The notes beneath the pieces were generated by a model. It searched no databases, was not told where the DNA came from, and worked only from the letters and a program-made list of their open reading frames with translations. The position numbers were made by a program, and so were the translations under genes. Shown here one piece after another: positions 1 through 64,000 of a stretch of DNA of 64,000 nt. Source of the stretch: an uncultured Anaeroplasma sp. (GTDB taxonomy: Bacteria; Bacillota_I; Bacilli_A; Acholeplasmatales; Anaeroplasmataceae); contig CAMEJG010000006.1 in NCBI GenBank assembly GCA_945919465.1, positions 1 through 64,000 on the forward strand. The letters are read 5' to 3'. Within the stretch, counting starts at the first letter, position 1. Every line of letters starts with the position of its first letter.

Positions 1-82
1 CGTGCTCTCATATTATACTATACACATTTTTTAATGTCAACAACTATTTTATCTTTTTTTAAACAAAAATTTCTTTTTGAAA

Positions 83-110
83 ACAAAAAAGCTCCTAGTC
101 ATACTAGGAA
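83..110 (-). terminator. Intrinsic terminator after the AcnX operon
   Basis: A 7-bp perfect stem (TCCTAGT / ACTAGGA, loop CAT at 100-102) is followed on the minus strand by a run of six T. It sits just after the stop of the AcnX small subunit and should end the minus-strand operon. The remaining bases 1-82 are AT-rich and show no gene. Confidence 0.8.
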
Positions 111-118
111 CCCTTTTT

Positions 119-562
119 TTATCCAATAACCTTTACAGTGCCATCTTCATATATTTCTATATCCATATCATCCTTAACATAATTTAAGAATTCATCACCC
201 AAATTATCAATTGTAGGCATTTTAGTATCAGTCCAAACTGATGCAAGAATAGCCCCAGCAGCAGCTAAAGAATCAATAGTCTTTGAAAATAATAACGCAC
301 CAGGAGCACAATTTGTACATGCAGCATTATATAAAACCATACCACCAGTCGTAGAACCAATAGTTTGTGGTAAACATAATGCTACTCCTACAGTAGATTT
401 ACCATATAAATCTCTATTATTTTGGTCAGTACAAATATTTTTTCCTTCTTTGCAATTCTTATATGATGCTAAAGTATTAAAACCCTCATGGGAAACTAAT
501 GCCTTAAGCTTTGCAGTACCAGGAGTAACTACTCTTCCTTTAAAAATCTTTTCCATCAGCAT
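119..562 (-). CDS. Aconitase X small (swivel) subunit
   Basis: 147-residue protein of the AcnX swivel-domain family (DUF126), which pairs with the large subunit encoded just upstream to form a hydro-lyase active site. The family signature LPQTIGSTTGG lies at residues 64-74, with a loop cysteine pair ACTNC after it. Known AcnX enzymes dehydrate cis-3-hydroxy-L-proline (bacteria) or mevalonate 5-phosphate (archaea); the substrate here is not shown by the sequence. The gene overlaps the large-subunit stop. The GGAGG site is only 3 bases from the first ATG (562) but 9 from the in-frame ATG at 556, so translation may begin at 556 (MEKIFKG). Confidence 0.85.
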   Translation of the reverse strand: MLMEKIFKGRVVTPGTAKLKALVSHEGFNTLASYKNCKEGKNICTDQNNRDLYGKSTVGVALCLPQTIGSTTGGMVLYNAACTNCAPGALLFSKTIDSLAAAGAILASVWTDTKMPTIDNLGDEFLNYVKDDMDIEIYEDGTVKVIG

Positions 563-1827
563 TTACCTCCTGTAATTTCTTCAAGTATTTCAGAATCAGT
601 ATAATATTTTGATGAAGTATATGTTCTTAGCTTATTAGAATTTGTAATTACAGGCATTTTAGCACATAATGGATTATTCATATACATTAATGGACAAATA
701 TATGACAATACTACACCCATATTTTTAAGTTTTTCTGCATTTTCAGTTTGATTGAACTTATCAATAATATAAGGAGATGCAGTAAATACTGTTTTTATTG
801 AAACTTTTTTCTTGTTCTTTTCTTTAAGTTTATTTTCAAGAGCTAAAGTCCAGTCTGTTAATTGCTTAAATGTCATATGAGGGCATCCCATAAAGCATAG
901 CTTTGGTTTGCTATCAGGATTCTTCCAAATAACTGGATAACTATTCTTAACTCTTTCAAGCTCTTTATCATCAATAATATATTCCTGAATATTATCAGCT
1001 AAAAGACTTTCTCCTTGCTCAATAGCCTCAGGAGTTAATCCTTCAACATGGTATAATCCTACAGAACCATTAGAAGCTGTTGCAGCACCAAAATCCTTTA
1101 AATAGCCAATTGTATCCTCATCTAATTCAGTACCAATAAAATCAGTTAATCCCTTAATATATGGTACTCCGTCCATAACCTTCATTCCAATTGCAGAACC
1201 TAATAATTGGGCCTCAGGCTTTTTACTAGTTTTTACTTTAACAATCCAATTAGCTTTTCTTCCTTCATCAGTCAACAATCCGAAATATGGAACATAACCG
1301 ACAATAGAACCAAACATTTCAATAATGCCTGAATTTCTATTGCATCTAGCTCCAATAACAGAGTTAGCATAATTTACAGCACTTGATTCTGCCCATGAAA
1401 GAATATCTCCCTTTTTAGGAGTATTTCCCATTTCTTTTAAATAACAAGTACATGAGAATGCCTTATCATCTCTAAGACCTATTTTAGATAATTGCTTCTC
1501 ATATCTTTCTTGGGGACTATATAATACCTTAAATACAATATCTTGAAGTAAATTCTTTGGTACATTTGGATCTAATGGTCTTGGGTCTGCAGTAAATTTT
1601 TGCTTAGAAACCAAATTAGCATCAATTAATTGATCCATTAAATCAAATACACCCTTAACAATATAAATACCAAAGCTTGTAACAATATGGCCAGTACCTT
1701 CTGCAATTGGTACCATTTTAGTAGCCCCAAAAGTATCACCATACATTACTAAAGTCTTTAAAATTTTCGCCATTACCTCGCCTTGGCTACCATCTAAAAT
1801 GGCTTTTTGTTCATCAGTTAAAATCAT
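556..1827 (-). CDS. Aconitase X large catalytic subunit
   Basis: 423-residue AcnX catalytic subunit (DUF521 family), full length. Cysteines expected to hold the Fe-S cluster are visible in ARCNRNSG (about residue 160), CFMGCPHMT (about 312) and CPLMYMNNPLC (about 378). It forms a heterodimer with the downstream swivel subunit, as in two-gene AcnX systems, unlike the fused type. It follows the flavoenzyme gene by 13 bases, so all three are probably co-transcribed. The gene stops at TGA, showing that TGA is not read as Trp here. Substrate unknown; a dehydratase of a hydroxy acid is the safest call. Confidence 0.87.
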   Translation of the reverse strand: MILTDEQKAILDGSQGEVMAKILKTLVMYGDTFGATKMVPIAEGTGHIVTSFGIYIVKGVFDLMDQLIDANLVSKQKFTADPRPLDPNVPKNLLQDIVFKVLYSPQERYEKQLSKIGLRDDKAFSCTCYLKEMGNTPKKGDILSWAESSAVNYANSVIGARCNRNSGIIEMFGSIVGYVPYFGLLTDEGRKANWIVKVKTSKKPEAQLLGSAIGMKVMDGVPYIKGLTDFIGTELDEDTIGYLKDFGAATASNGSVGLYHVEGLTPEAIEQGESLLADNIQEYIIDDKELERVKNSYPVIWKNPDSKPKLCFMGCPHMTFKQLTDWTLALENKLKEKNKKKVSIKTVFTASPYIIDKFNQTENAEKLKNMGVVLSYICPLMYMNNPLCAKMPVITNSNKLRTYTSSKYYTDSEILEEITGGKC

Positions 1828-1840
1828 TATGCCATCTCCT

Positions 1841-3910
1841 CTATAGCTTCATTGCAATATCCCAACTACGCCAAATAACTGTTCTTAAATTACCTACTTG
1901 ATTACAATCACCAACTAAATGGACCTTTTGATTTTCAAATTGATTATTTGGATGATATCCCATTGAACGAATTACACTATCACCCGTAATTTCAATAACA
2001 TTGCCAAACTTATCAGTAACCATAACTCCATCCTCAGTGATTTCATTAACTTTTGTTTCTAAATAAACTTTAACTCTATTTAAATTAAAGAAATCTCTTA
2101 AATATGAGCTATTAGCTAAACAAACACCTGTTTGAGCTATTAAATCATTCTTCATTTCAACAATAGTTGGTTTTTTACCCTTATTATATAATTCTAAAGC
2201 AATTTCGCATCCTGATAATCCACCACCAATAATTATTGGATTATCACCTACTTCTTTTTGACCTAATAAATATTCACAAGCCTCAATACTATGTTCAATA
2301 CCTTTAATATTAGGATTATTTGGCTTAGCACCAATGGCTACAACAATATCATCATATTCTTTTAATTCATCTAAAGAATTAACCATTGTATTAAAATGAA
2401 TTTCTATATTAAGATCCTTCATTTCTTTCTTATACCATTCAATCAATGCCTTATCATTTTCTTTAAATGATGGTTTTGCAGCAGCAATAAACACACCACC
2501 TAGTTCGTTACTCTTTTCAAAAATAACAGGTGTATGTCCTCTCTTTTTAAGTACACGTGCAGTTTCCATACCGCCAATACCACCACCAATAATAGCAATC
2601 TTCTTTGGCTTTGTAGTTTTAACGATCTTATATTTCTTAGATTGCATTGTTTCTGGATTTAAAGCGCATCTTGCCATACCAGCATTATCACTTAGCTTTT
2701 GATCATTTCCAACACCATTATAATGTGCCATATTAAAACAACCATTATGACAACAAATACAAGGTCTAATAGAGTCCTCATCTTCATTCATAAGCTTAGT
2801 TACCCATTCTGAATCAGCAAGGAATTGTCTTGCAACACCCATCGCATCAATTTCATTATTTGAAATAGCTAGAGCAGCTACACTAGGTGTCATTCTTCCA
2901 GCACATACAACTGGAATAGAAACATGCTTTTTAATTTCTTTAACAATATCTAAATTACAATTTAATGGCATATATCCAGGAGGATGAGCCCAATACCACG
3001 CATCATATGTACCATTATCGCAATTTAACATATCATAGCCTGCTGCCTCTAAGTATTTAGCAGCCTTAATACCCTCTTCTAAATCTCTTCCTACTTCAAC
3101 ATAATCTTCACCAGGTAACGCACCCTTACCAAAGCCCTTTGTTTTAGATACAACTGAATATCTCAATGAAACAGGGAAATCATTACCACAAGCTTTTTTA
3201 ATAGCTTGAACAATCTCTACTGGAAAACGATATCTATTTTCAAAGCTTCCACCATATTGGTCATTTCTAAAATTAGTGTAGTGCATTGTAAATTGATCTA
3301 ATAAATAACCCTCATGGACAGCATGAATTTCAACTCCATCAACTCCAGCTTCCTTTAATAAAACAGATATTCTAACAAAAGCATCTGTCATTTTATGAAT
3401 TTCAGCAACTGTTAATGGTCTAGACATAATAGATGAATCCCATCTATTTGGAGTTCTTGATGCACTTGCAGTTAAATAATCAACATTTAATATAGGTTTT
3501 AAAACAGTTCCTAAAGCTTTATTCTTTAAAGCCTTTATCATTAAATCATTAATAGCTAAGCTTCTTCCAAATCCAGCAGTTAACTGTATAAATAGTTTAG
3601 CCCCAGTTTTATGGAATTCCTCCATAAAGCTTTTAAGCTTATTAAACTTTCCTTTTCCTTGATATAACCATTTTCCTAATAATATATCCTTTATTGGTGC
3701 TATACCAGGTAAAACTAATCCAACATTATTTTTAGCCTTATCTAATAAAAATTTTGCTGCCTCTTCATCAAAATGATTTGGCTCCATCCATCCAAAAATA
3801 GATGTACCACCCATAGAAGTCATAACAATGCGGTTTTTAATTTCAACATTGCCAATTTTCCAGGGGGTAAACAATGGTTTATAACAATCCTTCACTTTAT
3901 CACTCCTCAT
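1841..3910 (-). CDS. NADH:flavin oxidoreductase, 2-enoate / 2,4-dienoyl-CoA reductase type
   Basis: 689-residue multidomain flavoenzyme. An old-yellow-enzyme TIM barrel occupies about residues 1-360 (active-site-like HAVHEGYLLDQF). Four cysteines for a 4Fe-4S cluster follow in CICCHNGC (about 383) and MARCALNPE (about 413). A C-terminal FAD/NAD(P) module carries IIGGGIGGMETA (about 437) and IIIGGGLSGCE (about 558). This architecture moves electrons from NAD(P)H through FAD and Fe-S to FMN and reduces activated C=C bonds. It lies directly upstream of AcnX, suggesting that it reduces the unsaturated product of the dehydratase (inference). BaiCD/BaiH, FadH and 2-enoate reductase share this plan, so the substrate cannot be named. 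Confidence 0.88.
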   Translation of the reverse strand: MRSDKVKDCYKPLFTPWKIGNVEIKNRIVMTSMGGTSIFGWMEPNHFDEEAAKFLLDKAKNNVGLVLPGIAPIKDILLGKWLYQGKGKFNKLKSFMEEFHKTGAKLFIQLTAGFGRSLAINDLMIKALKNKALGTVLKPILNVDYLTASASRTPNRWDSSIMSRPLTVAEIHKMTDAFVRISVLLKEAGVDGVEIHAVHEGYLLDQFTMHYTNFRNDQYGGSFENRYRFPVEIVQAIKKACGNDFPVSLRYSVVSKTKGFGKGALPGEDYVEVGRDLEEGIKAAKYLEAAGYDMLNCDNGTYDAWYWAHPPGYMPLNCNLDIVKEIKKHVSIPVVCAGRMTPSVAALAISNNEIDAMGVARQFLADSEWVTKLMNEDEDSIRPCICCHNGCFNMAHYNGVGNDQKLSDNAGMARCALNPETMQSKKYKIVKTTKPKKIAIIGGGIGGMETARVLKKRGHTPVIFEKSNELGGVFIAAAKPSFKENDKALIEWYKKEMKDLNIEIHFNTMVNSLDELKEYDDIVVAIGAKPNNPNIKGIEHSIEACEYLLGQKEVGDNPIIIGGGLSGCEIALELYNKGKKPTIVEMKNDLIAQTGVCLANSSYLRDFFNLNRVKVYLETKVNEITEDGVMVTDKFGNVIEITGDSVIRSMGYHPNNQFENQKVHLVGDCNQVGNLRTVIWRSWDIAMKL

Positions 3911-3930
3911 ATACTTTTTACTTATTAAAA

Positions 3931-4638
3931 CTACACTATTTTTGCTTCTTTAGCAAAAGCTAAAATGGATTGAACTGCAGATATTGCTGCTTTTTTATTT
4001 TTATATGTTTCTCCTGTCATAACTAATCTCAACTGAGAGTTATATAATTTAAAGAAGGAATTAGAATTCTTATCTGTATAAATATAGAAATCACCTTCAT
4101 ATACTTGCTTCTTAAAATTCTCAATAGCCTTTTTACAGCTTTCTTCTGATTTATAAGCCTGTGATACACATAGCACTTGACCATTATTAGCTAATAATGA
4201 ATAGCTACAATCACCATCTTCATCTTTATTAATACGATATTTACCATTTAATTTAGAATCAACATTTTCTTTAAATAATTCTACCTTAAAATGATTAGAT
4301 TCATTTTCATCAACAATAATTTCCTCAGTTACTGCAAACTTTTTAAATGAAACAGATGCTGCTAAAGCAGAAGCTTTAGAACTATAGTTTGCACTTTGAG
4401 CTATAGATCTTCCCTGCTTAGTAATTAATCTAAAACAATATTGTCCTTTTTTATCCTTTTCTAAATCAATTTGTAATGATTCTAGGTTTTTCTTTAATGT
4501 AGAAATACCTTCATTACATGCCTTTAAGGTCTTATATGGTTCACTAATAATTAAAATTTGGCCATTATTAGCCTTAAGCATATACTTATAAAAATATTCC
4601 CCTTCCTGATAAATTACATACTTACCTACTGCTGCCAT
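3931..4638 (-). CDS. YegP-family protein with four DUF1508 repeats
   Basis: 235-residue protein made almost entirely of four copies of the YegP (DUF1508) module of about 45-50 residues. Each has a core of the form Y-x-(F/L)-x-L-x-A-x-N-(G/S)-Q followed by an S-x-x-Y-x-(S/N)-K-x-x-x turn (for example ANNGQ...SEPYKTL and ANNGQ...SQAYKSE). YegP proteins usually hold two such repeats. Their biochemical role is unsettled. There is no signal peptide, so the protein is probably cytoplasmic. It sits in a tight operon, 20 bases before the flavoenzyme and 13 bases after the membrane protein. Confidence 0.8.
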   Translation of the reverse strand: MAAVGKYVIYQEGEYFYKYMLKANNGQILIISEPYKTLKACNEGISTLKKNLESLQIDLEKDKKGQYCFRLITKQGRSIAQSANYSSKASALAASVSFKKFAVTEEIIVDENESNHFKVELFKENVDSKLNGKYRINKDEDGDCSYSLLANNGQVLCVSQAYKSEESCKKAIENFKKQVYEGDFYIYTDKNSNSFFKLYNSQLRLVMTGETYKNKKAAISAVQSILAFAKEAKIV

Positions 4639-4651
4639 TTACTACTTCCTC

Positions 4652-5533
4652 CTAATAAAAAATAATTATTAATATAACTAAAGCCAATATTTCAATAAAT
4701 GAAATAATAACTCCAGCTAATGCCAACTTTTGATGTTTTTTTGATTTATAACCTTTAATACAAAGTGGAATTGGAAAAATCAAAAAACCAATAAAGCTTG
4801 TAATGAATCCTATTATTGCAAGTCTATCATCTCTATCATTAGGATTAACTAAATCTTCCTTAATTTCTTCAAGCTTACGTTGATATTCATCAAAACCATT
4901 ACTAATTTTATCTTTAAATTTTTCGGATATAGCTAATGCTGATACCTTCATTTCTTCAAATCTAACAACAATATTCTTTTCTTTTGCAAACTGAGATATC
5001 TTTGTTGCAAGGTTAAATGATATTGCCATATCAATTAAGAAAATGCCTAAAATAATACCTACAAAAAATGATGACAAAGGATTAATGCTCCATGCTTCTA
5101 CAATCATTTTAGTAATATTATGTAGACCTACATAATAGCCTAATCCTATAATACCCCAAAAAAAACTATATAAAGGACATATAATTCCCATTATATTTCC
5201 CCATTGATGTGAATAATCCCAAAGCTTAATATGCAATCCTTTAATAAAAATCAATCCAGCAATAAATTCAACTAAAGTTAAACTAAAAGTAATAATTAAA
5301 ATTTTTAAAATAATTTCAATCTCTGAGGGAATATAATTGAAATTTATATATTCACAAATTAAATATAAAAATACTAATCCAAATCCATATAATGGTAAAT
5401 AGGGCCCATTTAAAAATCCAGGATTCATCCATTTATGTCTTGATACAAATCTTCTATAAAAAACTTCAATAATATATCCTAATACTGCCCCCACGAAGAA
5501 AATTAAAAATAATTCAATAATCCAATATAGCAA
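4652..5533 (-). CDS. Putative membrane protein, PF06541 (CmpB-like ABC transporter type IV) family
   Basis: 293 residues. The N-terminal two thirds holds about five membrane segments and the family-type sequence GFLNGPYLPLYGFG (about residues 39-52). A charged helical stretch (about 190-230) precedes a final pair of hydrophobic segments. The family is annotated as putative ABC transporter permease, but function is unproven. No ATG is available: the start is TTG at 5533, behind GGGATGG, and the next in-frame codons upstream run into a stop. It is likely the first gene of the five-gene operon running down to AcnX. Confidence 0.7.
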   Translation of the reverse strand: MLYWIIELFLIFFVGAVLGYIIEVFYRRFVSRHKWMNPGFLNGPYLPLYGFGLVFLYLICEYINFNYIPSEIEIILKILIITFSLTLVEFIAGLIFIKGLHIKLWDYSHQWGNIMGIICPLYSFFWGIIGLGYYVGLHNITKMIVEAWSINPLSSFFVGIILGIFLIDMAISFNLATKISQFAKEKNIVVRFEEMKVSALAISEKFKDKISNGFDEYQRKLEEIKEDLVNPNDRDDRLAIIGFITSFIGFLIFPIPLCIKGYKSKKHQKLALAGVIISFIEILALVILIIIFY

Positions 5534-5629
5534 TATACCATCCCCAATAATTCTATATCTAAATTATATAATAATATGATTATTTTTTAAAGTATTAAAA
5601 TCTCATTAAGAACAAAATATTATTTTTTG

Positions 5630-5657
5630 TAAAAAAAAAGATGTATTTCTACATCTT
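5630..5657 (-). terminator. Terminator after map
   Basis: An 8-bp stem AAGATGTA / TACATCTT with loop TTTC is followed on the minus strand by a run of nine T. It overlaps the stop codon of the methionine aminopeptidase gene. Confidence 0.8.
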
Positions 5658-6538
5658 TACTTGCTTAATATTTCATATCCATCCTCAGTAACTACGATTG
5701 TATGCTCCCACTGACTAGAAAGCTTACCATCTTTAGTATAGCTACTCCAGGTATCGCCCTCTTTAAATCTTATTCCCTTTACCCCTTCATTAATCATCGG
5801 TTCAATAGTAATAACCATTCCTGGAACGAGCAAATATGACGGATTATAATTTGCATAATGTAAAACAAAAGGATCTTCATGCATTTTATAGCCAACCCCA
5901 TGACCACAATATTCTTCTACTACTGAATAACCCATAGAGTGAGCATATTTCTCGATTGCAATTCCAATATCCCTTACTTGAGATTCAAAAGGTTTTATTT
6001 GAGCCATACCTATATTAAGACATTCTTTAGTTGCTAAAACTAATCTTTCAGCTTCTAGACTAACTTGTCCAATCATAAACATACGAGATGCATCAGCGTA
6101 ATAGCCTTTATATTCTGTAGTAACATCTACATTAATAATATCTCCATTTTTTAAGATATCTTTTTCATTTGGAATACCATGACAAATAACATCATTAATT
6201 GAGGTACAAATACTTTTTGGGTAACCTTGATAATTAAAATCAGCACTATGTGCATGATGCTCTTTTAAATATTCAACACACCAATTATCGATTTCTAGGG
6301 TTGAAATTCCTTCTTTTATTCTTTCCTCAACCATATCAAGAAGACCATTATTAATAGCTGCTGCTTTTTTTATTCCTTCAATATCCTTTTCAGTTTTAAT
6401 CATTCTTCTTGTTGGTACTAATGCATTGAGCTTTTTGGCTTGAGATTCTACCTTTAAATCAAATGTCATGTGGCAATTTTTATAGCTCTTGCCACTATTA
6501 CACCAACACTTTTTATATATATCTATTTTTTTTACCAT
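5657..6538 (-). CDS. map: Type I methionine aminopeptidase with N-terminal SEC-C-like zinc motif
   Basis: 293-residue peptidase that removes the initiator Met from nascent proteins. Residues 11-23 (CWCNSGKSYKNCH) form a SEC-C-type zinc motif, an extension known from some clostridial and Mollicutes MAPs. The pita-bread catalytic domain follows. Metal ligands are visible as the Asp of INVDVT, the Asp of YYADASR, the His of GHGVGYKMHEDP, the Glu of ITIEPM and the Glu of QWEHT. The gene lies 58 bases after efp with a terminator between, so it probably has its own transcript. Confidence 0.93.
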   Translation of the reverse strand: MVKKIDIYKKCWCNSGKSYKNCHMTFDLKVESQAKKLNALVPTRRMIKTEKDIEGIKKAAAINNGLLDMVEERIKEGISTLEIDNWCVEYLKEHHAHSADFNYQGYPKSICTSINDVICHGIPNEKDILKNGDIINVDVTTEYKGYYADASRMFMIGQVSLEAERLVLATKECLNIGMAQIKPFESQVRDIGIAIEKYAHSMGYSVVEEYCGHGVGYKMHEDPFVLHYANYNPSYLLVPGMVITIEPMINEGVKGIRFKEGDTWSSYTKDGKLSSQWEHTIVVTEDGYEILSK

Positions 6539-6554
6539 AAAAAGTCAATCCCTT

Positions 6555-6585
6555 CAAAAAATAAAGCTATCAAAGATGATAGCTT
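6555..6585 (-). terminator. Terminator after efp
   Basis: A 9-bp perfect stem AAGCTATCA / TGATAGCTT (loop AAGA at 6573-6576) leads into a T-rich tract on the minus strand. It lies between the efp stop and the map start. Confidence 0.8.
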
Positions 6586-6596
6586 CATAATCAATA

Positions 6597-7154
6597 TTAA
6601 GCACGAGAAACGTACTCACCAGTAATTGTAGAAATGATGATTTGTTCACCTTGATTAATAAACATAGGAACCTTTACTAAGAAACCAGACTCTAAGAATG
6701 CATCCTTTAATGCATTAGTCTTAGTATCACCCTTAACTGCTGGATCACAATTTGCAACAACACAAGTAATCTTATCTGGAAGAAGAATATTTAAAATTTC
6801 AGTTCCATAGAATTGAACATTTACTTCCATTCCTTCTTGTAAAAAATTCTTTTCCCATTCTAATCTTTCAGCAGGAATTTCAATTTGCTCGTATGTCTCT
6901 CCATCCATAAATACATATGCATCACCAGATGAATAAATATATTGCATTTTACGCTTATCGATGAAGCATCTTTTGAATGCAGAATCAGAACCCTTTAATG
7001 CAGTTTCCATTACTGAACCAGTTCTTAAATCTTTCATTTTTACACGAACATAAGCAACCTTGTTTTGTAATACATGCATAAATTCTAAAATTTGCATTAA
7101 TTTTCCATCATATTCAATAACAACACCGTTTTTTAAGTCATTAACCTTAATCAT
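6597..7154 (-). CDS. efp: Elongation factor P
   Basis: 185-residue translation factor that relieves ribosomes stalled at polyproline; the three beta-barrel domains are intact (conserved RVKMKDLRTGS, FMDGETYEQ, ITGEYVSRA). The odd point is the domain I tip loop. Residues 28-34 read VLQNKVA where most EF-Ps read VKPGKGAA, so the loop is one residue shorter and lacks PGKG, although a Lys (K32) remains. Start is ATG with a good AAGGAG. No modification enzyme (EpmA, YmfI type) is visible in the window. Confidence 0.93.
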   Translation of the reverse strand: MIKVNDLKNGVVIEYDGKLMQILEFMHVLQNKVAYVRVKMKDLRTGSVMETALKGSDSAFKRCFIDKRKMQYIYSSGDAYVFMDGETYEQIEIPAERLEWEKNFLQEGMEVNVQFYGTEILNILLPDKITCVVANCDPAVKGDTKTNALKDAFLESGFLVKVPMFINQGEQIIISTITGEYVSRA

Positions 7155-7273
7155 AATTTTACTCCTTATAGTTTGTCTTTTTTACCTTTAATAGATTATC
7201 ATAAAAATTAAATATAAACAAGTATAAATATAAAAAATCTAATCTAATTTTATAATTTTTTTATTAATAATAA

Positions 7274-7299
7274 GAAAAAAATGGCACAAATGTACCATT
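7274..7299 (-). terminator. Terminator after gerW-like gene
   Basis: Stem AATGGCAC / GTACCATT (one mismatch, loop AAAT) followed on the minus strand by T7. The 145 bases between efp and this gene hold nothing else recognisable. Confidence 0.65.
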
Positions 7300-7631
7300 T
7301 AGTTAAGTTTTAAATTCTTTAATAGCGAAGCCATATCAACATTTGAGAAAATATTAGGTAGTGTATCTAAAATACCTTCATGACCTTCCTTTTCCTCAAA
7401 AGATATTATATCTATATTATCATTAACTATTTTAATAATACAAATAGGTTTAATTGATATGCTTCCGCTTCCTCCATCTCCAGAATTATTTTTAATATCT
7501 GTCTTTATATTAAAGAATTGTATTTTAGTTGAATATACAGGAATAATACCTACATTATCACTAATCATTTCCTTTTGACCAAATACAACTCTTCCATCTA
7601 ATAGCTTATTAATAAAATCAAAATTTTCCAC
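7299..7631 (-). CDS. GerW (YtfJ) family protein
   Basis: 110-residue member of the GerW/YtfJ sporulation-protein family: motif GRVVFGQKEM, then GGSGSISIKPICII and a C-terminal NVDMASLLKNLK. In Bacillus YtfJ is a spore protein, but the family is also found in non-sporing anaerobes, so a spore role should not be assumed. Translation starts at GTG (7631), and the TAG stop of asnB shares one base with this GTG (TAGTG), indicating translational coupling with asnB. Confidence 0.75.
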   Translation of the reverse strand: MENFDFINKLLDGRVVFGQKEMISDNVGIIPVYSTKIQFFNIKTDIKNNSGDGGSGSISIKPICIIKIVNDNIDIISFEEKEGHEGILDTLPNIFSNVDMASLLKNLKLN

Positions 7632-9424
7632 TATTCCTCAATCCTTATATTATATTTTCTATACCAATAATCTATTTGATATAGATAAGCAAAAAATGAA
7701 GTTTTTCTCATTAATTGACCATACCAAGGAGTCTTTAATTCTTCTTTAGAATTTAATAATTTCATAATTTTTTCAATGTCAAACAATTCATATAATATAC
7801 TATTTTTATCTTCAAGAGTTTTAAGAAGCAATTCCTTTATTTTAGCCTCATAAACTAAAGAATTACTTTTTGGATATGGGCTTTTCTTTCTATTAATAAC
7901 ATCATCTATAACAATTCCTTTATATGCATCTCTTAAAAGCTTTTTTTCCGTTTTATAGCGGTATTTATATTTAAATGGTAAATTATATAAGAATTCAACC
8001 AGATTTTTATCACAAAATGGAACTCTAGCTTCAATTGGAGGTACTGCTCCCATTGTCATTCTATCTTTTCTATCTAATAAGTTTGCCATAAAATATCTTA
8101 TATTAAGATATGTCATTTGACGATGCTTCTTTTCAAAATTATTATCCAATTCATTAATAGGAGCTTCTTTAATAGCATTTTCATATTCGTTAAGTGCATA
8201 TTCACATAAATTAAGTTTTTTTCTCCATTTTGGATTTAATAAAACTTCTCTATCTTTTAAATTTCTAATCCATGGAAATCCTTTTTTTTCTTTTTCTTTA
8301 GAATAAAACCAACTATATCCTGCAAAAAGCTCATCTGCACATTCACCAGATAATGCAACCTTATACTTTTTTGAAATTTCCTCAGAAATATAGATCATAG
8401 ACGAATCTATATCAGTCATTCCAGGTCCATCTTTACAAATTACTGCTCTTTTTAGATTATTTATTAATGTTTCATTATCAATTAATGCAGTATGCAAATT
8501 AGCATTAATTGAATTAGAAACCTTTAATGCATAATCATAATCTCTACTTTTTTCAAATTCATTAGGAATAAAATCCTTTTTATTATCTTCATAATCAATT
8601 GTATAACAATCTAATTTTTCTTTATTTTTTGATACTATCGTAGAAATTATCGAAGAATCTAATCCACCTGAAAGGAAACAAGCAATATCAACATCAGAAA
8701 TCATTTGATTTTTAATTGCATTTGTTAATAGTTCATTTGTCTTATTAACAGCTTCATTGTAGCTTAAATTATTTTTATATGTAGGAATGGTATAATATTG
8801 AATTATTTCATAATTGTTTTTATCATATTTCAAATAACATCCTGGAGGTAATTCATAAATACCTTTATAAATTGTTTTTCCTATACTATGTGAAGGTCCC
8901 ATGGCTAATAATTCTTTAAGACCTTCACTATCAACTACTGCTTCACCCTTAAGCTTCAATATAGCTTTTATTTCACTTGATACAATCAAATCCCCATTAT
9001 CAATAGAATAAAAGACTGGCTTAACTCCAAATGGATCTCTTACAGCATAAACAATATCATTATCAACAAAGACAAATCCATAAATACCATTTAATTTAGA
9101 TAAAGAGTTCATACCTTCCTTATCTAATAATCTTAAAAGAATATTAGTGTCACCAATATTATCATTTATTTCTAATATTTCCTTTAATTCTATAGTATTA
9201 TATAGTTCTCCATTATATATTAAATGTTTATTAATGAGACTCATTGGCTGATGTCCCCCATTCAAATCTACAATAGACAACCTTTCATGCCCAAGCATAT
9301 GAGATGCAGTGAATAGAACTCCCTCCTCATCAGGACCACGATGCTTAAGAGTTCTTAAAGCATCTATAAATAATGTTTCATCTTTTTTACTATAAAAGCT
9401 ACTTTTATATAGTATTCCACACAT
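7631..9424 (-). CDS. asnB: Asparagine synthase (glutamine-hydrolysing)
   Basis: 597-residue AsnB. The N-terminal class II glutaminase begins with the nucleophile Cys2 (MCGILY), with RHRGPDEEG-like KHRGPDEEG and the NGELYN motif. The C-terminal ATP-pyrophosphatase domain carries the PP-loop SGGLDSS at about residue 252. It amidates aspartate with glutamine and ATP. The gene is a normal full-length copy. It is coupled with the GerW-family gene by a one-base overlap; this neighbourhood does not explain a special role. Confidence 0.93.
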   Translation of the reverse strand: MCGILYKSSFYSKKDETLFIDALRTLKHRGPDEEGVLFTASHMLGHERLSIVDLNGGHQPMSLINKHLIYNGELYNTIELKEILEINDNIGDTNILLRLLDKEGMNSLSKLNGIYGFVFVDNDIVYAVRDPFGVKPVFYSIDNGDLIVSSEIKAILKLKGEAVVDSEGLKELLAMGPSHSIGKTIYKGIYELPPGCYLKYDKNNYEIIQYYTIPTYKNNLSYNEAVNKTNELLTNAIKNQMISDVDIACFLSGGLDSSIISTIVSKNKEKLDCYTIDYEDNKKDFIPNEFEKSRDYDYALKVSNSINANLHTALIDNETLINNLKRAVICKDGPGMTDIDSSMIYISEEISKKYKVALSGECADELFAGYSWFYSKEKEKKGFPWIRNLKDREVLLNPKWRKKLNLCEYALNEYENAIKEAPINELDNNFEKKHRQMTYLNIRYFMANLLDRKDRMTMGAVPPIEARVPFCDKNLVEFLYNLPFKYKYRYKTEKKLLRDAYKGIVIDDVINRKKSPYPKSNSLVYEAKIKELLLKTLEDKNSILYELFDIEKIMKLLNSKEELKTPWYGQLMRKTSFFAYLYQIDYWYRKYNIRIEE

Positions 9425-9474
9425 TATCTCAACTCCGATATTATAATATGTGAAATATATTTTAGTGTTACATA

Positions 9475-10686
9475 TTAATCATAGCTCTTAGTTATAATTG
9501 AGGACATATGATCCTTATCAGGATACATAGTACCTGTATTAATATTAAGTAATGCTAATTGCTTCATAATGTAATCTCTATGAACAACAAATATTCTTTC
9601 CTTAGTTACTGTTTTTAAAGGATGATATTCACCAGTTAAATAATTACATAATCCAAATAGAATGAAAGAACCACTTTGAGCAATAATTCTATCATTTATC
9701 ATACCTACCTTAACATGCTTAGGATTTAATAAAACCTCAGGAGTGAAAAAAGAATCATCAAAACATGGCAATTCAGTTTGAACCTCAGCCTTAAATCTTT
9801 TATAGGCGGTAGAATTCTTATATATTGAAGAATCATTTTTCTTTATAGATTCAGTTATTTTTTCATATAACTCTTGCTTATAATTAGTTTCTAAGACTGC
9901 AAGACATGATAATAAGGTTACTGCATTACTATCAGAATATTTAATATTTCTTCTATCTTCAGTCATTAAAATAACCTCACCTATTCCATAATTTTTATTC
10001 TTATAGTTTGTTGGTTTATCACAAGCCATAAATAATGCTACTAATGGATTTGATGTTGTATCTAATAATCTAGTTGGCATTCGATAGTGTTGCATTGTGG
10101 TCAATATTTCTATATATTTTTTACTGGCTAATTCTCTATAAAATTGAGTTTTAAAATCCATATACATAAATGCTTCATTTTCATAATATTTCTTTTTACG
10201 ATATAAAGATGGCACAAGCTCATATTTGTAATAATAATGCCCTCTAAAGAAAGCTTCCTTATCTATATAATTAGATAATATTTTCTCAATAGAAGAAATA
10301 TAATCTTGAACATTTCCAACAATATAATTACCATTAGGAAGATTGCAAATAGATGCTAAATATTCTAATACCTCTCCACCAGTAAATAGCTCAAATTCAC
10401 TTTGTAAAGATAAATCATCTAAAGTTAGATATTCTATATTATCTAATTGATTAGTTAAGGCTACTGCATATATAAAACAATTATCTCTTTTTATTTTATA
10501 AAGATTATTACCTATAAATGAATTATTTATATTAACATTATCTTCATTAATATTAATTTCACAATATTCATTTATTTCTAATTCTTTATTTATTCTTTCA
10601 CTAAAAAAGAAAGAACCAAAATCCTTGTCTGTAAAAAATGACCCCTTAGTTTTTATATTATTAATATAACAATTATATATTTTCAT
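9475..10686 (-). CDS. FRG-domain protein
   Basis: 403-residue protein with a central FRG domain: AFFRGHYYYKYELVPSLYR-like start (about residue 140) and QHYRMPTRLLDTTSNP (about 200). FRG domains are of unknown biochemical activity and occur in proteins linked to phage defence and toxin-like contexts as well as housekeeping islands. The first 120 residues are beta-rich and unrecognised. No signal peptide or membrane segment was seen. The gene is flanked by asnB (50-base gap) and comEC, with no obvious antitoxin or defence partner. Confidence 0.72.
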   Translation of the reverse strand: MKIYNCYINNIKTKGSFFTDKDFGSFFFSERINKELEINEYCEININEDNVNINNSFIGNNLYKIKRDNCFIYAVALTNQLDNIEYLTLDDLSLQSEFELFTGGEVLEYLASICNLPNGNYIVGNVQDYISSIEKILSNYIDKEAFFRGHYYYKYELVPSLYRKKKYYENEAFMYMDFKTQFYRELASKKYIEILTTMQHYRMPTRLLDTTSNPLVALFMACDKPTNYKNKNYGIGEVILMTEDRRNIKYSDSNAVTLLSCLAVLETNYKQELYEKITESIKKNDSSIYKNSTAYKRFKAEVQTELPCFDDSFFTPEVLLNPKHVKVGMINDRIIAQSGSFILFGLCNYLTGEYHPLKTVTKERIFVVHRDYIMKQLALLNINTGTMYPDKDHMSSIITKSYD

Positions 10687-10720
10687 AGGAAACCCTCCTC
10701 ATTTTCTTAATTTTACCATA

Positions 10721-12832
10721 TTATCGATAATTTTGTATGAAATATTTATTTTTAGTAATATAAATATTAATATTTCCACTATACCTAGTTTCATAAACAA
10801 TACTAATATTATTTAATCTTTTAATAATATCAACATCCGGTAAATTATATATATTATTTAATCCTACTGAAACTATTGAATAATCGGGATTAACCTCATT
10901 TAAAAATTCAACACTTGATGAAGTATTAGATGCATGATGAGCCACCTTCAAAATATCACACTTTAATTTTTTCGAATATAAATTAACAATATCTTTTTCT
11001 TCTTCTATTGTCATATCACCTGTAAATAATACTCTTGTATTATTAATGTTTAATATAAAAACAATAGAATTACTATTTAATTCATCATAATTATTTATAG
11101 GACCAATAAATTCTAAAATTGATTCTCCTAAATTAATATTTTTACCATTACTAATAGCTATTTTATTATTATAATTTATTAATAATTTTTCCATTTCATA
11201 ATCATATTTTGAATATAAAATATTATCTACATCAAAATAATCTAATATTTTATCATAATCCTTTATATGATCATTATCTGAATGGGTCAATATTAAATAA
11301 TTTATTTTTTTTATTCCCATATTTTTTATATAATCAAATGAATTATAACAATCAACTGCTATTACTCCTGTATTATGAGCTAAAGAAATTAGGGCTCCAT
11401 CACCCTGTCCAACATCAATAAAGGTAATTTTAGTATATGGATTCAAATAATTAATATTTAAATATATAGTAACAGTGGAAATAAATAAAGATAAAGGAAT
11501 TAATTTAAATTTGTTTTTAGTTCTAAAAACAATATATATAATCCAAAATAAATAATATATTAGACCGTAATATATTGAAAAAGTTTTAATTGGAATTGAG
11601 GGACTAATACTTGAAAGAGCTTCTATATAATAATTAAAGAAAATAAATATATATTTTAATATATAATCTGAATAAGGAAACAGTAATATTAAATAACATA
11701 TAGGTAATAATACTATTGAAATAATTGATAATAATGGGGAAATAATAAATGATATTAATGTAATTTTATTATTTATACCTGTAACAAATGGTAAAGTAGA
11801 AAAATATATTAATAAATATGTTTCATAGCTTCTTGAAAGCTTTGTTTTAGATTTTAATAGATCGTTTGAATATATTAAAATAAAACTTACTAGATATGAT
11901 AATATAAAACCTAATTGATAAAACTGATATGGATTTATTATTATCATAATCATAAATGAAATAGAGAAAATATCTAATCTAGTATAGTGAGTATTTCCTT
12001 TTTTATTCATTTGTCCTAATAATAAAAATAGTAAAGCTCGTAAAGCTGAGCTTGGAGCTCCTATTATAATCACATAAATAGTTATTATGATTAATGGAAT
12101 TTTTTTACTAGCCCTATGAAAAAAATAAAGATATAAAATAGAAATAATTTTATATAAAAATAAAATATGCATTCCGCTTACTGCTACTATATGAGAGATT
12201 CCTAATAAAGAGTACCCATCCTTTATAGAAGAATCAAATACATTTTCTGCAAATATTAAAGCTGAAAGATATTGATATGATTCTTCACTTATTATATTTT
12301 TATAATTTTTTAAAATATTATACTTAATCATATTAATATGAAAGCCTGGTGATTCTTTCATTATTTCTTTTTCTTTAGCTTGATAATATATTCCTTTTGA
12401 AAATAAATAATCCTTATAACTAAAATCTTCATCATAGGACTTATCACTTATTTTTGTAAACTCAATTTCTACATTAATATAATTTCCTGTATTTTGAGAA
12501 TGTTTATAGCTTATTATTCTAATCCTACCATTAATGGTAGCTAGAACATAAGAATTCTCACTATCAACATCACAAATAACTCCAGTATAAATACCATTAG
12601 ATAATTCTTGATGAAATATATTTATTGTAAAAAATCTAACAAATACTAATACTATTATAATTAATGAAGGAAGAAATATTTCTTTCTTTTTGATTAAGAA
12701 AATTAAATATATGCCTAACACAATAAATAAAAAATAATATCTTAAGGAAAGAATAAATAAAATAATTGTAATTACTAAATAATGAAGGTTATTTAATAGT
12801 GGCTTGTTCCTTAATGTGTTCAATAACCTCAT
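10721..12832 (-). CDS. comEC: ComEC/Rec2 DNA-uptake channel protein
   Basis: 703-residue competence membrane protein. Membrane helices at the N-terminus are followed by an extracellular OB-like domain (about 70-150), the competence core with GISHIVAVSGMHILFL (about 208-223) and a hydrophobic block. The C-terminal metallo-beta-lactamase-like nuclease domain carries IDVGQGDGALISL, THSDNDHIKD, FTGDMT and VAHHAS. It transports single-stranded DNA across the membrane. It overlaps the end of comEA by 44 bases, as a translationally coupled pair. No pilin genes lie nearby, so competence cannot be judged from this window. Confidence 0.9.
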   Translation of the reverse strand: MRLLNTLRNKPLLNNLHYLVITIILFILSLRYYFLFIVLGIYLIFLIKKKEIFLPSLIIIVLVFVRFFTINIFHQELSNGIYTGVICDVDSENSYVLATINGRIRIISYKHSQNTGNYINVEIEFTKISDKSYDEDFSYKDYLFSKGIYYQAKEKEIMKESPGFHINMIKYNILKNYKNIISEESYQYLSALIFAENVFDSSIKDGYSLLGISHIVAVSGMHILFLYKIISILYLYFFHRASKKIPLIIITIYVIIIGAPSSALRALLFLLLGQMNKKGNTHYTRLDIFSISFMIMIIINPYQFYQLGFILSYLVSFILIYSNDLLKSKTKLSRSYETYLLIYFSTLPFVTGINNKITLISFIISPLLSIISIVLLPICYLILLFPYSDYILKYIFIFFNYYIEALSSISPSIPIKTFSIYYGLIYYLFWIIYIVFRTKNKFKLIPLSLFISTVTIYLNINYLNPYTKITFIDVGQGDGALISLAHNTGVIAVDCYNSFDYIKNMGIKKINYLILTHSDNDHIKDYDKILDYFDVDNILYSKYDYEMEKLLINYNNKIAISNGKNINLGESILEFIGPINNYDELNSNSIVFILNINNTRVLFTGDMTIEEEKDIVNLYSKKLKCDILKVAHHASNTSSSVEFLNEVNPDYSIVSVGLNNIYNLPDVDIIKRLNNISIVYETRYSGNINIYITKNKYFIQNYR

Positions 12833-13355
12833 ATGAAACTCCTAAAAAACTTTTTAATTCTTCAAAGCTTGTGAATTTTTCTTCCTTAAGTCTATCAATG
12901 ATTCTATAGGCTCTTTTTTCTCCTATACCATATAAAGAGATTAGCTCAAAGTATACTCCATCATTAATATTAATCTTTTTTTCTTTTGAATCAGAAATAA
13001 TAATATTTTCAATTTCTTCTTTATTTAGAGAATATTTATCATTAGTTTCAATAATGATAATAGTATCCTCATAATATCTTTTAGCTAAATTAGAATCAAT
13101 GATACTATAATCATTTAAATATGGTTTAATTGAATTAATGATGTAACGATAGGTTTGACCTTTAGGTATTTGAATATTTATTTCATCAATAACCTCACCT
13201 GTTACAGTTATAGTTATTAATGATGAGTTACTTGTTGTAGTTTCATTTTTACTAGCTGATATACCATTATTCTTTGGAATGTAAAAATAAATTGTAATTC
13301 CAATAGTTATAACAATAATTAATATTGCTAAAATAATTTCTGTTTTTTTCTTCAT
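12789..13355 (-). CDS. comEA: ComEA-like DNA-binding protein
   Basis: 188 residues: an N-terminal membrane anchor (about 8-27), a Ser/Thr/Asn-rich linker, an SLBB-like region (ITVTGEVI to about residue 115) and a C-terminal helix-hairpin-helix domain (KININDGVYFELISLYGIG, then FTSFEELKSFLGV). It binds incoming double-stranded DNA outside the membrane and passes it to ComEC, whose gene overlaps its 3' end. Confidence 0.88.
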   Translation of the reverse strand: MKKKTEIILAILIIVITIGITIYFYIPKNNGISASKNETTTSNSSLITITVTGEVIDEINIQIPKGQTYRYIINSIKPYLNDYSIIDSNLAKRYYEDTIIIIETNDKYSLNKEEIENIIISDSKEKKININDGVYFELISLYGIGEKRAYRIIDRLKEEKFTSFEELKSFLGVSYEVIEHIKEQATIK

Positions 13356-13411
13356 AAAAAAAATCCTCCTATAATAATAATAGAAAGATTTTTCAGAAAT
13401 TTTTGATTTTT

Positions 13412-13939
13412 TTAAAAAAAATGTTGAAATATTATATTTTTTTCAAGAGAATAGACTGAAATTGTATTTTCATCCATTATTGCATATCCTCTTTTAGTTC
13501 CATTTTTAGGAATAGTAATACTTCCTGGATTAATATATATAATATTATTTTCAATATGATAATCAGTAATATGAGTATGACCATATAATACTATATCTGG
13601 AGTACCTTTATATTCATCTAAATGATGACCATGTTCAAGATGACATTTTTTACCATTGATATTTAAATCTAAATAATCATGGATTTTGAATGATAATACC
13701 ATTTGGTCTACCTCAGCTTCACAATTTCCTTTAACGCATAATATCTTATCACTTAATGGATTTAACAATGATATTACCTTTTTTGGATTATAAAATGGGG
13801 GTAAGTCATTTCTTGGGCCGTGGTATAAAATATCTCCAAGGCATAAAATATAATCACATTTTTCTTCATTAAATATTCTTATTAATGCTTCTACTGAATC
13901 AGAAGCACCATGAATATCTGATACAATTAAATATTTCAT
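13412..13939 (-). CDS. YfcE/MJ0936-family metallophosphoesterase
   Basis: 175-residue calcineurin-like phosphodiesterase with all metal motifs: SDIHG (residues 7-11), LGDILYHGPRND, KGNCEAEVD and LYGHTHI. The family acts on artificial phosphodiesters; the physiological substrate is not established. The start overlaps the MarR stop by 4 bases, so the two genes are translated together. Confidence 0.85.
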   Translation of the reverse strand: MKYLIVSDIHGASDSVEALIRIFNEEKCDYILCLGDILYHGPRNDLPPFYNPKKVISLLNPLSDKILCVKGNCEAEVDQMVLSFKIHDYLDLNINGKKCHLEHGHHLDEYKGTPDIVLYGHTHITDYHIENNIIYINPGSITIPKNGTKRGYAIMDENTISVYSLEKNIIFQHFF

Positions 13940-14394
13940 TTAGACTCTATAGCTCCATTCATTAATAATAAAGCATTATAAATATTATTAAATTCCTCAT
14001 CAGTAAAAGAATCAAAAATTGGCCAGGTAAAATCACATATATCTGTAACTATATTTGATAATATTTTTTTACTTTTATCTGTTAATAAAACATTAAATAC
14101 CCTCGCATCATCCTTACTTTGAAATTTTGCAAGAAATCCCTTTGATATTAATCTATTTACTAATGGAGAAATAGTATTTGTAGATTTATTTAATCTTTTA
14201 CAAATATCAGTTATTTTTGTCTCATTAGGATTATGATAAATATCTAATACAATTATTGCTTGAATAGAGGATAATCCATAAGGAGCACATAAAATATCTC
14301 TCATATTTGAAAAATAATTTGTGATTGCTTTTAACATATCAATAACTTGATTTCGTGTTTCTTTATTATTTTCTATCATATATATCAACCTCAA
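13936..14394 (-). CDS. MarR-family transcriptional regulator
   Basis: 152-residue winged-helix regulator: ITDICKRLNKSTNTISPLVNRLISKGFLAK is the recognition helix and wing lead-in, followed by KDDARVFNVLLTDKSK. It is coupled to the phosphodiesterase gene. No clear operator palindrome was identified. Ligand unknown. Confidence 0.82.
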   Translation of the reverse strand: MRLIYMIENNKETRNQVIDMLKAITNYFSNMRDILCAPYGLSSIQAIIVLDIYHNPNETKITDICKRLNKSTNTISPLVNRLISKGFLAKFQSKDDARVFNVLLTDKSKKILSNIVTDICDFTWPIFDSFTDEEFNNIYNALLLMNGAIESK

Positions 14395-14441
14395 TGCAAA
14401 TTATATCATAATTAGATATTATTTCAATATAAGATGAAAAA

Positions 14442-14468
14442 TAAGGAGGAAAATCACTTTCCTCCTTA
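14442..14468 (-). terminator. Terminator after nifJ
   Basis: An 8-bp stem AAGGAGGA / TCCTCCTT with a 9-base loop and a minus-strand T-rich tail lies 13 bases after the PFOR stop. Confidence 0.82.
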
Positions 14469-14480
14469 AAAATTTACTTA

Positions 14481-17400
14481 TTACTTATTAGGATATTCTT
14501 TATTAGCTAAAGATACATAATTAGCGTAACGCTTTTGTGCATCCTTTAGGTTCCATTCAAGTAATTCTTGAGCCTTAGTTGGATTAACCTTAACTAATTG
14601 TGCATAACGTCCTTCATTCATTAAGAAGTCATTATACTTAGACCAATCTGGTTCTTTAGAATCCATAGTAAATGGGTTCTTTCCTTCTTTTGCAAGATCA
14701 GGATTAAATCTAAATGTTGGCCAATAACCACATTCAGTAGCCTTCTTAGCCTCCATTTGAGACATAAATAGACCCTTCTTAATGTTATGAGCGATACATG
14801 GTGCATAACAAATTACTACTGATGGTCCATCATATGCTTCAGCTTCCTTTAGAGCCTTAACAACTTGATTTTGGTTATAACCATGACATACTGTAGCAAC
14901 ATATACATGACCATATGACATAGCAATTGAAGCTAAATCCTTCTTGAATGTTGGCTTTCCTGCTGCAGCAAACTTTGCAATGGCACCTGTACGAGATGAC
15001 TTAGAAGCTTGTCCACCTGTGTTAGAATATACTTCAGTATCTACAATTAAGATATTTACATCTTGGTTATTTGCGATAACATGGTCTAATCCACCATAAC
15101 CGATATCATAAGCCCAACCATCACCACCGATGATCCATTGAGAAACTTTAACTAGGTAGTCTTTTAATGATAAGATTTCCTTAGCATATGGTGCATCGAT
15201 AGCCTCCATAGCAGCTACAATCTTTGGAGCTAATTCCTTAGTCTTTTCGCCACTCTTACGATTTAAAATCCACTCATCACATAATTCTTGAGCTTCAACT
15301 GGCATTTGTTCCTTATTAAGAGCCATTATTGTTTGAATTCTATCTCTTAATGTTTCAACAGCCATTCTCATACCAAATCCAAATTCAGCGTTATCCTCAA
15401 ATAATGAGTTAGCCCAAGCTGGACCACGGCCTTCACTATTTGTAGTATATGGGCTTGATGGATATGAACCAGAATAAATTGATGTACATCCTGTAGCATT
15501 AGCTACCATCATTCTATCACCAAATAATTGAGAAACAGCCTTAACATATGGAGTCTCACCACAACCACCACAAGCTCCTGAGAATTCAAATAATGGTTGA
15601 GAGAATTGAAGATTCTTAGCATTATTAGTACCAGCAACCTCACGCTTATATGTTACATTATTTGCAAAGTAATCAAAAATTACTTCTTCTTTATTTTCAC
15701 GAGACTTAGCCATTGTATGAGAAGTTAAAGCAGGTTGCTTAGTTACAGTACCATCTTCATTCTTAACTGGCTTACCTGGACATACTGTTAAGCAGACACC
15801 ACAGCCTGTACAATCTAATGTAGAAATAGCTAAGCTATACTTATAGCCCTTAAATCCAGTTGCTTCAAGGAATTGTGCATTTTCAGGTGCATTTTTAACT
15901 TCCTCCTCAGTACATAGGAATGGACGGATACATGCATGTGGACATACGAATGCACATTGGTTACATTGGATACACTTAGAAGAATCCCAAGCAGGTACGT
16001 CTGTTGCAACACCACGCTTTTCATATGCTGCAGTACCTTGTGGCATATGGCAATCATCACCAAATTTAGCAAATGCAGAAAGTGGTAATGAATCACCCTT
16101 AATTGAATTAATTACATCAGCAATTTCTCTTACGAATACTGGACGAGTAGTATCTACTGGCTTAACATCATCAGATAAGTTAGCCCATTCAGGCTTTACC
16201 TCAACTTCAACAAGGCGAGAACCACCTAAATCAATTGCCTTATGGTTTTGATCTACTAATTCTTGACCCTTCTTTAAATAAGTCTTAGTAGCAAATTCCT
16301 TCATATGAGTCTTAGCTTCTTCATAATCCATAATTTGTTCATTTAATTTGAAGAATGCTGATTGCATAATAGTATTAACACCTAAGCCTGGACGGAATCC
16401 ACATTCTCTTGCAGCTTGGTTAGCAGCAATTATATAGAATTTAGCATGCTTTTGTGCTAATAATCTCTTATATTTATTAGGTAATCTTTGTTCAATGTGG
16501 TCCTTGTCAACTACTGTATTTAATAGGAATGTACCACCATCACGTAAACCATCAATCATATCAAACTTATCTAGATATGCATCTAGTGAACATGATACAA
16601 AGTGAGGTTGATTTACTAAATATGTTGAACGAATTGGTTTCTTAGAGAAACGTAAATGTAATCTTGTAGAACCTCCTGACTTCTTAGAGTCATAAGCTGC
16701 ATAGCTTTGAGAATAGAATTCAGTATAGTCACCAACAATCTTAGAAATATTCTTACAAGCACCAACTGTACCATCTGAACCTAAACCGAAGAATAGTAAT
16801 TCTGTAGTAGTTGGGTCTGCAACGTCAATTGTTTCACCAAGAGGTAAATTAGTATTGTCGATATCATCATCAATACCTATTACGAAATGATCTGTTGGTT
16901 TTCTCTTCTTTAAGTTATCAAATACAGACTTAACCATTGTTGGAGTAGTATCCTTACTTGATAGACCATAACGACCACCAACGATAACAGGTGCATTATC
17001 AACACCATTAAATGCTGCTTGTACATCTAAGCATAAAGGCTCATATAAAGCTCCTTGCTCAATTGTACGATCTAATACTGCAATCTTTTTAACAGTCTTA
17101 GGTAATGCAGCTAAGAATTTCTTATATACAAATGGACGATATAGATGTACCTCTAGTACACCAACCTTTTCTCCCTTAGCTGTTAAATAATCTACTACTT
17201 CTTCAGCACATTGATTAACTGAACCCATAGCTACAATAACACGTGTAGCCTTAGGATCACCATAATATTGATATGGAGTATATTTACGTCCTGTAGCCTT
17301 TGAAATAGCTTTCATATACTTTTCAACAATTGGATATACCTTAGTATAGTTCTTAGCTTGAAGCTCTCTTGTTTGGAAGTATACATCATCATTTTGTGCA

Positions 17401-18056
17401 GTACCACGAGTCTTAGGATGAGCAGGATTTAAAGCATTTGCTCTAAATTCTTCTACCTTTTCCTTATTTAATAATTTATCAAATACTGCATAATCAATTG
17501 GCTCTACAGTATTAACTTCATGAGAAGTTCTAAATCCATCAAAGAAATGTAGGAATGGAATACTAGATTCAATTGCTGCTAAGTGTGCAACACCTGCTAA
17601 ATCCATAACCTCTTGAACTGAGTTAGAGCATAGTAATGCGAAACCAGTTTGACGACATGCCATAACATCCTGATGGTCACCAAAAATTGCAAGTGATTGT
17701 GCTGCTAGTGTACGTGCAGATACATGAATTACTCCTGGTAAACATTCACCAGCTATTTTATACATATTAGGAATCTTTAATAATAATCCTTGTGATGCAG
17801 TATATGTTGTTGTTAATGCACCAGCTTGTAAAGATCCGTGAACAGTTCCTGCTGCTCCTCCTTCAGATTGCATTTCTACAATCTTTACAGGCATTCCAAA
17901 TAAATTTTTCTTGCCTCCAGCTGCCCATTCATCTGTATACTCAGCCATTGGAGATGACGGAGTGATAGGATAAATACCAGCTACTTCTGTAAATGCGTAT
18001 GATGAATATGCTGCTGCATAATTTCCATCAATAGCCATTCTTTTATTCTTGCTCAT
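14481..18056 (-). CDS. nifJ: Pyruvate:ferredoxin (flavodoxin) oxidoreductase
   Basis: 1191-residue single-chain PFOR, full length; converts pyruvate and CoA to acetyl-CoA, CO2 and reduced ferredoxin. Domain order is as expected: domain I (GIYPITPSSPMAEYTDEW), gamma domain, 2x4Fe-4S ferredoxin domain (CIQCNQCAFVCPHAC and CTGCGVCLTVCP, about 680-760), and the TPP-binding domain with CGGCGETPY and GGDGWAYDIGYGG. An additional cysteine binds the proximal cluster in VCYAPC. It is an oxygen-sensitive enzyme, so an anaerobe is implied. It is monocistronic, with its own promoter and terminator. Confidence 0.96.
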   Translation of the reverse strand: MSKNKRMAIDGNYAAAYSSYAFTEVAGIYPITPSSPMAEYTDEWAAGGKKNLFGMPVKIVEMQSEGGAAGTVHGSLQAGALTTTYTASQGLLLKIPNMYKIAGECLPGVIHVSARTLAAQSLAIFGDHQDVMACRQTGFALLCSNSVQEVMDLAGVAHLAAIESSIPFLHFFDGFRTSHEVNTVEPIDYAVFDKLLNKEKVEEFRANALNPAHPKTRGTAQNDDVYFQTRELQAKNYTKVYPIVEKYMKAISKATGRKYTPYQYYGDPKATRVIVAMGSVNQCAEEVVDYLTAKGEKVGVLEVHLYRPFVYKKFLAALPKTVKKIAVLDRTIEQGALYEPLCLDVQAAFNGVDNAPVIVGGRYGLSSKDTTPTMVKSVFDNLKKRKPTDHFVIGIDDDIDNTNLPLGETIDVADPTTTELLFFGLGSDGTVGACKNISKIVGDYTEFYSQSYAAYDSKKSGGSTRLHLRFSKKPIRSTYLVNQPHFVSCSLDAYLDKFDMIDGLRDGGTFLLNTVVDKDHIEQRLPNKYKRLLAQKHAKFYIIAANQAARECGFRPGLGVNTIMQSAFFKLNEQIMDYEEAKTHMKEFATKTYLKKGQELVDQNHKAIDLGGSRLVEVEVKPEWANLSDDVKPVDTTRPVFVREIADVINSIKGDSLPLSAFAKFGDDCHMPQGTAAYEKRGVATDVPAWDSSKCIQCNQCAFVCPHACIRPFLCTEEEVKNAPENAQFLEATGFKGYKYSLAISTLDCTGCGVCLTVCPGKPVKNEDGTVTKQPALTSHTMAKSRENKEEVIFDYFANNVTYKREVAGTNNAKNLQFSQPLFEFSGACGGCGETPYVKAVSQLFGDRMMVANATGCTSIYSGSYPSSPYTTNSEGRGPAWANSLFEDNAEFGFGMRMAVETLRDRIQTIMALNKEQMPVEAQELCDEWILNRKSGEKTKELAPKIVAAMEAIDAPYAKEILSLKDYLVKVSQWIIGGDGWAYDIGYGGLDHVIANNQDVNILIVDTEVYSNTGGQASKSSRTGAIAKFAAAGKPTFKKDLASIAMSYGHVYVATVCHGYNQNQVVKALKEAEAYDGPSVVICYAPCIAHNIKKGLFMSQMEAKKATECGYWPTFRFNPDLAKEGKNPFTMDSKEPDWSKYNDFLMNEGRYAQLVKVNPTKAQELLEWNLKDAQKRYANYVSLANKEYPNK

Positions 18057-18089
18057 GTTGTTCCCCCTTATGAGTTAATTTACATATTA

Positions 18090-18118
18090 ATTATAAAACT
18101 TTTAGAATAAATAATCAA
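18090..18118 (-). promoter_or_regulatory. Sigma-A promoter for nifJ
   Basis: On the minus strand TTGATT (18113-18118) and TATAAT (18090-18095) are separated by 17 bases, about 34 bases before the ATG, with AAGGGGGAA as the ribosome site. A near-consensus strong promoter. Confidence 0.7.
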
Positions 18119-18199
18119 TAATTAGAAGTCGAAATTTAAAGCGTTTGCAATTTTTTTAAAGCATTAATAATAAAATATAAATATTTTATAAGAAAAAAT

Positions 18200-18300
18200 G
18201 TTAAAAAGTGAAGAACTTTTAATTTTCTTCACTTAAATATTAATTATATAATTTTTATATTTAATACTACAATAATTTTATAATATGTAAAATTATTGTA
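18200..18300 (-). terminator. Two hairpins downstream of the endonuclease gene
   Basis: Hairpin 1 (18268-18300) is a 13-bp perfect stem TACAATAATTTTA / TAAAATTATTGTA with a 7-base loop. Hairpin 2 (18206-18234) is an 8-bp stem AAGTGAAG / CTTCACTT with a minus-strand T-rich tail. Both lie between the endonuclease stop and the nifJ promoter, and hairpin 2 is the more terminator-like. Confidence 0.6.
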
Positions 18301-18322
18301 TTAAGCAATATTCTAAAGACAA

Positions 18323-20296
18323 CTATATAAGATTTTCAATTTCCTCTTCCATAAAATATTGTTGCATAAGTTGAGAAAAAGAATAGGTTATTGATTCTGA
18401 AAAATATAAAACTCCATTTATCTCAAAATATAATAATGCAGTTAATTCATTATCATAATGATTATCTAAATTACAGATACTGATTCCAAATTGATATTGT
18501 TCATTAATTTCATTAGCTTTATCTGTGAAATCAAAATATATTAATCTAATATTATTATAATCTAAATCAGTTAATAATTCCTCAAGGCTTCCATTCTCAT
18601 AATAATCATAAATATCAAAACAGTCATTTGATGTAATAATCATTCCATAGTTTGATACTTCATTAAGTAAATTTTTATCTATAGTGGTCCAAAATTGAAG
18701 CTTTGCATTAATTATTCTATTATCATTAATTTCACCATAAATTGAAGCATTAATTTTAGAATTAATAACATCAGGAATTTCTTCATTATTATTTTCTATA
18801 AACAAACTTAATTTATCTATAACTACTCTAGGTGTAGTACCACTGAATGCAATTAAAAAACAACCACTATATGCTTTATCTAAATCAAAACTAATTTCCT
18901 TTGAGTATTTAGTAGAACCTATAATATTATATCCTTCATTGTCATTCATTATTAAATATACATCATTTATAGTACCATAACTTTTTAAAATACTAATGCT
19001 AACTTTTTTTAAATTAATAATACTAAATTTAGATTCTAATACAACACCACTAGAATCTATTCCATATTTTGATAAATCTGTATCACTCTTATTATGACCT
19101 ATTCTAAATTCATTAGAATAAATCCCTGCATTACTTGCTGTAAAATTATAATTATTAATTGAGAAAGAATAATTACTGCCATAGCTTATATCTTTTAGTC
19201 CATGATTTTTAAAATCTAATTCAATAGATTGAGTTATTGATTCACTAGGATTTTCAGGTTCTTCAGGCTCAATTGGATTAGTAGGTTCTTCAATAATGTC
19301 TAAAACCTTTAATGCTGATTCAAGCTTATCATAATTTGTTATTAATTCCTTTTCTTTATAATTAAGCTCCTCATATAATGTATAAGCTTCTTCTACTAAT
19401 GCTTTTTCATTATTAGTAATTAATTCAGGTAAAGATTCTATTTTAAAAATAACATTATCTACTTTAGCTTGATCAATAGTAGTATTAGCATATTGATTAG
19501 GATATGCTAAATCAACATATTCAGGATGATCAATATAAGGATTTCTATTCTTTTGATATTTATCATAAATTACATTATTTCTATAAATTTCTTCTTTACT
19601 AACAGGATCATTATAATGCCATTTTAAAAGAGTTTGTAATCCTCCAAATTTACCATTAGTTTGAGAAGTTGAGGTTGTAGAATTATTAACTAGTGTTAAA
19701 TTATATGGTGATTCATAACCATATCTTGTTGCCATATAAAACATTATTCTTGCAACATCACCCTTTACCTCATCTCTTGGCTCGAATATAGAACTAGTCC
19801 ATTTATTTCCATAATTATCACTTTTTACACCTGATAAATTATCTACCTCTCCAAAATCAGAATTACTTCTTGAAGAATTAATAGAATTAAGTGTTGGTCT
19901 TAAGTGATGAGCATCACAATAGGGATTGCTACTAGATGTTGGAAATCCATGAGATTTAGCCCAAACATGCTCTTTATTCCAACTACCTGATGATAATGAT
20001 TGTCCAGTATAAAAACAAATTATATTGCCATTATTATTAGGATCTGGATCAGTATATTTTAACACCTCGTTATTATCCTTATAACTATGATGAACAAAAT
20101 TTTTAGAAATAATTCCACCAAGTATTTCTCTAAATTCAGAACCTGTTTTAGTTTCATCTACATCATTATAATAGTTAGTAGGAATATTTACTGTATAATA
20201 TGATGAATTATAATAAGTAGTTACAGCAAATAAATTAATTGATAATGTGATTAATATAAAAATATTTAATGATAATAATATAAAAATTTTTTTCAT
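18323..20296 (-). CDS. Secreted endonuclease I family nuclease with C-terminal extensions
   Basis: About 657 residues. A signal peptide (MKKIFILLSLNIFILITLS, cleavage near LFA) is followed by an endonuclease I domain (PF04231 type, about 30-270) with the beta-beta-alpha metal motif EHVWAKSHGF and DAHHLRPTLNSINSSRSN. Then come a helical segment (about 275-345), a proline/glutamate linker (EEPTNPIEPEEPENP) and a beta-rich region to the end with no recognised domain. It probably degrades extracellular nucleic acid for nucleotide salvage. Start chosen at 20296 because GGAG lies 7 bases upstream; more distal in-frame ATGs (20308, 20317, 20323) have no site. Basic endonuclease I enzymes are about 200-300 residues, so this is a long form. 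Confidence 0.82.
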   Translation of the reverse strand: MKKIFILLSLNIFILITLSINLFAVTTYYNSSYYTVNIPTNYYNDVDETKTGSEFREILGGIISKNFVHHSYKDNNEVLKYTDPDPNNNGNIICFYTGQSLSSGSWNKEHVWAKSHGFPTSSSNPYCDAHHLRPTLNSINSSRSNSDFGEVDNLSGVKSDNYGNKWTSSIFEPRDEVKGDVARIMFYMATRYGYESPYNLTLVNNSTTSTSQTNGKFGGLQTLLKWHYNDPVSKEEIYRNNVIYDKYQKNRNPYIDHPEYVDLAYPNQYANTTIDQAKVDNVIFKIESLPELITNNEKALVEEAYTLYEELNYKEKELITNYDKLESALKVLDIIEEPTNPIEPEEPENPSESITQSIELDFKNHGLKDISYGSNYSFSINNYNFTASNAGIYSNEFRIGHNKSDTDLSKYGIDSSGVVLESKFSIINLKKVSISILKSYGTINDVYLIMNDNEGYNIIGSTKYSKEISFDLDKAYSGCFLIAFSGTTPRVVIDKLSLFIENNNEEIPDVINSKINASIYGEINDNRIINAKLQFWTTIDKNLLNEVSNYGMIITSNDCFDIYDYYENGSLEELLTDLDYNNIRLIYFDFTDKANEINEQYQFGISICNLDNHYDNELTALLYFEINGVLYFSESITYSFSQLMQQYFMEEEIENLI

Positions 20297-20391
20297 AAGC
20301 TTCTCCATATATTTCATTGACATTATATTACAAATTAATTAAAAATAAAAGATTAATATAAGAATAATCTCATATTAATCATAATAATTAA

Positions 20392-21243
20392 TTAATTATT
20401 TATATTATCTAAAAAAATTTCTATTTCTCTTCTCATTTCAATCATAGGTAAGTCCAAAGGATATCTATAATTGGGTTCTATTAATCCCATACAGTATAAT
20501 AAATACTTCATACATATAGGAGATACTTCCTTATTTATAAGTTTTATAATTGGAAATATTGAATAATATAGCTTTTTATCTTTTTTATCACAAATGTTTT
20601 TGCATTCTATAGAATAATAATTTCCTATTACAGAAATCCAACCATCAAATCCAATTAATAAAGCAAGTAATGCTGTATTATCATCTCCAGAATATAAAAT
20701 GAATTTATCACTTTTAAGGTTTAATAATTCTTGCATATAATCAATATCGCCTGATGCATCCTTAATTCCAATTATATTTTGATGATAGCTTAATGCTGAA
20801 ACAACAGATATCGGAATTTCAAAGCCACATCTTCTTGGTACATTATATAAAATAATTGGATGATCTAGCCTATCTGCTAAATTTGTAAAATATTTTAATA
20901 ATCCGGATATATTACTTTTAGTATAATAAGGACCAATAACTAAATAAGAATCAAAATCTATTCCATCATATAATTTAGCTAATCTTAATACTTCACTATA
21001 TTTATTAGAAATAAGACCAATAATCAGTTTAATTCTATTATTTATATATTTAGATACATATCTAGCTAAATCTTTCTTTTCAGTATCTGATAAAGAAACA
21101 GATTCTTGAGTTGTACCCATTAATAATAAACCATCACATTTAGATTTCAAATGTAAATCTAATAACTTATTTAATGAATTATAATCAATATTTTTTTCTT
21201 TATCAAAAGGAGTAACTAAAGCAACTATACTACCCTTAACCAT
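20392..21243 (-). CDS. dapA: Dihydrodipicolinate synthase / N-acetylneuraminate lyase family aldolase
   Basis: 283-residue class I aldolase. The Schiff-base lysine is in GIKDASGD (about residue 160) and the catalytic Tyr in LYNVPRRCG (about 132). The usual GTTGES loop reads GTTQES here, a small departure. DapA condenses pyruvate and aspartate semialdehyde for lysine and diaminopimelate; other family members use different aldehydes. No other lysine gene is adjacent, so the call rests on family similarity. Start taken at ATG 21243; the codon four positions upstream is TTG. Confidence 0.8.
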   Translation of the reverse strand: MVKGSIVALVTPFDKEKNIDYNSLNKLLDLHLKSKCDGLLLMGTTQESVSLSDTEKKDLARYVSKYINNRIKLIIGLISNKYSEVLRLAKLYDGIDFDSYLVIGPYYTKSNISGLLKYFTNLADRLDHPIILYNVPRRCGFEIPISVVSALSYHQNIIGIKDASGDIDYMQELLNLKSDKFILYSGDDNTALLALLIGFDGWISVIGNYYSIECKNICDKKDKKLYYSIFPIIKLINKEVSPICMKYLLYCMGLIEPNYRYPLDLPMIEMRREIEIFLDNINN

Positions 21244-21287
21244 ATTAATCACCAATTTATTATATGATTAATACTAAAAAATATTCA

Positions 21288-21314
21288 AAATAAAAAGAAC
21301 TCAAATGAGTTCTT
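21288..21314 (-). terminator. Terminator after the cold-shock gene
   Basis: Perfect 9-bp stem AAGAACTCA / TGAGTTCTT with a 2-base apex and a minus-strand T5 tail. Confidence 0.75.
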
Positions 21315-21329
21315 AAATATTTGTCTAAC

Positions 21330-21527
21330 TTATGCCTTTACAACGTTCTTAGCTAATTGTCCTCTTTCGCCTTCTTCAACGTCAAAAGTTACTTCTTGTC
21401 CTTCTTCTAAAGACTTATAGCCATCTTGTACAATTGCACTAAAATGAACAAATACATCCTTACCCTCTTCTGAAACAATGAAGCCATAACCCTTTTCAGC
21501 GTTAAACCACTTTACTTTTCCCTTCAT
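21330..21527 (-). CDS. Cold-shock protein, CspA family
   Basis: 65-residue single cold-shock domain with RNP1 (KGYGFI) and RNP2 (VFVHF). Binds single-stranded RNA/DNA and acts as an RNA chaperone. Monocistronic, with its own terminator. The roughly 200 bases upstream (to pepT) hold the divergent promoters. Confidence 0.93.
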
Positions 21528-21681
21528 AATAAAGTACTCCTTTCAAACCAAACCTTCAATAGAAAATATTTCTATTAAATGTATTATACATCAAAAAAAG
21601 TAAATAAACAAGATTAATATTTAAAAAAATATGTAAAAAAAATAATATTTTATTGGTTTTTTTAAATTTTTTCGAATTTTC

Positions 21682-21711
21682 TTTACTAATACACTCATTA
21701 AGTCTTATAAT
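21682..21711 (+). promoter_or_regulatory. Promoter for pepT
   Basis: TATAAT at 21706-21711 with a weak -35 (TTTACT, 21682-21687, spacing 18), then AAAGGA before the ATG at 21741. Confidence 0.5.
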
Positions 21712-21740
21712 ATAAAAGAAAATTTGAAAGGATAATATAT

Positions 21741-22949
21741 ATGAAGGATAAAATATTAGAATATTTTTTGAAATATGTAAAAATTGATACAATGTCTAGT
21801 GAGGATACAAATACAACTCCATCAACTGAAAAACAATATAATCTTGCTGAAGTATTAAAAGAAGATTTAATTGAATTAGGATTGACTGATGTTGAAATAC
21901 TTCCTCATTGTTTTGTAAGAGGAATTTTAAAAAGTAATTGTAATAGTTTAAAGAAAATTGGATTTATAGCACATATGGATACTATTCCTGGTTTTAGTGG
22001 TACAAATGTAAAACCAAATATTATCAATAATTACAATGGAGAAGATATTAAGCTAAATGGAATTGAATTAACTAGTGTTCAATTTCCATTCTTAAATGAT
22101 TTAGTAGGTAAAACTTTAATTACTACTGATGGTACAACAGTACTAGGTGCTGATGATAAAGCTGGTATTGCTGATATTATGGGAATGCTATATTATTATA
22201 AACAAAATCCAGATATTCCCCATGTAAATATTCATGTTGAATTTACACCAGATGAGGAAATAGGTAGTGGAGTTCTATCATTTGATGTTAAGGATTTTAA
22301 TTGTGATTTTGCTTATACTGTTGATGGTGGTAAGCCTAATGAAATTAATTATGAGAATTTCAATGCAGCCAGTGCCACAGTAATATTTAATGGGCTTGAT
22401 ATTCATCCAGGAAGTGCTAAAAACCAAATGAAAAACGCAAGTCTAATTGCAATGGAATTTAATTCATTATTGCCAGTTCAGGAAAGACCTGAATATACTG
22501 ATAATTATGATGGATTCAACCATTTATGTGAAATGAGTGGCTGTGTTGGAAATGCTAAGCTAGAATATATTATAAGGAATCATGATAGAACATTATTAGA
22601 AAAACAAAAAAATGATTTTCTAAATGCAAAAGTATTTATTAATAATAAATATGGAGAAAATACTTGTATATTAAACATTAAGGATAGCTACAAAAATATG
22701 GCAGAGCTTATTTTAGAAAATCCAGAATGCCTAAATCGTGCAAGAAGTCGAATGCAAAGATTAGGGCTTACACCTCAGGAATCTCCAATTAGAGGAGGTA
22801 CTGATGGAGCAAGATTAACATTTATGGGACTTCCTACTCCTAATTTAGGTACAGGAGGCTATAATTGCCATGGTCCTTATGAGCTTGCTTGCTTAGAAGA
22901 AATGGAACTTGTAGCGAAAGTATTAATAGAAATAGCTAAAGAATATTAA
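21741..22949 (+). CDS. pepT: Peptidase T (tripeptide aminopeptidase)
   Basis: 402-residue M20B zinc peptidase. Metal ligands and catalytic residues are all visible: AHMDT (His, about residue 76), GADDKAG (Asp), TPDEEIG (Glu pair), TVDGG (Asp) and the late His in YNCHGPYE. Releases N-terminal residues from tripeptides in the cytoplasm. Full length; one of the few plus-strand genes. It shares a terminator with the converging ABC gene. Confidence 0.93.
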   Translation: MKDKILEYFLKYVKIDTMSSEDTNTTPSTEKQYNLAEVLKEDLIELGLTDVEILPHCFVRGILKSNCNSLKKIGFIAHMDTIPGFSGTNVKPNIINNYNGEDIKLNGIELTSVQFPFLNDLVGKTLITTDGTTVLGADDKAGIADIMGMLYYYKQNPDIPHVNIHVEFTPDEEIGSGVLSFDVKDFNCDFAYTVDGGKPNEINYENFNAASATVIFNGLDIHPGSAKNQMKNASLIAMEFNSLLPVQERPEYTDNYDGFNHLCEMSGCVGNAKLEYIIRNHDRTLLEKQKNDFLNAKVFINNKYGENTCILNIKDSYKNMAELILENPECLNRARSRMQRLGLTPQESPIRGGTDGARLTFMGLPTPNLGTGGYNCHGPYELACLEEMELVAKVLIEIAKEY

Positions 22950-22960
22950 CATGCACTAAA

Positions 22961-22982
22961 AAACCAAGCAATCGCTTGGTTT
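22961..22982. terminator. Bidirectional terminator between pepT and the ABC exporter
   Basis: 9-bp perfect stem AAACCAAGC / GCTTGGTTT, loop AATC, with T-rich tails in both directions between two converging genes. Confidence 0.85.
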
Positions 22983-22989
22983 TATTTTA

Positions 22990-24741
22990 TTAATTATCAA
23001 ATTGACTATAATATAGCTTATAATAAAATCCTTTTTGATTTAATAATTCTTCATGAGTTCCTTGTTCAATAATATTTCCCTTATTCATAACTAATATCTT
23101 ATCAGCATTTCTTATAGTTGATAATCTATGAGCTATTACAAAGCTAGTTCTTCCCTTCATCATATTTTGAAAAGCCTTTTGAACCATTACCTCTGTACGA
23201 GTATCAATATTACTTGTAGCTTCATCAAGAATCAATATTTTAGGAGATCTAAGCATTAATCTTGCAATACATAATAATTGCTTCTGTCCAACTGATACAC
23301 CATCATCATTAGAAATTATTGTATCATATCCATTAGCCATTTTCATAATAAAATCATGAGCATAAGCCTTTTTGGCAGCATCTATAACTTCTTCTAAAGT
23401 AGCATCTTCTTTACCATAAGCAATATTTTCAAAAACAGTACCTTTAAATAACCATGTTTCTTGTAAAACCATACCTATTTGCTTACGTAAAGAATCTCTA
23501 GAATAATTATATATTGATGTACCATCGACTGTAATATCTCCATTATTAATATCATAATATCTCATTAATAAATTAATCATAGTAGTTTTTCCACAACCAG
23601 TAGGACCTACTATCGCAACTAAATCACCTGGATTAACCTGATTAGAAAAATTATCAATTAATGGTTTATCCTCTAAATATCTAAATCCTACATTATTAAA
23701 TCCTACACTGCCATTTTTAATATCAAGATTATCTAAATTTTCTTCATTAGGTATTTCTTTTTCATCAATAAGCTCAAATACTCTTCTTAATGATGCAAAG
23801 GAATTCGATAATTCAGTTGCTACACTTGAAATTTCATTAAATGGCTTAGTATATTGACTAGCATAGGTTAAAAATGCATTTAAGCTACCTATACCAAAAC
23901 CAAGAGTAGGATTATTAACTATTAATATAGCTCCTATTGTAGCAACACTAGCATAAACAATCGCATTTACAAATCTAGTTGAAGGGTTTGTAAGTGAAGA
24001 ATTAAATTGAGCCTTTACTCCTACATTATATAATCTCGAATCAATTTCATTGAATGTATTTATATTATTTTCCTCTTGATTATAAGCAATTACAATTTTT
24101 TGATCTGTAATCATTTCATTTAAAAAGGCTCCCATTTCTCCCTTAATAGCTGCTTGGGCTTTAAAAGTATTAAAGCTTCTTTTAGAAATAGTGGAGGCAA
24201 CAAATAAAGATATTGGAGTTAATATAATAACAACAAGTCCAATTTCCCATCTAATAATAAGCATCATTACAATGGTTACTATGATAGTAATAATACCTGT
24301 TAATGCTTGACTAAATCCCTGAAGTAATCCTTCAGAAACTTGATCAGTATCAGAAATAATTCTTGTTAGAGTATCACCAGATAGATGTGAATCTAAATAT
24401 GATACTGGAACATTTAATACCTTTTTAAAGGAATCAATTCTTAAATCCTTAACAACTGAATAGGTAACAGTATTTAATAATGCATTCATTAACCATCCAA
24501 AAAAAGCCCCTAATAATACTAACACAATTAATTGAAAAACATATGGTAGAATCATATTAATTTCAAATGTATTTTTATCTAAAAATAGATCGATAGCATT
24601 ACCAACAAGCATTGGAGCATATAAGGTAGCACTAACATATAAAATTGCACTTAAAAAAGCTAAAATCATCATCCATCTATAATTCTTAGTATATCCAAGG
24701 ATTCTTTTTAGCATTACAAAATTAGATTCATTATTATGCAT
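22990..24741 (-). CDS. ABC exporter half-transporter, second of a heterodimer
   Basis: 583 residues: six-helix ABC exporter membrane domain (about 1-310) then an ATPase with Walker A GPTGCGKTT (about 375), the signature region and Walker B ILILDEATSNID. The signature reads VSVGQKQLL rather than LSGGQ, and the residue after Walker B is Glu (LDEAT). It pairs with the upstream gene, which it overlaps by 8 bases. Heterodimeric exporters of this kind (BmrCD, LmrCD, TM287/288) extrude drugs or peptides. The divergently placed LysR gene, now broken, was probably its regulator. Confidence 0.88.
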   Translation of the reverse strand: MHNNESNFVMLKRILGYTKNYRWMMILAFLSAILYVSATLYAPMLVGNAIDLFLDKNTFEINMILPYVFQLIVLVLLGAFFGWLMNALLNTVTYSVVKDLRIDSFKKVLNVPVSYLDSHLSGDTLTRIISDTDQVSEGLLQGFSQALTGIITIIVTIVMMLIIRWEIGLVVIILTPISLFVASTISKRSFNTFKAQAAIKGEMGAFLNEMITDQKIVIAYNQEENNINTFNEIDSRLYNVGVKAQFNSSLTNPSTRFVNAIVYASVATIGAILIVNNPTLGFGIGSLNAFLTYASQYTKPFNEISSVATELSNSFASLRRVFELIDEKEIPNEENLDNLDIKNGSVGFNNVGFRYLEDKPLIDNFSNQVNPGDLVAIVGPTGCGKTTMINLLMRYYDINNGDITVDGTSIYNYSRDSLRKQIGMVLQETWLFKGTVFENIAYGKEDATLEEVIDAAKKAYAHDFIMKMANGYDTIISNDDGVSVGQKQLLCIARLMLRSPKILILDEATSNIDTRTEVMVQKAFQNMMKGRTSFVIAHRLSTIRNADKILVMNKGNIIEQGTHEELLNQKGFYYKLYYSQFDN

Positions 24742-26476
24742 AATTATCCTCCTTTAAATCCTGAGAATCACAAATTTCTTTATAAACATCACAGCTATTA
24801 ATTAATTCATTATGCTTTCCAATTCCAACAATATTTCCCTGATCCAAAACAATAATTAAATCTGAGTGCATAATACTTGAAGCCCTTTGAGAAATAGTAA
24901 TAGTTGTCTTATTTAAGCTTTTTATAGAAGCTCTTAAATTAGCTTCTGTTTTAAAATCTAAAGCACTTGATGAATCATCTAAAATTAATATATCAGAATT
25001 CTTTACTAACGCTCTAGCAATAGATAATCTTTGTTTTTGTCCACCTGATAAATTTTTACCTCCTTGATATAAAACTGTATCAAGCTTATCTTCCATACCT
25101 AGAACAAATTCTAATGCTTGAGAATTTTTTAATGCTAAATACAGCTCTTCTTCTTTAGCATCCTTTTTACCCCATAATAAATTTTTTCTAATACTACCAC
25201 TAAATAAAACAGCCTTTTGTGGTACTAATGCTATCTTATTATTAATAAACCCTTTTTTATATGAAGAAATATCTCTTCCATAAAATAATATTTTTCCACT
25301 ATTACAATCATAAAAACGATTCATTAAATTAACTAAAGTTGATTTACCACTACCAGTACCACCAATAATACCAACACTCATTCCTTTTGTTATAGAAAAA
25401 CTAATATTAGATACAGCATAATTAGAATTTTCATTATATCTAAAGCATACATTATCAAATTCAAAAGTTTTATTTTCATCTAATATAGTATCATATTCTC
25501 CATATTTCATTGATGATTTTGTTGCGAAAACCTCATTGATTCTTGTAGATGATGCTTCTGCCTTAGTAAATATAACTACTAAGTTTGCAACAACCATTAC
25601 TGCTAGCTGAATTTGAAGTAAATAATTATATAAAGCAGAAACATCTCCTTGTTGAAGATTATTAAATTTATAATCTACTCCAAATAAATATAATACTGTA
25701 ATAATAGCTATATTAGTAACAATAAATGTTAATGGATTTAATAATGCATTTATTTTACCAACTCTTATTTGAATATCCTTTAATTCAACATTTGAATCAA
25801 CAAATCTTTTAAATTCATGTTTTTGTTTAGAAAAAGCTCTAACAACACGATTACCACTTAAATTCTCCTTAGTAATAGTTGTAACCTCATCAAGCTTAGC
25901 TTGAGCTTTTTTGTTGTTTGGTACAGCATAAAACATAATACCAAATATTACAACAAATAATAATAAACCAGCTCCTATAAATATTAATCCCGCTTTATAA
26001 GATATAGTAAATGATAAAATAGTAGCTCCTATAACCAAAAAAGGAGCACGAACAACTAATCTAATAAGCATAGCTACACTTTGTTGAACATTATTTATAT
26101 CAGCATTCATTCTAGTCAAAAGACTAGATACACTAAAACTATCAAGTTCCTTATATGATAAAGTATTAATATGAGCATATAAATCATTACGGATACTAGT
26201 ACCGACTCCTTGACTAGCTCTTGATGCGAAAAATTGGCAGACTAATGTAGAAGATAATCCTACTAATGCAAATATTAATAATATTCCACCCTGTCTAAGA
26301 ATAAATGATATCTTCTCTTCACTCGTTAATATTTCATTATTAATTCCATTATTAATAATATCTTTAATAACAAATGGAACCAATAATTCAAAAATTGCTT
26401 CTACAAGCTTAAATATTGGTCCAAATATAACGTGAAGCTTATATTTTTTTAAATATTTTTTATATAATTTAATCAT
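24734..26476 (-). CDS. ABC exporter half-transporter, first of a heterodimer
   Basis: About 580 residues: six-helix membrane domain followed by an ATPase with Walker A GGTGSGKST, canonical signature LSGGQKQRLS and Walker B ILILDDSSSALD. Here Walker B is followed by Asp (LDDSS), the degenerate catalytic position typical of one subunit in heterodimeric exporters, while the partner keeps Glu. Start set at ATG 26476 because GGAGG lies 5 bases upstream. Confidence 0.88.
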   Translation of the reverse strand: MIKLYKKYLKKYKLHVIFGPIFKLVEAIFELLVPFVIKDIINNGINNEILTSEEKISFILRQGGILLIFALVGLSSTLVCQFFASRASQGVGTSIRNDLYAHINTLSYKELDSFSVSSLLTRMNADINNVQQSVAMLIRLVVRAPFLVIGATILSFTISYKAGLIFIGAGLLLFVVIFGIMFYAVPNNKKAQAKLDEVTTITKENLSGNRVVRAFSKQKHEFKRFVDSNVELKDIQIRVGKINALLNPLTFIVTNIAIITVLYLFGVDYKFNNLQQGDVSALYNYLLQIQLAVMVVANLVVIFTKAEASSTRINEVFATKSSMKYGEYDTILDENKTFEFDNVCFRYNENSNYAVSNISFSITKGMSVGIIGGTGSGKSTLVNLMNRFYDCNSGKILFYGRDISSYKKGFINNKIALVPQKAVLFSGSIRKNLLWGKKDAKEEELYLALKNSQALEFVLGMEDKLDTVLYQGGKNLSGGQKQRLSIARALVKNSDILILDDSSSALDFKTEANLRASIKSLNKTTITISQRASSIMHSDLIIVLDQGNIVGIGKHNELINSCDVYKEICDSQDLKEDNYA

Positions 26477-26522
26477 AAAAACCTCCACATAACCATAAAC
26501 ATTTGTATTATATCACAATATA

Positions 26523-26532
26523 TAGTATACTA
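26523..26532. promoter_or_regulatory. Palindrome between the ABC pair and the LysR start
   Basis: TAGTATACTA is a perfect 10-base palindrome in the 98-base divergent spacer, placed where a LysR-type regulator would bind to control itself and its neighbour. In such AT-rich DNA it could be chance. Confidence 0.3.
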
Positions 26533-26574
26533 AATATATAAAATTTATATTTTAAATATACTTTGGAGGTATAT

Positions 26575-26784
26575 ATGGATATTAAAGAATTAGAATATTA
26601 TAAAACCATTGTTGAATGTGGTTCAATACTAAAAGCTTCAAAAGAATTAAATATAGCCCAACCACCACTATCAAGAATGATTAAAAATTTAGAATTTGAG
26701 TTAAATACAAAGTTATTTGAAAGAGGGAAAACCTTAACACTTCTTCCAGCTGGAAAAATATTATATGAAAAAGCAATAGGGTAG
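26575..26784 (+). pseudogene. LysR-type regulator, 5' fragment (DNA-binding domain)
   Basis: ATG at 26575 with GGAGG 7 bases upstream; encodes a complete LysR winged helix: MDIKELEYYKTIVECGS, ASKELNIAQPPLSRMIKNLE and TLLPAGKILYEKAI. The frame then runs straight into the 3' end of a group II intron and stops at TAG (26782). About 68 residues remain of an expected 290. The missing downstream part reappears at about 36184-36504 on the same strand and in the right order, so this was one gene. Confidence 0.85.
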
Positions 26785-27860
26785 AGGAAAGAAAATAATT
26801 CTTTGCCCCTCCCATTGCACCGTACGTACGGGTCTCGTATACGGCGCTACATTTATATTGAACACAAACTACCTAAGGTAGTAAGCCAAAGGGTTGACCA
26901 GTCCCGGTCTTCCGTTTTTCTTATTGGCTAGTGCTAAAACTTTAGGACTTAATATGTAGTTCACTACATCCATTCCGCATCTTCGATACCAACCTAATCT
27001 AGAATTTGCTAGCTTGAATATATCTTCATCTTCACAATTGCATTTAAATGCTTTGTTAAGTCTTTGGAGATTAATGTATATTCTCATAGGTTTCTTCCAT
27101 TGTTTGATAATTATTACTCTTACCTTATGTCTTAACCATTGTCCAAAGGTGTCGATAAAACCTTTCATACTTCCTATACGGAAGTAGTTTATCTAACCTC
27201 GAATAATTTGATTTAGTTTAGTAAATGTAATTGCTAGTGGAGTTGATATCGCGTAGTTACGCTTAAGTACCTTTTTAACCTTATCATAAAGTTTAATCTT
27301 TCGGTCCGTACAGGGTTTGCATTTCCATACATCACGGTTTTTCCAAAATGTAAAGCCTAAGAAATTACTATTGGTTGATCTTACAATTAAAGTTTTTGTT
27401 GCAAAAACCTTAAGAAATAACTTCCTTTCTAGCCAAATTGTTCTAGACCATCTCATCTTACGAACTTTCCAAACATTGCTTATAGTGATTCGCACTATAT
27501 AAACATTAGGTTCTTTTGTGAGTGCTTCTCACATACTACGACATCAGCTGACTTTCTAACTATTTGCTTTTTATTACACGTATTTTACGCGTTAGGGCCT
27601 CTTGGGGTAATTCACTAATCTTTCGTTTTAAAACCTCTTGATTTACTGTCTTGGTTTTAAATTTACCTTTTGGACTTTAGTTTGGAAAGAACCTTATCCA
27701 CCATTTAGCCTCATCAAGTTTCTATGCGTAGGCTTTCAAACTTCACTAGATGCTTCCTTCACCCATAACATTACTGTTAACGGCTTGGGGTTTACTACAC
27801 TTGTAGGTATTTACCCGTGACTTACTTTCACCAGTAAGATTAGTGCCATGCCCGGCACAC
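26778..27860 (-). mobile_element. Group II intron, internally deleted, antisense to lysR
   Basis: Reads on the minus strand from a typical 5' end GTGTGCCGGGCATGGC at 27860. A domain V-like hairpin lies at 26817-26851: it starts AGC, lower stem GCGCCGTA / TACGGTGC, then an upper stem. It is followed by a domain VI-like stem ending CTCTACCCTAT at about 26778. Length is about 1.08 kb against roughly 1.9-2.5 kb for complete introns, because most of the reverse transcriptase inside domain IV is gone. Bases 27496-27860 hold the structured RNA part (domains I-III) and no gene. Exact ends are uncertain by a few bases. Confidence 0.8.
26869..27495 (-). pseudogene. Group II intron maturase/reverse transcriptase remnant
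   Basis: Only the C-terminal third remains. The sequence NFLGFTFWKNRD is followed by the maturase domain X-type sequence and a tail NSRLGWYRRCGMDVVNY ending PLAYYLR. The catalytic reverse-transcriptase core (YADD region) is deleted. One in-frame TAG (27190-27192) splits the remnant. The residue there is normally Trp in the family motif IRGWINYFRIGS, here IRG-stop-INYFRIGS, so a single TGG-to-TAG change explains it. Cannot encode a working retroelement protein. Confidence 0.82.
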
Positions 27861-27865
27861 TTCAT

Positions 27866-27891
27866 AAAATCCAGGTATTTTTTACCTGGAA
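27866..27891 (-). terminator. Terminator of the island operon, at the intron 5' end
   Basis: 8-bp stem TCCAGGTA / TACCTGGA (27870-27877, 27883-27890, loop of 5) followed on the minus strand by TTTTAT. It lies 52 bases after the last ABC gene. The group II intron begins just after it, matching the known habit of some intron classes of inserting downstream of terminators. Confidence 0.72.
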
Positions 27892-27915
27892 TTTTTTCAC
27901 TTTTTACCCCTTATT

Positions 27916-27934
27916 AAAAAATGGGGAAACACAA
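27916..27934. repeat. 19-bp inverted repeat, left copy
   Basis: AAAAAATGGGGAAACACAA. It matches the reverse complement of 35224-35242 at 18 of 19 positions. It directly abuts the stop codon of the 767-residue ABC gene. Probably the end of an insertion sequence. Confidence 0.7.
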
Positions 27935-27941
27935 AAAACAA

Positions 27942-30245
27942 TTAACTTTTTATTCTTTTAAATAAGGAAGATACATTTGATCTAAGTTTTAATACTGTAG
28001 ATAGCATATAAATAACTCCATATGCTAAAACAAAAATAAGGAAGCATAAATAAAACCAAATACTAGAGTATGGATTAAGTATAGGTAAGCCTATATTAAA
28101 GGTTTTATTTAATTCAAGTAATCCTAATAAGATAAAGCTTGATAAAATATATGGAATACCAACAAAGATTAGGGCATTCATTATAGATGAAATAAATATC
28201 TTGAAGGATAAATAGAATCTTTTTTTACCTAGGGTTCTTTCAAAGGCTAATCGATTTGCCATTTTATTTACCATAATAAAGGACATTAGAATAACATATC
28301 CTGTAATTAAGAATAAAATGCTAAAGGCAGGAATGATGAAGCTTACAAGCCTTTTATGTGCCTCTCCATAAAAAGCATCGTATTGATAATCCTTTTCCAT
28401 ACATACATTCTTATATATATTCTCTGTGTGTAATTGGAATAAATAATTCTTTGTCAATTTTAAATTAAACATACGTTGAATTAAATTATATTCTAATCTA
28501 AATTCTGTAGAATCTAAAGACATAACATATTCATATTTATTCTCTATAGAATCATCTAATTGATAGAACCCAGAAATTAAATATTCCCCAGCCTTTGCAC
28601 CTAATTCCGTTTTACCATCATCTAAGGCTAAAATTTCTTTTTTATTCTTTGGTAATTCTCCTCTACTCAAGGATAAATCAAAGGAAGTAAAATTAGAAAC
28701 CATTCTTACATTTCTTAAGCTACCATCTATAGAATAATTTGTTAATCCAACACTATAATCATAAGTCTTATAATAGAATACCTCATAATTCAATGAATCC
28801 GTAATTCCAACAATTTTCTTATTCGTTTTTGTACCATTAATATTTAAGCTATAATTCAATAGATTCTTTAATGGAATATCTCCTCTAATGCTATTGGCTA
28901 ACGCTTTAGAGATGATAACATCATCACTATTATTTAATTGATTTACGCCATATAATACTTCTTTATTGTTATATTCTATAGGGACATAAATACCCTTTTC
29001 ACTTTTTGATTTAACATAAGAATTATGGAATAAATAAAAATCATAAATAGCTTCCTCAACAACATCCGTAACCTTATTCTCTAGAATTAATTCCTCTAAT
29101 GGAGTAGAATCTAAATATTTTCCCTTACCATCATTATGTATATTTCGATTCACTAAATAGGCAGTATCTGTATATCTTACCTTAGATTCATCTACCTTAG
29201 TAGAAGAAACTAAAAAGAAGGAAAAGAAAAATAGCATAATACCGATAAGAACTAAGAATATGCGATGGACCAAATTTAATTTTGTTTTATTAAAGAAATA
29301 CAACAGAATTTCTTTAAATCTATCATTCTTCTTTTCTACATCATTATATTCTATGAATAAATCTATATTTTCTTCTGGAATTAGTCCTGTTCTTTCCTTG
29401 GCTATAATATATGGACTGTCTTCTATATTTTTAATTCTTTGATCTGCCTTGTAATAGATTTGTCCATGAATGGAATAAAAGGAAATATTTAAAGAATCTA
29501 AATCATAAGTGTCTATTTTAATATCCTCTTTTGAAATCTCATTATGCTTTAAATCCTCTTCATATATTCTATTTGAGGAATCATATTCCTTATTTGATGG
29601 AATATATTCCTTTAAAATTCTACCATCCTGGATGGTATATATTTTATCAGAATAATCCTCTGCAAGTATTTTATTATGCGTAACGAATAGAACTAATGCA
29701 TCCTTTGCTGCATATTTCAAAGCACGCATAATAACTCTTGCATTATTTTGATCTAGATTTCCTGTAGGTTCATCAGCAAATATGATTTTATTCTTTCTCA
29801 AAAGTGCTCTTGCAATACCTACTCTTTGGCGTTCTCCACCACTTAAATTCTTAACGAAATGTCTTTTGTATTTTTTTAATTTGACTATGTCTAATACCTG
29901 ATGAATTCTAAAATCTACCTCTTCCTTAGATGTAATTCCATTTAGCAATAGGTATTCATATAAATTATCATAAACCGTATTATTCTCTAGTAAAAAACAA
30001 TCCTGAAAAATATAGGAAATATTTTTTTCTCTATAAGAATCCATATCCTTGATTTTTATGCCATCATATAAAATTTCTCCAGAGGATGGACAATCTAATC
30101 CGCCTAATATATTTAATAAGGTGGATTTACCACTACCTGACTCACCTAAAATAGAGATTAAACCTGTATTTGGTAAATCTAAATCAATATCCTTTAATAT
30201 TTGTACTCTATTAAAGCTTTTTGTAACGTGAATAAGATTAATCAT
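27942..30245 (-). CDS. MacB-like ABC ATPase-permease fusion (island, second)
   Basis: 767 residues. N-terminal ATPase (about 1-220) with Walker A GESGSGKST, signature LSGGERQR and Walker B IIFADEPTGNLD. A linker follows, then an FtsX-type permease: one membrane helix at about 325-345, a large extracytoplasmic domain (about 345-640) and three helices near the C-terminus. This is the topology of MacB and of bacteriocin/antimicrobial-peptide resistance or export systems (including the lactococcin 972 group). It overlaps the upstream paralogue by 8 bases and probably works with it. The transported molecule is unknown; export of, or protection from, a peptide is inference. Confidence 0.8.
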   Translation of the reverse strand: MINLIHVTKSFNRVQILKDIDLDLPNTGLISILGESGSGKSTLLNILGGLDCPSSGEILYDGIKIKDMDSYREKNISYIFQDCFLLENNTVYDNLYEYLLLNGITSKEEVDFRIHQVLDIVKLKKYKRHFVKNLSGGERQRVGIARALLRKNKIIFADEPTGNLDQNNARVIMRALKYAAKDALVLFVTHNKILAEDYSDKIYTIQDGRILKEYIPSNKEYDSSNRIYEEDLKHNEISKEDIKIDTYDLDSLNISFYSIHGQIYYKADQRIKNIEDSPYIIAKERTGLIPEENIDLFIEYNDVEKKNDRFKEILLYFFNKTKLNLVHRIFLVLIGIMLFFFSFFLVSSTKVDESKVRYTDTAYLVNRNIHNDGKGKYLDSTPLEELILENKVTDVVEEAIYDFYLFHNSYVKSKSEKGIYVPIEYNNKEVLYGVNQLNNSDDVIISKALANSIRGDIPLKNLLNYSLNINGTKTNKKIVGITDSLNYEVFYYKTYDYSVGLTNYSIDGSLRNVRMVSNFTSFDLSLSRGELPKNKKEILALDDGKTELGAKAGEYLISGFYQLDDSIENKYEYVMSLDSTEFRLEYNLIQRMFNLKLTKNYLFQLHTENIYKNVCMEKDYQYDAFYGEAHKRLVSFIIPAFSILFLITGYVILMSFIMVNKMANRLAFERTLGKKRFYLSFKIFISSIMNALIFVGIPYILSSFILLGLLELNKTFNIGLPILNPYSSIWFYLCFLIFVLAYGVIYMLSTVLKLRSNVSSLFKRIKS

Positions 30246-32295
30246 TTCTCTTACCTCCCTTACCTAAAGCCTTCTTTTTCGATAAAACGAATTGATTTAA
30301 TATAAATATACATAATATTGAAAATATAAATACAAATATAGTAGATTTTAAGCAAATATTTAGAATAGAAAGATTCTTATAAAAGATATTTAAAAATAGA
30401 ATGGCAAGGAATAAGGATAGAATAAAGCTTACTAAAAAATACCCTATAAATTCTAAGGATAATAATTGTCTTGTTTTCTTCTTATTCAAGCCTAAAGAGC
30501 TTAAAACCAAGTATTCCTTATTTCTTAATTTAAATAAACTTAAAAAGATAAAGCCAAAGATTAAAAAAGAACTTAAAACAATACTATAAATTAATGCAAT
30601 TGAGGTATAAACAGAAGCATTATTCATAAAATCATCTTCTAAGGAATAATAAACCATATCTACAGCATAATATCCCATATTTTTTAAATGAGCAATTTCA
30701 TCTTCTGGATTTACATCATAAATAATGGCATCGAAGCACTTATCAAAAATATAATCCTTATTGATTTCAAGTATTGTCTCTTCACCATCATATTCAATTA
30801 GAAATTCGCTTCCGCTAGATAAATACTCTCTTCCATCTATCTCATAATATATATCAAAGCGTTGAATTTGCCCCTCAAAGCTCTTAGGGAATGTAATCTT
30901 ATTCTTAGTAGCATCTCTACAAACCAACCTAGAATAATCATAGATTTTAGTAGTGGATTCGCTACTATTCAGAATATTTGTAATTGTTCCATCATAATTA
31001 ATACAAACCCTAGAACTACTGCTTACCATTTTACTTATAGCCTGTAAATAGTCATTCCCAAACAAATAAGATTTTGTTGCACTACTTGCGACACCTACAA
31101 TAATGTAAGAATCTCCCATTCTAAAGCCTGTAATTTCTTTATTTAAGTAGACCTCACATTCATGCTCTGTAAGATTTCCCTCTAAATTGATACATACCTC
31201 GTTGGAAGCATTAGGATATCTACCTAAAAGTAAGCTTGGCATTTCATCATGATAATATAAATTGGCATTTTTATAATTTTTAATTTCATAAATACAGCTT
31301 CTTAATTCCTCACTTGGATTTCTATTATAAGAATTATATTTTTGAAATATAGTAGAATCTATAGGTTTACTGTCATTTGCTAAAACATAGACAGAGTTTT
31401 CCTTTGCATTTATGAAACGATTTGTATATTTGTATTGGTTTAAGGATATATTCTCAGCCGTAAATGTAATAAAAAGTAATAAAGAAAATATAAATCCTGT
31501 AAGTATCATAATAAAAGCCTTATTAAAGCTTCTAAATGAATTATAAAATGACATTTGAATCATTTTCTTAAATGAAATTACATCTGATTTTTTATATACC
31601 TGAAGTATTCCCTTCTTTTGAGATAATTCCTCATCTAAGGCAATTTCATTTTTTTTAAATAGAATTCTTCTTGTCGCAAAATCCTTTATTTCATCAAAGT
31701 TGTGCGTAACAATTACAACTAAATGGTCTTCTCCTAAGGATGCTAAAAGTGATACAATTCCCTTTGCCGTTTCACTATCCAAATTCGCAGTAGGTTCATC
31801 AGATGCAATAATTTTCGTATCTAAAGCAATCGCTCTTGCAATAGCACATCTTTGTTTTTCTCCACCAGACAGCTTATTGCATCTTTTATCCTTTAAACTT
31901 TCGATACCAACCCTCGCAATCGCATCTAGCGCTTTTGTCTTAGCATCCTTTATTGAATAATTCTTAATTAATAGTGGCATCATGACATTATCGATTACAC
32001 TCATAGATTCTATCAAATTATAATCCTGATAAATAAAGGATATATTTTGAAATCTATAATCATTCATTTCATCTAAATCATATTCACTTGTGTTTTTGAA
32101 ATCGATAATGATTTCTCCTTCCGTAGGAGAATCTAGCTTAGCTAAAAGCTTTAAAAATGTGGATTTACCACTACCTGATTCACCACATATTGCAACAACA
32201 CCAGTATCATTTAGCTCTAAATTTACATCTCTTAAGCCTAGTGTTGCTTTATCTTTATCTACATAAATTTTTGACACATTTTTAAATTGTATCAT
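30238..32295 (-). CDS. MacB-like ABC ATPase-permease fusion (island, first)
   Basis: 685 residues with the same plan as its neighbour: ATPase (about 1-220; GESGSGKST, LSGGEKQR, IIASDEPTANLD), a first membrane helix (about 262-283), an extracytoplasmic domain (about 285-555) and three C-terminal helices (about 560-670). The extracytoplasmic domain differs strongly from that of the second copy, suggesting a heterodimer. It lies 76 bases after the lipoprotein gene and belongs to the same minus-strand cassette. Confidence 0.8.
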   Translation of the reverse strand: MIQFKNVSKIYVDKDKATLGLRDVNLELNDTGVVAICGESGSGKSTFLKLLAKLDSPTEGEIIIDFKNTSEYDLDEMNDYRFQNISFIYQDYNLIESMSVIDNVMMPLLIKNYSIKDAKTKALDAIARVGIESLKDKRCNKLSGGEKQRCAIARAIALDTKIIASDEPTANLDSETAKGIVSLLASLGEDHLVVIVTHNFDEIKDFATRRILFKKNEIALDEELSQKKGILQVYKKSDVISFKKMIQMSFYNSFRSFNKAFIMILTGFIFSLLLFITFTAENISLNQYKYTNRFINAKENSVYVLANDSKPIDSTIFQKYNSYNRNPSEELRSCIYEIKNYKNANLYYHDEMPSLLLGRYPNASNEVCINLEGNLTEHECEVYLNKEITGFRMGDSYIIVGVASSATKSYLFGNDYLQAISKMVSSSSRVCINYDGTITNILNSSESTTKIYDYSRLVCRDATKNKITFPKSFEGQIQRFDIYYEIDGREYLSSGSEFLIEYDGEETILEINKDYIFDKCFDAIIYDVNPEDEIAHLKNMGYYAVDMVYYSLEDDFMNNASVYTSIALIYSIVLSSFLIFGFIFLSLFKLRNKEYLVLSSLGLNKKKTRQLLSLEFIGYFLVSFILSLFLAILFLNIFYKNLSILNICLKSTIFVFIFSILCIFILNQFVLSKKKALGKGGKRND

Positions 32296-32371
32296 TCTAT
32301 CACTCCCAATAAATAACGCTTCTATTTGATTATATCATTAGAAGCGCTAAATACTATATTATTTTATTTAT

Positions 32372-32797
32372 TTAACATTTCTTTGCATACTTTTCACATA
32401 AAGAAATGATTTCATCTAGAGTATATTCTTTATATTCACCGTACGCTTTTGCGTTTAAATACTCATTATAAGTTTCTTCATGAGAAGAAATATAAGGCTC
32501 TTTTAAAGTGAATTCCGTAATTTCTACATCATTTTCAAAAACAATTAAATAATGAACTATATCATTGCCTGAATAGTATTTTAGCTCATAGTACCAATAA
32601 TTATCCTTGCTGTAGCAATCTAATCCATCTAGTTCCATTTCTCCAGCTAAAATTGCTTTACCCCATCTTGATCCAATTAGTGATTCTTGACTATTATAAT
32701 CCTCATTTTTACATGCCGACAAACCAAATAGAAAAACAATGGCAATCAACAACGCTTTAAATAATTTATTTAGATTTAATCCAATGACCTTTCGCAT
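32372..32797 (-). CDS. Small lipoprotein 1 of the island
   Basis: 141-residue predicted lipoprotein: signal with lipobox LSAC (about residue 29), then a short acidic domain with the aromatic strand YWYYELKYYSG and the C-terminal sequence AKAYGEYKEYTLDEI. It resembles the other two small lipoproteins of the cassette in layout and in the AK.(Y/F)GEYK.YT motif. Function not recognised; anchored outside the membrane beside the two ABC permeases. The ribosome site GAGG lies inside the end of the preceding small frame. Confidence 0.7.
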   Translation of the reverse strand: MRKVIGLNLNKLFKALLIAIVFLFGLSACKNEDYNSQESLIGSRWGKAILAGEMELDGLDCYSKDNYWYYELKYYSGNDIVHYLIVFENDVEITEFTLKEPYISSHEETYNEYLNAKAYGEYKEYTLDEIISLCEKYAKKC

Positions 32798-32800
32798 ACT

Positions 32801-33076
32801 TTAAACCTCTAAAATAGTTTTCATTTTTTTCCAACTAGAAAGACTATACCCAACAAATGGGCAAAATTGTGTTACAGTTGGGCCGGAAACATATCTACTT
32901 TCAACTATCAAATTCTTCTTTGAAGACATTTTGAAACCTATGCGTCGATTTGCTGCAAAAACAAATTCAAATTCTATGCCACATTCAGTAGTAATTTCAT
33001 TTAAGTAATTATGTTCCGACATTTCAATTGCTGTTGTTAGTAAGGCAGGTATCACACTCTTCAGGATAATTATCAC
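32801..33076 (-). pseudogene. Possible gene remnant between the lipoproteins
   Basis: An open frame of 91 codons with no signal peptide, overlapping the end of lipoprotein 2 in another frame. The segment from about residue 25 (NEITTECGIEFEFVFAANRR) to the end looks more protein-like than random. It may be the tail of a decayed secreted gene whose start was lost. No family recognised, and it may not be expressed. Confidence 0.3.
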
Positions 33077-33398
33077 TTAAATCATAAGGTAATAAATAGA
33101 TGTGTGCTTTTTCTTTATAGAAATCTCTACCGCCTAGATTTCTATCAAAAACCCAAACTGAAATACGTTCAAATGCCTCACCAGAGGAACTTTCGAAATA
33201 GGAATAATGGTAGATATAATATTCATCATATTGATAAAGTGATAGTTCCTTATTAATGCAGTCTTCTAAAAAGAAAGCTAACCTTTTAGAAATAAAATCA
33301 CTCTCAACTTCATCATATGCATTTTTATTATTGCACGATGTCGTTAAAAAAACAAATAGTAAATATGCTAGCAGCAATTTTTTTAATTCTAATCTCAA
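33024..33398 (-). CDS. Small lipoprotein 2 of the island
   Basis: 124 residues: a signal with a weak lipobox TTSC (about residue 22), then YYIYHYSYFES, matching the aromatic strand of its two paralogues. It lacks their C-terminal AK.(Y/F)GEYK motif. The frame changes character after PYDLSDNYPEE, so it may be truncated or frameshifted. Function unknown. About 196 bases upstream (33399-33594) contain no intact gene, only short fragments resembling coding sequence. Confidence 0.55.
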   Translation of the reverse strand: MRLELKKLLLAYLLFVFLTTSCNNKNAYDEVESDFISKRLAFFLEDCINKELSLYQYDEYYIYHYSYFESSSGEAFERISVWVFDRNLGGRDFYKEKAHIYLLPYDLSDNYPEECDTCLTNNSN

Positions 33399-33594
33399 AT
33401 TTCATACAGTATTCCTCACCATAAATCTCTCATCTTTTGCATATGAAGATACTTTTTCTCATAACATAGTTAAACTATACATCTTTCTTAATTAACATTT
33501 AATTCCATCCATAAGAAAATGTTCTTCTGAACCATCTCCTGTATAGGAAGTATGCTAGCAATATTAATAGTCACATTCTCTTCTTTTTGATTAA

Positions 33595-34056
33595 TTAACT
33601 AAAAAGTTTAGTCCATTCTTCTTCTGTGTAAGATTTATATTCTCCAAATTGTTTTGCCTTCATATAACAATTATAGTATGCTTCAAAACCTTCCTTTAAG
33701 GCCTCAAATGTACTTAAATTAATTGTAAGTCGAAGACTTGAGTTATCATATATATAAATGTCATTAAAAGTATCCTGTTCACTTGTAATATTATAATTAA
33801 TGATATAAAAACTCCATGTTCTTTCTAAAGCGCTAGAATCATCTTCTATAACATCAATATAAATATATCTTTCTAAAGAATTAATTGTATAATTCTCGTT
33901 CTTCCAGCGAGAATTAAAATTGTCACTTAATACATCATCCACATTTATTTTCTCATTATTTTTACTACAAGACGAAAGAGAAAGAAATAATATAAATGAT
34001 ATGAGTAAAATAATGACTTTTCTTGATTTACATTGCTGCCCATTTACCTTTTGCAT
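33595..34056 (-). CDS. Small lipoprotein 3 of the island
   Basis: 153 residues: a basic N-terminus and hydrophobic signal with lipobox LSSC (about residue 30), then RTWSFYIINYNI and the tail MKAKQFGEYKSYTEEEW, which parallels lipoprotein 1. It starts within the end of the upstream secreted-protein gene (29-base overlap), with GGAG 8 bases before the ATG, so the two are probably translationally coupled. Function unknown. Confidence 0.68.
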   Translation of the reverse strand: MQKVNGQQCKSRKVIILLISFILFLSLSSCSKNNEKINVDDVLSDNFNSRWKNENYTINSLERYIYIDVIEDDSSALERTWSFYIINYNITSEQDTFNDIYIYDNSSLRLTINLSTFEALKEGFEAYYNCYMKAKQFGEYKSYTEEEWTKLFS

Positions 34057-35172
34057 TTTTTTCTCCTCTTAAATATGTGTCTAAACTATTATATGTTATC
34101 ACGTCATAATTATAACCAAATAATCCCACTGGAACATCAGTCGTATACCACTCTTTTAATCCTAAGCAATACTCGGCCGAATATTTAATTGTATCATAAC
34201 TAATTGCGGTTTCCTTTATTTTACATTCATTTTTTATTTTTGTAATAAGTGCTTGCTTTGTTAAATAGTTCATGCTTGTTGCCAAACTAGCGCATTCGAA
34301 AAACGCGGAGATTGCAATTGAAGTACCCGCTGTTGCCTTGGCTGTAATGATACCAACCACAAAGCCTATCAAATCAACGACTTCGGGTATATTACTATCC
34401 TTTATTTCAAGCAACGTTTTAGGGCTTATAGAATCCATACCATATTTTTCTTTATATTCGCCCAAATCTATTTCTTTATCCAAAAGCATCCAATAAAACA
34501 ATATGGTTTGTTCATATGTGAAATACTGAATATAGTTAGTATAAATCCTTAATCCACTATAATATGGGTCATTATTTTCACATATCCATCTATTATAGCT
34601 TGTATACCTAGGTCTATATATTAAATCTTCATTTGGCCCTATATTTATAGTATATGAACCAGTAGCGGTTCCATGCATTCTTACTGCGACATAATAATAT
34701 CCTTTAGCAAGATATTCAATAGAACATACATTATAATAATTATTGTCACATTTACTTCCATCATCTTCTGTTCTATCAAAGCCAATAAAGCCATCAACCC
34801 ACCAAAGAATTTGATTTTCTCTATATAATCTAATTTTTGTGTCCTTGCTTCCTGTCGTATATGCTGTATAATAACCATCACATGGAACATAATAATGATA
34901 AATATGTACTTGATATGATTTAGTTATACTATTTGTATAAGATACAAGATTTTCAACATTTACTGGATTAGTTATCTTGTCTCTACAAGCATATAATTTT
35001 TCATTCGATAAATCAATTTCATAAGCATTAGCTATTCCATCACAAGAATAGTAATAATCATTTGATGCAGCATGTACTCCTACTTGGGATACAATACCTA
35101 AAAAAGCATAGCAAAAGCTACAATAAAAATTCTATTTAATGTTTTTATTTTTTTCTCTCCCACATTTAACAT
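34028..35172 (-). pseudogene. Secreted PPC-like-domain protein, frameshifted in its signal peptide
   Basis: The gene begins at ATG 35172 or, more likely by its ribosome site (GGGAGAG), at an ATA codon 24 bases later. It encodes a signal peptide (IKTLNRIFIVAFAMLF). A run of only six T (plus-strand A6, 35100-35105) shifts the frame and creates a TAG. With seven T the reading would continue as LGIVSQVGVHAASND into a roughly 380-residue mature protein. That body has a pre-peptidase C-terminal (PPC)-like beta-sandwich (GYYTAYTTGSKDTKIRLY to GSYTINIG), then a helical region with a long hydrophobic stretch (VVDLIGFVVGIITAKATAG). The intact part after the shift has no ATG before 34678. It heads the cassette and may be its exported product or sensor; this is inference. 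Confidence 0.65.
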
Positions 35173-35223
35173 CGAGTAAAATTATACACTCCCAGAAATT
35201 TCAAGTCAATAACAATATTATAC

Positions 35224-35242
35224 TTGTGTTTCCCCATTTTTA
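35224..35242. repeat. 19-bp inverted repeat, right copy
   Basis: TTGTGTTTCCCCATTTTTA, the inverted partner of 27916-27934. It lies 22 bases beyond the transposase stop, the normal place for an insertion-sequence end. Confidence 0.7.
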
Positions 35243-35264
35243 TTTCAAACATAAATTAATGATT

Positions 35265-36183
35265 TTATGGTGGATTAAACCTAACTCCCATCACAGTCCA
35301 TAAATCTCGTCTTCGTTTATTTCTTTTTGGATATAATTCAACTATTAATTCATTACTAAAAAATGAAATAATTTCTTTTATTCCATCACTAATTCTATAT
35401 AACCAGAATAATACTTTTTCTCTTAATTGGTTTTTTATTTTCCATATTGTCTTTCCTACTGCTTTCATATTTATAACATTGCTGAAAAACATTGCATATG
35501 TAAGTAGTGTATTTAAAGACTGTATTCTTTTATATCTTCTTACTTTAATCTTTTCAAACGAAAATTGTTGTTTCTTATATTTGAAATTTTCTTCAATTTT
35601 CCATCTTAAAGTGTAATCTCTTACTACTTGTAAAGCTTGATCTTTACCTGAAACTTTTCTAGATGTTAATAACACCATGTAAGCCTCAATTAAATTTCTT
35701 TTATCTATAGCGAAACCTTTTACTACTACCATAGTTATTACTTTAGATGATAATGATTTTGTTTCTCTATTTTTTATTATTATTTGTTTATAAGATACTT
35801 TTAAATTTTGGTAATCCTTTGAAACATATTTATATTTTCCTTTTATATTTTTTGCAATTTTGCTGATAGTGTTTTTCTCTCCATTAATATATACATTTCT
35901 ATCTAAACTTTTTGCTCTTATTATAAAATCAGAACCCATTTCTAGCACTTTTCCCATTAAAATCGCGTTATCATAACCTCTATCCATTATAAATATTCCT
36001 TTACCATAGATATTATTTACATAATCCATATGCTGTAACCATAAGTCATTATCAGATTTATAATCATCATCCTTTGATGATCGTAATTCAGATACTAAGC
36101 TTATTGGTTGATTATTATTATCAATAGTTGCGATTTCATTAATTTGATAGCCTTGTTTTATAGTATGAGAATCAGAACCATCT
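35265..36183 (-). pseudogene. IS4-type transposase, N-terminally truncated
   Basis: C-terminal ~305 residues of a DDE transposase. In reading order: DGSDSHTIKQGYQINEIATI, QPISLVSELRSSKDDDYKS, the second catalytic Asp region FIMDRGYDNA, and the IS4 signature Y-x2-R-x3-E-x6-K in YTLRWKIEENFKYKK. The reading frame stays open upstream to 36266, but from about 36184 that DNA is LysR sequence on the other strand, so the true transposase part ends there. The segment carrying the first catalytic Asp is lost. An ATG occurs only at 36029. Inactive as it stands. Confidence 0.8.
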
Positions 36184-36504
36184 AATACTAATTTTTTAAT
36201 AATATATCGTAGATTTAAAAAATTATTAGAATTATTATTTAAAGAAAATAATATAAAAATGAATATTCAAGCATTAGTAGATGATGCTAAAACTGCAATA
36301 CTGCTCTCATCTATAAATTTAGGATATACAATAGTACCAGATACTTCATATTATTCCTTTAAATATCTAAATTTAAATAAATGTATTATTGATTGTAATG
36401 AATTAAATACCAAGATTGGTGTTATAGATAGAAAAGGAGAAAAATTAAAAAAAGAATATGAAATACTAATTTCATACCTTAATAAAATAAATTCTCAAGC
36501 TTAG
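36184..36504 (+). pseudogene. LysR-type regulator, 3' fragment (effector domain)
   Basis: Continues the LysR reading at NFLIIYRRFKKLLELLF, then MNIQALVDDAKTAILLSSIN and LGYTIVPDTSYYSF, the typical last third of a LysR effector-binding domain (compare the family pattern DDARTA...GLGIAIVP). The frame is open from 36169; LysR-like sequence starts near 36190, and an ATG occurs only at 36259. Together with 26575-26784 it makes about 170 of some 290 residues. It converges on the Thg1-like gene. Confidence 0.78.
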
Positions 36505-36514
36505 GCTTGAGAAT
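36491..36514. terminator. Bidirectional terminator between lysR remnant and thg1-like gene
   Basis: Perfect 10-bp stem ATTCTCAAGC / GCTTGAGAAT, loop TTAG, T-rich on the plus-strand side. The stop codons of both converging genes fall inside it. Confidence 0.82.
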
Positions 36515-37274
36515 ATTTCTTTTTATTCTTTATTAATACTGCACTTTTATTTTTCTTTTTAAAAAATGGATTTAACATTTTCTTTCTTTTTTCAAAACAA
36601 TCCTCTAATCTATTTTTATCAGCTAAAAATTCAAATACAACTTGATATTCTTTATTGACAAATAATAGCCCTAATCTTTCACTTCTACTAATAGCCTCAT
36701 AATCAACTCCAACATTCTTTAATTGATTAATAATACTTGTTGATGAAGTAACATAGTAATTGTCTAAATATTTATTTCTTAAAAATATTAAATGACTAGA
36801 AATTGCATATGATTGTCTGCATAAAAAATAATCAATTACATAATTAATTGAATCTAATTCAATTATTCTTGCATCAAAGGCTCTTAATTGAAGACTTAAA
36901 TCTAAATTATGATTATTAGCTGCAATATAAAAGGCAGCAGTAAGCTTTGAGGCTAAGATAGATATAAGCTTTTCCACTCTATTTTTATATCTCAATATTG
37001 TTTGTTTTTCTAAATAAATTGAAACCTCATCACTATAAGAATAAGCAAAATACAAATCCTTTTCATTGAGCATAAATCTTTCTATTGCTTCCTTCATTGA
37101 AAATAAAAAGCTTTTTTTTAATTCAGGCTTACTCATAAAAGCCTTAGTCATTCCAACTCCATCAAACCTAATAATATATTCTTTATCATCTTTTAGAGTT
37201 AAATCATAGTTATATTCATATTTTTTAAATTCATTATTTATTATTTCTGCTTTCGCATGAGAATAGCTTTTCAT
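36501..37274 (-). CDS. Thg1-like 3'-5' RNA polymerase (tRNA-His guanylyltransferase family)
   Basis: 257 residues. Family landmarks are present in order: YIIRFDGVGMTKAF with the metal Asp38, AYSYSDEVSIYL with Asp82 and Glu83, FDARIIEL, and YFLCRQSYAISSHLIFL, matching the Thg1 pattern of FD(A/S)R followed by W/C-R-Q. In eukaryotes Thg1 adds G-1 to tRNA-His; bacterial and archaeal Thg1-like proteins add nucleotides 3'-5' to repair 5'-truncated tRNAs. Bacterial members are uncommon. Start set at ATG 37274 (GGAGTG 7 bases upstream); the frame extends 14 codons further but without a site. A small basic tail (KKKNKSAVLIKNKKK) may bind RNA. No tRNA gene is nearby. Confidence 0.85.
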   Translation of the reverse strand: MKSYSHAKAEIINNEFKKYEYNYDLTLKDDKEYIIRFDGVGMTKAFMSKPELKKSFLFSMKEAIERFMLNEKDLYFAYSYSDEVSIYLEKQTILRYKNRVEKLISILASKLTAAFYIAANNHNLDLSLQLRAFDARIIELDSINYVIDYFLCRQSYAISSHLIFLRNKYLDNYYVTSSTSIINQLKNVGVDYEAISRSERLGLLFVNKEYQVVFEFLADKNRLEDCFEKRKKMLNPFFKKKNKSAVLIKNKKKYSQA

Positions 37275-37331
37275 AAAATCACTCCAAAACAAAGTAATTA
37301 TAGCATAATAAAACAAATAATGATATTTTTT

Positions 37332-38735
37332 TTAGAATAATTCTTTATATTTTTGCATTTTTGGTAATTTAATTATCATTATTAATGAAATTGAGATACT
37401 AATTACTCCAGCTAAGACATTTGATGTAAACATTGCAACACCACATGCCTCATAATTCATTTGTACTAAAAACATTAATATTAATAAAACTGGTATTCTA
37501 AATAAGAATAAAGTTGACATAGATAATGCCATTGTAATTGCTGTTTTTCCTAAACCATAAAAAAAGGCACTTCCAATCCCACTTAAACCCATAAATACAA
37601 TATCTAAGCATTCCCACTTAAAGATATTAATAATTTTTTCTTGATAGTCTAAATCATTTGGTGAAAAGAATTCTGCAATTTGTCCCTTTAACAAATATAA
37701 AACTATTGTACCAATAGTAGATAATATTAATATATAAATCATATTGATAAAATATGTCTTTTGAATTCTTTTTCCATTTTTCGCTCCATAATTTTGACTT
37801 ATTATCGTTGCTGATGCATCTTCAAAGGAATTTATCATATTACTTAATAATCCCGCAATAGTATTTGAAATACCTAAAGCTCCTACTACTGTTTTTCCAT
37901 ATTGAGCTAATGCTTGTGCATTTACATATACCTTTCCAAATGAAAAAAGAAATCTTCCTATAAAAACTGGAAAAGCTAATTTTATTATGGAAAGTGTATT
38001 TTTTTTATTTAAATTTAAACTTTTAAAGGATATTCTTAATATATTATCACTTCTAAAAGAAAAGAATATTCCAAAAACAAATAAAAAACCTTGTGCGATT
38101 AATGTAGCTACTGCAAGCCAAGTAATTGTAACATTTTCAAAAGGACCAAAAGCAAATAATGTAGTCAAAGATATTTTTATTATTATTACACCAATATTTA
38201 AGATAAATAGTTTAAAGGTATTCCCTTTTGATTTTTCTAATGCTAAGAAGGTACTATTAATCGTTGTAAGAAATAAGATAATTATTTGGACATAAAAATA
38301 TCCCATTGCATTATCAATAGTAGATTGATCTGTTTGTAATAATTTCAAAAAAGGAACTCCCAACGGAATAAAAATTAATGTAATAGCTGCAATAATTAAT
38401 GCAAGAGAATATAATGTATTAGCACAGCATCTTGCTTCTTCGTTTCTTTTTTCACCATATTTTTTGGCAACTAGGATTCCACCACCAATAGCTAATGCAT
38501 CGCTTACAGTTGAAATCATTATTTTTATTTGATCTAATACAACTATATCAGCTGCATCACCAATATTTGCAGATTGAACCACCATCATATCATATATTCC
38601 ATATAGATAATTGCATAAATTATAAAATAGAATTGGTAGTCCTATTGTTAAAATTGCCTTCCATAAATTTCCATTTAATATTTTTTCTCTTTTTTTGAGT
38701 GCTCTTAATTCCTTTACATTTTCCAAACTAATCAC
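37332..38735 (-). CDS. MATE-family efflux transporter
   Basis: 467-residue protein with about twelve membrane helices in two similar halves. The first half contains GLPILFYNLCNYLYGIYDMMVV and the second half SNTIAGLLSNMINSFEDASATIISQNYGAKN, both MATE-type. Probably a Na+ or H+ coupled exporter of cationic compounds. Two starts are possible, GTG at 38735 or TTG at 38726; the latter is better spaced from GAGGTGA. Confidence 0.88.
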   Translation of the reverse strand: MISLENVKELRALKKREKILNGNLWKAILTIGLPILFYNLCNYLYGIYDMMVVQSANIGDAADIVVLDQIKIMISTVSDALAIGGGILVAKKYGEKRNEEARCCANTLYSLALIIAAITLIFIPLGVPFLKLLQTDQSTIDNAMGYFYVQIIILFLTTINSTFLALEKSKGNTFKLFILNIGVIIIKISLTTLFAFGPFENVTITWLAVATLIAQGFLFVFGIFFSFRSDNILRISFKSLNLNKKNTLSIIKLAFPVFIGRFLFSFGKVYVNAQALAQYGKTVVGALGISNTIAGLLSNMINSFEDASATIISQNYGAKNGKRIQKTYFINMIYILILSTIGTIVLYLLKGQIAEFFSPNDLDYQEKIINIFKWECLDIVFMGLSGIGSAFFYGLGKTAITMALSMSTLFLFRIPVLLILMFLVQMNYEACGVAMFTSNVLAGVISISISLIMIIKLPKMQKYKELF

Positions 38736-38813
38736 CTCACCAGAATGAAATTATATTACTTTTTAAAAATAATATTGGAAAAATTATCACAAAAATATAA
38801 TTATAAAAATAGA

Positions 38814-38838
38814 GCCTTGAATATATTTTTCAAGGCTG
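38814..38838 (-). terminator. Terminator after the flavodiiron gene
   Basis: 9-bp stem AGCCTTGAA / TTCAAGGCT (7-base loop) with a minus-strand T-rich tail, between the flavodiiron stop and the MATE start. Confidence 0.8.
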
Positions 38839-38843
38839 ATATT

Positions 38844-39995
38844 TTATTTCAAATTATTAATTAAATTTTTCATTTCAAGTTTATTATTATCTGATAATGT
38901 TGTTTTAATTGTAATTTTTGGTTCTAAAATCGTTATATTTTTCATTGATGAAAGCTTTTCTTCCATAAGCTTATTTGCCATTGGAGCCCAAGATCCATTT
39001 TCGATTAATCCAACAGTTCTATTTTGATAACTCTTATGAGATAATCTCATTAAGAAATCCTCCATTGGAGTAAACATATACCCATCATATGTTGGAGCTA
39101 GTAAAACCATATTTTTATATTTAAATGCTTCTGCTACTGCTAAAGATAAATCACATCTAGTAATATCAATAAGCTTTGTATTAATATTATTTTCAATAGC
39201 TAATTCATATAAATATTTAGCTGCATTATAGGTATTTCCATGAGCAGAAGCTGAGGCTATTAATAATCCATCAACTTCATATTGATAGCTACTCCAAATA
39301 TTATAAAGATTAATATAATATCCTAAATTATCATTTAATAAAGGACCATGAAGTGGAGCAATCATTTTAATATCTAAAGCTGAAGCCTTCTTTAATAAAG
39401 TTTGAACAGGACCTCCATATTTACCAACAATATTTAGATAATATCTTCTAGCCTCATCTAGCCATTCTTCATGAGTAGATAATGCTCCAAATTTACCAAA
39501 GGCATCTGCAGAAAATAATATTTTTTCCTCTAATTCATATTCAACCATAACCTCAGGCCAATGAACCATAGGAGCCATGATAAATTTTAATGTATGCTTA
39601 CCTAAGGATAATGTGTCATTTTCTTTTACAGAAATTACTCTATTAGATAAATTATCAATTTGATAAAAATTAGGTAACATAGCTAAAGCTTTAGCACTCA
39701 TTACAAGCTTCATATTAGGATAAATTTCACAAATATCCTTAATTGCTGCTGAATGGTCAGGCTCTAAATGAGATACTATAAGATAATCAACTTCTTTGCC
39801 ATTTAATTCTTTAGCTAAATTTGCTAGCCATTCATTCTTTTTTCTCTTATCAACTGTATCCATTACAGCAACTTTTTCATCAATAATTATATATGAATTA
39901 TATGATATACCATTTTTTACTTTATATTGGCTTTCAAATAAATCAATATCTAAATCATCACAACCAATATATTTAATATCCTCACTAATATACAT
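38844..39995 (-). CDS. fprA: Flavodiiron protein (A-type flavoprotein)
   Basis: 383 residues: a metallo-beta-lactamase-like diiron domain (H-x-E-x-D-H in SHLEPDHSAAI, about residue 81; further ligands in MVHWPEVM and LFSADAFG and PLHGPLL) and a C-terminal flavodoxin domain (ASASAHGNTYNAAKYL, then APTYDG). Reduces O2 to water and/or NO to N2O, protecting anaerobes. Rubredoxin is not fused and none lies next to it. Only 10 bases separate it from typA. Confidence 0.93.
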   Translation of the reverse strand: MYISEDIKYIGCDDLDIDLFESQYKVKNGISYNSYIIIDEKVAVMDTVDKRKKNEWLANLAKELNGKEVDYLIVSHLEPDHSAAIKDICEIYPNMKLVMSAKALAMLPNFYQIDNLSNRVISVKENDTLSLGKHTLKFIMAPMVHWPEVMVEYELEEKILFSADAFGKFGALSTHEEWLDEARRYYLNIVGKYGGPVQTLLKKASALDIKMIAPLHGPLLNDNLGYYINLYNIWSSYQYEVDGLLIASASAHGNTYNAAKYLYELAIENNINTKLIDITRCDLSLAVAEAFKYKNMVLLAPTYDGYMFTPMEDFLMRLSHKSYQNRTVGLIENGSWAPMANKLMEEKLSSMKNITILEPKITIKTTLSDNNKLEMKNLINNLK

Positions 39996-40005
39996 AATTT
40001 CCCTC

Positions 40006-41838
40006 CTATTGATTTTCTTTTTCTGCTTTCACCTTAGCATCATACTTCTTACGTTCAACAGTATCTAAGATTCTCTTTCTTAATCTAATATGCTTTGGAG
40101 TAATTTCTACTAATTCATCTTCATTAATAAATTCAAGACAATTTTCTAATGTTAAAACTCTAGGTTTTTTTAGTACAACTGTAGTATCCTTATTAGAGGA
40201 ACGGGTATTTGTTTGTTGTTTAGCTTTAACAACATTTACAGCCAAATCCATATCCTTATTACCTTCACCTACAATCATACCTTCATATATATCCTCACCA
40301 GGAGAAATAAACATAACTCCTCTATCCTCTAAAGCTCCAATAGAGTATGCTGTAGATTGACCTTGAGCCATAGACACAAGTACACCTGTAGTTCTTTCAC
40401 CTACTGAAACACTCTCAACAGGTCTATAATCTAAGAAGCTATGATTTATAATACCATAACCTTTTGTAAGAGTCATAAAATCAGTATTAAAGCCAATTAA
40501 TCCACGAGAAGGAATAGAATAAATTAATCTTGTTTGAGTTTCTGTATTTGTCATTGTTTCAAGACTTCCATGACGATTACCAAGCATTTCAATAATATTT
40601 CCAGCATATTCATTTGGTAAATCAATTACAGTATATTCATATGGTTCACACATTACTCCATCAATTTCTTTCATGATAACATGAGGACGAGATACTTGGA
40701 ATTCATACCCTTCTCTTCTCATTGTTTCAATTAAAATACCTAAATGAAGCTCACCACGACCAGAAACAATCCATTCCTCACTTAGCGGTACACGTGAAAC
40801 CTTTAATGAAACATCCTTTTGAACCTCACGGAATAATCTTTCCTCTATTTTAGTAGCGGTAACCATTTTTCCATCAAGTCCACAAAATGGTGATGTATTA
40901 GTGCCAAATGTCATTTGAACAGTAGGCTCTGAAATATGGATTTTTTCAAGTGGCTCTTCTTGACCTAAGGTACAAATAGTTTCACCAACAGAAATATCTC
41001 CAAGTCCTGATACTGCAACAATATCACCAGCACAACCTTCTTTTATTTCAATTCTATCTAGTCCTAAAAATCCATATAATTTTTGAACTCTAAAGGTTTT
41101 AATAGAACCATCCAATCTCGAACAAGATACAACTTCTCCAGATTTAATTTTACCTCTTGTTATTCTACCAATACCAATTCTTCCAACGAAGTCAGTATAA
41201 TCTAGTAGTGCAGGCTGAAGCTGAAGTGGTGAATCTACATCCATATTTGGAGCTGGAATCTCATTAATAATCATATCAAGAAGAGGCTCCATTCCAGGCT
41301 TTTGAGTTGTAGGATCTGGATCTAATGAACAAGTATTATTCATTGCAGAGGTATAACAAATAGGAAAATCTAATTCATCTTCATCACATCCTAAATCAAT
41401 GAATAATTCTAATACTTCATCAATAACCTCAAGAGGTCTCGCACTAGGTTTATCAACTTTATTAATAACAACAATAGGCTTTAAATGTGCTTCAAAAGCT
41501 TTCTTTAAAACAAATCTTGTTTGTGGCATTGTACCTTCATAAGCATCAACTACTAAAACAACACCATCAACCATTTTCATAATTCTTTCAACTTCACCAG
41601 AAAAATCCGCATGTCCTGGAGTATCAAGAATATTTATTTTGGTATCTTTATATATTATAGCTGTATTTTTAGCAAGAATTGTAATACCTCTTTCACGCTC
41701 TAAAGCGTTAGAATCCATCACTCTTTCTTCAACAACCTGATTATCTCTAAAGGTATGCGAGCTTCTTAATAATTTATCAACTAATGTAGTTTTACCATGG
41801 TCAACATGGGCAATAATTGCAACATTTCTAATATCCAT
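40006..41838 (-). CDS. typA: Ribosome-associated GTPase TypA/BipA
   Basis: 610-residue translational GTPase with G motifs AHVDHGKTT (G1), RERGIT (G2), DTPGHADF (G3) and NKVDKP (G4), EF-G-like domains III and V and the TypA C-terminal domain (RSSNKDTTVVLKKPR). Acts in ribosome assembly under stress or cold. Complete; probably co-transcribed with the flavodiiron gene downstream. Confidence 0.95.
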   Translation of the reverse strand: MDIRNVAIIAHVDHGKTTLVDKLLRSSHTFRDNQVVEERVMDSNALERERGITILAKNTAIIYKDTKINILDTPGHADFSGEVERIMKMVDGVVLVVDAYEGTMPQTRFVLKKAFEAHLKPIVVINKVDKPSARPLEVIDEVLELFIDLGCDEDELDFPICYTSAMNNTCSLDPDPTTQKPGMEPLLDMIINEIPAPNMDVDSPLQLQPALLDYTDFVGRIGIGRITRGKIKSGEVVSCSRLDGSIKTFRVQKLYGFLGLDRIEIKEGCAGDIVAVSGLGDISVGETICTLGQEEPLEKIHISEPTVQMTFGTNTSPFCGLDGKMVTATKIEERLFREVQKDVSLKVSRVPLSEEWIVSGRGELHLGILIETMRREGYEFQVSRPHVIMKEIDGVMCEPYEYTVIDLPNEYAGNIIEMLGNRHGSLETMTNTETQTRLIYSIPSRGLIGFNTDFMTLTKGYGIINHSFLDYRPVESVSVGERTTGVLVSMAQGQSTAYSIGALEDRGVMFISPGEDIYEGMIVGEGNKDMDLAVNVVKAKQQTNTRSSNKDTTVVLKKPRVLTLENCLEFINEDELVEITPKHIRLRKRILDTVERKKYDAKVKAEKENQ

Positions 41839-41929
41839 CTATATCACCTTAATTTATTTATTCAAACATAAATATTTTAACAAAAAAATAATCAATTATT
41901 CAAAGAAAACGTTATTATTATTAAACTTA

Positions 41930-42814
41930 TTATAAGATACCTATCTCAATAACATAATAGTCTTCATTATTATTAGTTAGAAAACTAAAACCCTTAACTC
42001 CTAAACTTCCTAATGGACCTAAATCTTTGTTACCTTCTTTTTTTAAACTATATGTAAAACCCTCACTTGAACTATTTCCAATCAATCCATCAACAAAGAT
42101 TTTACCTATATTTATATTGAATTCCTCATAAGTACCAAGCTGAATAAAGTTTTTTAATATACTGAATATTTCCATACATTCTTCAGTCTCTAAATTATTT
42201 ATCTTTAGTTCTTTAGAATTAATAGTATAATTCAATTCTCCTAAATCCTTTACTATTACTGTAGAGGAAATATATAAATAATTTGGAATATAACCACTAA
42301 TTAAATTTAGAGGAAACTCATTTAAAGAGTTTTTAATTTCTCTAATATCTAACCTAATAATAACATTAAAATTAGCACCCTCACTACTACAATCAAAAAA
42401 ATCTACTTGTAGTATTTCAAAAGGAATATTAAAATTACCATTTTTAATTGTACTATTCATCGACTCCTCACAAAATTGAGAGAAAAAAGCAGCGCATTCC
42501 TTATCAGATAACTTAATATCCATTTCTTCAAGATTTAAATTAGAATAATCAAAGGTATATCCATTATCCTTCTCAGTTATTACATTAATCTTATTTAATT
42601 GAGTTTTAGAAGAAATTAAATCATCTTCAGTATATGGATTTGTTATTAGTTTATTTTCATCTACCTCATATGTTAATTTTACCAAGCTATTACCTACAGT
42701 AAATAAATTTATATTATAAGTAGCTTGAACATAAACATATAATCCAACTACTACTAATATAACTAAAAAAACTAAAAACAATAAAAACATGAATAATCTT
42801 TTAATTAATTTCAT
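41930..42814 (-). CDS. Membrane-anchored protein of unknown function
   Basis: About 294 residues: a short basic N-terminus, one hydrophobic helix (about 8-28), then an extracytoplasmic acidic domain rich in beta-strand pattern. No family recognised. Start taken at ATG 42814 with GAGG 9 bases upstream. The gene is alone on the minus strand, divergent from plsC. Function cannot be assigned. Confidence 0.65.
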   Translation of the reverse strand: MKLIKRLFMFLLFLVFLVILVVVGLYVYVQATYNINLFTVGNSLVKLTYEVDENKLITNPYTEDDLISSKTQLNKINVITEKDNGYTFDYSNLNLEEMDIKLSDKECAAFFSQFCEESMNSTIKNGNFNIPFEILQVDFFDCSSEGANFNVIIRLDIREIKNSLNEFPLNLISGYIPNYLYISSTVIVKDLGELNYTINSKELKINNLETEECMEIFSILKNFIQLGTYEEFNINIGKIFVDGLIGNSSSEGFTYSLKKEGNKDLGPLGSLGVKGFSFLTNNNEDYYVIEIGIL

Positions 42815-42910
42815 AAGCATCACCCTCTTAAATTCGATATATCATTATTATATATTAAATTTAGAAAATATTAAAAAAAAATTCAATATTTCATAAAATA
42901 ATAAGATGAT

Positions 42911-42939
42911 TTGATTTATTTATAAAAAAATAGTATAAT
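42911..42939 (+). promoter_or_regulatory. Promoter for plsC and lipid kinase
   Basis: TTGATT (42911-42916), 17-base spacer, TATAAT (42934-42939), 24 bases before the ATG. GGTGG serves as a modest ribosome site. Confidence 0.72.
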
Positions 42940-42963
42940 GTTGACATATTTGGTGGTGAATTT

Positions 42964-43782
42964 ATGATTATTTTTACAATATTTATTATATTAAGCCTAC
43001 TATTAGGAGGATTAATATTTTTCTTAATTGGTCAATTCAGCTTTTGGTATAATTATTTAATATTATTATTACTATTTATTGCTTCTTTTATTGTAATTGT
43101 AGGATTATACGCTTTACTATTATTAATATTCTCATCATTTTTAAAAAATGATAATGATGTTAAAAAAATACCAAAATTTTATTCATTCATTGTAAAAGAA
43201 ACAGCAACCCTATTATTAATAATAATGAATGTACATATCAAGTTTACTGGTACTGAAAAACTACCACTTGAACATGCAGTATATGTATCTAATCATGTTT
43301 CTGGTTATGATGGAATGGTTGTATTAAAATGCATCAAAGATAAACCTCTTTCAGTAATAACAAAAATTGAATATTTAAATAATCCATTTACAGGAAAATT
43401 ATTTCACCAAGCAGGATTTATTCATATTGATAGGAATGATGAATTTCAAGCAGCAAAATGCTTAATAAAAGGAATTAATTACTTACGTAATGATGAAGCA
43501 AGCGTATATATTTGTCCTGAAGGTACAAGAAATCATAATCCTGAAACTTTGCTTCCATATCAAGGTGGAGCATTTAAAATGGCTTTTAAAACTAAAAGAC
43601 CAATAGTTGTTTTAGCATTAAAAAATACTGAGAAAATAAAAAAGAATTATGTCATAAAACCTACAAAAGTTTTCTTAAAGGTAGTCAAAGTTTATCATTA
43701 TGATGACTATAAAGATATTGAAATTGATGATTTAGCAGAACAAATAAGACAAGAAACATTAGAAGCACTTAGGGAGTTTTAA
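42964..43782 (+). CDS. plsC: 1-acyl-sn-glycerol-3-phosphate acyltransferase
   Basis: 272 residues. Two hydrophobic N-terminal segments (to about residue 58) anchor a catalytic domain with the H-x4-D motif SNHVSGYDGM and the substrate motif CPEGTRNHN. Makes phosphatidic acid at the inner membrane face. Followed after one base by a lipid kinase gene, forming a two-gene phospholipid operon. Confidence 0.9.
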   Translation: MIIFTIFIILSLLLGGLIFFLIGQFSFWYNYLILLLLFIASFIVIVGLYALLLLIFSSFLKNDNDVKKIPKFYSFIVKETATLLLIIMNVHIKFTGTEKLPLEHAVYVSNHVSGYDGMVVLKCIKDKPLSVITKIEYLNNPFTGKLFHQAGFIHIDRNDEFQAAKCLIKGINYLRNDEASVYICPEGTRNHNPETLLPYQGGAFKMAFKTKRPIVVLALKNTEKIKKNYVIKPTKVFLKVVKVYHYDDYKDIEIDDLAEQIRQETLEALREF

Positions 43783-43783
43783 T

Positions 43784-44620
43784 ATGCATTATTTATTATA
43801 TAATCCATTAGCTAATAATTATCATGCATGTGATGATATCCATAAGGTTTTAGAACTACATAAGGAAATCAATTATGAGCAAATTGATATTACTAAGCTA
43901 GATTTAGTTAAATTTTTAAGTGATATTGATGATGATTCTTCTATCACAATACTTGGTGGGGATGGCACATTATCAAATTTTGCATCAAATTATCAAAAGT
44001 GTAAAATAAATAATCCAATATACTTATTTCATGGTGGTTCTGGAAATGATTTCTTAAATGATATTGCCAAAGGAAAAATGGAAATACAAATAAATAAATA
44101 TCTACAAAATATTCCCTACGTAATAATAAATGATAAAGAATATCGTTATATTAATAATGTTGGCTATGGAATAGACGGCCAAGTATGTGAAGAGGCTGAT
44201 ATTTTAAAAGCTAAGGGCAAGAAAAAAATAAGCTATACTCTAATAGCACTAAAGCTTTTATTAGGAAAATATAAGACTAGGAAAGCAAAAATTACAGTAG
44301 ATGGCATAACTAAAGAATATAATCATGTTTGGCTTGCAGCATCAATGAATGGTCAATACTATGGTGGTGGTATGATGGTAGCACCTGGTCAGGATAGATT
44401 ATCAAACACCTTGAGCCTTGTCGTAATGTCATGCAAAAATAGATTAATTGCATTAATTAATTTCCCAAAAATATTTAAAGGAAATCTTATAAAAAAGAAA
44501 AAACTTGTTCATATCTATAAAGGAAAAGAAATAGAGGTTGAATTTGATATTCCTTGTGCTTTACAAATTGATGGAGAAACCTTCTTGAATGTATCTAAAT
44601 ATAAGGCCTATATAAAATAA
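43784..44620 (+). CDS. Diacylglycerol/lipid kinase family protein
   Basis: 278 residues with the kinase motif ILGGDGTLSNF (about 56), FHGGSGNDFLND and the late GQYYGGGMMVAPGQD. Phosphorylates diacylglycerol or a related lipid; DgkB is the nearest well-known relative. It is paired with plsC, consistent with phosphatidate recycling. Confidence 0.87.
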   Translation: MHYLLYNPLANNYHACDDIHKVLELHKEINYEQIDITKLDLVKFLSDIDDDSSITILGGDGTLSNFASNYQKCKINNPIYLFHGGSGNDFLNDIAKGKMEIQINKYLQNIPYVIINDKEYRYINNVGYGIDGQVCEEADILKAKGKKKISYTLIALKLLLGKYKTRKAKITVDGITKEYNHVWLAASMNGQYYGGGMMVAPGQDRLSNTLSLVVMSCKNRLIALINFPKIFKGNLIKKKKLVHIYKGKEIEVEFDIPCALQIDGETFLNVSKYKAYIK

Positions 44621-44644
44621 AAACAGAACCGTTTGGTTCTGTTT
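44621..44644. terminator. Bidirectional terminator, lipid kinase / ndk
   Basis: Perfect 10-bp stem AAACAGAACC / GGTTCTGTTT, loop GTTT, with tails on both sides between converging genes. Confidence 0.87.
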
Positions 44645-44649
44645 TATTA

Positions 44650-45081
44650 TTATATTTGCTTTTTCTTTAAATAATAAAATAAGGCAATTTCACGCTGAGT
44701 ATCAAGCTCAAGCATTGTATCACCAACCTTAGTTTTACTAGAGCAATGAAGGATATTTCTCATTATATCAGTTTTAACATTAAATTCCTTTGGTAGAGTC
44801 TTACGTAATTCTTCAACAGTATTCCTACAAATTGTTAATGCATCATTTCCTTCATAAATCATTCCAAAGGCTTTATCACTAATAATATAATTTACTAATT
44901 CCATATAATATGGCTTACCACTTTTTTCAGTATAATGTAATTTTGCACATTCCTCATCATATTGAATATATGCAAAATCAACCATCTTTACACCTTTACT
45001 CTCTAAAACATCAATAGCTCTTCTTATTAGCTTTGAATCTGTAAAGCCAGGCTTTACCATTACATAACATCTTTCAACCAT
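44650..45081 (-). CDS. ndk: Nucleoside-diphosphate kinase, divergent
   Basis: About 143 residues with the NDK fold sequence order. The usual N-terminal KPD reads VKPG, the Arg loop TIRGDF is replaced by FNVKTD, and the active-site block NxxHGSD reads NILHCSS, keeping the phosphoacceptor His (about 112). Family role: exchange of gamma-phosphates between NTPs and NDPs. Several conserved contacts differ, so activity or specificity may be altered. Start chosen at ATG 45081, 7 bases after GAGG; the longer frame adds four residues without a site. Confidence 0.8.
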   Translation of the reverse strand: MVERCYVMVKPGFTDSKLIRRAIDVLESKGVKMVDFAYIQYDEECAKLHYTEKSGKPYYMELVNYIISDKAFGMIYEGNDALTICRNTVEELRKTLPKEFNVKTDIMRNILHCSSKTKVGDTMLELDTQREIALFYYLKKKQI

Positions 45082-45163
45082 ATAAAACCTCACTAATATT
45101 AATTACTATTATGATTTTACCAAATATATTAATAATAAACAATAGTATTTATAAGCAAAAAAA

Positions 45164-46132
45164 TCATTTATTTATAAATTCTACTATCCTATCCATAACA
45201 CTACTATCAAGCTCTCCAAGCTCATGGAAATTAATAGATTTTATATATTCTTCCTTCTTTTCGTTTGGTAGCTTAGATATATTATTTTGAAATTCATTTA
45301 GTTTTCTTACAGCCTCATCTGTATAATTTGGATTATGATTTTTATTAGTTGTAATAATATAATTAAAATTTGGATAATTATTTTTTATTACAATAGAATT
45401 CTTATTTGAATCTATAAATTTATCATTAGTAGAATATACAATTAATACTTTTCCTTTATAATTCTTAAGTGATTTTACGCTTGATGAAAATACATATTTA
45501 CCAACCTTAAAATATTCAATTAAAAATATAAATGGTGCTAATATTTTTAATCCCTTAGGCATAAATGATAATAAACATTTATATACATTACAAAATGGAG
45601 CCATTGCAATAATACCCTTAATATCCTTATGATATTTAATAATATTTGTTGCTGCATATGCACCCCATGAATGCCCCATGACATAAATTTCCTTATTAGG
45701 ATAATTTTCTTTAATAAATTTCATTGCATAATCTAAAGACCTAAGACTATTACCTAAACCTCTAATATTTTTTCCTTCTGATAGTGAGGTTCCCTCATAA
45801 TCAAAGGCAAAAACCTGAAAATTATTTCTACATAAGTATTCAATATCCTGTAAATATGAATTATGATTACTCCACATACCATGACAAAAAATTATTATTT
45901 TATTATTATCATAATTATCATAATGATACATAAAGCCTTTTATTAAATATTTACCTAATTTAAATTCTAAGGGATCAGAATTTAAATTAAATTCCTCTTT
46001 AGTATATAAAGGTATTAAAGGATTAGCCTCATATCTATTACCAAAGCTAATATTATGAATAATAAGAGCAAGAATAAATAATACTACTAAAATTAAAACT
46101 ATAATACCTAAAATAATATATAATGTAATCAT
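45164..46132 (-). CDS. Alpha/beta hydrolase, membrane-anchored
   Basis: 322 residues: an N-terminal membrane helix (about 3-27), then an alpha/beta hydrolase core with FCHGMWSNHNSYL (oxyanion region), the nucleophile elbow GHSWGAY (Ser about 155), Asp in VYSTNDKFID and His in NKNHNPNY. A C-terminal helical tail follows. Serine hydrolase or lysophospholipase type; substrate unknown. Transcribed in line after coaX but past a terminator. Confidence 0.8.
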   Translation of the reverse strand: MITLYIILGIIVLILVVLFILALIIHNISFGNRYEANPLIPLYTKEEFNLNSDPLEFKLGKYLIKGFMYHYDNYDNNKIIIFCHGMWSNHNSYLQDIEYLCRNNFQVFAFDYEGTSLSEGKNIRGLGNSLRSLDYAMKFIKENYPNKEIYVMGHSWGAYAATNIIKYHKDIKGIIAMAPFCNVYKCLLSFMPKGLKILAPFIFLIEYFKVGKYVFSSSVKSLKNYKGKVLIVYSTNDKFIDSNKNSIVIKNNYPNFNYIITTNKNHNPNYTDEAVRKLNEFQNNISKLPNEKKEEYIKSINFHELGELDSSVMDRIVEFINK

Positions 46133-46153
46133 ATTTATTCCTTTCTATTTAAA

Positions 46154-46178
46154 AATGTAGCATAAATTATGCTACATT
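46154..46178 (-). terminator. Terminator after coaX
   Basis: 11-bp perfect stem AATGTAGCATA / TATGCTACATT, loop AAT, overlapping the coaX stop, with a minus-strand T-containing tail. Confidence 0.78.
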
Positions 46179-46916
46179 CTTTTTATATATTTCAAATAGT
46201 CCCTCTAATGTTAAAAGCTCAACAAGCTCAACATTTGATTTACATAATGGCACTATTAATTTAGATAAGCCACCAGTGGCAAGAATAGGTAAATCATCTT
46301 TTCCTATTTCTTTTCGAATTCTTTCAATCATTCCATCTACCTGAGCAGCAGCTCCAAAAATTACACCTGATTGCATACAGGTAATAGTATTTGTAGCAAT
46401 AACCTTCTTAGGACAAACAAGCTCAATATTTGGTAATAATGCTGCATTAGATACTAATGCTTTCATTGATATTGCAACACCAGGTGCAATACTACAGCCA
46501 TAAAATATTCCATTTTTTACATAAATATATTTTGTTGCCGTACCTAAATCAATAATAATTGCCTCATTATAATGCATCATAGCACCAGCACAATCAGCAA
46601 TCATATCTGCTCCTACTGTTTTAGGATCATCTACCTTTAATTGAATTCCAGTTTTAACACCAGGACCAATTATTATTACATCCCTAGAAATATATTTATC
46701 ACACATTTTTTTTAAGGCACTAGTAACAATAGGTACAACAGATGAAATAATAACTTTTTCTGGAGAGTATTTATCTAGTAATGATTTAAATAAAATATAA
46801 TATTCATCTGCTGTTTTATCAGTAGATGTCTTAAATCTGTAGGTTTTTTCTATTACATGATTTTCTGCAAAGCCTAAAACTATACTTGTATTTCCAACAT
46901 CAACTAATAAAACCAT
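46167..46916 (-). CDS. coaX: Type III pantothenate kinase
   Basis: 249-residue CoaX of the ASKHA fold: DVGNTSIVLGF (residues 5-15), the pantothenate/ATP region GADMIADCAGA, IIDLGTATKYIYV and ATGGLSKL near the end. First step of CoA synthesis. It follows the ECF S-component gene by 12 bases, so import and phosphorylation of the vitamin are probably co-expressed. Confidence 0.93.
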   Translation of the reverse strand: MVLLVDVGNTSIVLGFAENHVIEKTYRFKTSTDKTADEYYILFKSLLDKYSPEKVIISSVVPIVTSALKKMCDKYISRDVIIIGPGVKTGIQLKVDDPKTVGADMIADCAGAMMHYNEAIIIDLGTATKYIYVKNGIFYGCSIAPGVAISMKALVSNAALLPNIELVCPKKVIATNTITCMQSGVIFGAAAQVDGMIERIRKEIGKDDLPILATGGLSKLIVPLCKSNVELVELLTLEGLFEIYKKNVA

Positions 46917-46928
46917 AAATAAACTCCT

Positions 46929-47579
46929 TTAAGCTATTTCTTCATTTAAATTCGAAAAGTCATTTGCAAATCCTAAATTATGACTTCTTGTTACAATCTT
47001 AATTATAGTTAATACTGCAGGTGCTAATACTACATTAATTGTGAACTCAATTGCGAAATTTGGACCAAATACGCCAAGGAAGATCACATAGAATGCTCCA
47101 TCAGTTGAGGTTAATTCCCAAACTGAATAGAAAAATAAAGCAGCTCCAATAATAAATATTAAAGTATTTACAACTGGTACCATTATTGTAGCTACCACTG
47201 CTGCAACAACATTAACAATTCTTTTATTTTTAGTTGTTTGACATTTATTAGCAAAATAAGCAATCGCACGATATAACCATCCAGCTAAAAAGCCTGCTAA
47301 GCCTGACTTTAATAGACATAATAGAACTGTTACTACCGGATTGACACTAAAGAATGCCATTGTACTTGGAGCAGTTAAAATAATAGCTCCCATCACCATA
47401 CCTAAGAATAATCCTGCTACAGGGCCATATAATATAGCTCCCACTGCAATAGGTATAAGTGCAAGTGTAATATTTACAGTACCAATGGTAATGTAATTAC
47501 CTAATAGCTGTAATACAACTACTAATGCAGTTAGTATTGAAATACCAACTAAACGCTTAATCATAATACTGTTTTTCAT
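46929..47579 (-). CDS. ECF transporter S-component, probably for pantothenate
   Basis: 216-residue membrane protein with about six helices and S-component features: AVGAILYGPVAGLFLGMVMGAI, SVNPVVTVLLCLLKSGLAGFLAG. It captures a vitamin for the shared ECF ATPase module, which is not in this window. Substrate is inferred only from its operon partner coaX. A short palindrome (TATGGGTCCCATA, 47608-47620) lies about 30 bases before the start. Confidence 0.78.
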   Translation of the reverse strand: MKNSIMIKRLVGISILTALVVVLQLLGNYITIGTVNITLALIPIAVGAILYGPVAGLFLGMVMGAIILTAPSTMAFFSVNPVVTVLLCLLKSGLAGFLAGWLYRAIAYFANKCQTTKNKRIVNVVAAVVATIMVPVVNTLIFIIGAALFFYSVWELTSTDGAFYVIFLGVFGPNFAIEFTINVVLAPAVLTIIKIVTRSHNLGFANDFSNLNEEIA

Positions 47580-47607
47580 ATTAATTTTCCCTTTCTTTTT
47601 AGGCCTC

Positions 47608-47620
47608 TATGGGTCCCATA
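47608..47620. promoter_or_regulatory. Palindrome in the leader of the ECF-coaX operon
   Basis: TATGGGTCCCATA, 6-bp arms around one base, within the roughly 50-base leader downstream of a minus-strand TATAAT. Its GC content stands out from the local AT-rich DNA. Operator or small leader hairpin; no named riboswitch matched. Confidence 0.35.
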
Positions 47621-47682
47621 AGCGCATATATTATATGTCTTTTTATTTAAAAAAACAAGGAAAAATTTACCTTAATAATAGA

Positions 47683-47705
47683 AAAAGCATCAAAAAGATG
47701 CTTTT
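47683..47705 (-). terminator. Terminator after the 101-residue gene
   Basis: 9-bp stem AAAAGCATC / GATGCTTTT, loop AAAAA, overlapping the stop codon; the minus-strand T tail is short. Confidence 0.68.
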
Positions 47706-48009
47706 AAACTATATCAATATCATTAGAATTTATAGAAATATCAATGTCATTAATTACTAAATGTAGTCTATCATTAAAATAAATATTATTTAAATAATAT
47801 GGCATATTAATTGAGCCATTGAAGACTATATCTTTAAAAATGAATGTTTTTACTTGATTTAAATCGATTTCAGGTCTATAGCCATTAGCTATTAATTCTA
47901 TATAAGCATTCATTTCAACTTTTAAGAATAAATTATTATCTTTTATTTTTAAATCTAATATTTTAAAATCTTCTTTATTATAGCTTTCAAAAAAGAATTT
48001 TGTTGTCAT
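47704..48009 (-). CDS. Small hypothetical protein
   Basis: 101 residues, no signal peptide or membrane segment, with alternating hydrophobic/polar beta pattern (DLKIKDNNLFLKVEMNAYIELI). Not recognised. It follows the esterase gene by 4 bases, so it is translated with it and may act in the same pathway. Confidence 0.6.
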   Translation of the reverse strand: MTTKFFFESYNKEDFKILDLKIKDNNLFLKVEMNAYIELIANGYRPEIDLNQVKTFIFKDIVFNGSINMPYYLNNIYFNDRLHLVINDIDISINSNDIDIV

Positions 48010-48013
48010 ATTT

Positions 48014-48727
48014 TTAATCCTTTAGCATTTTCCAATCAATTTCTGGATTTGAATCTAAATTTAAAAATAATTTCTTAATAGGGTCATTAGTTTTATAAAT
48101 AGCTCTAACAAATAATTCAGCTATTCTAATAGCACCCTCATAAACTAAATGAGAATGATCATTCATTCCATCTATATAGGTCGAATATTTTTGAGCTGGA
48201 AAAATCATATGAAACTTCTTTGTAGCTTCTTCTCCTAATTTTGTATATAAATCAATTGTAAGCTGATTCATATCAATACAGGTATATCCATTTTCCTTAC
48301 AAAAATCAAGCATAGCTTGTGGATATAACCCATGAGAATTAATGCATTTTCCTTCGCTAAATTTATGTCTAGTAATGGATGTAGCATAAACAATATTACC
48401 ACCATGTGATAAAACCTCATCATGAAAATAGGCTAGATTTTTTTGATATTCTCCATATGGTTCTGTATATCTACTAGGGTCATTTATTTTTTCATCATTA
48501 TGTCCAAATTGACAAATAACAAAATCTCCCTTATCCATTTCATCTAAAATTCTTTGAAATCTACCTTCAGCAATAAAGCTTTTAGTACTTCTTCCATTTT
48601 CAGCGTAATCAATTACCCTTACGCCTTCATTTACAAATAATTCAACAACTTGACCCCAACCTGTTTGTGGATAGGTAAGAATATTATTATATTTCATTGT
48701 TGAATCACCCATCATAAATATCTTCAT
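48014..48727 (-). CDS. SGNH/GDSL hydrolase, rhamnogalacturonan acetylesterase-like
   Basis: 237 residues with the four SGNH blocks: MMGDSTM (Ser about 8), the GRSTKSF glycine block, QFGHNDEK (Asn) and the C-terminal D-x-x-H in DHSHLVYEGA. The sequence is closest to rhamnogalacturonan acetylesterases that remove acetyl groups from pectin side chains. No signal peptide, so it probably acts on imported oligosaccharides. No pectin locus is visible alongside. Confidence 0.82.
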   Translation of the reverse strand: MKIFMMGDSTMKYNNILTYPQTGWGQVVELFVNEGVRVIDYAENGRSTKSFIAEGRFQRILDEMDKGDFVICQFGHNDEKINDPSRYTEPYGEYQKNLAYFHDEVLSHGGNIVYATSITRHKFSEGKCINSHGLYPQAMLDFCKENGYTCIDMNQLTIDLYTKLGEEATKKFHMIFPAQKYSTYIDGMNDHSHLVYEGAIRIAELFVRAIYKTNDPIKKLFLNLDSNPEIDWKMLKD

Positions 48728-48743
48728 AAATACCCTCCTAAAA

Positions 48744-48766
48744 AAAATAAGGGAGCGATGCTCCCT
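48744..48766 (-). terminator. Terminator after rpsU
   Basis: 7-bp stem AGGGAGC / GCTCCCT, loop GAT, with a minus-strand tail of TTATTTTTTTT. Six bases after the rpsU stop. Confidence 0.85.
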
Positions 48767-48771
48767 ATATC

Positions 48772-48945
48772 TTACTTATATTTTTTTCTTGCTTCTTGAC
48801 GCTTTTGCTTACGTACATCGCTAGGCTTCAAATAATATTGACGTTTCTTCGCCTCTTGAAGGTTACCAGATCTAGACACATCACGTTTGAATCTACGTAA
48901 AACATCTTCGATACTCTCTTTTTCACGTACAACAATCTTTGGCAT
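48772..48945 (-). CDS. rpsU: Ribosomal protein S21
   Basis: 57 residues: [19 protein letters not shown]... with RKKYK-type basic end. Binds the 30S subunit near the anti-Shine-Dalgarno. Start at ATG 48945, 8 bases after GGAGG; six upstream codons in frame are not used. Confidence 0.93.
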
Positions 48946-49071
48946 AACTAAGCCTCCTTCCAAGGACGAATTCCTAAGACATTATAGCAAATGAATGAAA
49001 AATTGTAAAGTATTTTTTTATGTTTTTTCCATTTTTAACAAATTTTTTTTAAATGCAAGTCAAAATAACAA

Positions 49072-50367
49072 TTATTCTCCTATTATTTTTCCAAATAACA
49101 TATCATTTTTTAATTCAAAAATTTCTACATCAACTTGTTTTCTTAATAGTTTTTTATCTAAAGGTAAATGAACATTTAAAAAATTTGAGGTATGTCCAAT
49201 CATTAAATTATCCTTTAATTCCTGTTCAACAATCACATCAAGTCTTTTACCAATTTGAGACTTATAATATTTTTCTTCTAGACTATCAGATAATTCTATT
49301 AATCTTTTTGTTCTTTCTTTTTTGATATTATCCTTCACTTGAGGCATTAGGGCTGCCTTAGTTCCCTTTCTTAATGAATATGGGAAAACATGAAGCTTAG
49401 AAAAACCTATTTCCTTACAAAATTCCATTGTTTCAATAAAATCTTCTTCTTCCTCATAAGGAAAGCCTACAATAACATCCGTAGTTAAGGAAATATCAGG
49501 TCGAGCATTTTTAATTTTATTTACTTTATTAAGGAAATAAGCTTTATCATAACGTCTTTCCATTTTAGATAATATTTTATCAGAACCAGATTGAAGTGGC
49601 AAATGTAAATGATTAGCTAAAATTTTATTATTTCTCATAAGCTCAATAAAATCATCATCAACCTCATTTATTTCTATAGAAGATAATCTTAATCTTTTTA
49701 ATAGGGGAACCTCTTCTAATATTCTTTTAACAAGCTTAGATAAATTAGTATTATTATCCATATATCTTCCTGTATGAATTCCCGATAATACTACCTCAAT
49801 ATAACCCATTTCAGTAACTCTTTTTAATTCGGAAATAACATCATCTGCGCATTTACATCTTACTGGACCTCTAGCATAAGGAATAATACAATAGGTACAG
49901 AAATTTTCACATCCATCTTCAATTTTCACAAACGCTCTAGTGTGATCATATGTAGTGACCTCAAGCTTTTCATATTCATGAGTTTCTAATATATCTAATA
50001 TATTAATATATTTTTCTTTCACTTCTGTATCTAACATTTTTTCTATTTGTAATACTACATCCTTTTTATTGCCATTTCCAACTAAAATATCAACACCTTC
50101 AATAGTCTTTGCCTCTGGATTTGTTTGAGAATAGCAGCCCATTACACAAATAATTGCCTCTGGATTCATATTAATACATTTATGAATCATCTTTCTACTT
50201 TTCGCATCAGCCATATTAGTAACAGAACAGGTGTTTATTACATATACATCACATTTCTCGTTTGCATCTGTTATACTAAAGCCTCTTTCTATTAATTCGT
50301 TTTTTAAAGCATTAGATTCATAAATATTTACCTTACAGCCTAAGGTAATAAAACCAACCTGTCTCAT
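49072..50367 (-). CDS. mtaB: tRNA t6A37 methylthiotransferase MtaB
   Basis: 431-residue radical-SAM methylthiotransferase. N-terminal UPF0004 domain with FITLGCKVNIYES and MGCYSQ cysteines, radical-SAM motif C-x3-C-x2-C in CENFCTYCIIPYARGP (about 155), and C-terminal TRAM domain. Converts t6A37 to ms2t6A37 in tRNA. The start overlaps the rsmE stop by 4 bases. Confidence 0.94.
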   Translation of the reverse strand: MRQVGFITLGCKVNIYESNALKNELIERGFSITDANEKCDVYVINTCSVTNMADAKSRKMIHKCINMNPEAIICVMGCYSQTNPEAKTIEGVDILVGNGNKKDVVLQIEKMLDTEVKEKYINILDILETHEYEKLEVTTYDHTRAFVKIEDGCENFCTYCIIPYARGPVRCKCADDVISELKRVTEMGYIEVVLSGIHTGRYMDNNTNLSKLVKRILEEVPLLKRLRLSSIEINEVDDDFIELMRNNKILANHLHLPLQSGSDKILSKMERRYDKAYFLNKVNKIKNARPDISLTTDVIVGFPYEEEEDFIETMEFCKEIGFSKLHVFPYSLRKGTKAALMPQVKDNIKKERTKRLIELSDSLEEKYYKSQIGKRLDVIVEQELKDNLMIGHTSNFLNVHLPLDKKLLRKQVDVEIFELKNDMLFGKIIGE

Positions 50368-51101
50368 TTTTTCAACTCCATTTCATAGCTAATAGCACTT
50401 AAACAATAAAATACCGCTGTTTCTGTTCTTAATATTCTAGGTCCTAAGCTTGCTGGAGTAAAGCCAATTGATTTTAAATAATTTAGCTCACTATCATCTA
50501 TGCCACCTTCAGGACCAATAACTATTGCGATTCTATCATTTATTTTTAAATTAGAAATAATTCGTTTAAAATTTGTCAATTCATTATTTTTAGCATTTTC
50601 TTCATAACATAATATTTTATGATTATATGAAGAAAAATCTATTTTTTTAAGATCTAAAATATCATCTACTAATGGCACAATATTTCTATTACTTTGTTCT
50701 GCTGCTTCCTTTGCAATTTTATTAAATCTAGTTAATTTAGCTTCCTTCTTTTTAGGATCAAGTTTAAATAATGAACGTTTCATTAATGTAGGAGTAAAAA
50801 GACTAGCACCTAATTCAGTACCATGTTTTATTATTTCTTCTATTTTATCAGCCTTTGGATATCCCTGAAAAATAGATACAAAAACCGGCAACTCAACATT
50901 GCCGATTTGCTCTTCTATAATTTCAAAAGATACCTCATTACTAGAAATAGTTTTTAAGCTAACTAAATAGTTTTTCTCTCCATCACTGACTAAAATTCTA
51001 TCATTAACCTTAAAACGCATTACATTAGAAATATGATGACAATCATCACCAGAAATTATATGATTTTTTAAATCATTTTTTGTAATGAAGTATTTTTGCA
51101 T
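50364..51101 (-). CDS. rsmE: 16S rRNA m3U1498 methyltransferase
   Basis: 245-residue SPOUT methyltransferase with the knot motifs AIVIGPEGGIDDSEL and LGPRILRTETA and a PUA-like N-terminal domain. Methylates U1498 of 16S rRNA. Middle gene of a three-gene operon (membrane protein, rsmE, mtaB). Confidence 0.93.
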   Translation of the reverse strand: MQKYFITKNDLKNHIISGDDCHHISNVMRFKVNDRILVSDGEKNYLVSLKTISSNEVSFEIIEEQIGNVELPVFVSIFQGYPKADKIEEIIKHGTELGASLFTPTLMKRSLFKLDPKKKEAKLTRFNKIAKEAAEQSNRNIVPLVDDILDLKKIDFSSYNHKILCYEENAKNNELTNFKRIISNLKINDRIAIVIGPEGGIDDSELNYLKSIGFTPASLGPRILRTETAVFYCLSAISYEMELKK

Positions 51102-51102
51102 A

Positions 51103-51756
51103 TTAGTTTTCCTTATATTTATCTAGTTTAATTTTAGCTAAAACTAAAACAAATGAGGAGATTACAACTCCAACAAAATATGTACTAGAATAGAATAACG
51201 ATAATGCTAAAGAAGTAAAGAAATCTTGTCCTGAAGATATATAAGAAATAAAATTAAAGACAAAAGTATATAAGAAGAATGCTACACCTACAAAGTATAA
51301 AACTAATCCTGTGTTAAATAAATAATATAAAGGGTTCTTTAAATTATTCTTTGCAGCTTTGCATACCATTTCAAAGGTTTCATTATCCATAGCCTCTGTT
51401 GTGATAACATCATAAGCATAAGGCTTAAGATCCTTTCTTTCATCAACATCACCCTTATTATTTTCAACTAAAGGTAATACAAATACTAATTCCATAGTGT
51501 CTAAATTCCTATATAAATTATATACCTTTTTATATTTTTTCTCATAATCAACCTTTTCAAGCCTTGAAAAATCAACAGTTGGCTTTTCTTCCTGCTTAAA
51601 ACATCCGAATTTTATTAAAGAAGTAGCCTTTTCATAATCTAATCTAGCACGCTCAAAGCCTAAAAGCTTTTCATATTCTTTCTTTTCCTTTTTCTCAGGG
51701 ATATAATTATTTTCAGTTTCAATTTCTTCTAAACCATCAAATTGATTTTGTTCCAT
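51103..51756 (-). CDS. Hypothetical membrane protein upstream of rsmE
   Basis: 217 residues. A charged N-terminal half with Glu/Lys-rich helices is followed by two membrane helices (about 145-170 and 185-212). Not recognised. Its stop is 1 base from the rsmE start. Start placed at ATG 51756, 7 bases after AGGAGG; two more upstream codons (TTG first) are unlikely to be used. Confidence 0.65.
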   Translation of the reverse strand: MEQNQFDGLEEIETENNYIPEKKEKKEYEKLLGFERARLDYEKATSLIKFGCFKQEEKPTVDFSRLEKVDYEKKYKKVYNLYRNLDTMELVFVLPLVENNKGDVDERKDLKPYAYDVITTEAMDNETFEMVCKAAKNNLKNPLYYLFNTGLVLYFVGVAFFLYTFVFNFISYISSGQDFFTSLALSLFYSSTYFVGVVISSFVLVLAKIKLDKYKEN

Positions 51757-51822
51757 ATACAATCCTCCTAAAAAATACTAGATTTATTATAACAATTTTA
51801 AAGTCTTTATTCAAGACTAATC

Positions 51823-51857
51823 AAAAAAAAGGCTAAATACAAATAAATATTTAACCT
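51823..51857 (-). terminator. Terminator after dnaJ
   Basis: 10-bp stem AGGCTAAATA / TATTTAACCT with one mismatch and a minus-strand run of eight T, 11 bases after the dnaJ stop. Confidence 0.8.
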
Positions 51858-51867
51858 CAAATTAATC

Positions 51868-52992
51868 CTATTTAAATAAATTTTTAAACTTTTCCCAAGG
51901 AGATTTCTTTTCTTTATTCTCACATTGTCCTAATTTTGTAATTAATTCCTTCTCTTCTTGTGTTAGATTTGTAGGAACTACAACATTACAAATAACAATT
52001 TGATCACCACGTTGTACACCACCCTTAGGATTCTTTGTACCTCTACCACGCATTCTAAGCTTAGTACCTGGTTGAGTACCTGCGGGAATCTTTAGTGATA
52101 CATTTCCATCAATTGTAGGAACTTCAATAGTATCTCCTAAAGCTGCTTGAGTATAGCTTAGTGGTATTGCAAGAATAATATCAAGTCCATCTCTTTTGAA
52201 GTTTGGATGCTCACCAACATTGAAGGTTATATATAAGTCTCCATTAGGACCACCATTTAATCCAGCCTCACCATAGCCTTCCATTCTAAGTGTCATACCA
52301 TTTTGCATACCTGCTGGAATGCTAACCTCAACATCCTTAGTCTTACGAACACGGCCCTTACCACCACATTCGCTGCATTTTTTTGTAATAATCTTACCCT
52401 TTCCACCACAATCTGGACAGTTTGTCTCTACATTTGTATAGCCAAAGATAGTTTGTTGACGCATAATAACGCGTCCACGACCATTACATTTTGTACAGGT
52501 ACGAATATCATTTTTAGAGTCAGCTCCTGTTCCTCCACAATGAATACATTCCTCATCAACTGTCAATCTAATTTTCTTTTTACAACCATATACAGCGTCT
52601 TCAAAGCTTATACTCATTTGTTTTTCAATATCATTTCCTTGTCTTGGAGAATTTCCGCCTGAGCGTCTTGCACCACCACCAAAGAATTGATTGATTATAT
52701 CATCAAAGCCGCCGAAGCCTGATGCGCCACCAAAGCCACCAAAGCCTGATCCACCACCACCGAAGCCTTGTGTAGGATCATCAAAGCCAAATTGATCATA
52801 TCTTGCCTTTTTTTGTTCATCAGATAAGGTGTCATAAGCCTCATTGATTTCCTTAAATTTTTCTTCAGCGCCAGGTTCTTTGTTCACATCTGGATGATAT
52901 TTTTTTGCAAGAGAACGATATGCTTTCTTAATTTCTTCTTGAGAAGCGCCTTTTTGCAAACCAAGCACCTCATAATAATCTCTTTTAGCCAT
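51868..52992 (-). CDS. dnaJ: Chaperone protein DnaJ
   Basis: 374-residue type I J-protein: J domain with HPD ([15 protein letters not shown]), Gly/Phe region ([15 protein letters not shown]), four C-x2-C-x-G-x-G zinc repeats ([32 protein letters not shown]) and the C-terminal substrate domain. Stimulates DnaK. Start at ATG 52992 with GGGGTG; last gene of the hrcA operon. Confidence 0.96.
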
Positions 52993-53021
52993 AATCACAC
53001 CCCATTTTTATTCAGTAATGA

Positions 53022-53044
53022 AGGGCCCCTTTATGAGCCCTTCT
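53022..53044 (-). other. Hairpin between dnaK and dnaJ
   Basis: Stem AAGGGCCC / GAGCCCTT (one imperfect pair), GC-rich relative to its surroundings, without a strong T tail. May act as an mRNA processing or partial termination site that lowers dnaJ relative to dnaK. Confidence 0.5.
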
Positions 53045-53065
53045 TGTAATATAAATCACTTTTTA

Positions 53066-55539
<2,474 letters not shown>

Positions 55540-55548
55540 TTAAAACAC

Positions 55549-56565
55549 CTACCTACCATTTATTTTTTGCATACTCTTAGCAACATATTCAAGTAATGGA
55601 ATAACTCCACGATAATTCATACGAGTTGGACCTACTAAAAGTATTGTTCCATATTCATTATCATTGATATAATATGGAATAGTAATAATAGTGCAGCTTT
55701 CTAATCCATCACATAAGTTTTCCTTACCTATATGAATCTTTAGTCCACCATCTTGATTTTGAATAAATGCTTTCATAACCTCACTATCAACAGCCTTCAA
55801 AATCTTTTGCATAATTTCATGATTTTGAAATTCTGGTTGATTAAATAATCTAGACAATCCAGAATCTACAGTTTCCTTATCAAGAAATCTCGTAAATGCC
55901 TTAATCATAAAGTTAAGAATATCATCCTGAAAATCTACCATTTGTCTAATACGAGGCTTTGCTGCCTCCTTAGATAAAATATCTCTAATTTCATAAACTG
56001 AATGACCGTACATTGCAGTATCAAACATTGATATTATACGCATTAAATCATCCATTTTATACCCTCTAGGAATAGTAATCTTTTGAGATTCTACAACTCC
56101 TGTTGAGGTTACAATTAATAATACTGCTTCATCATCACCTAATGGAACAATTTCAAGCTTATATACATACGCAAAATCATTTGCCGATGCAACAAAAGAC
56201 GTATAATATCCTGTAAGTTCACTAATAAATGATGCAAGCTTTTTATTAATATTTTCTTTAGTATTATAAGGATTATCAAATATTTCATCGATATATTTAA
56301 AATATTCAGTAACATCATCATCACGAATAATTAAATGATCAACATAATATCTATATCCTCTTTCAGAAGGCACTCTACCTGATGAGGTATGAGTCTTTTT
56401 TAAATATCCTTCTTCCTCAAGATGCTGCATTTCATATCTTAAGGTTGCTGATGAAAAGGTTAAATATGGTTTTTCTGTCAATGCTTTAGAACCAACTGGC
56501 TCATTAGTAGTAACATACTCTTCAATAATTGCCTTTAATATTAATTTTTGTCTATCACTTAGCAT
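55549..56565 (-). CDS. hrcA: Heat-inducible repressor HrcA
   Basis: 338 residues: N-terminal winged helix (LSDRQKLILKAIIEEY, EPVGSKAL, SATLRYEMQHLEEEGYLKKTHTSSGRVPSERGYRYYVD) and the GAF-like C-terminal domain. Represses its own operon through CIRCE, two of which lie directly upstream. First gene of the chaperone operon. Confidence 0.96.
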   Translation of the reverse strand: MLSDRQKLILKAIIEEYVTTNEPVGSKALTEKPYLTFSSATLRYEMQHLEEEGYLKKTHTSSGRVPSERGYRYYVDHLIIRDDDVTEYFKYIDEIFDNPYNTKENINKKLASFISELTGYYTSFVASANDFAYVYKLEIVPLGDDEAVLLIVTSTGVVESQKITIPRGYKMDDLMRIISMFDTAMYGHSVYEIRDILSKEAAKPRIRQMVDFQDDILNFMIKAFTRFLDKETVDSGLSRLFNQPEFQNHEIMQKILKAVDSEVMKAFIQNQDGGLKIHIGKENLCDGLESCTIITIPYYINDNEYGTILLVGPTRMNYRGVIPLLEYVAKSMQKINGR

Positions 56566-56582
56566 TTAATCACCTCTTCATC

Positions 56583-56607
56583 TAGCACTCTTTTCTCTCA
56601 AGTGCAA
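56583..56607 (-). promoter_or_regulatory. CIRCE operator, hrcA-proximal
   Basis: TAGCACTC, 9-base spacer, AAGTGCAA: an imperfect match to the CIRCE inverted repeat TTAGCACTC-N9-GAGTGCTAA. Placed at and after the transcription start, as usual for HrcA control. Confidence 0.82.
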
Positions 56608-56611
56608 TTAT

Positions 56612-56639
56612 ATTATATCACAACTTTTGGCACTGTCAA
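56612..56639 (-). promoter_or_regulatory. Sigma-A promoter of the hrcA operon
   Basis: Minus strand TTGACA (56634-56639), 16-base spacer, TATAAT (56612-56617); a second TATAAT lies at 56607-56612. The -35 lies within the distal CIRCE. Confidence 0.8.
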
Positions 56640-56653
56640 CAAAAAAGTGCTAA
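56627..56653 (-). promoter_or_regulatory. CIRCE operator, distal
   Basis: TTGGCACTG, 9-base spacer, AAGTGCTAA: a second CIRCE with correct 9-9-9 spacing, overlapping the -35. Two CIRCEs therefore bracket the promoter. Confidence 0.8.
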
Positions 56654-56658
56654 AAATA

Positions 56659-56680
56659 TAAAAAGACCCAAATGGGCCTT
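56659..56680 (-). terminator. Terminator after the MBL hydrolase
   Basis: 8-bp stem AAAGACCC / GGGCCTTT (one G-T), loop AAAT, minus-strand T tail; 7 bases after the stop. Confidence 0.75.
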
Positions 56681-56686
56681 TATATT

Positions 56687-57304
56687 CTATAAATCAGTTA
56701 AGAAAGGATTATGCTTTTTTTCATATCCGATTGTAGTCATATCATTATGTCCTGGATATAACACTTTAGAATCATCATATAGATTAAAAAGCTTCTTAAT
56801 TGATTTTTTCAAATCAGTTAAGCTTCCTCCTATAAAATCGCTTCTTCCAATAGACATATTAAATATTGTATCACCACAAAATAAATCTCCATTTATTTCA
56901 TAAACCATGCCACCCTTAGAATGCCCTGGAGTTGAAATACATTTAATTTTAAAATCAGATATCTCTATTATATCATTATCATTAACAGTCTTAATTGAAA
57001 TTTCAGTTGGATTATAGCTTCTTTTATAACCAAAAACATTATATAACGAATCATTTAAATCATATATCATATTTTTATCATTTAAACCGATGTATATATC
57101 GATATTCTTAAAATATCCTATACCGTCTATATGATCAAAATGACCATGAGTTAAAAATACTGCTTTAACAGAATATTTGCTTGTAATTATTTTATAGTTA
57201 TTTAAAAAATTTTGTCCCGGATCAATTACGATGCATTCTTTTTTATCATTTGATATTACATAACAATTAGAAAAAACAAATCCACAGCATAATGATTCAA
57301 CCAT
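56687..57304 (-). CDS. MBL-fold metal-dependent hydrolase (glyoxalase II-like)
   Basis: 205 residues with T-H-x-H-x-D-H in LTHGHFDHIDG (about 52), STPGHSKGGM, FCGDTIF and YPGHNDMT. Small glyoxalase II-like or YcbL-type hydrolases share this; the natural thioester substrate is unknown. Confidence 0.85.
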   Translation of the reverse strand: MVESLCCGFVFSNCYVISNDKKECIVIDPGQNFLNNYKIITSKYSVKAVFLTHGHFDHIDGIGYFKNIDIYIGLNDKNMIYDLNDSLYNVFGYKRSYNPTEISIKTVNDNDIIEISDFKIKCISTPGHSKGGMVYEINGDLFCGDTIFNMSIGRSDFIGGSLTDLKKSIKKLFNLYDDSKVLYPGHNDMTTIGYEKKHNPFLTDL

Positions 57305-57327
57305 ATTTATCCTCCTAAAATATAAAA

Positions 57328-57347
57328 AAAGGTTTATTCAAACCTTT
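57328..57347 (-). terminator. Terminator after rpmG
   Basis: 8-bp stem AAAGGTTT / AAACCTTT, loop ATTC, minus-strand T-rich tail, between rpmG and the MBL gene. Confidence 0.8.
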
Positions 57348-57361
57348 AATTATCTTAAATA

Positions 57362-57511
57362 TTACTTCTTTTCTTTATGTGTAGTGTGCTTACGGCAATG
57401 AGGACAATATTTCTTAATCTCCATTCTTTCAGGAGTAGTCTTCTTGTTCTTGTCTGTATAATAATTTTCGTTCTTGCACTCTGAACAAATTAGTTTAACT
57501 AAATCACGCAT
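57362..57511 (-). CDS. rpmG: Ribosomal protein L33
   Basis: 49 residues, ATG at 57511 with GGAGGG 7 bases upstream: [19 protein letters not shown], then [17 protein letters not shown]. Both C-x2-C pairs are present, so this is the zinc-containing form. It lies in the gap between the MBL gene and ispG. Confidence 0.92.
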
Positions 57512-57670
57512 TTCTTTTTCCCTCCAGACCTAAAGATTTTTCCTAAGATATTATAACAAAATAAATTTTTAAATGCAACATTAATTTTATTATTTTTATT
57601 AAAATATGACATTTTTTGTTGTATAATAATAATAAAGGAGCATATTATATTTAAAAAATATAAAAATAAT

Positions 57671-58720
57671 ATGATAAGAAGTATGTATAATAGATATCAA
57701 ACAAGAATTGTTAAAGTTGGAAATCTTAATTTAGGAGGTAATAATCCTATCCTAATTCAAAGTATGACTAATACTAAAACAAAGGATGTTTCAAGAACAG
57801 TTAACCAAATATTAGATTTAGAGAAATTAGGATGTGATATTATTAGAGTTGCTGTATTAGATAAAGAGGATGCTTATTCTATTTCAAAAATAAAATCTCA
57901 AATTCATATTCCTTTAGTAGCTGATATTCACTTTGATCCTGAGCTTGCTATTATAGCAATAAATGAGGGAGTAGATAAAATCAGATTAAATCCTGGTAAT
58001 ATTTCTAATAAATCTAAAATAATTGAAATAGTTGAACTATGTAAAAATAAAAATATACCTATTAGAATTGGAGTCAATTCCGGTTCCCTACCAAAAGGAA
58101 TGGAATTAAATGCTCATAATATGATATTAGCAGCAAAATCGCATATAGACATATTAGAAGAATTAGATTTTCATAATATTGTTTTATCTATAAAAGCTTC
58201 TAATATTGATTTAGCATTAGAAGCCTACAAGCTTGCATCAGAAACATTTCCATATCCCCTTCATGTAGGAATAACAGAAGCAGGTACTAGCTTTAAGGGT
58301 TTAATAACTTCTTCTATCGGATTATCTAAAATATTATCCCTTAATATAGGTAATACAATTAGAGTATCGCTAACAGACGACCCAAGGCTTGAAGTTAAAG
58401 CAGCCAAAGAGATATTAAAGGAATTACATTTAAAGGATAATGTACCTACAATAACCTCTTGTCCAACCTGTGGTAGAACACAAATAGATTTAATTCCAAT
58501 AGCTAAAAAGGTTGAAGAATATTTATATACAGTGAATAAAAATATACATGTAGCTGTAATGGGTTGTATAGTAAATGGTCCTGGTGAAGCTAAAGAGGCA
58601 GATTTAGGTATTGCTGGAGGAAAAGGTGAAGCTTTAATATTTAAGCACGGAGTGCCTATAAGAAAAATAAAAGAAGAAAATATTTTTGAAGAATTAAAAA
58701 AAGAAATTGATAGCTTTTAA
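57671..58720 (+). CDS. ispG: 4-hydroxy-3-methylbut-2-enyl diphosphate synthase
   Basis: 349-residue IspG: TIM-barrel with VKVGNLNLGGNNPILIQSMTNTKT and a C-terminal 4Fe-4S domain with CPTCGRT and MGCIVNGPGE. Penultimate step of the MEP isoprenoid pathway. The upstream AAGGAG (57635-57640) is too far from the ATG at 57671 (30 bases) or 57683; correctly spaced codons in frame are ATT (57644) and ATA (57647), so initiation is unclear. No other MEP gene is near. Confidence 0.93.
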   Translation: MIRSMYNRYQTRIVKVGNLNLGGNNPILIQSMTNTKTKDVSRTVNQILDLEKLGCDIIRVAVLDKEDAYSISKIKSQIHIPLVADIHFDPELAIIAINEGVDKIRLNPGNISNKSKIIEIVELCKNKNIPIRIGVNSGSLPKGMELNAHNMILAAKSHIDILEELDFHNIVLSIKASNIDLALEAYKLASETFPYPLHVGITEAGTSFKGLITSSIGLSKILSLNIGNTIRVSLTDDPRLEVKAAKEILKELHLKDNVPTITSCPTCGRTQIDLIPIAKKVEEYLYTVNKNIHVAVMGCIVNGPGEAKEADLGIAGGKGEALIFKHGVPIRKIKEENIFEELKKEIDSF

Positions 58721-58739
58721 CTATCAATTTCCAACATTT

Positions 58740-58771
58740 AAGTAATGAAGTATTATTCATTACTTTTTTTT
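58740..58771 (+). terminator. Terminator after ispG
   Basis: 9-bp stem AAGTAATGA / TCATTACTT with an 8-base loop and a T8 tail on the plus strand. It overlaps the end of the convergent GGDEF gene. Confidence 0.83.
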
Positions 58772-59844
58772 ATTTGTTCTTCAAGAGTAGTATTATTATA
58801 ATACAATAATAATCCAATAATTCTAGCTACAGTAACTAATAAATCCATTTCTGAATTTTGCCAAATTCTACCAGAATTACTCATATCAGCTCTTAAATAT
58901 CCATAAAATTTATTATTATGCTCTATTTTAGAGATAAATATTGAAACAATATCTTGTTTCGTTAATGATTCATATAAAATATTATTATTACATCTTAACA
59001 AGGTTCTTCTATTGTTAACAAACATAAAATTACTATCATTTAACCCATCAACAAAGCAATTTGAATCTATAGGTAAAAAATTCTTATTTGCTGATAATGG
59101 ATGAACTATAGATTCTAAGATCGAATCATTATTTTGAATACAAATATGGTGATACATATAATTTGTAGAAAAATACAATAATATATCATGAATATTTTCA
59201 TTAATGGAATTATTTGGATTTGTCAAAATATCAAAAACCTTATTATGAATATGCATAGAACTATATATAGCTTCATTTTCGGTTTTCAAAATTACTTTCG
59301 AATGCTTAGCAGCAAGATAAATAATAAAACAATTTCTACCCTTCATCTTACCTCTATACAATGCTTTATCAGCAGTAGATATTATTTCTTCATATGTTTT
59401 ACCATCATTAGGATATCTAGAAATTCCTGATGTTAAAGTGACACTTAATTCATCCATATTATTAAATTCTATTTTTGCAATTTCTACATTTAACCCATGG
59501 AAAACTGCCCAAACATCATTATATTCAGTAATACCTTCAAGAATAATCATAAATTCATCGCCACCATAGCGACCTACAATACCATTATCTCCTACAGCAT
59601 CTTCAATCTTTCTTGCAAATATAGTTAATACCTCATCGCCCTTCATATGGCCATAATTATCATTAACCTGTTTAAAATTATCTATATCACTTAAACATAC
59701 GGTAAATGGTATTTTTTTATCTAGAAGATAATTAAGATAAGATAAAATCATTTCACGAGACAACACATTTGTCAAACTATCTGCTGCATATTGCAAATCA
59801 AACCCCTTAAAAAAATCAAGTTTACTCATTTTTTCAATATTCAT
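58753..59844 (-). CDS. GGDEF diguanylate cyclase with C-terminal GAF-like domain
   Basis: 363 residues. GGDEF domain about 20-175: LSDIDNFKQVNDNYGHMKGDEVL and the active site GRYGGDEF, so c-di-GMP synthesis is likely. The residues at the usual inhibitory I-site (RxxD, five before GGDEF) read GDNG, so product inhibition is probably absent. The C-terminal half resembles a GAF-like sensor (about 190-350). No membrane segment. No PilZ or EAL protein lies in the window. Confidence 0.82.
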   Translation of the reverse strand: MNIEKMSKLDFFKGFDLQYAADSLTNVLSREMILSYLNYLLDKKIPFTVCLSDIDNFKQVNDNYGHMKGDEVLTIFARKIEDAVGDNGIVGRYGGDEFMIILEGITEYNDVWAVFHGLNVEIAKIEFNNMDELSVTLTSGISRYPNDGKTYEEIISTADKALYRGKMKGRNCFIIYLAAKHSKVILKTENEAIYSSMHIHNKVFDILTNPNNSINENIHDILLYFSTNYMYHHICIQNNDSILESIVHPLSANKNFLPIDSNCFVDGLNDSNFMFVNNRRTLLRCNNNILYESLTKQDIVSIFISKIEHNNKFYGYLRADMSNSGRIWQNSEMDLLVTVARIIGLLLYYNNTTLEEQIKKSNE

Positions 59845-59916
59845 ATTTTCACCTCAAACGATTTCATTAATTTAATTTTATTATTAAGTAGTAACAATGT
59901 CAAGTATTAAGGTAAA

Positions 59917-60495
59917 TTAAATCATATTAGGAATGCTTTTAAGCATTGAAATTATCACTTTTGAAAGTGTAATCATTGAGTTATTATTAGATATTATTTC
60001 TTCCTTCATTTCCATATTTCCTATTTTAACATTAATATGTGTATTAGTTTCAATATCTAAAATACCACAAACAGCTTGTTTAGAAAAATGAACACCATCA
60101 CAAGCAAAATTATATAAGCGATCAAATCCTGGATAATTACTAGCAACTCTTTTTTTTAAGTATCCATCACTCATATTTTGTTCATCATCAATCATAATTG
60201 AAGATACTCTTTCATTATTATTAATTAAATCCATAACTTTAATAATCCCTAATTCAATTACTGATTGTATAGCAAGACAATTATCACATAATAGTCTTAA
60301 TAAAGAAATTTGAACAGTAATAACATATTCTGATAAACAATATTTAGCTATAGATAATATATCTATACTTTTTTTTATTACCATTGCTGAAAAAACTACC
60401 TCTCTAGATAATGGCAAATGTTTATCTTCTATTTCATTCATCAATTGCTTAAATTGTTCAATCATTTTATCTAATTTATTTATTTCTTCAATCAT
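59917..60495 (-). CDS. Hypothetical cytoplasmic protein
   Basis: 192 residues, mainly helical, with no signal or membrane helix clear enough to call. The segment KKRVASNYPGFDRLYNFACDGVHFSKQAV resembles helical proteins of unknown function seen near mobile or stress genes, but no family is claimed. Starts at ATG 60495; not in an operon with its neighbours. Confidence 0.6.
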   Translation of the reverse strand: MIEEINKLDKMIEQFKQLMNEIEDKHLPLSREVVFSAMVIKKSIDILSIAKYCLSEYVITVQISLLRLLCDNCLAIQSVIELGIIKVMDLINNNERVSSIMIDDEQNMSDGYLKKRVASNYPGFDRLYNFACDGVHFSKQAVCGILDIETNTHINVKIGNMEMKEEIISNNNSMITLSKVIISMLKSIPNMI

Positions 60496-60623
60496 AATAT
60501 CATCCTTACTTAACTATCTAGATTAATTATAGCTAATTTTTTTATACATACAAGAAAAAAATTATTCTTTACAAATTATATTTATTACTATATAATTTAT
60601 TGTTTTTTTTGGGGAGTAAGATT

Positions 60624-61286
60624 ATGAGAAGTTATTTGCAAGTTTTTATTAGCTCTTTAATGTCTGGATTTATGATTACTATTGGAGCAACAGTATATAT
60701 TTATTTGCTTTCAATGAATCAAAAGCTTCAAGGAGCATTTTTATTTGGTTTTGGTCTATTTATAATAATTCATTTTGAATTATGGCTTTATACTGGTAAG
60801 GTTGGAAATTTATTAGATAATAAACCAAAATATTTATTAAAATTATTAGTTTGTGTAATAGGGAATATGCTTGGAGTATTTATATTGTCATCATTATTAA
60901 AAACTACAAGGGCTATAACACCATTATTTATTGATACTGCTAGTAATATTGTAGCATCTAAACAAAATGATAATTGGTGGAGTATTCTATTTTTAAGCTT
61001 TATGTGTGGAATTATGATTTATTTAGCAGTTAAAGGACATCAAAAATGTAGCTATTCTATCGGAAAAGCTTTAATTGCATTTTTAGCAATTGTAGTTTTT
61101 ATCATTTGTGGTTTTGAACATTGTGTAGCTAATGTAGCCTATTATACCTATGCTGGTATATTTACACCTATTACTATTATCTATTTTATATTAATGATAA
61201 TAGGAAATGGTTTAGGGGCAATATTTTTTGATGCAATGATTAAATTAATAAATAATCTAAAAGAAAGTGATAAGGGAACCAATTAA
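60624..61286 (+). CDS. Formate/nitrite transporter (FNT) family channel
   Basis: 220 residues with about six membrane helices. The FNT signature ICGFEHCVANVAYYTYAG lies near residue 166, with ICNGLGAIFF-like IGNGLGAIFF at the end. It conducts formate, nitrite or lactate-type anions. Start chosen at ATG 60624, 7 bases after GGGGAG; a TTG start 24 bases earlier lacks a site. PFOR-type fermentation would suit formate, but substrate is inference. Confidence 0.85.
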   Translation: MRSYLQVFISSLMSGFMITIGATVYIYLLSMNQKLQGAFLFGFGLFIIIHFELWLYTGKVGNLLDNKPKYLLKLLVCVIGNMLGVFILSSLLKTTRAITPLFIDTASNIVASKQNDNWWSILFLSFMCGIMIYLAVKGHQKCSYSIGKALIAFLAIVVFIICGFEHCVANVAYYTYAGIFTPITIIYFILMIIGNGLGAIFFDAMIKLINNLKESDKGTN

Positions 61287-61296
61287 TGGTTCCCTT
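61272..61296. terminator. Bidirectional terminator, FNT channel / phoR
   Basis: 10-bp stem AAGGGAACCA / TGGTTCCCTT, loop ATTAA, followed by T-rich tails; between converging genes. Confidence 0.85.
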
Positions 61297-61299
61297 ATC

Positions 61300-62946
61300 T
61301 TATTTTTTGTTGCAATTAATTATGAATTTAGTACCTATACCAAAGGAAGATTCTACCTTAATATCAAAGCCATATAAAATACAAATATGCTTTACTAAGG
61401 CTAGGCCAAGGCCAGTACCACCTTCATCCTTTGATTTAGATTTATCAACTCTATAAAATCTTTCAAATATTCTATCTAAATTCTCAGGTTTAATGCCAAT
61501 GCCCGTATCCTCTATTGTTATAATATTATTTTTAACAGTAATATTAATTTTACCATTTTCTTTATTATAAATAATAGCATTATCAATTAAGTTTTTTATT
61601 AATTGATTAAAATCTGAAGATGCGATTTCTATTGTAGAATCATCCATATCAGTATTTACTTCTATTTTCTTTTCATTTACCTGATATTCTTTAGAATCTA
61701 AACATAAATTAACACTATCTTTTATTTTTACATTTTCCAAATTAATAGGATTATCTTCACTTTCAAGTTTTGAAAGCTCAAGCATTTCAATTATAATTTG
61801 ATTCATTCGATTTGCTTCTTTTATTGTTCTTTCAGTCGCATCCTCTATTTCCTTAGAATCAGTTAGAATCCCTTGACTAATAAGCTGTTGATAACCAATA
61901 ATTGTAGTTAATGGACTTTTTAATTCATGAGAGGCATAATCAAAAAATTCCTTTTTCATTTGAATCATATTAAAATCTCTAGTTACATCCACAATAAAAA
62001 TACAAATATTATTTTCTTGATAGGTCATATAAACCTTATAATGCTTATTTTTATTTGAAAATTCTAATTCACAATTATCCTTTATTAAGTATAGTTCTTC
62101 TATTTTGGCTTGAATTTCTTGATTTCTTACAAGATACATATAATCCTTACCAATAAAGTTTTCATTTGAAAAGCCTAATATTTGTAAAGCCTCTTTATTA
62201 ATTAGCTTAATTTTTTTATAATTATCTATTAATATAAAACCTTGATTAATATGATTTATAACAAAATATACTTTATTTTTTTCTAATTCAATTTCTTCTA
62301 TTTTATCTTCTAAAATATCATGAATCTTATCAAAGCTTAAAGCTAATTTTTCTTCATTTGAAGTATTTGATGAAATATTGATTCCAGTTAAATCGGAAAA
62401 TTTTGCTATTTGTAAATTTAAAGGTTCAAAAATTCTTTTACTATAATGAATAATAATTAAAATAGATAAGCCTAATATTATTAATAATGCTAGACTCCCA
62501 AATAATACTAGTTCCAATACCTCACTATCAACCTTTGCTTCTGGTATTGCAACTCTAATGTATGCCCCATTATCCTCACAAGCCAAATAATACATATTTA
62601 CACCTAAGGTATCAGAATATCTTGTATATATATTATTTAAATCCTTAAGTTCTGGTCTATCTAAATGATTGGTTTCTAAAGATTCTACTGAAGAATCAGC
62701 TAATACTGTACCATTTGAATCTATAATAGTAATTCTAATATTTGATTCACTAGAAAATAAAGAATTAACTGTATATTCAGAATTAGATCCATTATAAATT
62801 CTTGTTGCCATCTTAAGATACTCATTTAATTTTATTTTTGCATCATTTTGGCTATTAGTAACCACAAAAAGACATGAAACTAAAAGCATAATAAATAATG
62901 ATACAAACACAACAACTGTATTTATAATTATTAATTTTCTTTTCAT
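61300..62946 (-). CDS. phoR: Sensor histidine kinase, PhoR-like
   Basis: 548 residues: signal/first helix (about 8-28), an extracytoplasmic sensor (about 30-155), a second helix (about 157-177), a PAS region (about 240-320), HisKA with DYASHELKSPLTT (His about 340) and HATPase with NLIDNAI, DTGIGIKPENL and GGTGLGLALV. It overlaps the response regulator by 4 bases. The arrangement with phoU suggests sensing of phosphate limitation. Confidence 0.88.
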   Translation of the reverse strand: MKRKLIIINTVVVFVSLFIMLLVSCLFVVTNSQNDAKIKLNEYLKMATRIYNGSNSEYTVNSLFSSESNIRITIIDSNGTVLADSSVESLETNHLDRPELKDLNNIYTRYSDTLGVNMYYLACEDNGAYIRVAIPEAKVDSEVLELVLFGSLALLIILGLSILIIIHYSKRIFEPLNLQIAKFSDLTGINISSNTSNEEKLALSFDKIHDILEDKIEEIELEKNKVYFVINHINQGFILIDNYKKIKLINKEALQILGFSNENFIGKDYMYLVRNQEIQAKIEELYLIKDNCELEFSNKNKHYKVYMTYQENNICIFIVDVTRDFNMIQMKKEFFDYASHELKSPLTTIIGYQQLISQGILTDSKEIEDATERTIKEANRMNQIIIEMLELSKLESEDNPINLENVKIKDSVNLCLDSKEYQVNEKKIEVNTDMDDSTIEIASSDFNQLIKNLIDNAIIYNKENGKINITVKNNIITIEDTGIGIKPENLDRIFERFYRVDKSKSKDEGGTGLGLALVKHICILYGFDIKVESSFGIGTKFIINCNKK

Positions 62947-63602
62947 TCTATCACCTTATAACCAACGCCATACACCGTCTTTATTATCTTAGAATCCATA
63001 TCATTAATCTTTTTACGTATAGAATTAATATGCATATCAATAGTACGACTTTCTAATGCCTCACCTAATAATTCATCACGAGAAACAACCTTTCCCTTTT
63101 TTTCAAGTAAAAGCTTTAATATATCAAATTCCTTTAAAGTTAATTCAATTAATTTACCATTTCTAGTCACTGTATGCTCATCAATATTCATAACAATATC
63201 ATTTACAGCTAATGTTTTTGATTTTCTTTTATTATATCTACGATATTTAACATTTACTCTAGACATTAATTCTAAGATATCAAATGGTTTTTCAATATAA
63301 TCATCTGCTCCCAAATCAAGGCCATCAACCTTATCCATAACCATTCTTTTAGCAGAAATTATAATTATATCTACATCATCATAAATAGCCTTTGATCTAA
63401 TATTTTTCAATATTTCTGTACCTGAAGTATCAGGAAGCATCATATCTAAAAGAATTAATTGAGGAGTTTCTAATGCTAATGCATCATAAAAATCCTTTCC
63501 ATTATAAAATGACTTAACAACATATCCCTGCTTAGATAATGCTACATTAATAAGATGAGAAATATCCTTATCATCTTCAATTGAATAAATTAAATAGCTC
63601 AT
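62943..63602 (-). CDS. phoP: Response regulator, PhoB/PhoP-type (OmpR family)
   Basis: 219 residues: receiver domain with the phosphorylated Asp in LILLDMMLPDTSG (about 53) and KPFDILELMSR, then a winged-helix C-terminus (LTLKEFDILKLLLEKKGKVVSRDEL). Partner of the following kinase gene and upstream phoU. Confidence 0.9.
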   Translation of the reverse strand: MSYLIYSIEDDKDISHLINVALSKQGYVVKSFYNGKDFYDALALETPQLILLDMMLPDTSGTEILKNIRSKAIYDDVDIIIISAKRMVMDKVDGLDLGADDYIEKPFDILELMSRVNVKYRRYNKRKSKTLAVNDIVMNIDEHTVTRNGKLIELTLKEFDILKLLLEKKGKVVSRDELLGEALESRTIDMHINSIRKKINDMDSKIIKTVYGVGYKVIE

Positions 63603-63611
63603 AGCTACCTC

Positions 63612-64000
63612 CTAGCAAATTTGCTTATCCTTATGATAACCACTTTCTATATATACAACCCATTCAGCAATATTTACTGCATGATCTGCAATTCTTTCTA
63701 TATATTTTACCACAAGTGTAGAGTAAATAGCAAAGCTTGAGGATACATTTTCATCCTTTGTGATATCTATAATCCTTTTTATTAGTTCATCATATTTCAT
63801 ATCTACAATATCATCCTTAGCAATTACAGAATTTGCAAGACTAATATCGCCAGTTACGAAGCTTTTAATAGAATCACTTACCATTGACATAGCATCATCT
63901 ATCATTAAATTAATTTCAGTTATTTGATGACGCTCAAGATTCTTAAGTTTTATAGCAAAGCTCATTACATCCTCAGCATGATCTCCTAATCTTTCTAAAT
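63612..64000 (-). CDS. phoU: PhoU-family phosphate regulator, 5' end cut by window
   Basis: The C-terminal half of a PhoU protein. The frame continues past 63965 as LERLGDHAEDV, the family motif, and again near the end as YIERIADHAVNIAEWVVYI. It is truncated by the window edge at 64000. PhoU links the Pst transporter to the PhoR/PhoP pair that follows after 9 bases. A pst operon would be expected upstream. Confidence 0.85.
   Translation of the reverse strand, partial: LERLGDHAEDVMSFAIKLKNLERHQITEINLMIDDAMSMVSDSIKSFVTGDISLANSVIAKDDIVDMKYDELIKRIIDITKDENVSSSFAIYSTLVVKYIERIADHAVNIAEWVVYIESGYHKDKQIC

What the first reader, a model, noticed from the sequence alone, without database searches (positions are those of the whole stretch)
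27934..35224. Candidate undescribed export or self-protection cassette: secreted protein, three paralogous lipoproteins, two MacB-like ABC fusions
Seven minus-strand genes or fragments run the same way between two inverted repeats. The two ATPase-permease fusions (767 and 685 residues) have different extracytoplasmic domains and overlap, suggesting a heterodimer. Three short lipoproteins and a secreted PPC-like protein precede them. The layout recalls bacteriocin export/immunity (lactococcin 972 group) and peptide-sensing modules, but the lipoprotein family and the large secreted protein do not match a described system known to me.
Basis: partly seen in the sequence, partly recalled or inferred. 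Interest (0 to 1): 0.66.

Follow-up and report, generated by a model that had tools for sequence, protein, structure and literature searches.

The report
Mobile bacterial toxin-and-immunity cassette candidate
A transferable gene cassette in a wall-less gut bacterium (Anaeroplasma) looks like a secreted toxin with a swappable business end, its matching protective lipoproteins and a pair of membrane pumps: a family of bacterial weapon and antidote not described in the libraries and papers searched here.

Summary
The cassette is real. Its 18-nt inverted repeats are the tips of two directly repeated copies of an IS4-family element, so the region is a decayed composite transposon inside a broken lysR gene. 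A near-identical cassette (ABC genes 96%) lies between the same IS tips in another Anaeroplasma species, whose typA is only 78% identical: horizontal transfer. Between the two cassettes, identity collapses exactly in the secreted protein's C-terminal domain and the overlapping lipoprotein gene (synonymous divergence 0.07-0.12 rises to 0.9-1.5), and recovers in the ABC genes: the signature of toxin-tip plus immunity exchange. A scar of lipoprotein 3 remains in the other species, and an orphan toxin-tip/lipoprotein pair sits elsewhere in this genome. The operon (secreted PPC protein, membrane-anchored small protein, one or two MacB-type ABC fusions) recurs in three other genera of Acholeplasmatales. 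Best reading: a polymorphic toxin-immunity system with lipoprotein antidotes and MacB-type pumps, probably for self-protection. The toxin gene is frameshifted in this window; lipoproteins 1 and 3 and both ABC genes are intact. Toxicity is untested. The lactococcin 972 link is not supported (below cut-off). Only two of the three lipoproteins are detectable paralogues.

The parts
26563..26784 (+). 5' fragment of an interrupted lysR gene
   Evidence: ORF ends at the group II intron; 52% identical to an intact LysR of the genus
26776..27860 (-). group II intron remnant with a frameshifted maturase ORF, next to the IS-end terminator
   Evidence: Rfam RF02001 E 1e-15 and RF00029 E 2e-5
27861..27934 (.). 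left IS4-family copy: only its terminal ~74 bp, with bidirectional terminator 27870-27890 and tip 27917-27934
   Evidence: matches the end of the intact 1478-bp IS in G022 (L035 833-2310)
27942..30245 (-). MacB-type ABC ATPase-permease fusion, 767 aa
   Evidence: PF00005 E 2e-32; 4 TM segments and large outer domain; dN/dS 0.19 against G019
30238..32295 (-). MacB-type ABC ATPase-permease fusion, 685 aa
   Evidence: PF00005 E 3e-30; FtsX 23.5 bits (below cut-off); closest PDB ATPases include LolD, MacB, BceA; dN/dS 0.24
32296..32350 (-). conserved hairpin just upstream of the 685-aa ABC gene
   Evidence: z -4.1 here, -4.2 in G019
32372..32797 (-). lipoprotein 3, 141 aa: candidate orphan immunity protein
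   Evidence: intact ORF with lipobox; paralogue of lipoprotein 1; its last ~30 bp survive as a scar in G019
32801..33398 (-). lipoprotein 2, frame broken; candidate decayed immunity gene of another family
   Evidence: ORFs 33024-33398 and 32801-33076 in different frames; no detectable similarity to lipoproteins 1 and 3
33595..34056 (-). lipoprotein 1, 153 aa: candidate cognate immunity protein, overlapping the secreted gene by 29 bp
   Evidence: intact; 37% identical to the G019 counterpart while the flanking DNA is 96-97% identical
34028..34600 (-). variable C-terminal (candidate toxin) domain with a hydrophobic segment
   Evidence: 47% aa identity and dS 1.5 against G019, against 96% and dS 0.07 in the N-terminal domain
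34601..35071 (-). conserved PPC domain of the secreted protein (mature start ~35071)
   Evidence: 97.5% DNA identity to G019; PPC fold in the modelled homologue
35072..35170 (-). signal-peptide region of the secreted gene, frameshifted in this genome
   Evidence: intact in frame in G019, G050, G120 and G083 locus C
35181..35209 (-). promoter TTGACT-17-TATAAT just inside the IS tip
   Evidence: best of the region, 11 of 12 matches; same sequence in G019
35224..36198 (-). right IS4-family copy, positions 1-976 of 1478, with tip 35224-35241 and truncated transposase ORF 35265-36029
   Evidence: PF01609 E 3e-11; 94% identical to the intact transposase in G022
36259..36504 (+). 3' fragment of the same lysR gene; the middle ~147 aa is missing
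   Evidence: weak match (27.5% over 80 aa, E 0.009) to the C-terminal part of an intact LysR

Best explanation
It is a transposon-borne polymorphic toxin-immunity locus of wall-less bacteria. A Sec-secreted protein carries a constant PPC domain and an exchangeable, partly hydrophobic C-terminal domain that is the toxin. The overlapping downstream lipoprotein is its specific antidote on the cell surface, and further lipoproteins are antidotes kept from earlier or foreign toxins. The two MacB-type ABC fusions are membrane machines of the same self-protection module; they probably pull toxin, or toxin-lipoprotein complexes, off the membrane, as LanFEG works with LanI. Shown by sequence: operon, conservation in other genera, co-exchange of C-terminus and lipoprotein, purifying selection on the ABC genes, horizontal transfer between IS copies. 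Inferred: toxicity, membrane as target, binding of lipoprotein to toxin, direction of the pumps. In this genome the toxin gene is frameshifted, so the copy probably works as immunity only.
For: Mosaic: window against G019 is 97% identical over the PPC part, ~50% over the C-terminus and lipoprotein, 96% over the ABC pair; dS 0.07, then 1.49 and 0.88, then 0.10-0.12, so replacement and not merely fast protein evolution. The left breakpoint is the domain boundary; the right one lies in the last 30 bp of lipoprotein 3, left as a scar in G019. An orphan C-terminus plus lipoprotein in contig C2 starts at the same boundary. The secreted gene carries different lesions in the window, G019 and C2, while lipoproteins 1 and 3 and the counterparts in G019 and C2 stay open. 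Same operon in G050, G083 (3 loci) and G120, with a lipoprotein or TM-anchored small protein beside the secreted gene (overlapping its 3' end in G050 and G120), although FtsX-type matches are few (6-21 per genome). Hydrophobic C-terminal segment in 5 of 7 homologues. typA 78% against cassette 96%. TilA is a proven precedent for a lipoprotein antidote with tandem variable copies (PMC10730906), LanI/LanFEG for lipoprotein plus ABC immunity (PMC5786555), Rhs for C-terminus/immunity exchange and orphan immunity genes (PMC10539506).
Against: No toxic activity or known toxin fold is shown: no Pfam, PADLOC or PDB sequence match, and the C-terminal half of the model has pLDDT below 50. Two homologues (G050, one G083 copy) have no C-terminal segment above the hydropathy cut-off. 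The relationship of Anaeroplasma lipoproteins to the Acholeplasma small proteins is weak (hhalign 2.9%; z 6.4 for one pair). The ABC genes are not one clade and have chromosomal homologues without toxin genes. G388 has the secreted protein and a small TM protein but no ABC gene nearby. The co-exchange rests on one pair of cassettes plus a decayed fragment, from metagenome bins.
Confidence: 0.62

Rival explanations
1. The secreted PPC protein and lipoproteins are surface antigens or adhesins diversified under host or phage pressure; the ABC pair exports or releases them. No toxin is involved.
For: PPC domains are common binding modules of secreted enzymes; frameshifts in homopolymer runs of signal-peptide regions (window secreted gene and lipoprotein 2, G083 locus A) would suit phase variation.
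Against: The two exchanged parts are the C-terminus and the gene overlapping it, as in toxin/immunity pairs; a second, separate lipoprotein and an orphan pair accompany it; the secreted product has no anchor beyond its signal peptide, judging from hydropathy.
Confidence: 0.17
2. A peptide or protein export/processing module: the ABC pair is the dedicated exporter or maturation device of the secreted protein, and the lipoproteins are accessory chaperones.
For: Tight clustering of the secreted gene with ABC fusions in all Acholeplasmatales loci found.
Against: The secreted proteins carry Sec-type signal peptides; [quoted passage not shown] G388 has no ABC gene nearby; the ABC lineages differ between loci; a chaperone would not need to be exchanged with the C-terminus.
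Confidence: 0.12
3. A resistance and detoxification cargo against foreign antimicrobial peptides (BceAB-like), with the secreted gene a decayed passenger.
For: The toxin gene is broken in all three Anaeroplasma copies while both ABC genes are under purifying selection.
Against: Intact, syntenic secreted genes exist in G050, G083 locus C and G120; no sensor kinase or regulator typical of Bce systems is in the cassette.
Confidence: 0.09

Closest known systems
Rhs / CDI-type polymorphic toxin-immunity loci
   Same: constant N-terminal part, exchangeable C-terminal domain, immunity gene directly downstream, discarded or orphan modules (PMC10539506)
   Different: small Sec-secreted PPC carrier instead of a giant delivery protein; lipoprotein antidotes; ABC fusions in the operon
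TslA/TilA of Staphylococcus aureus
   Same: extracellular toxin neutralised by a lipoprotein, with tandem, variable lipoprotein copies (PMC10730906)
   Different: TslA is a phospholipase secreted by the type VII system with helical partners; here a Sec signal region, no lipase or DUF576 match, and ABC genes
LanI + LanFEG (nisin-type immunity)
   Same: lipoprotein plus ABC transporter as joint self-protection (PMC5786555)
   Different: LanFEG has six-TM permeases and protects from a small modified peptide; here MacB-type fusions and a ~35-kDa protein
MacB-type (type VII) ABC proteins: MacB, LolCDE, BceAB, YknXYZ
   Same: ATPase, one TM, large outer domain, three TM (PMC5985334)
   Different: no MacA adaptor in the cassette; operon partners are a secreted PPC protein and lipoproteins
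Lactococcin 972 cluster (TIGR03608)
   Same: Sec-secreted bacteriocin with an ABC gene (own knowledge)
   Different: ABC scores far below the curated cut-off and no lactococcin-type precursor or multi-TM immunity protein was found

Membership tests
Polymorphic toxin-immunity system | conserved N-terminal part with divergent C-terminal domain | tested here: met
   97% to ~50% DNA identity step at the domain boundary; dS 0.07 to 1.49
Polymorphic toxin-immunity system | immunity-type gene directly downstream and exchanged with the C-terminus | tested here: met
   overlapping lipoprotein gene, dS 0.88; right breakpoint at the end of lipoprotein 3
Polymorphic toxin-immunity system | orphan C-terminus/immunity modules | tested here: met
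   own contig C2 fragment starts at the same boundary; one case, decayed
Polymorphic toxin-immunity system | C-terminus is toxic and specifically neutralised | not testable with these tools
   needs expression assays
MacB-type (type VII) ABC fusion | ATPase motifs and 1+3 TM segments around a large outer domain | tested here: met
   motifs and hydropathy of both proteins
MacB-type (type VII) ABC fusion | FtsX permease domain (PF02687) | tested here: inconclusive
   685 aa: 23.5 bits by hmmscan, 29.3 in the genome search, cut-off 25.5; 767 aa: none
Lactococcin 972 export/immunity (TIGR03608) | score above curated cut-off 254.85 | tested here: not met
   175.7 and 166.7 bits
LanFEG/LanI lantibiotic immunity | separate six-TM permeases and ATPase; lantibiotic biosynthesis genes | tested here: not met
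   fused ATPase-permeases with four TM segments; no such genes in the cassette
Type VII secreted toxin (LXG/TslA type) | LXG or helical secretion domain, no Sec signal | tested here: not met
   Sec-type signal region in homologues; no matching Pfam family
Composite transposon | two copies of one IS flanking the cargo | tested here: met
   both tips and partial bodies match the intact IS of G022, in direct orientation; same junctions in G019
Composite transposon | complete IS copies and target-site duplication | tested here: not met
   both copies truncated, outer ends lost; present-day mobility not shown

The most novel reading that the evidence does not exclude
A so far undescribed family of secreted antibacterial protein toxins of wall-less bacteria (Acholeplasmatales): a PPC carrier with exchangeable membrane-active tips, surface lipoprotein antidotes, and MacB-type pumps that strip toxin from the membrane, spread as IS-bounded cassettes with orphan antidote arrays.
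Probability: 0.38. Interest if true: 0.78.

Novelty: new variant of a known kind. Interest (0 to 1): 0.6.

Why it matters
The searches found no described antagonism system of Acholeplasmatales with this layout, and wall-less bacteria are a natural place for membrane-directed toxins. If right, it joins polymorphic toxin exchange with a LanI/LanFEG-like lipoprotein-plus-ABC protection, gives a function to a class of MacB-type fusions, and yields toxin/lipoprotein pairs (G050, G083 locus C, G120) that can be tested directly.

Tried and rejected
Lactococcin 972 membership (below cut-off). Defence-system models: only generic ATPase hits. Plasmid and phage records: no match to the C-terminal domain. 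AlphaFold of the window protein with 3 sequences: pLDDT 30, unusable; with 7 sequences the N-terminal half only is usable. Inverted repeats as ends of a self-contained element: rejected, the tips face the cassette and belong to IS copies outside it. One clade of cassette ABC proteins: rejected. Homology of lipoprotein 2 to the others: not found. hhalign link of lipoproteins to Acholeplasma small proteins: not significant. Wider profile searches mostly gave PPC domains of large unrelated proteins. Literature searches for such a system in Anaeroplasma or Acholeplasma found none.

Full report
What is there. Both fusions have complete ATPase motifs and the MacB layout, one TM segment, a ~280-residue outer domain and three TM segments. 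Two corrections: the secreted gene is frameshifted in its signal-peptide region, and lipoprotein 2 is broken and not recognisably related to lipoproteins 1 and 3.

The boundaries. The 18-nt inverted repeats occur nowhere else in the genome. An intact 1478-bp IS4-family element in a congeneric genome (G022, L035 833-2310) has exactly these tips. In the window the tips face the cassette: the left copy is reduced to its last ~74 bp and abuts a group II intron remnant (Rfam RF02001, RF00029), the right copy keeps positions 1-976. The copies are in direct orientation, so this is the remains of a composite transposon. It lies in a lysR gene, of which the 5' part is clear (52% to an intact LysR) and the 3' part weakly supported (27.5%, E 0.009).

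A second copy by transfer. A 6.3-kb contig of another Anaeroplasma genome (G019; CAMEKD010000090.1) carries the cassette between the same tips with the same junctions. The ABC genes are 96% identical at the DNA level, whereas typA of the two genomes is 78% identical over the 586 bases available. The contig ends just outside the IS tips, and such a short contig can be mis-binned; this would not change the mosaic.

The mosaic. Along the two cassettes identity is 97% over the PPC part, drops near window 34600 and is about 50% through the C-terminal domain and the lipoprotein, then returns to 97% from 32407 on. dN/dS is 0.016/0.066 for the PPC part, 0.024/0.098 and 0.024/0.123 for the ABC genes, but dS is 1.49 for the C-terminus and 0.88 for the lipoprotein. 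A jump in synonymous divergence means replacement of the segment by recombination. G019 lacks lipoproteins 2 and 3 except the last ~30 bp of lipoprotein 3, the scar of the right breakpoint. In contig C2 of the window's own genome a decayed module of C-terminus, open lipoprotein gene and ABC remnant begins at the same domain boundary.

Conservation. The same operon occurs in another genus of the family (G050: secreted 352 aa, overlapping lipoprotein, ABC 777 aa), in a complete Acholeplasmataceae genome at three loci (G083; one with only a fragment of the secreted gene) and in G120 (ABC 789 aa, secreted 327 aa, overlapping lipoprotein). In the G083 loci the small proteins have a TM anchor instead of a lipobox; two loci have two paralogues, one on each side of the ABC pair (53% and 37% identical). 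In all seven loci the nearest ABC fusion lies within 1.8 kb, while each genome has only 6-21 FtsX matches. G388, of another order, has the secreted protein and a small TM protein without an ABC gene. ABC pairs of the same layout also stand alone on chromosomes of the family, and cassette ABC proteins are not one clade, so the pumps appear to have been recruited more than once or to have diverged far.

The proteins. Homologues of the secreted protein have a signal peptide, a PPC domain (structure match 5sv5, prob 1.00), a C-terminal half beginning Y-x-T-x-E-Q-x3-Y-Y, and a tail ending near R-G-x-F/W. Five of seven have a hydrophobic stretch of 19-35 residues in that half. No Pfam, PADLOC or PDB sequence match exists for it or for the lipoproteins (the lipoproteins were not searched against PDB). 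The C-terminal half of the model is unreliable.

Interpretation. Constant carrier, exchangeable tip, overlapping downstream gene exchanged with it, further lipoprotein genes and orphan modules together meet the features of a polymorphic toxin-immunity locus that sequence can test. Lipoproteins as antidotes have a proven case in TilA (PMC10730906); lipoprotein plus ABC transporter in LanI/LanFEG (PMC5786555); retention of orphan immunity genes in Rhs loci (PMC10539506). MacB does mechanical work outside the membrane and does not transport across it (PMC5985334), which suits extraction of a membrane-active toxin. Toxicity, target and pump direction are inferred.

State of this copy. The secreted gene carries different lesions in the window, in G019 and in C2, while lipoproteins 1 and 3 and the counterparts in G019 and C2 are open, as expected if immunity stays useful after the toxin is lost. 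Two secreted genes (window, G083 locus A) and lipoprotein 2 have frameshifts in homopolymer runs of the signal-peptide region; phase variation, decay and sequencing error cannot be told apart here. Intact copies exist in G050, G083 locus C and G120.

Noticed in passing
26776-27860: Group II intron remnant on the minus strand with a frameshifted maturase ORF, inserted just beyond the bidirectional terminator of the IS end.
   Followed up: partly
26563-26784 and 36259-36504: lysR gene split by the whole insertion; about 147 central residues are missing.
   Followed up: yes
32296-32350: About 10-bp inverted repeat forming a hairpin directly upstream of the ABC gene's ribosome-binding site, conserved in G019 (z about -4 in both); possible regulator site or attenuator.
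   Followed up: partly
35072-35170, 33340-33410, and L052 about 6265-6310: Frameshifts in homopolymer runs of signal-peptide regions of two secreted genes and one lipoprotein gene: phase variation, decay or sequencing error.
   Followed up: partly
L029 1-5261 (own contig C71): Second ABC pair of the own genome, about 65% identical to the cassette pair, next to IS66-like ORFs and truncated at its start; no toxin or lipoprotein gene on the short contig.
   Followed up: partly
L100 40-336 and 6576-6872: Two near-identical 98-aa HNH-like ORFs flank the G120 locus, as if that operon were also a mobile insertion beside metK.
   Followed up: no
L075 6225-11312 and L076 630-5579: In two G083 loci the ABC pair has a paralogous small membrane-anchored protein on each side.
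   Followed up: partly
L077 5818-7302: G388 (another order) has the secreted protein family with a 121-aa TM protein of no evident kinship downstream, perhaps a different kind of immunity protein.
   Followed up: no
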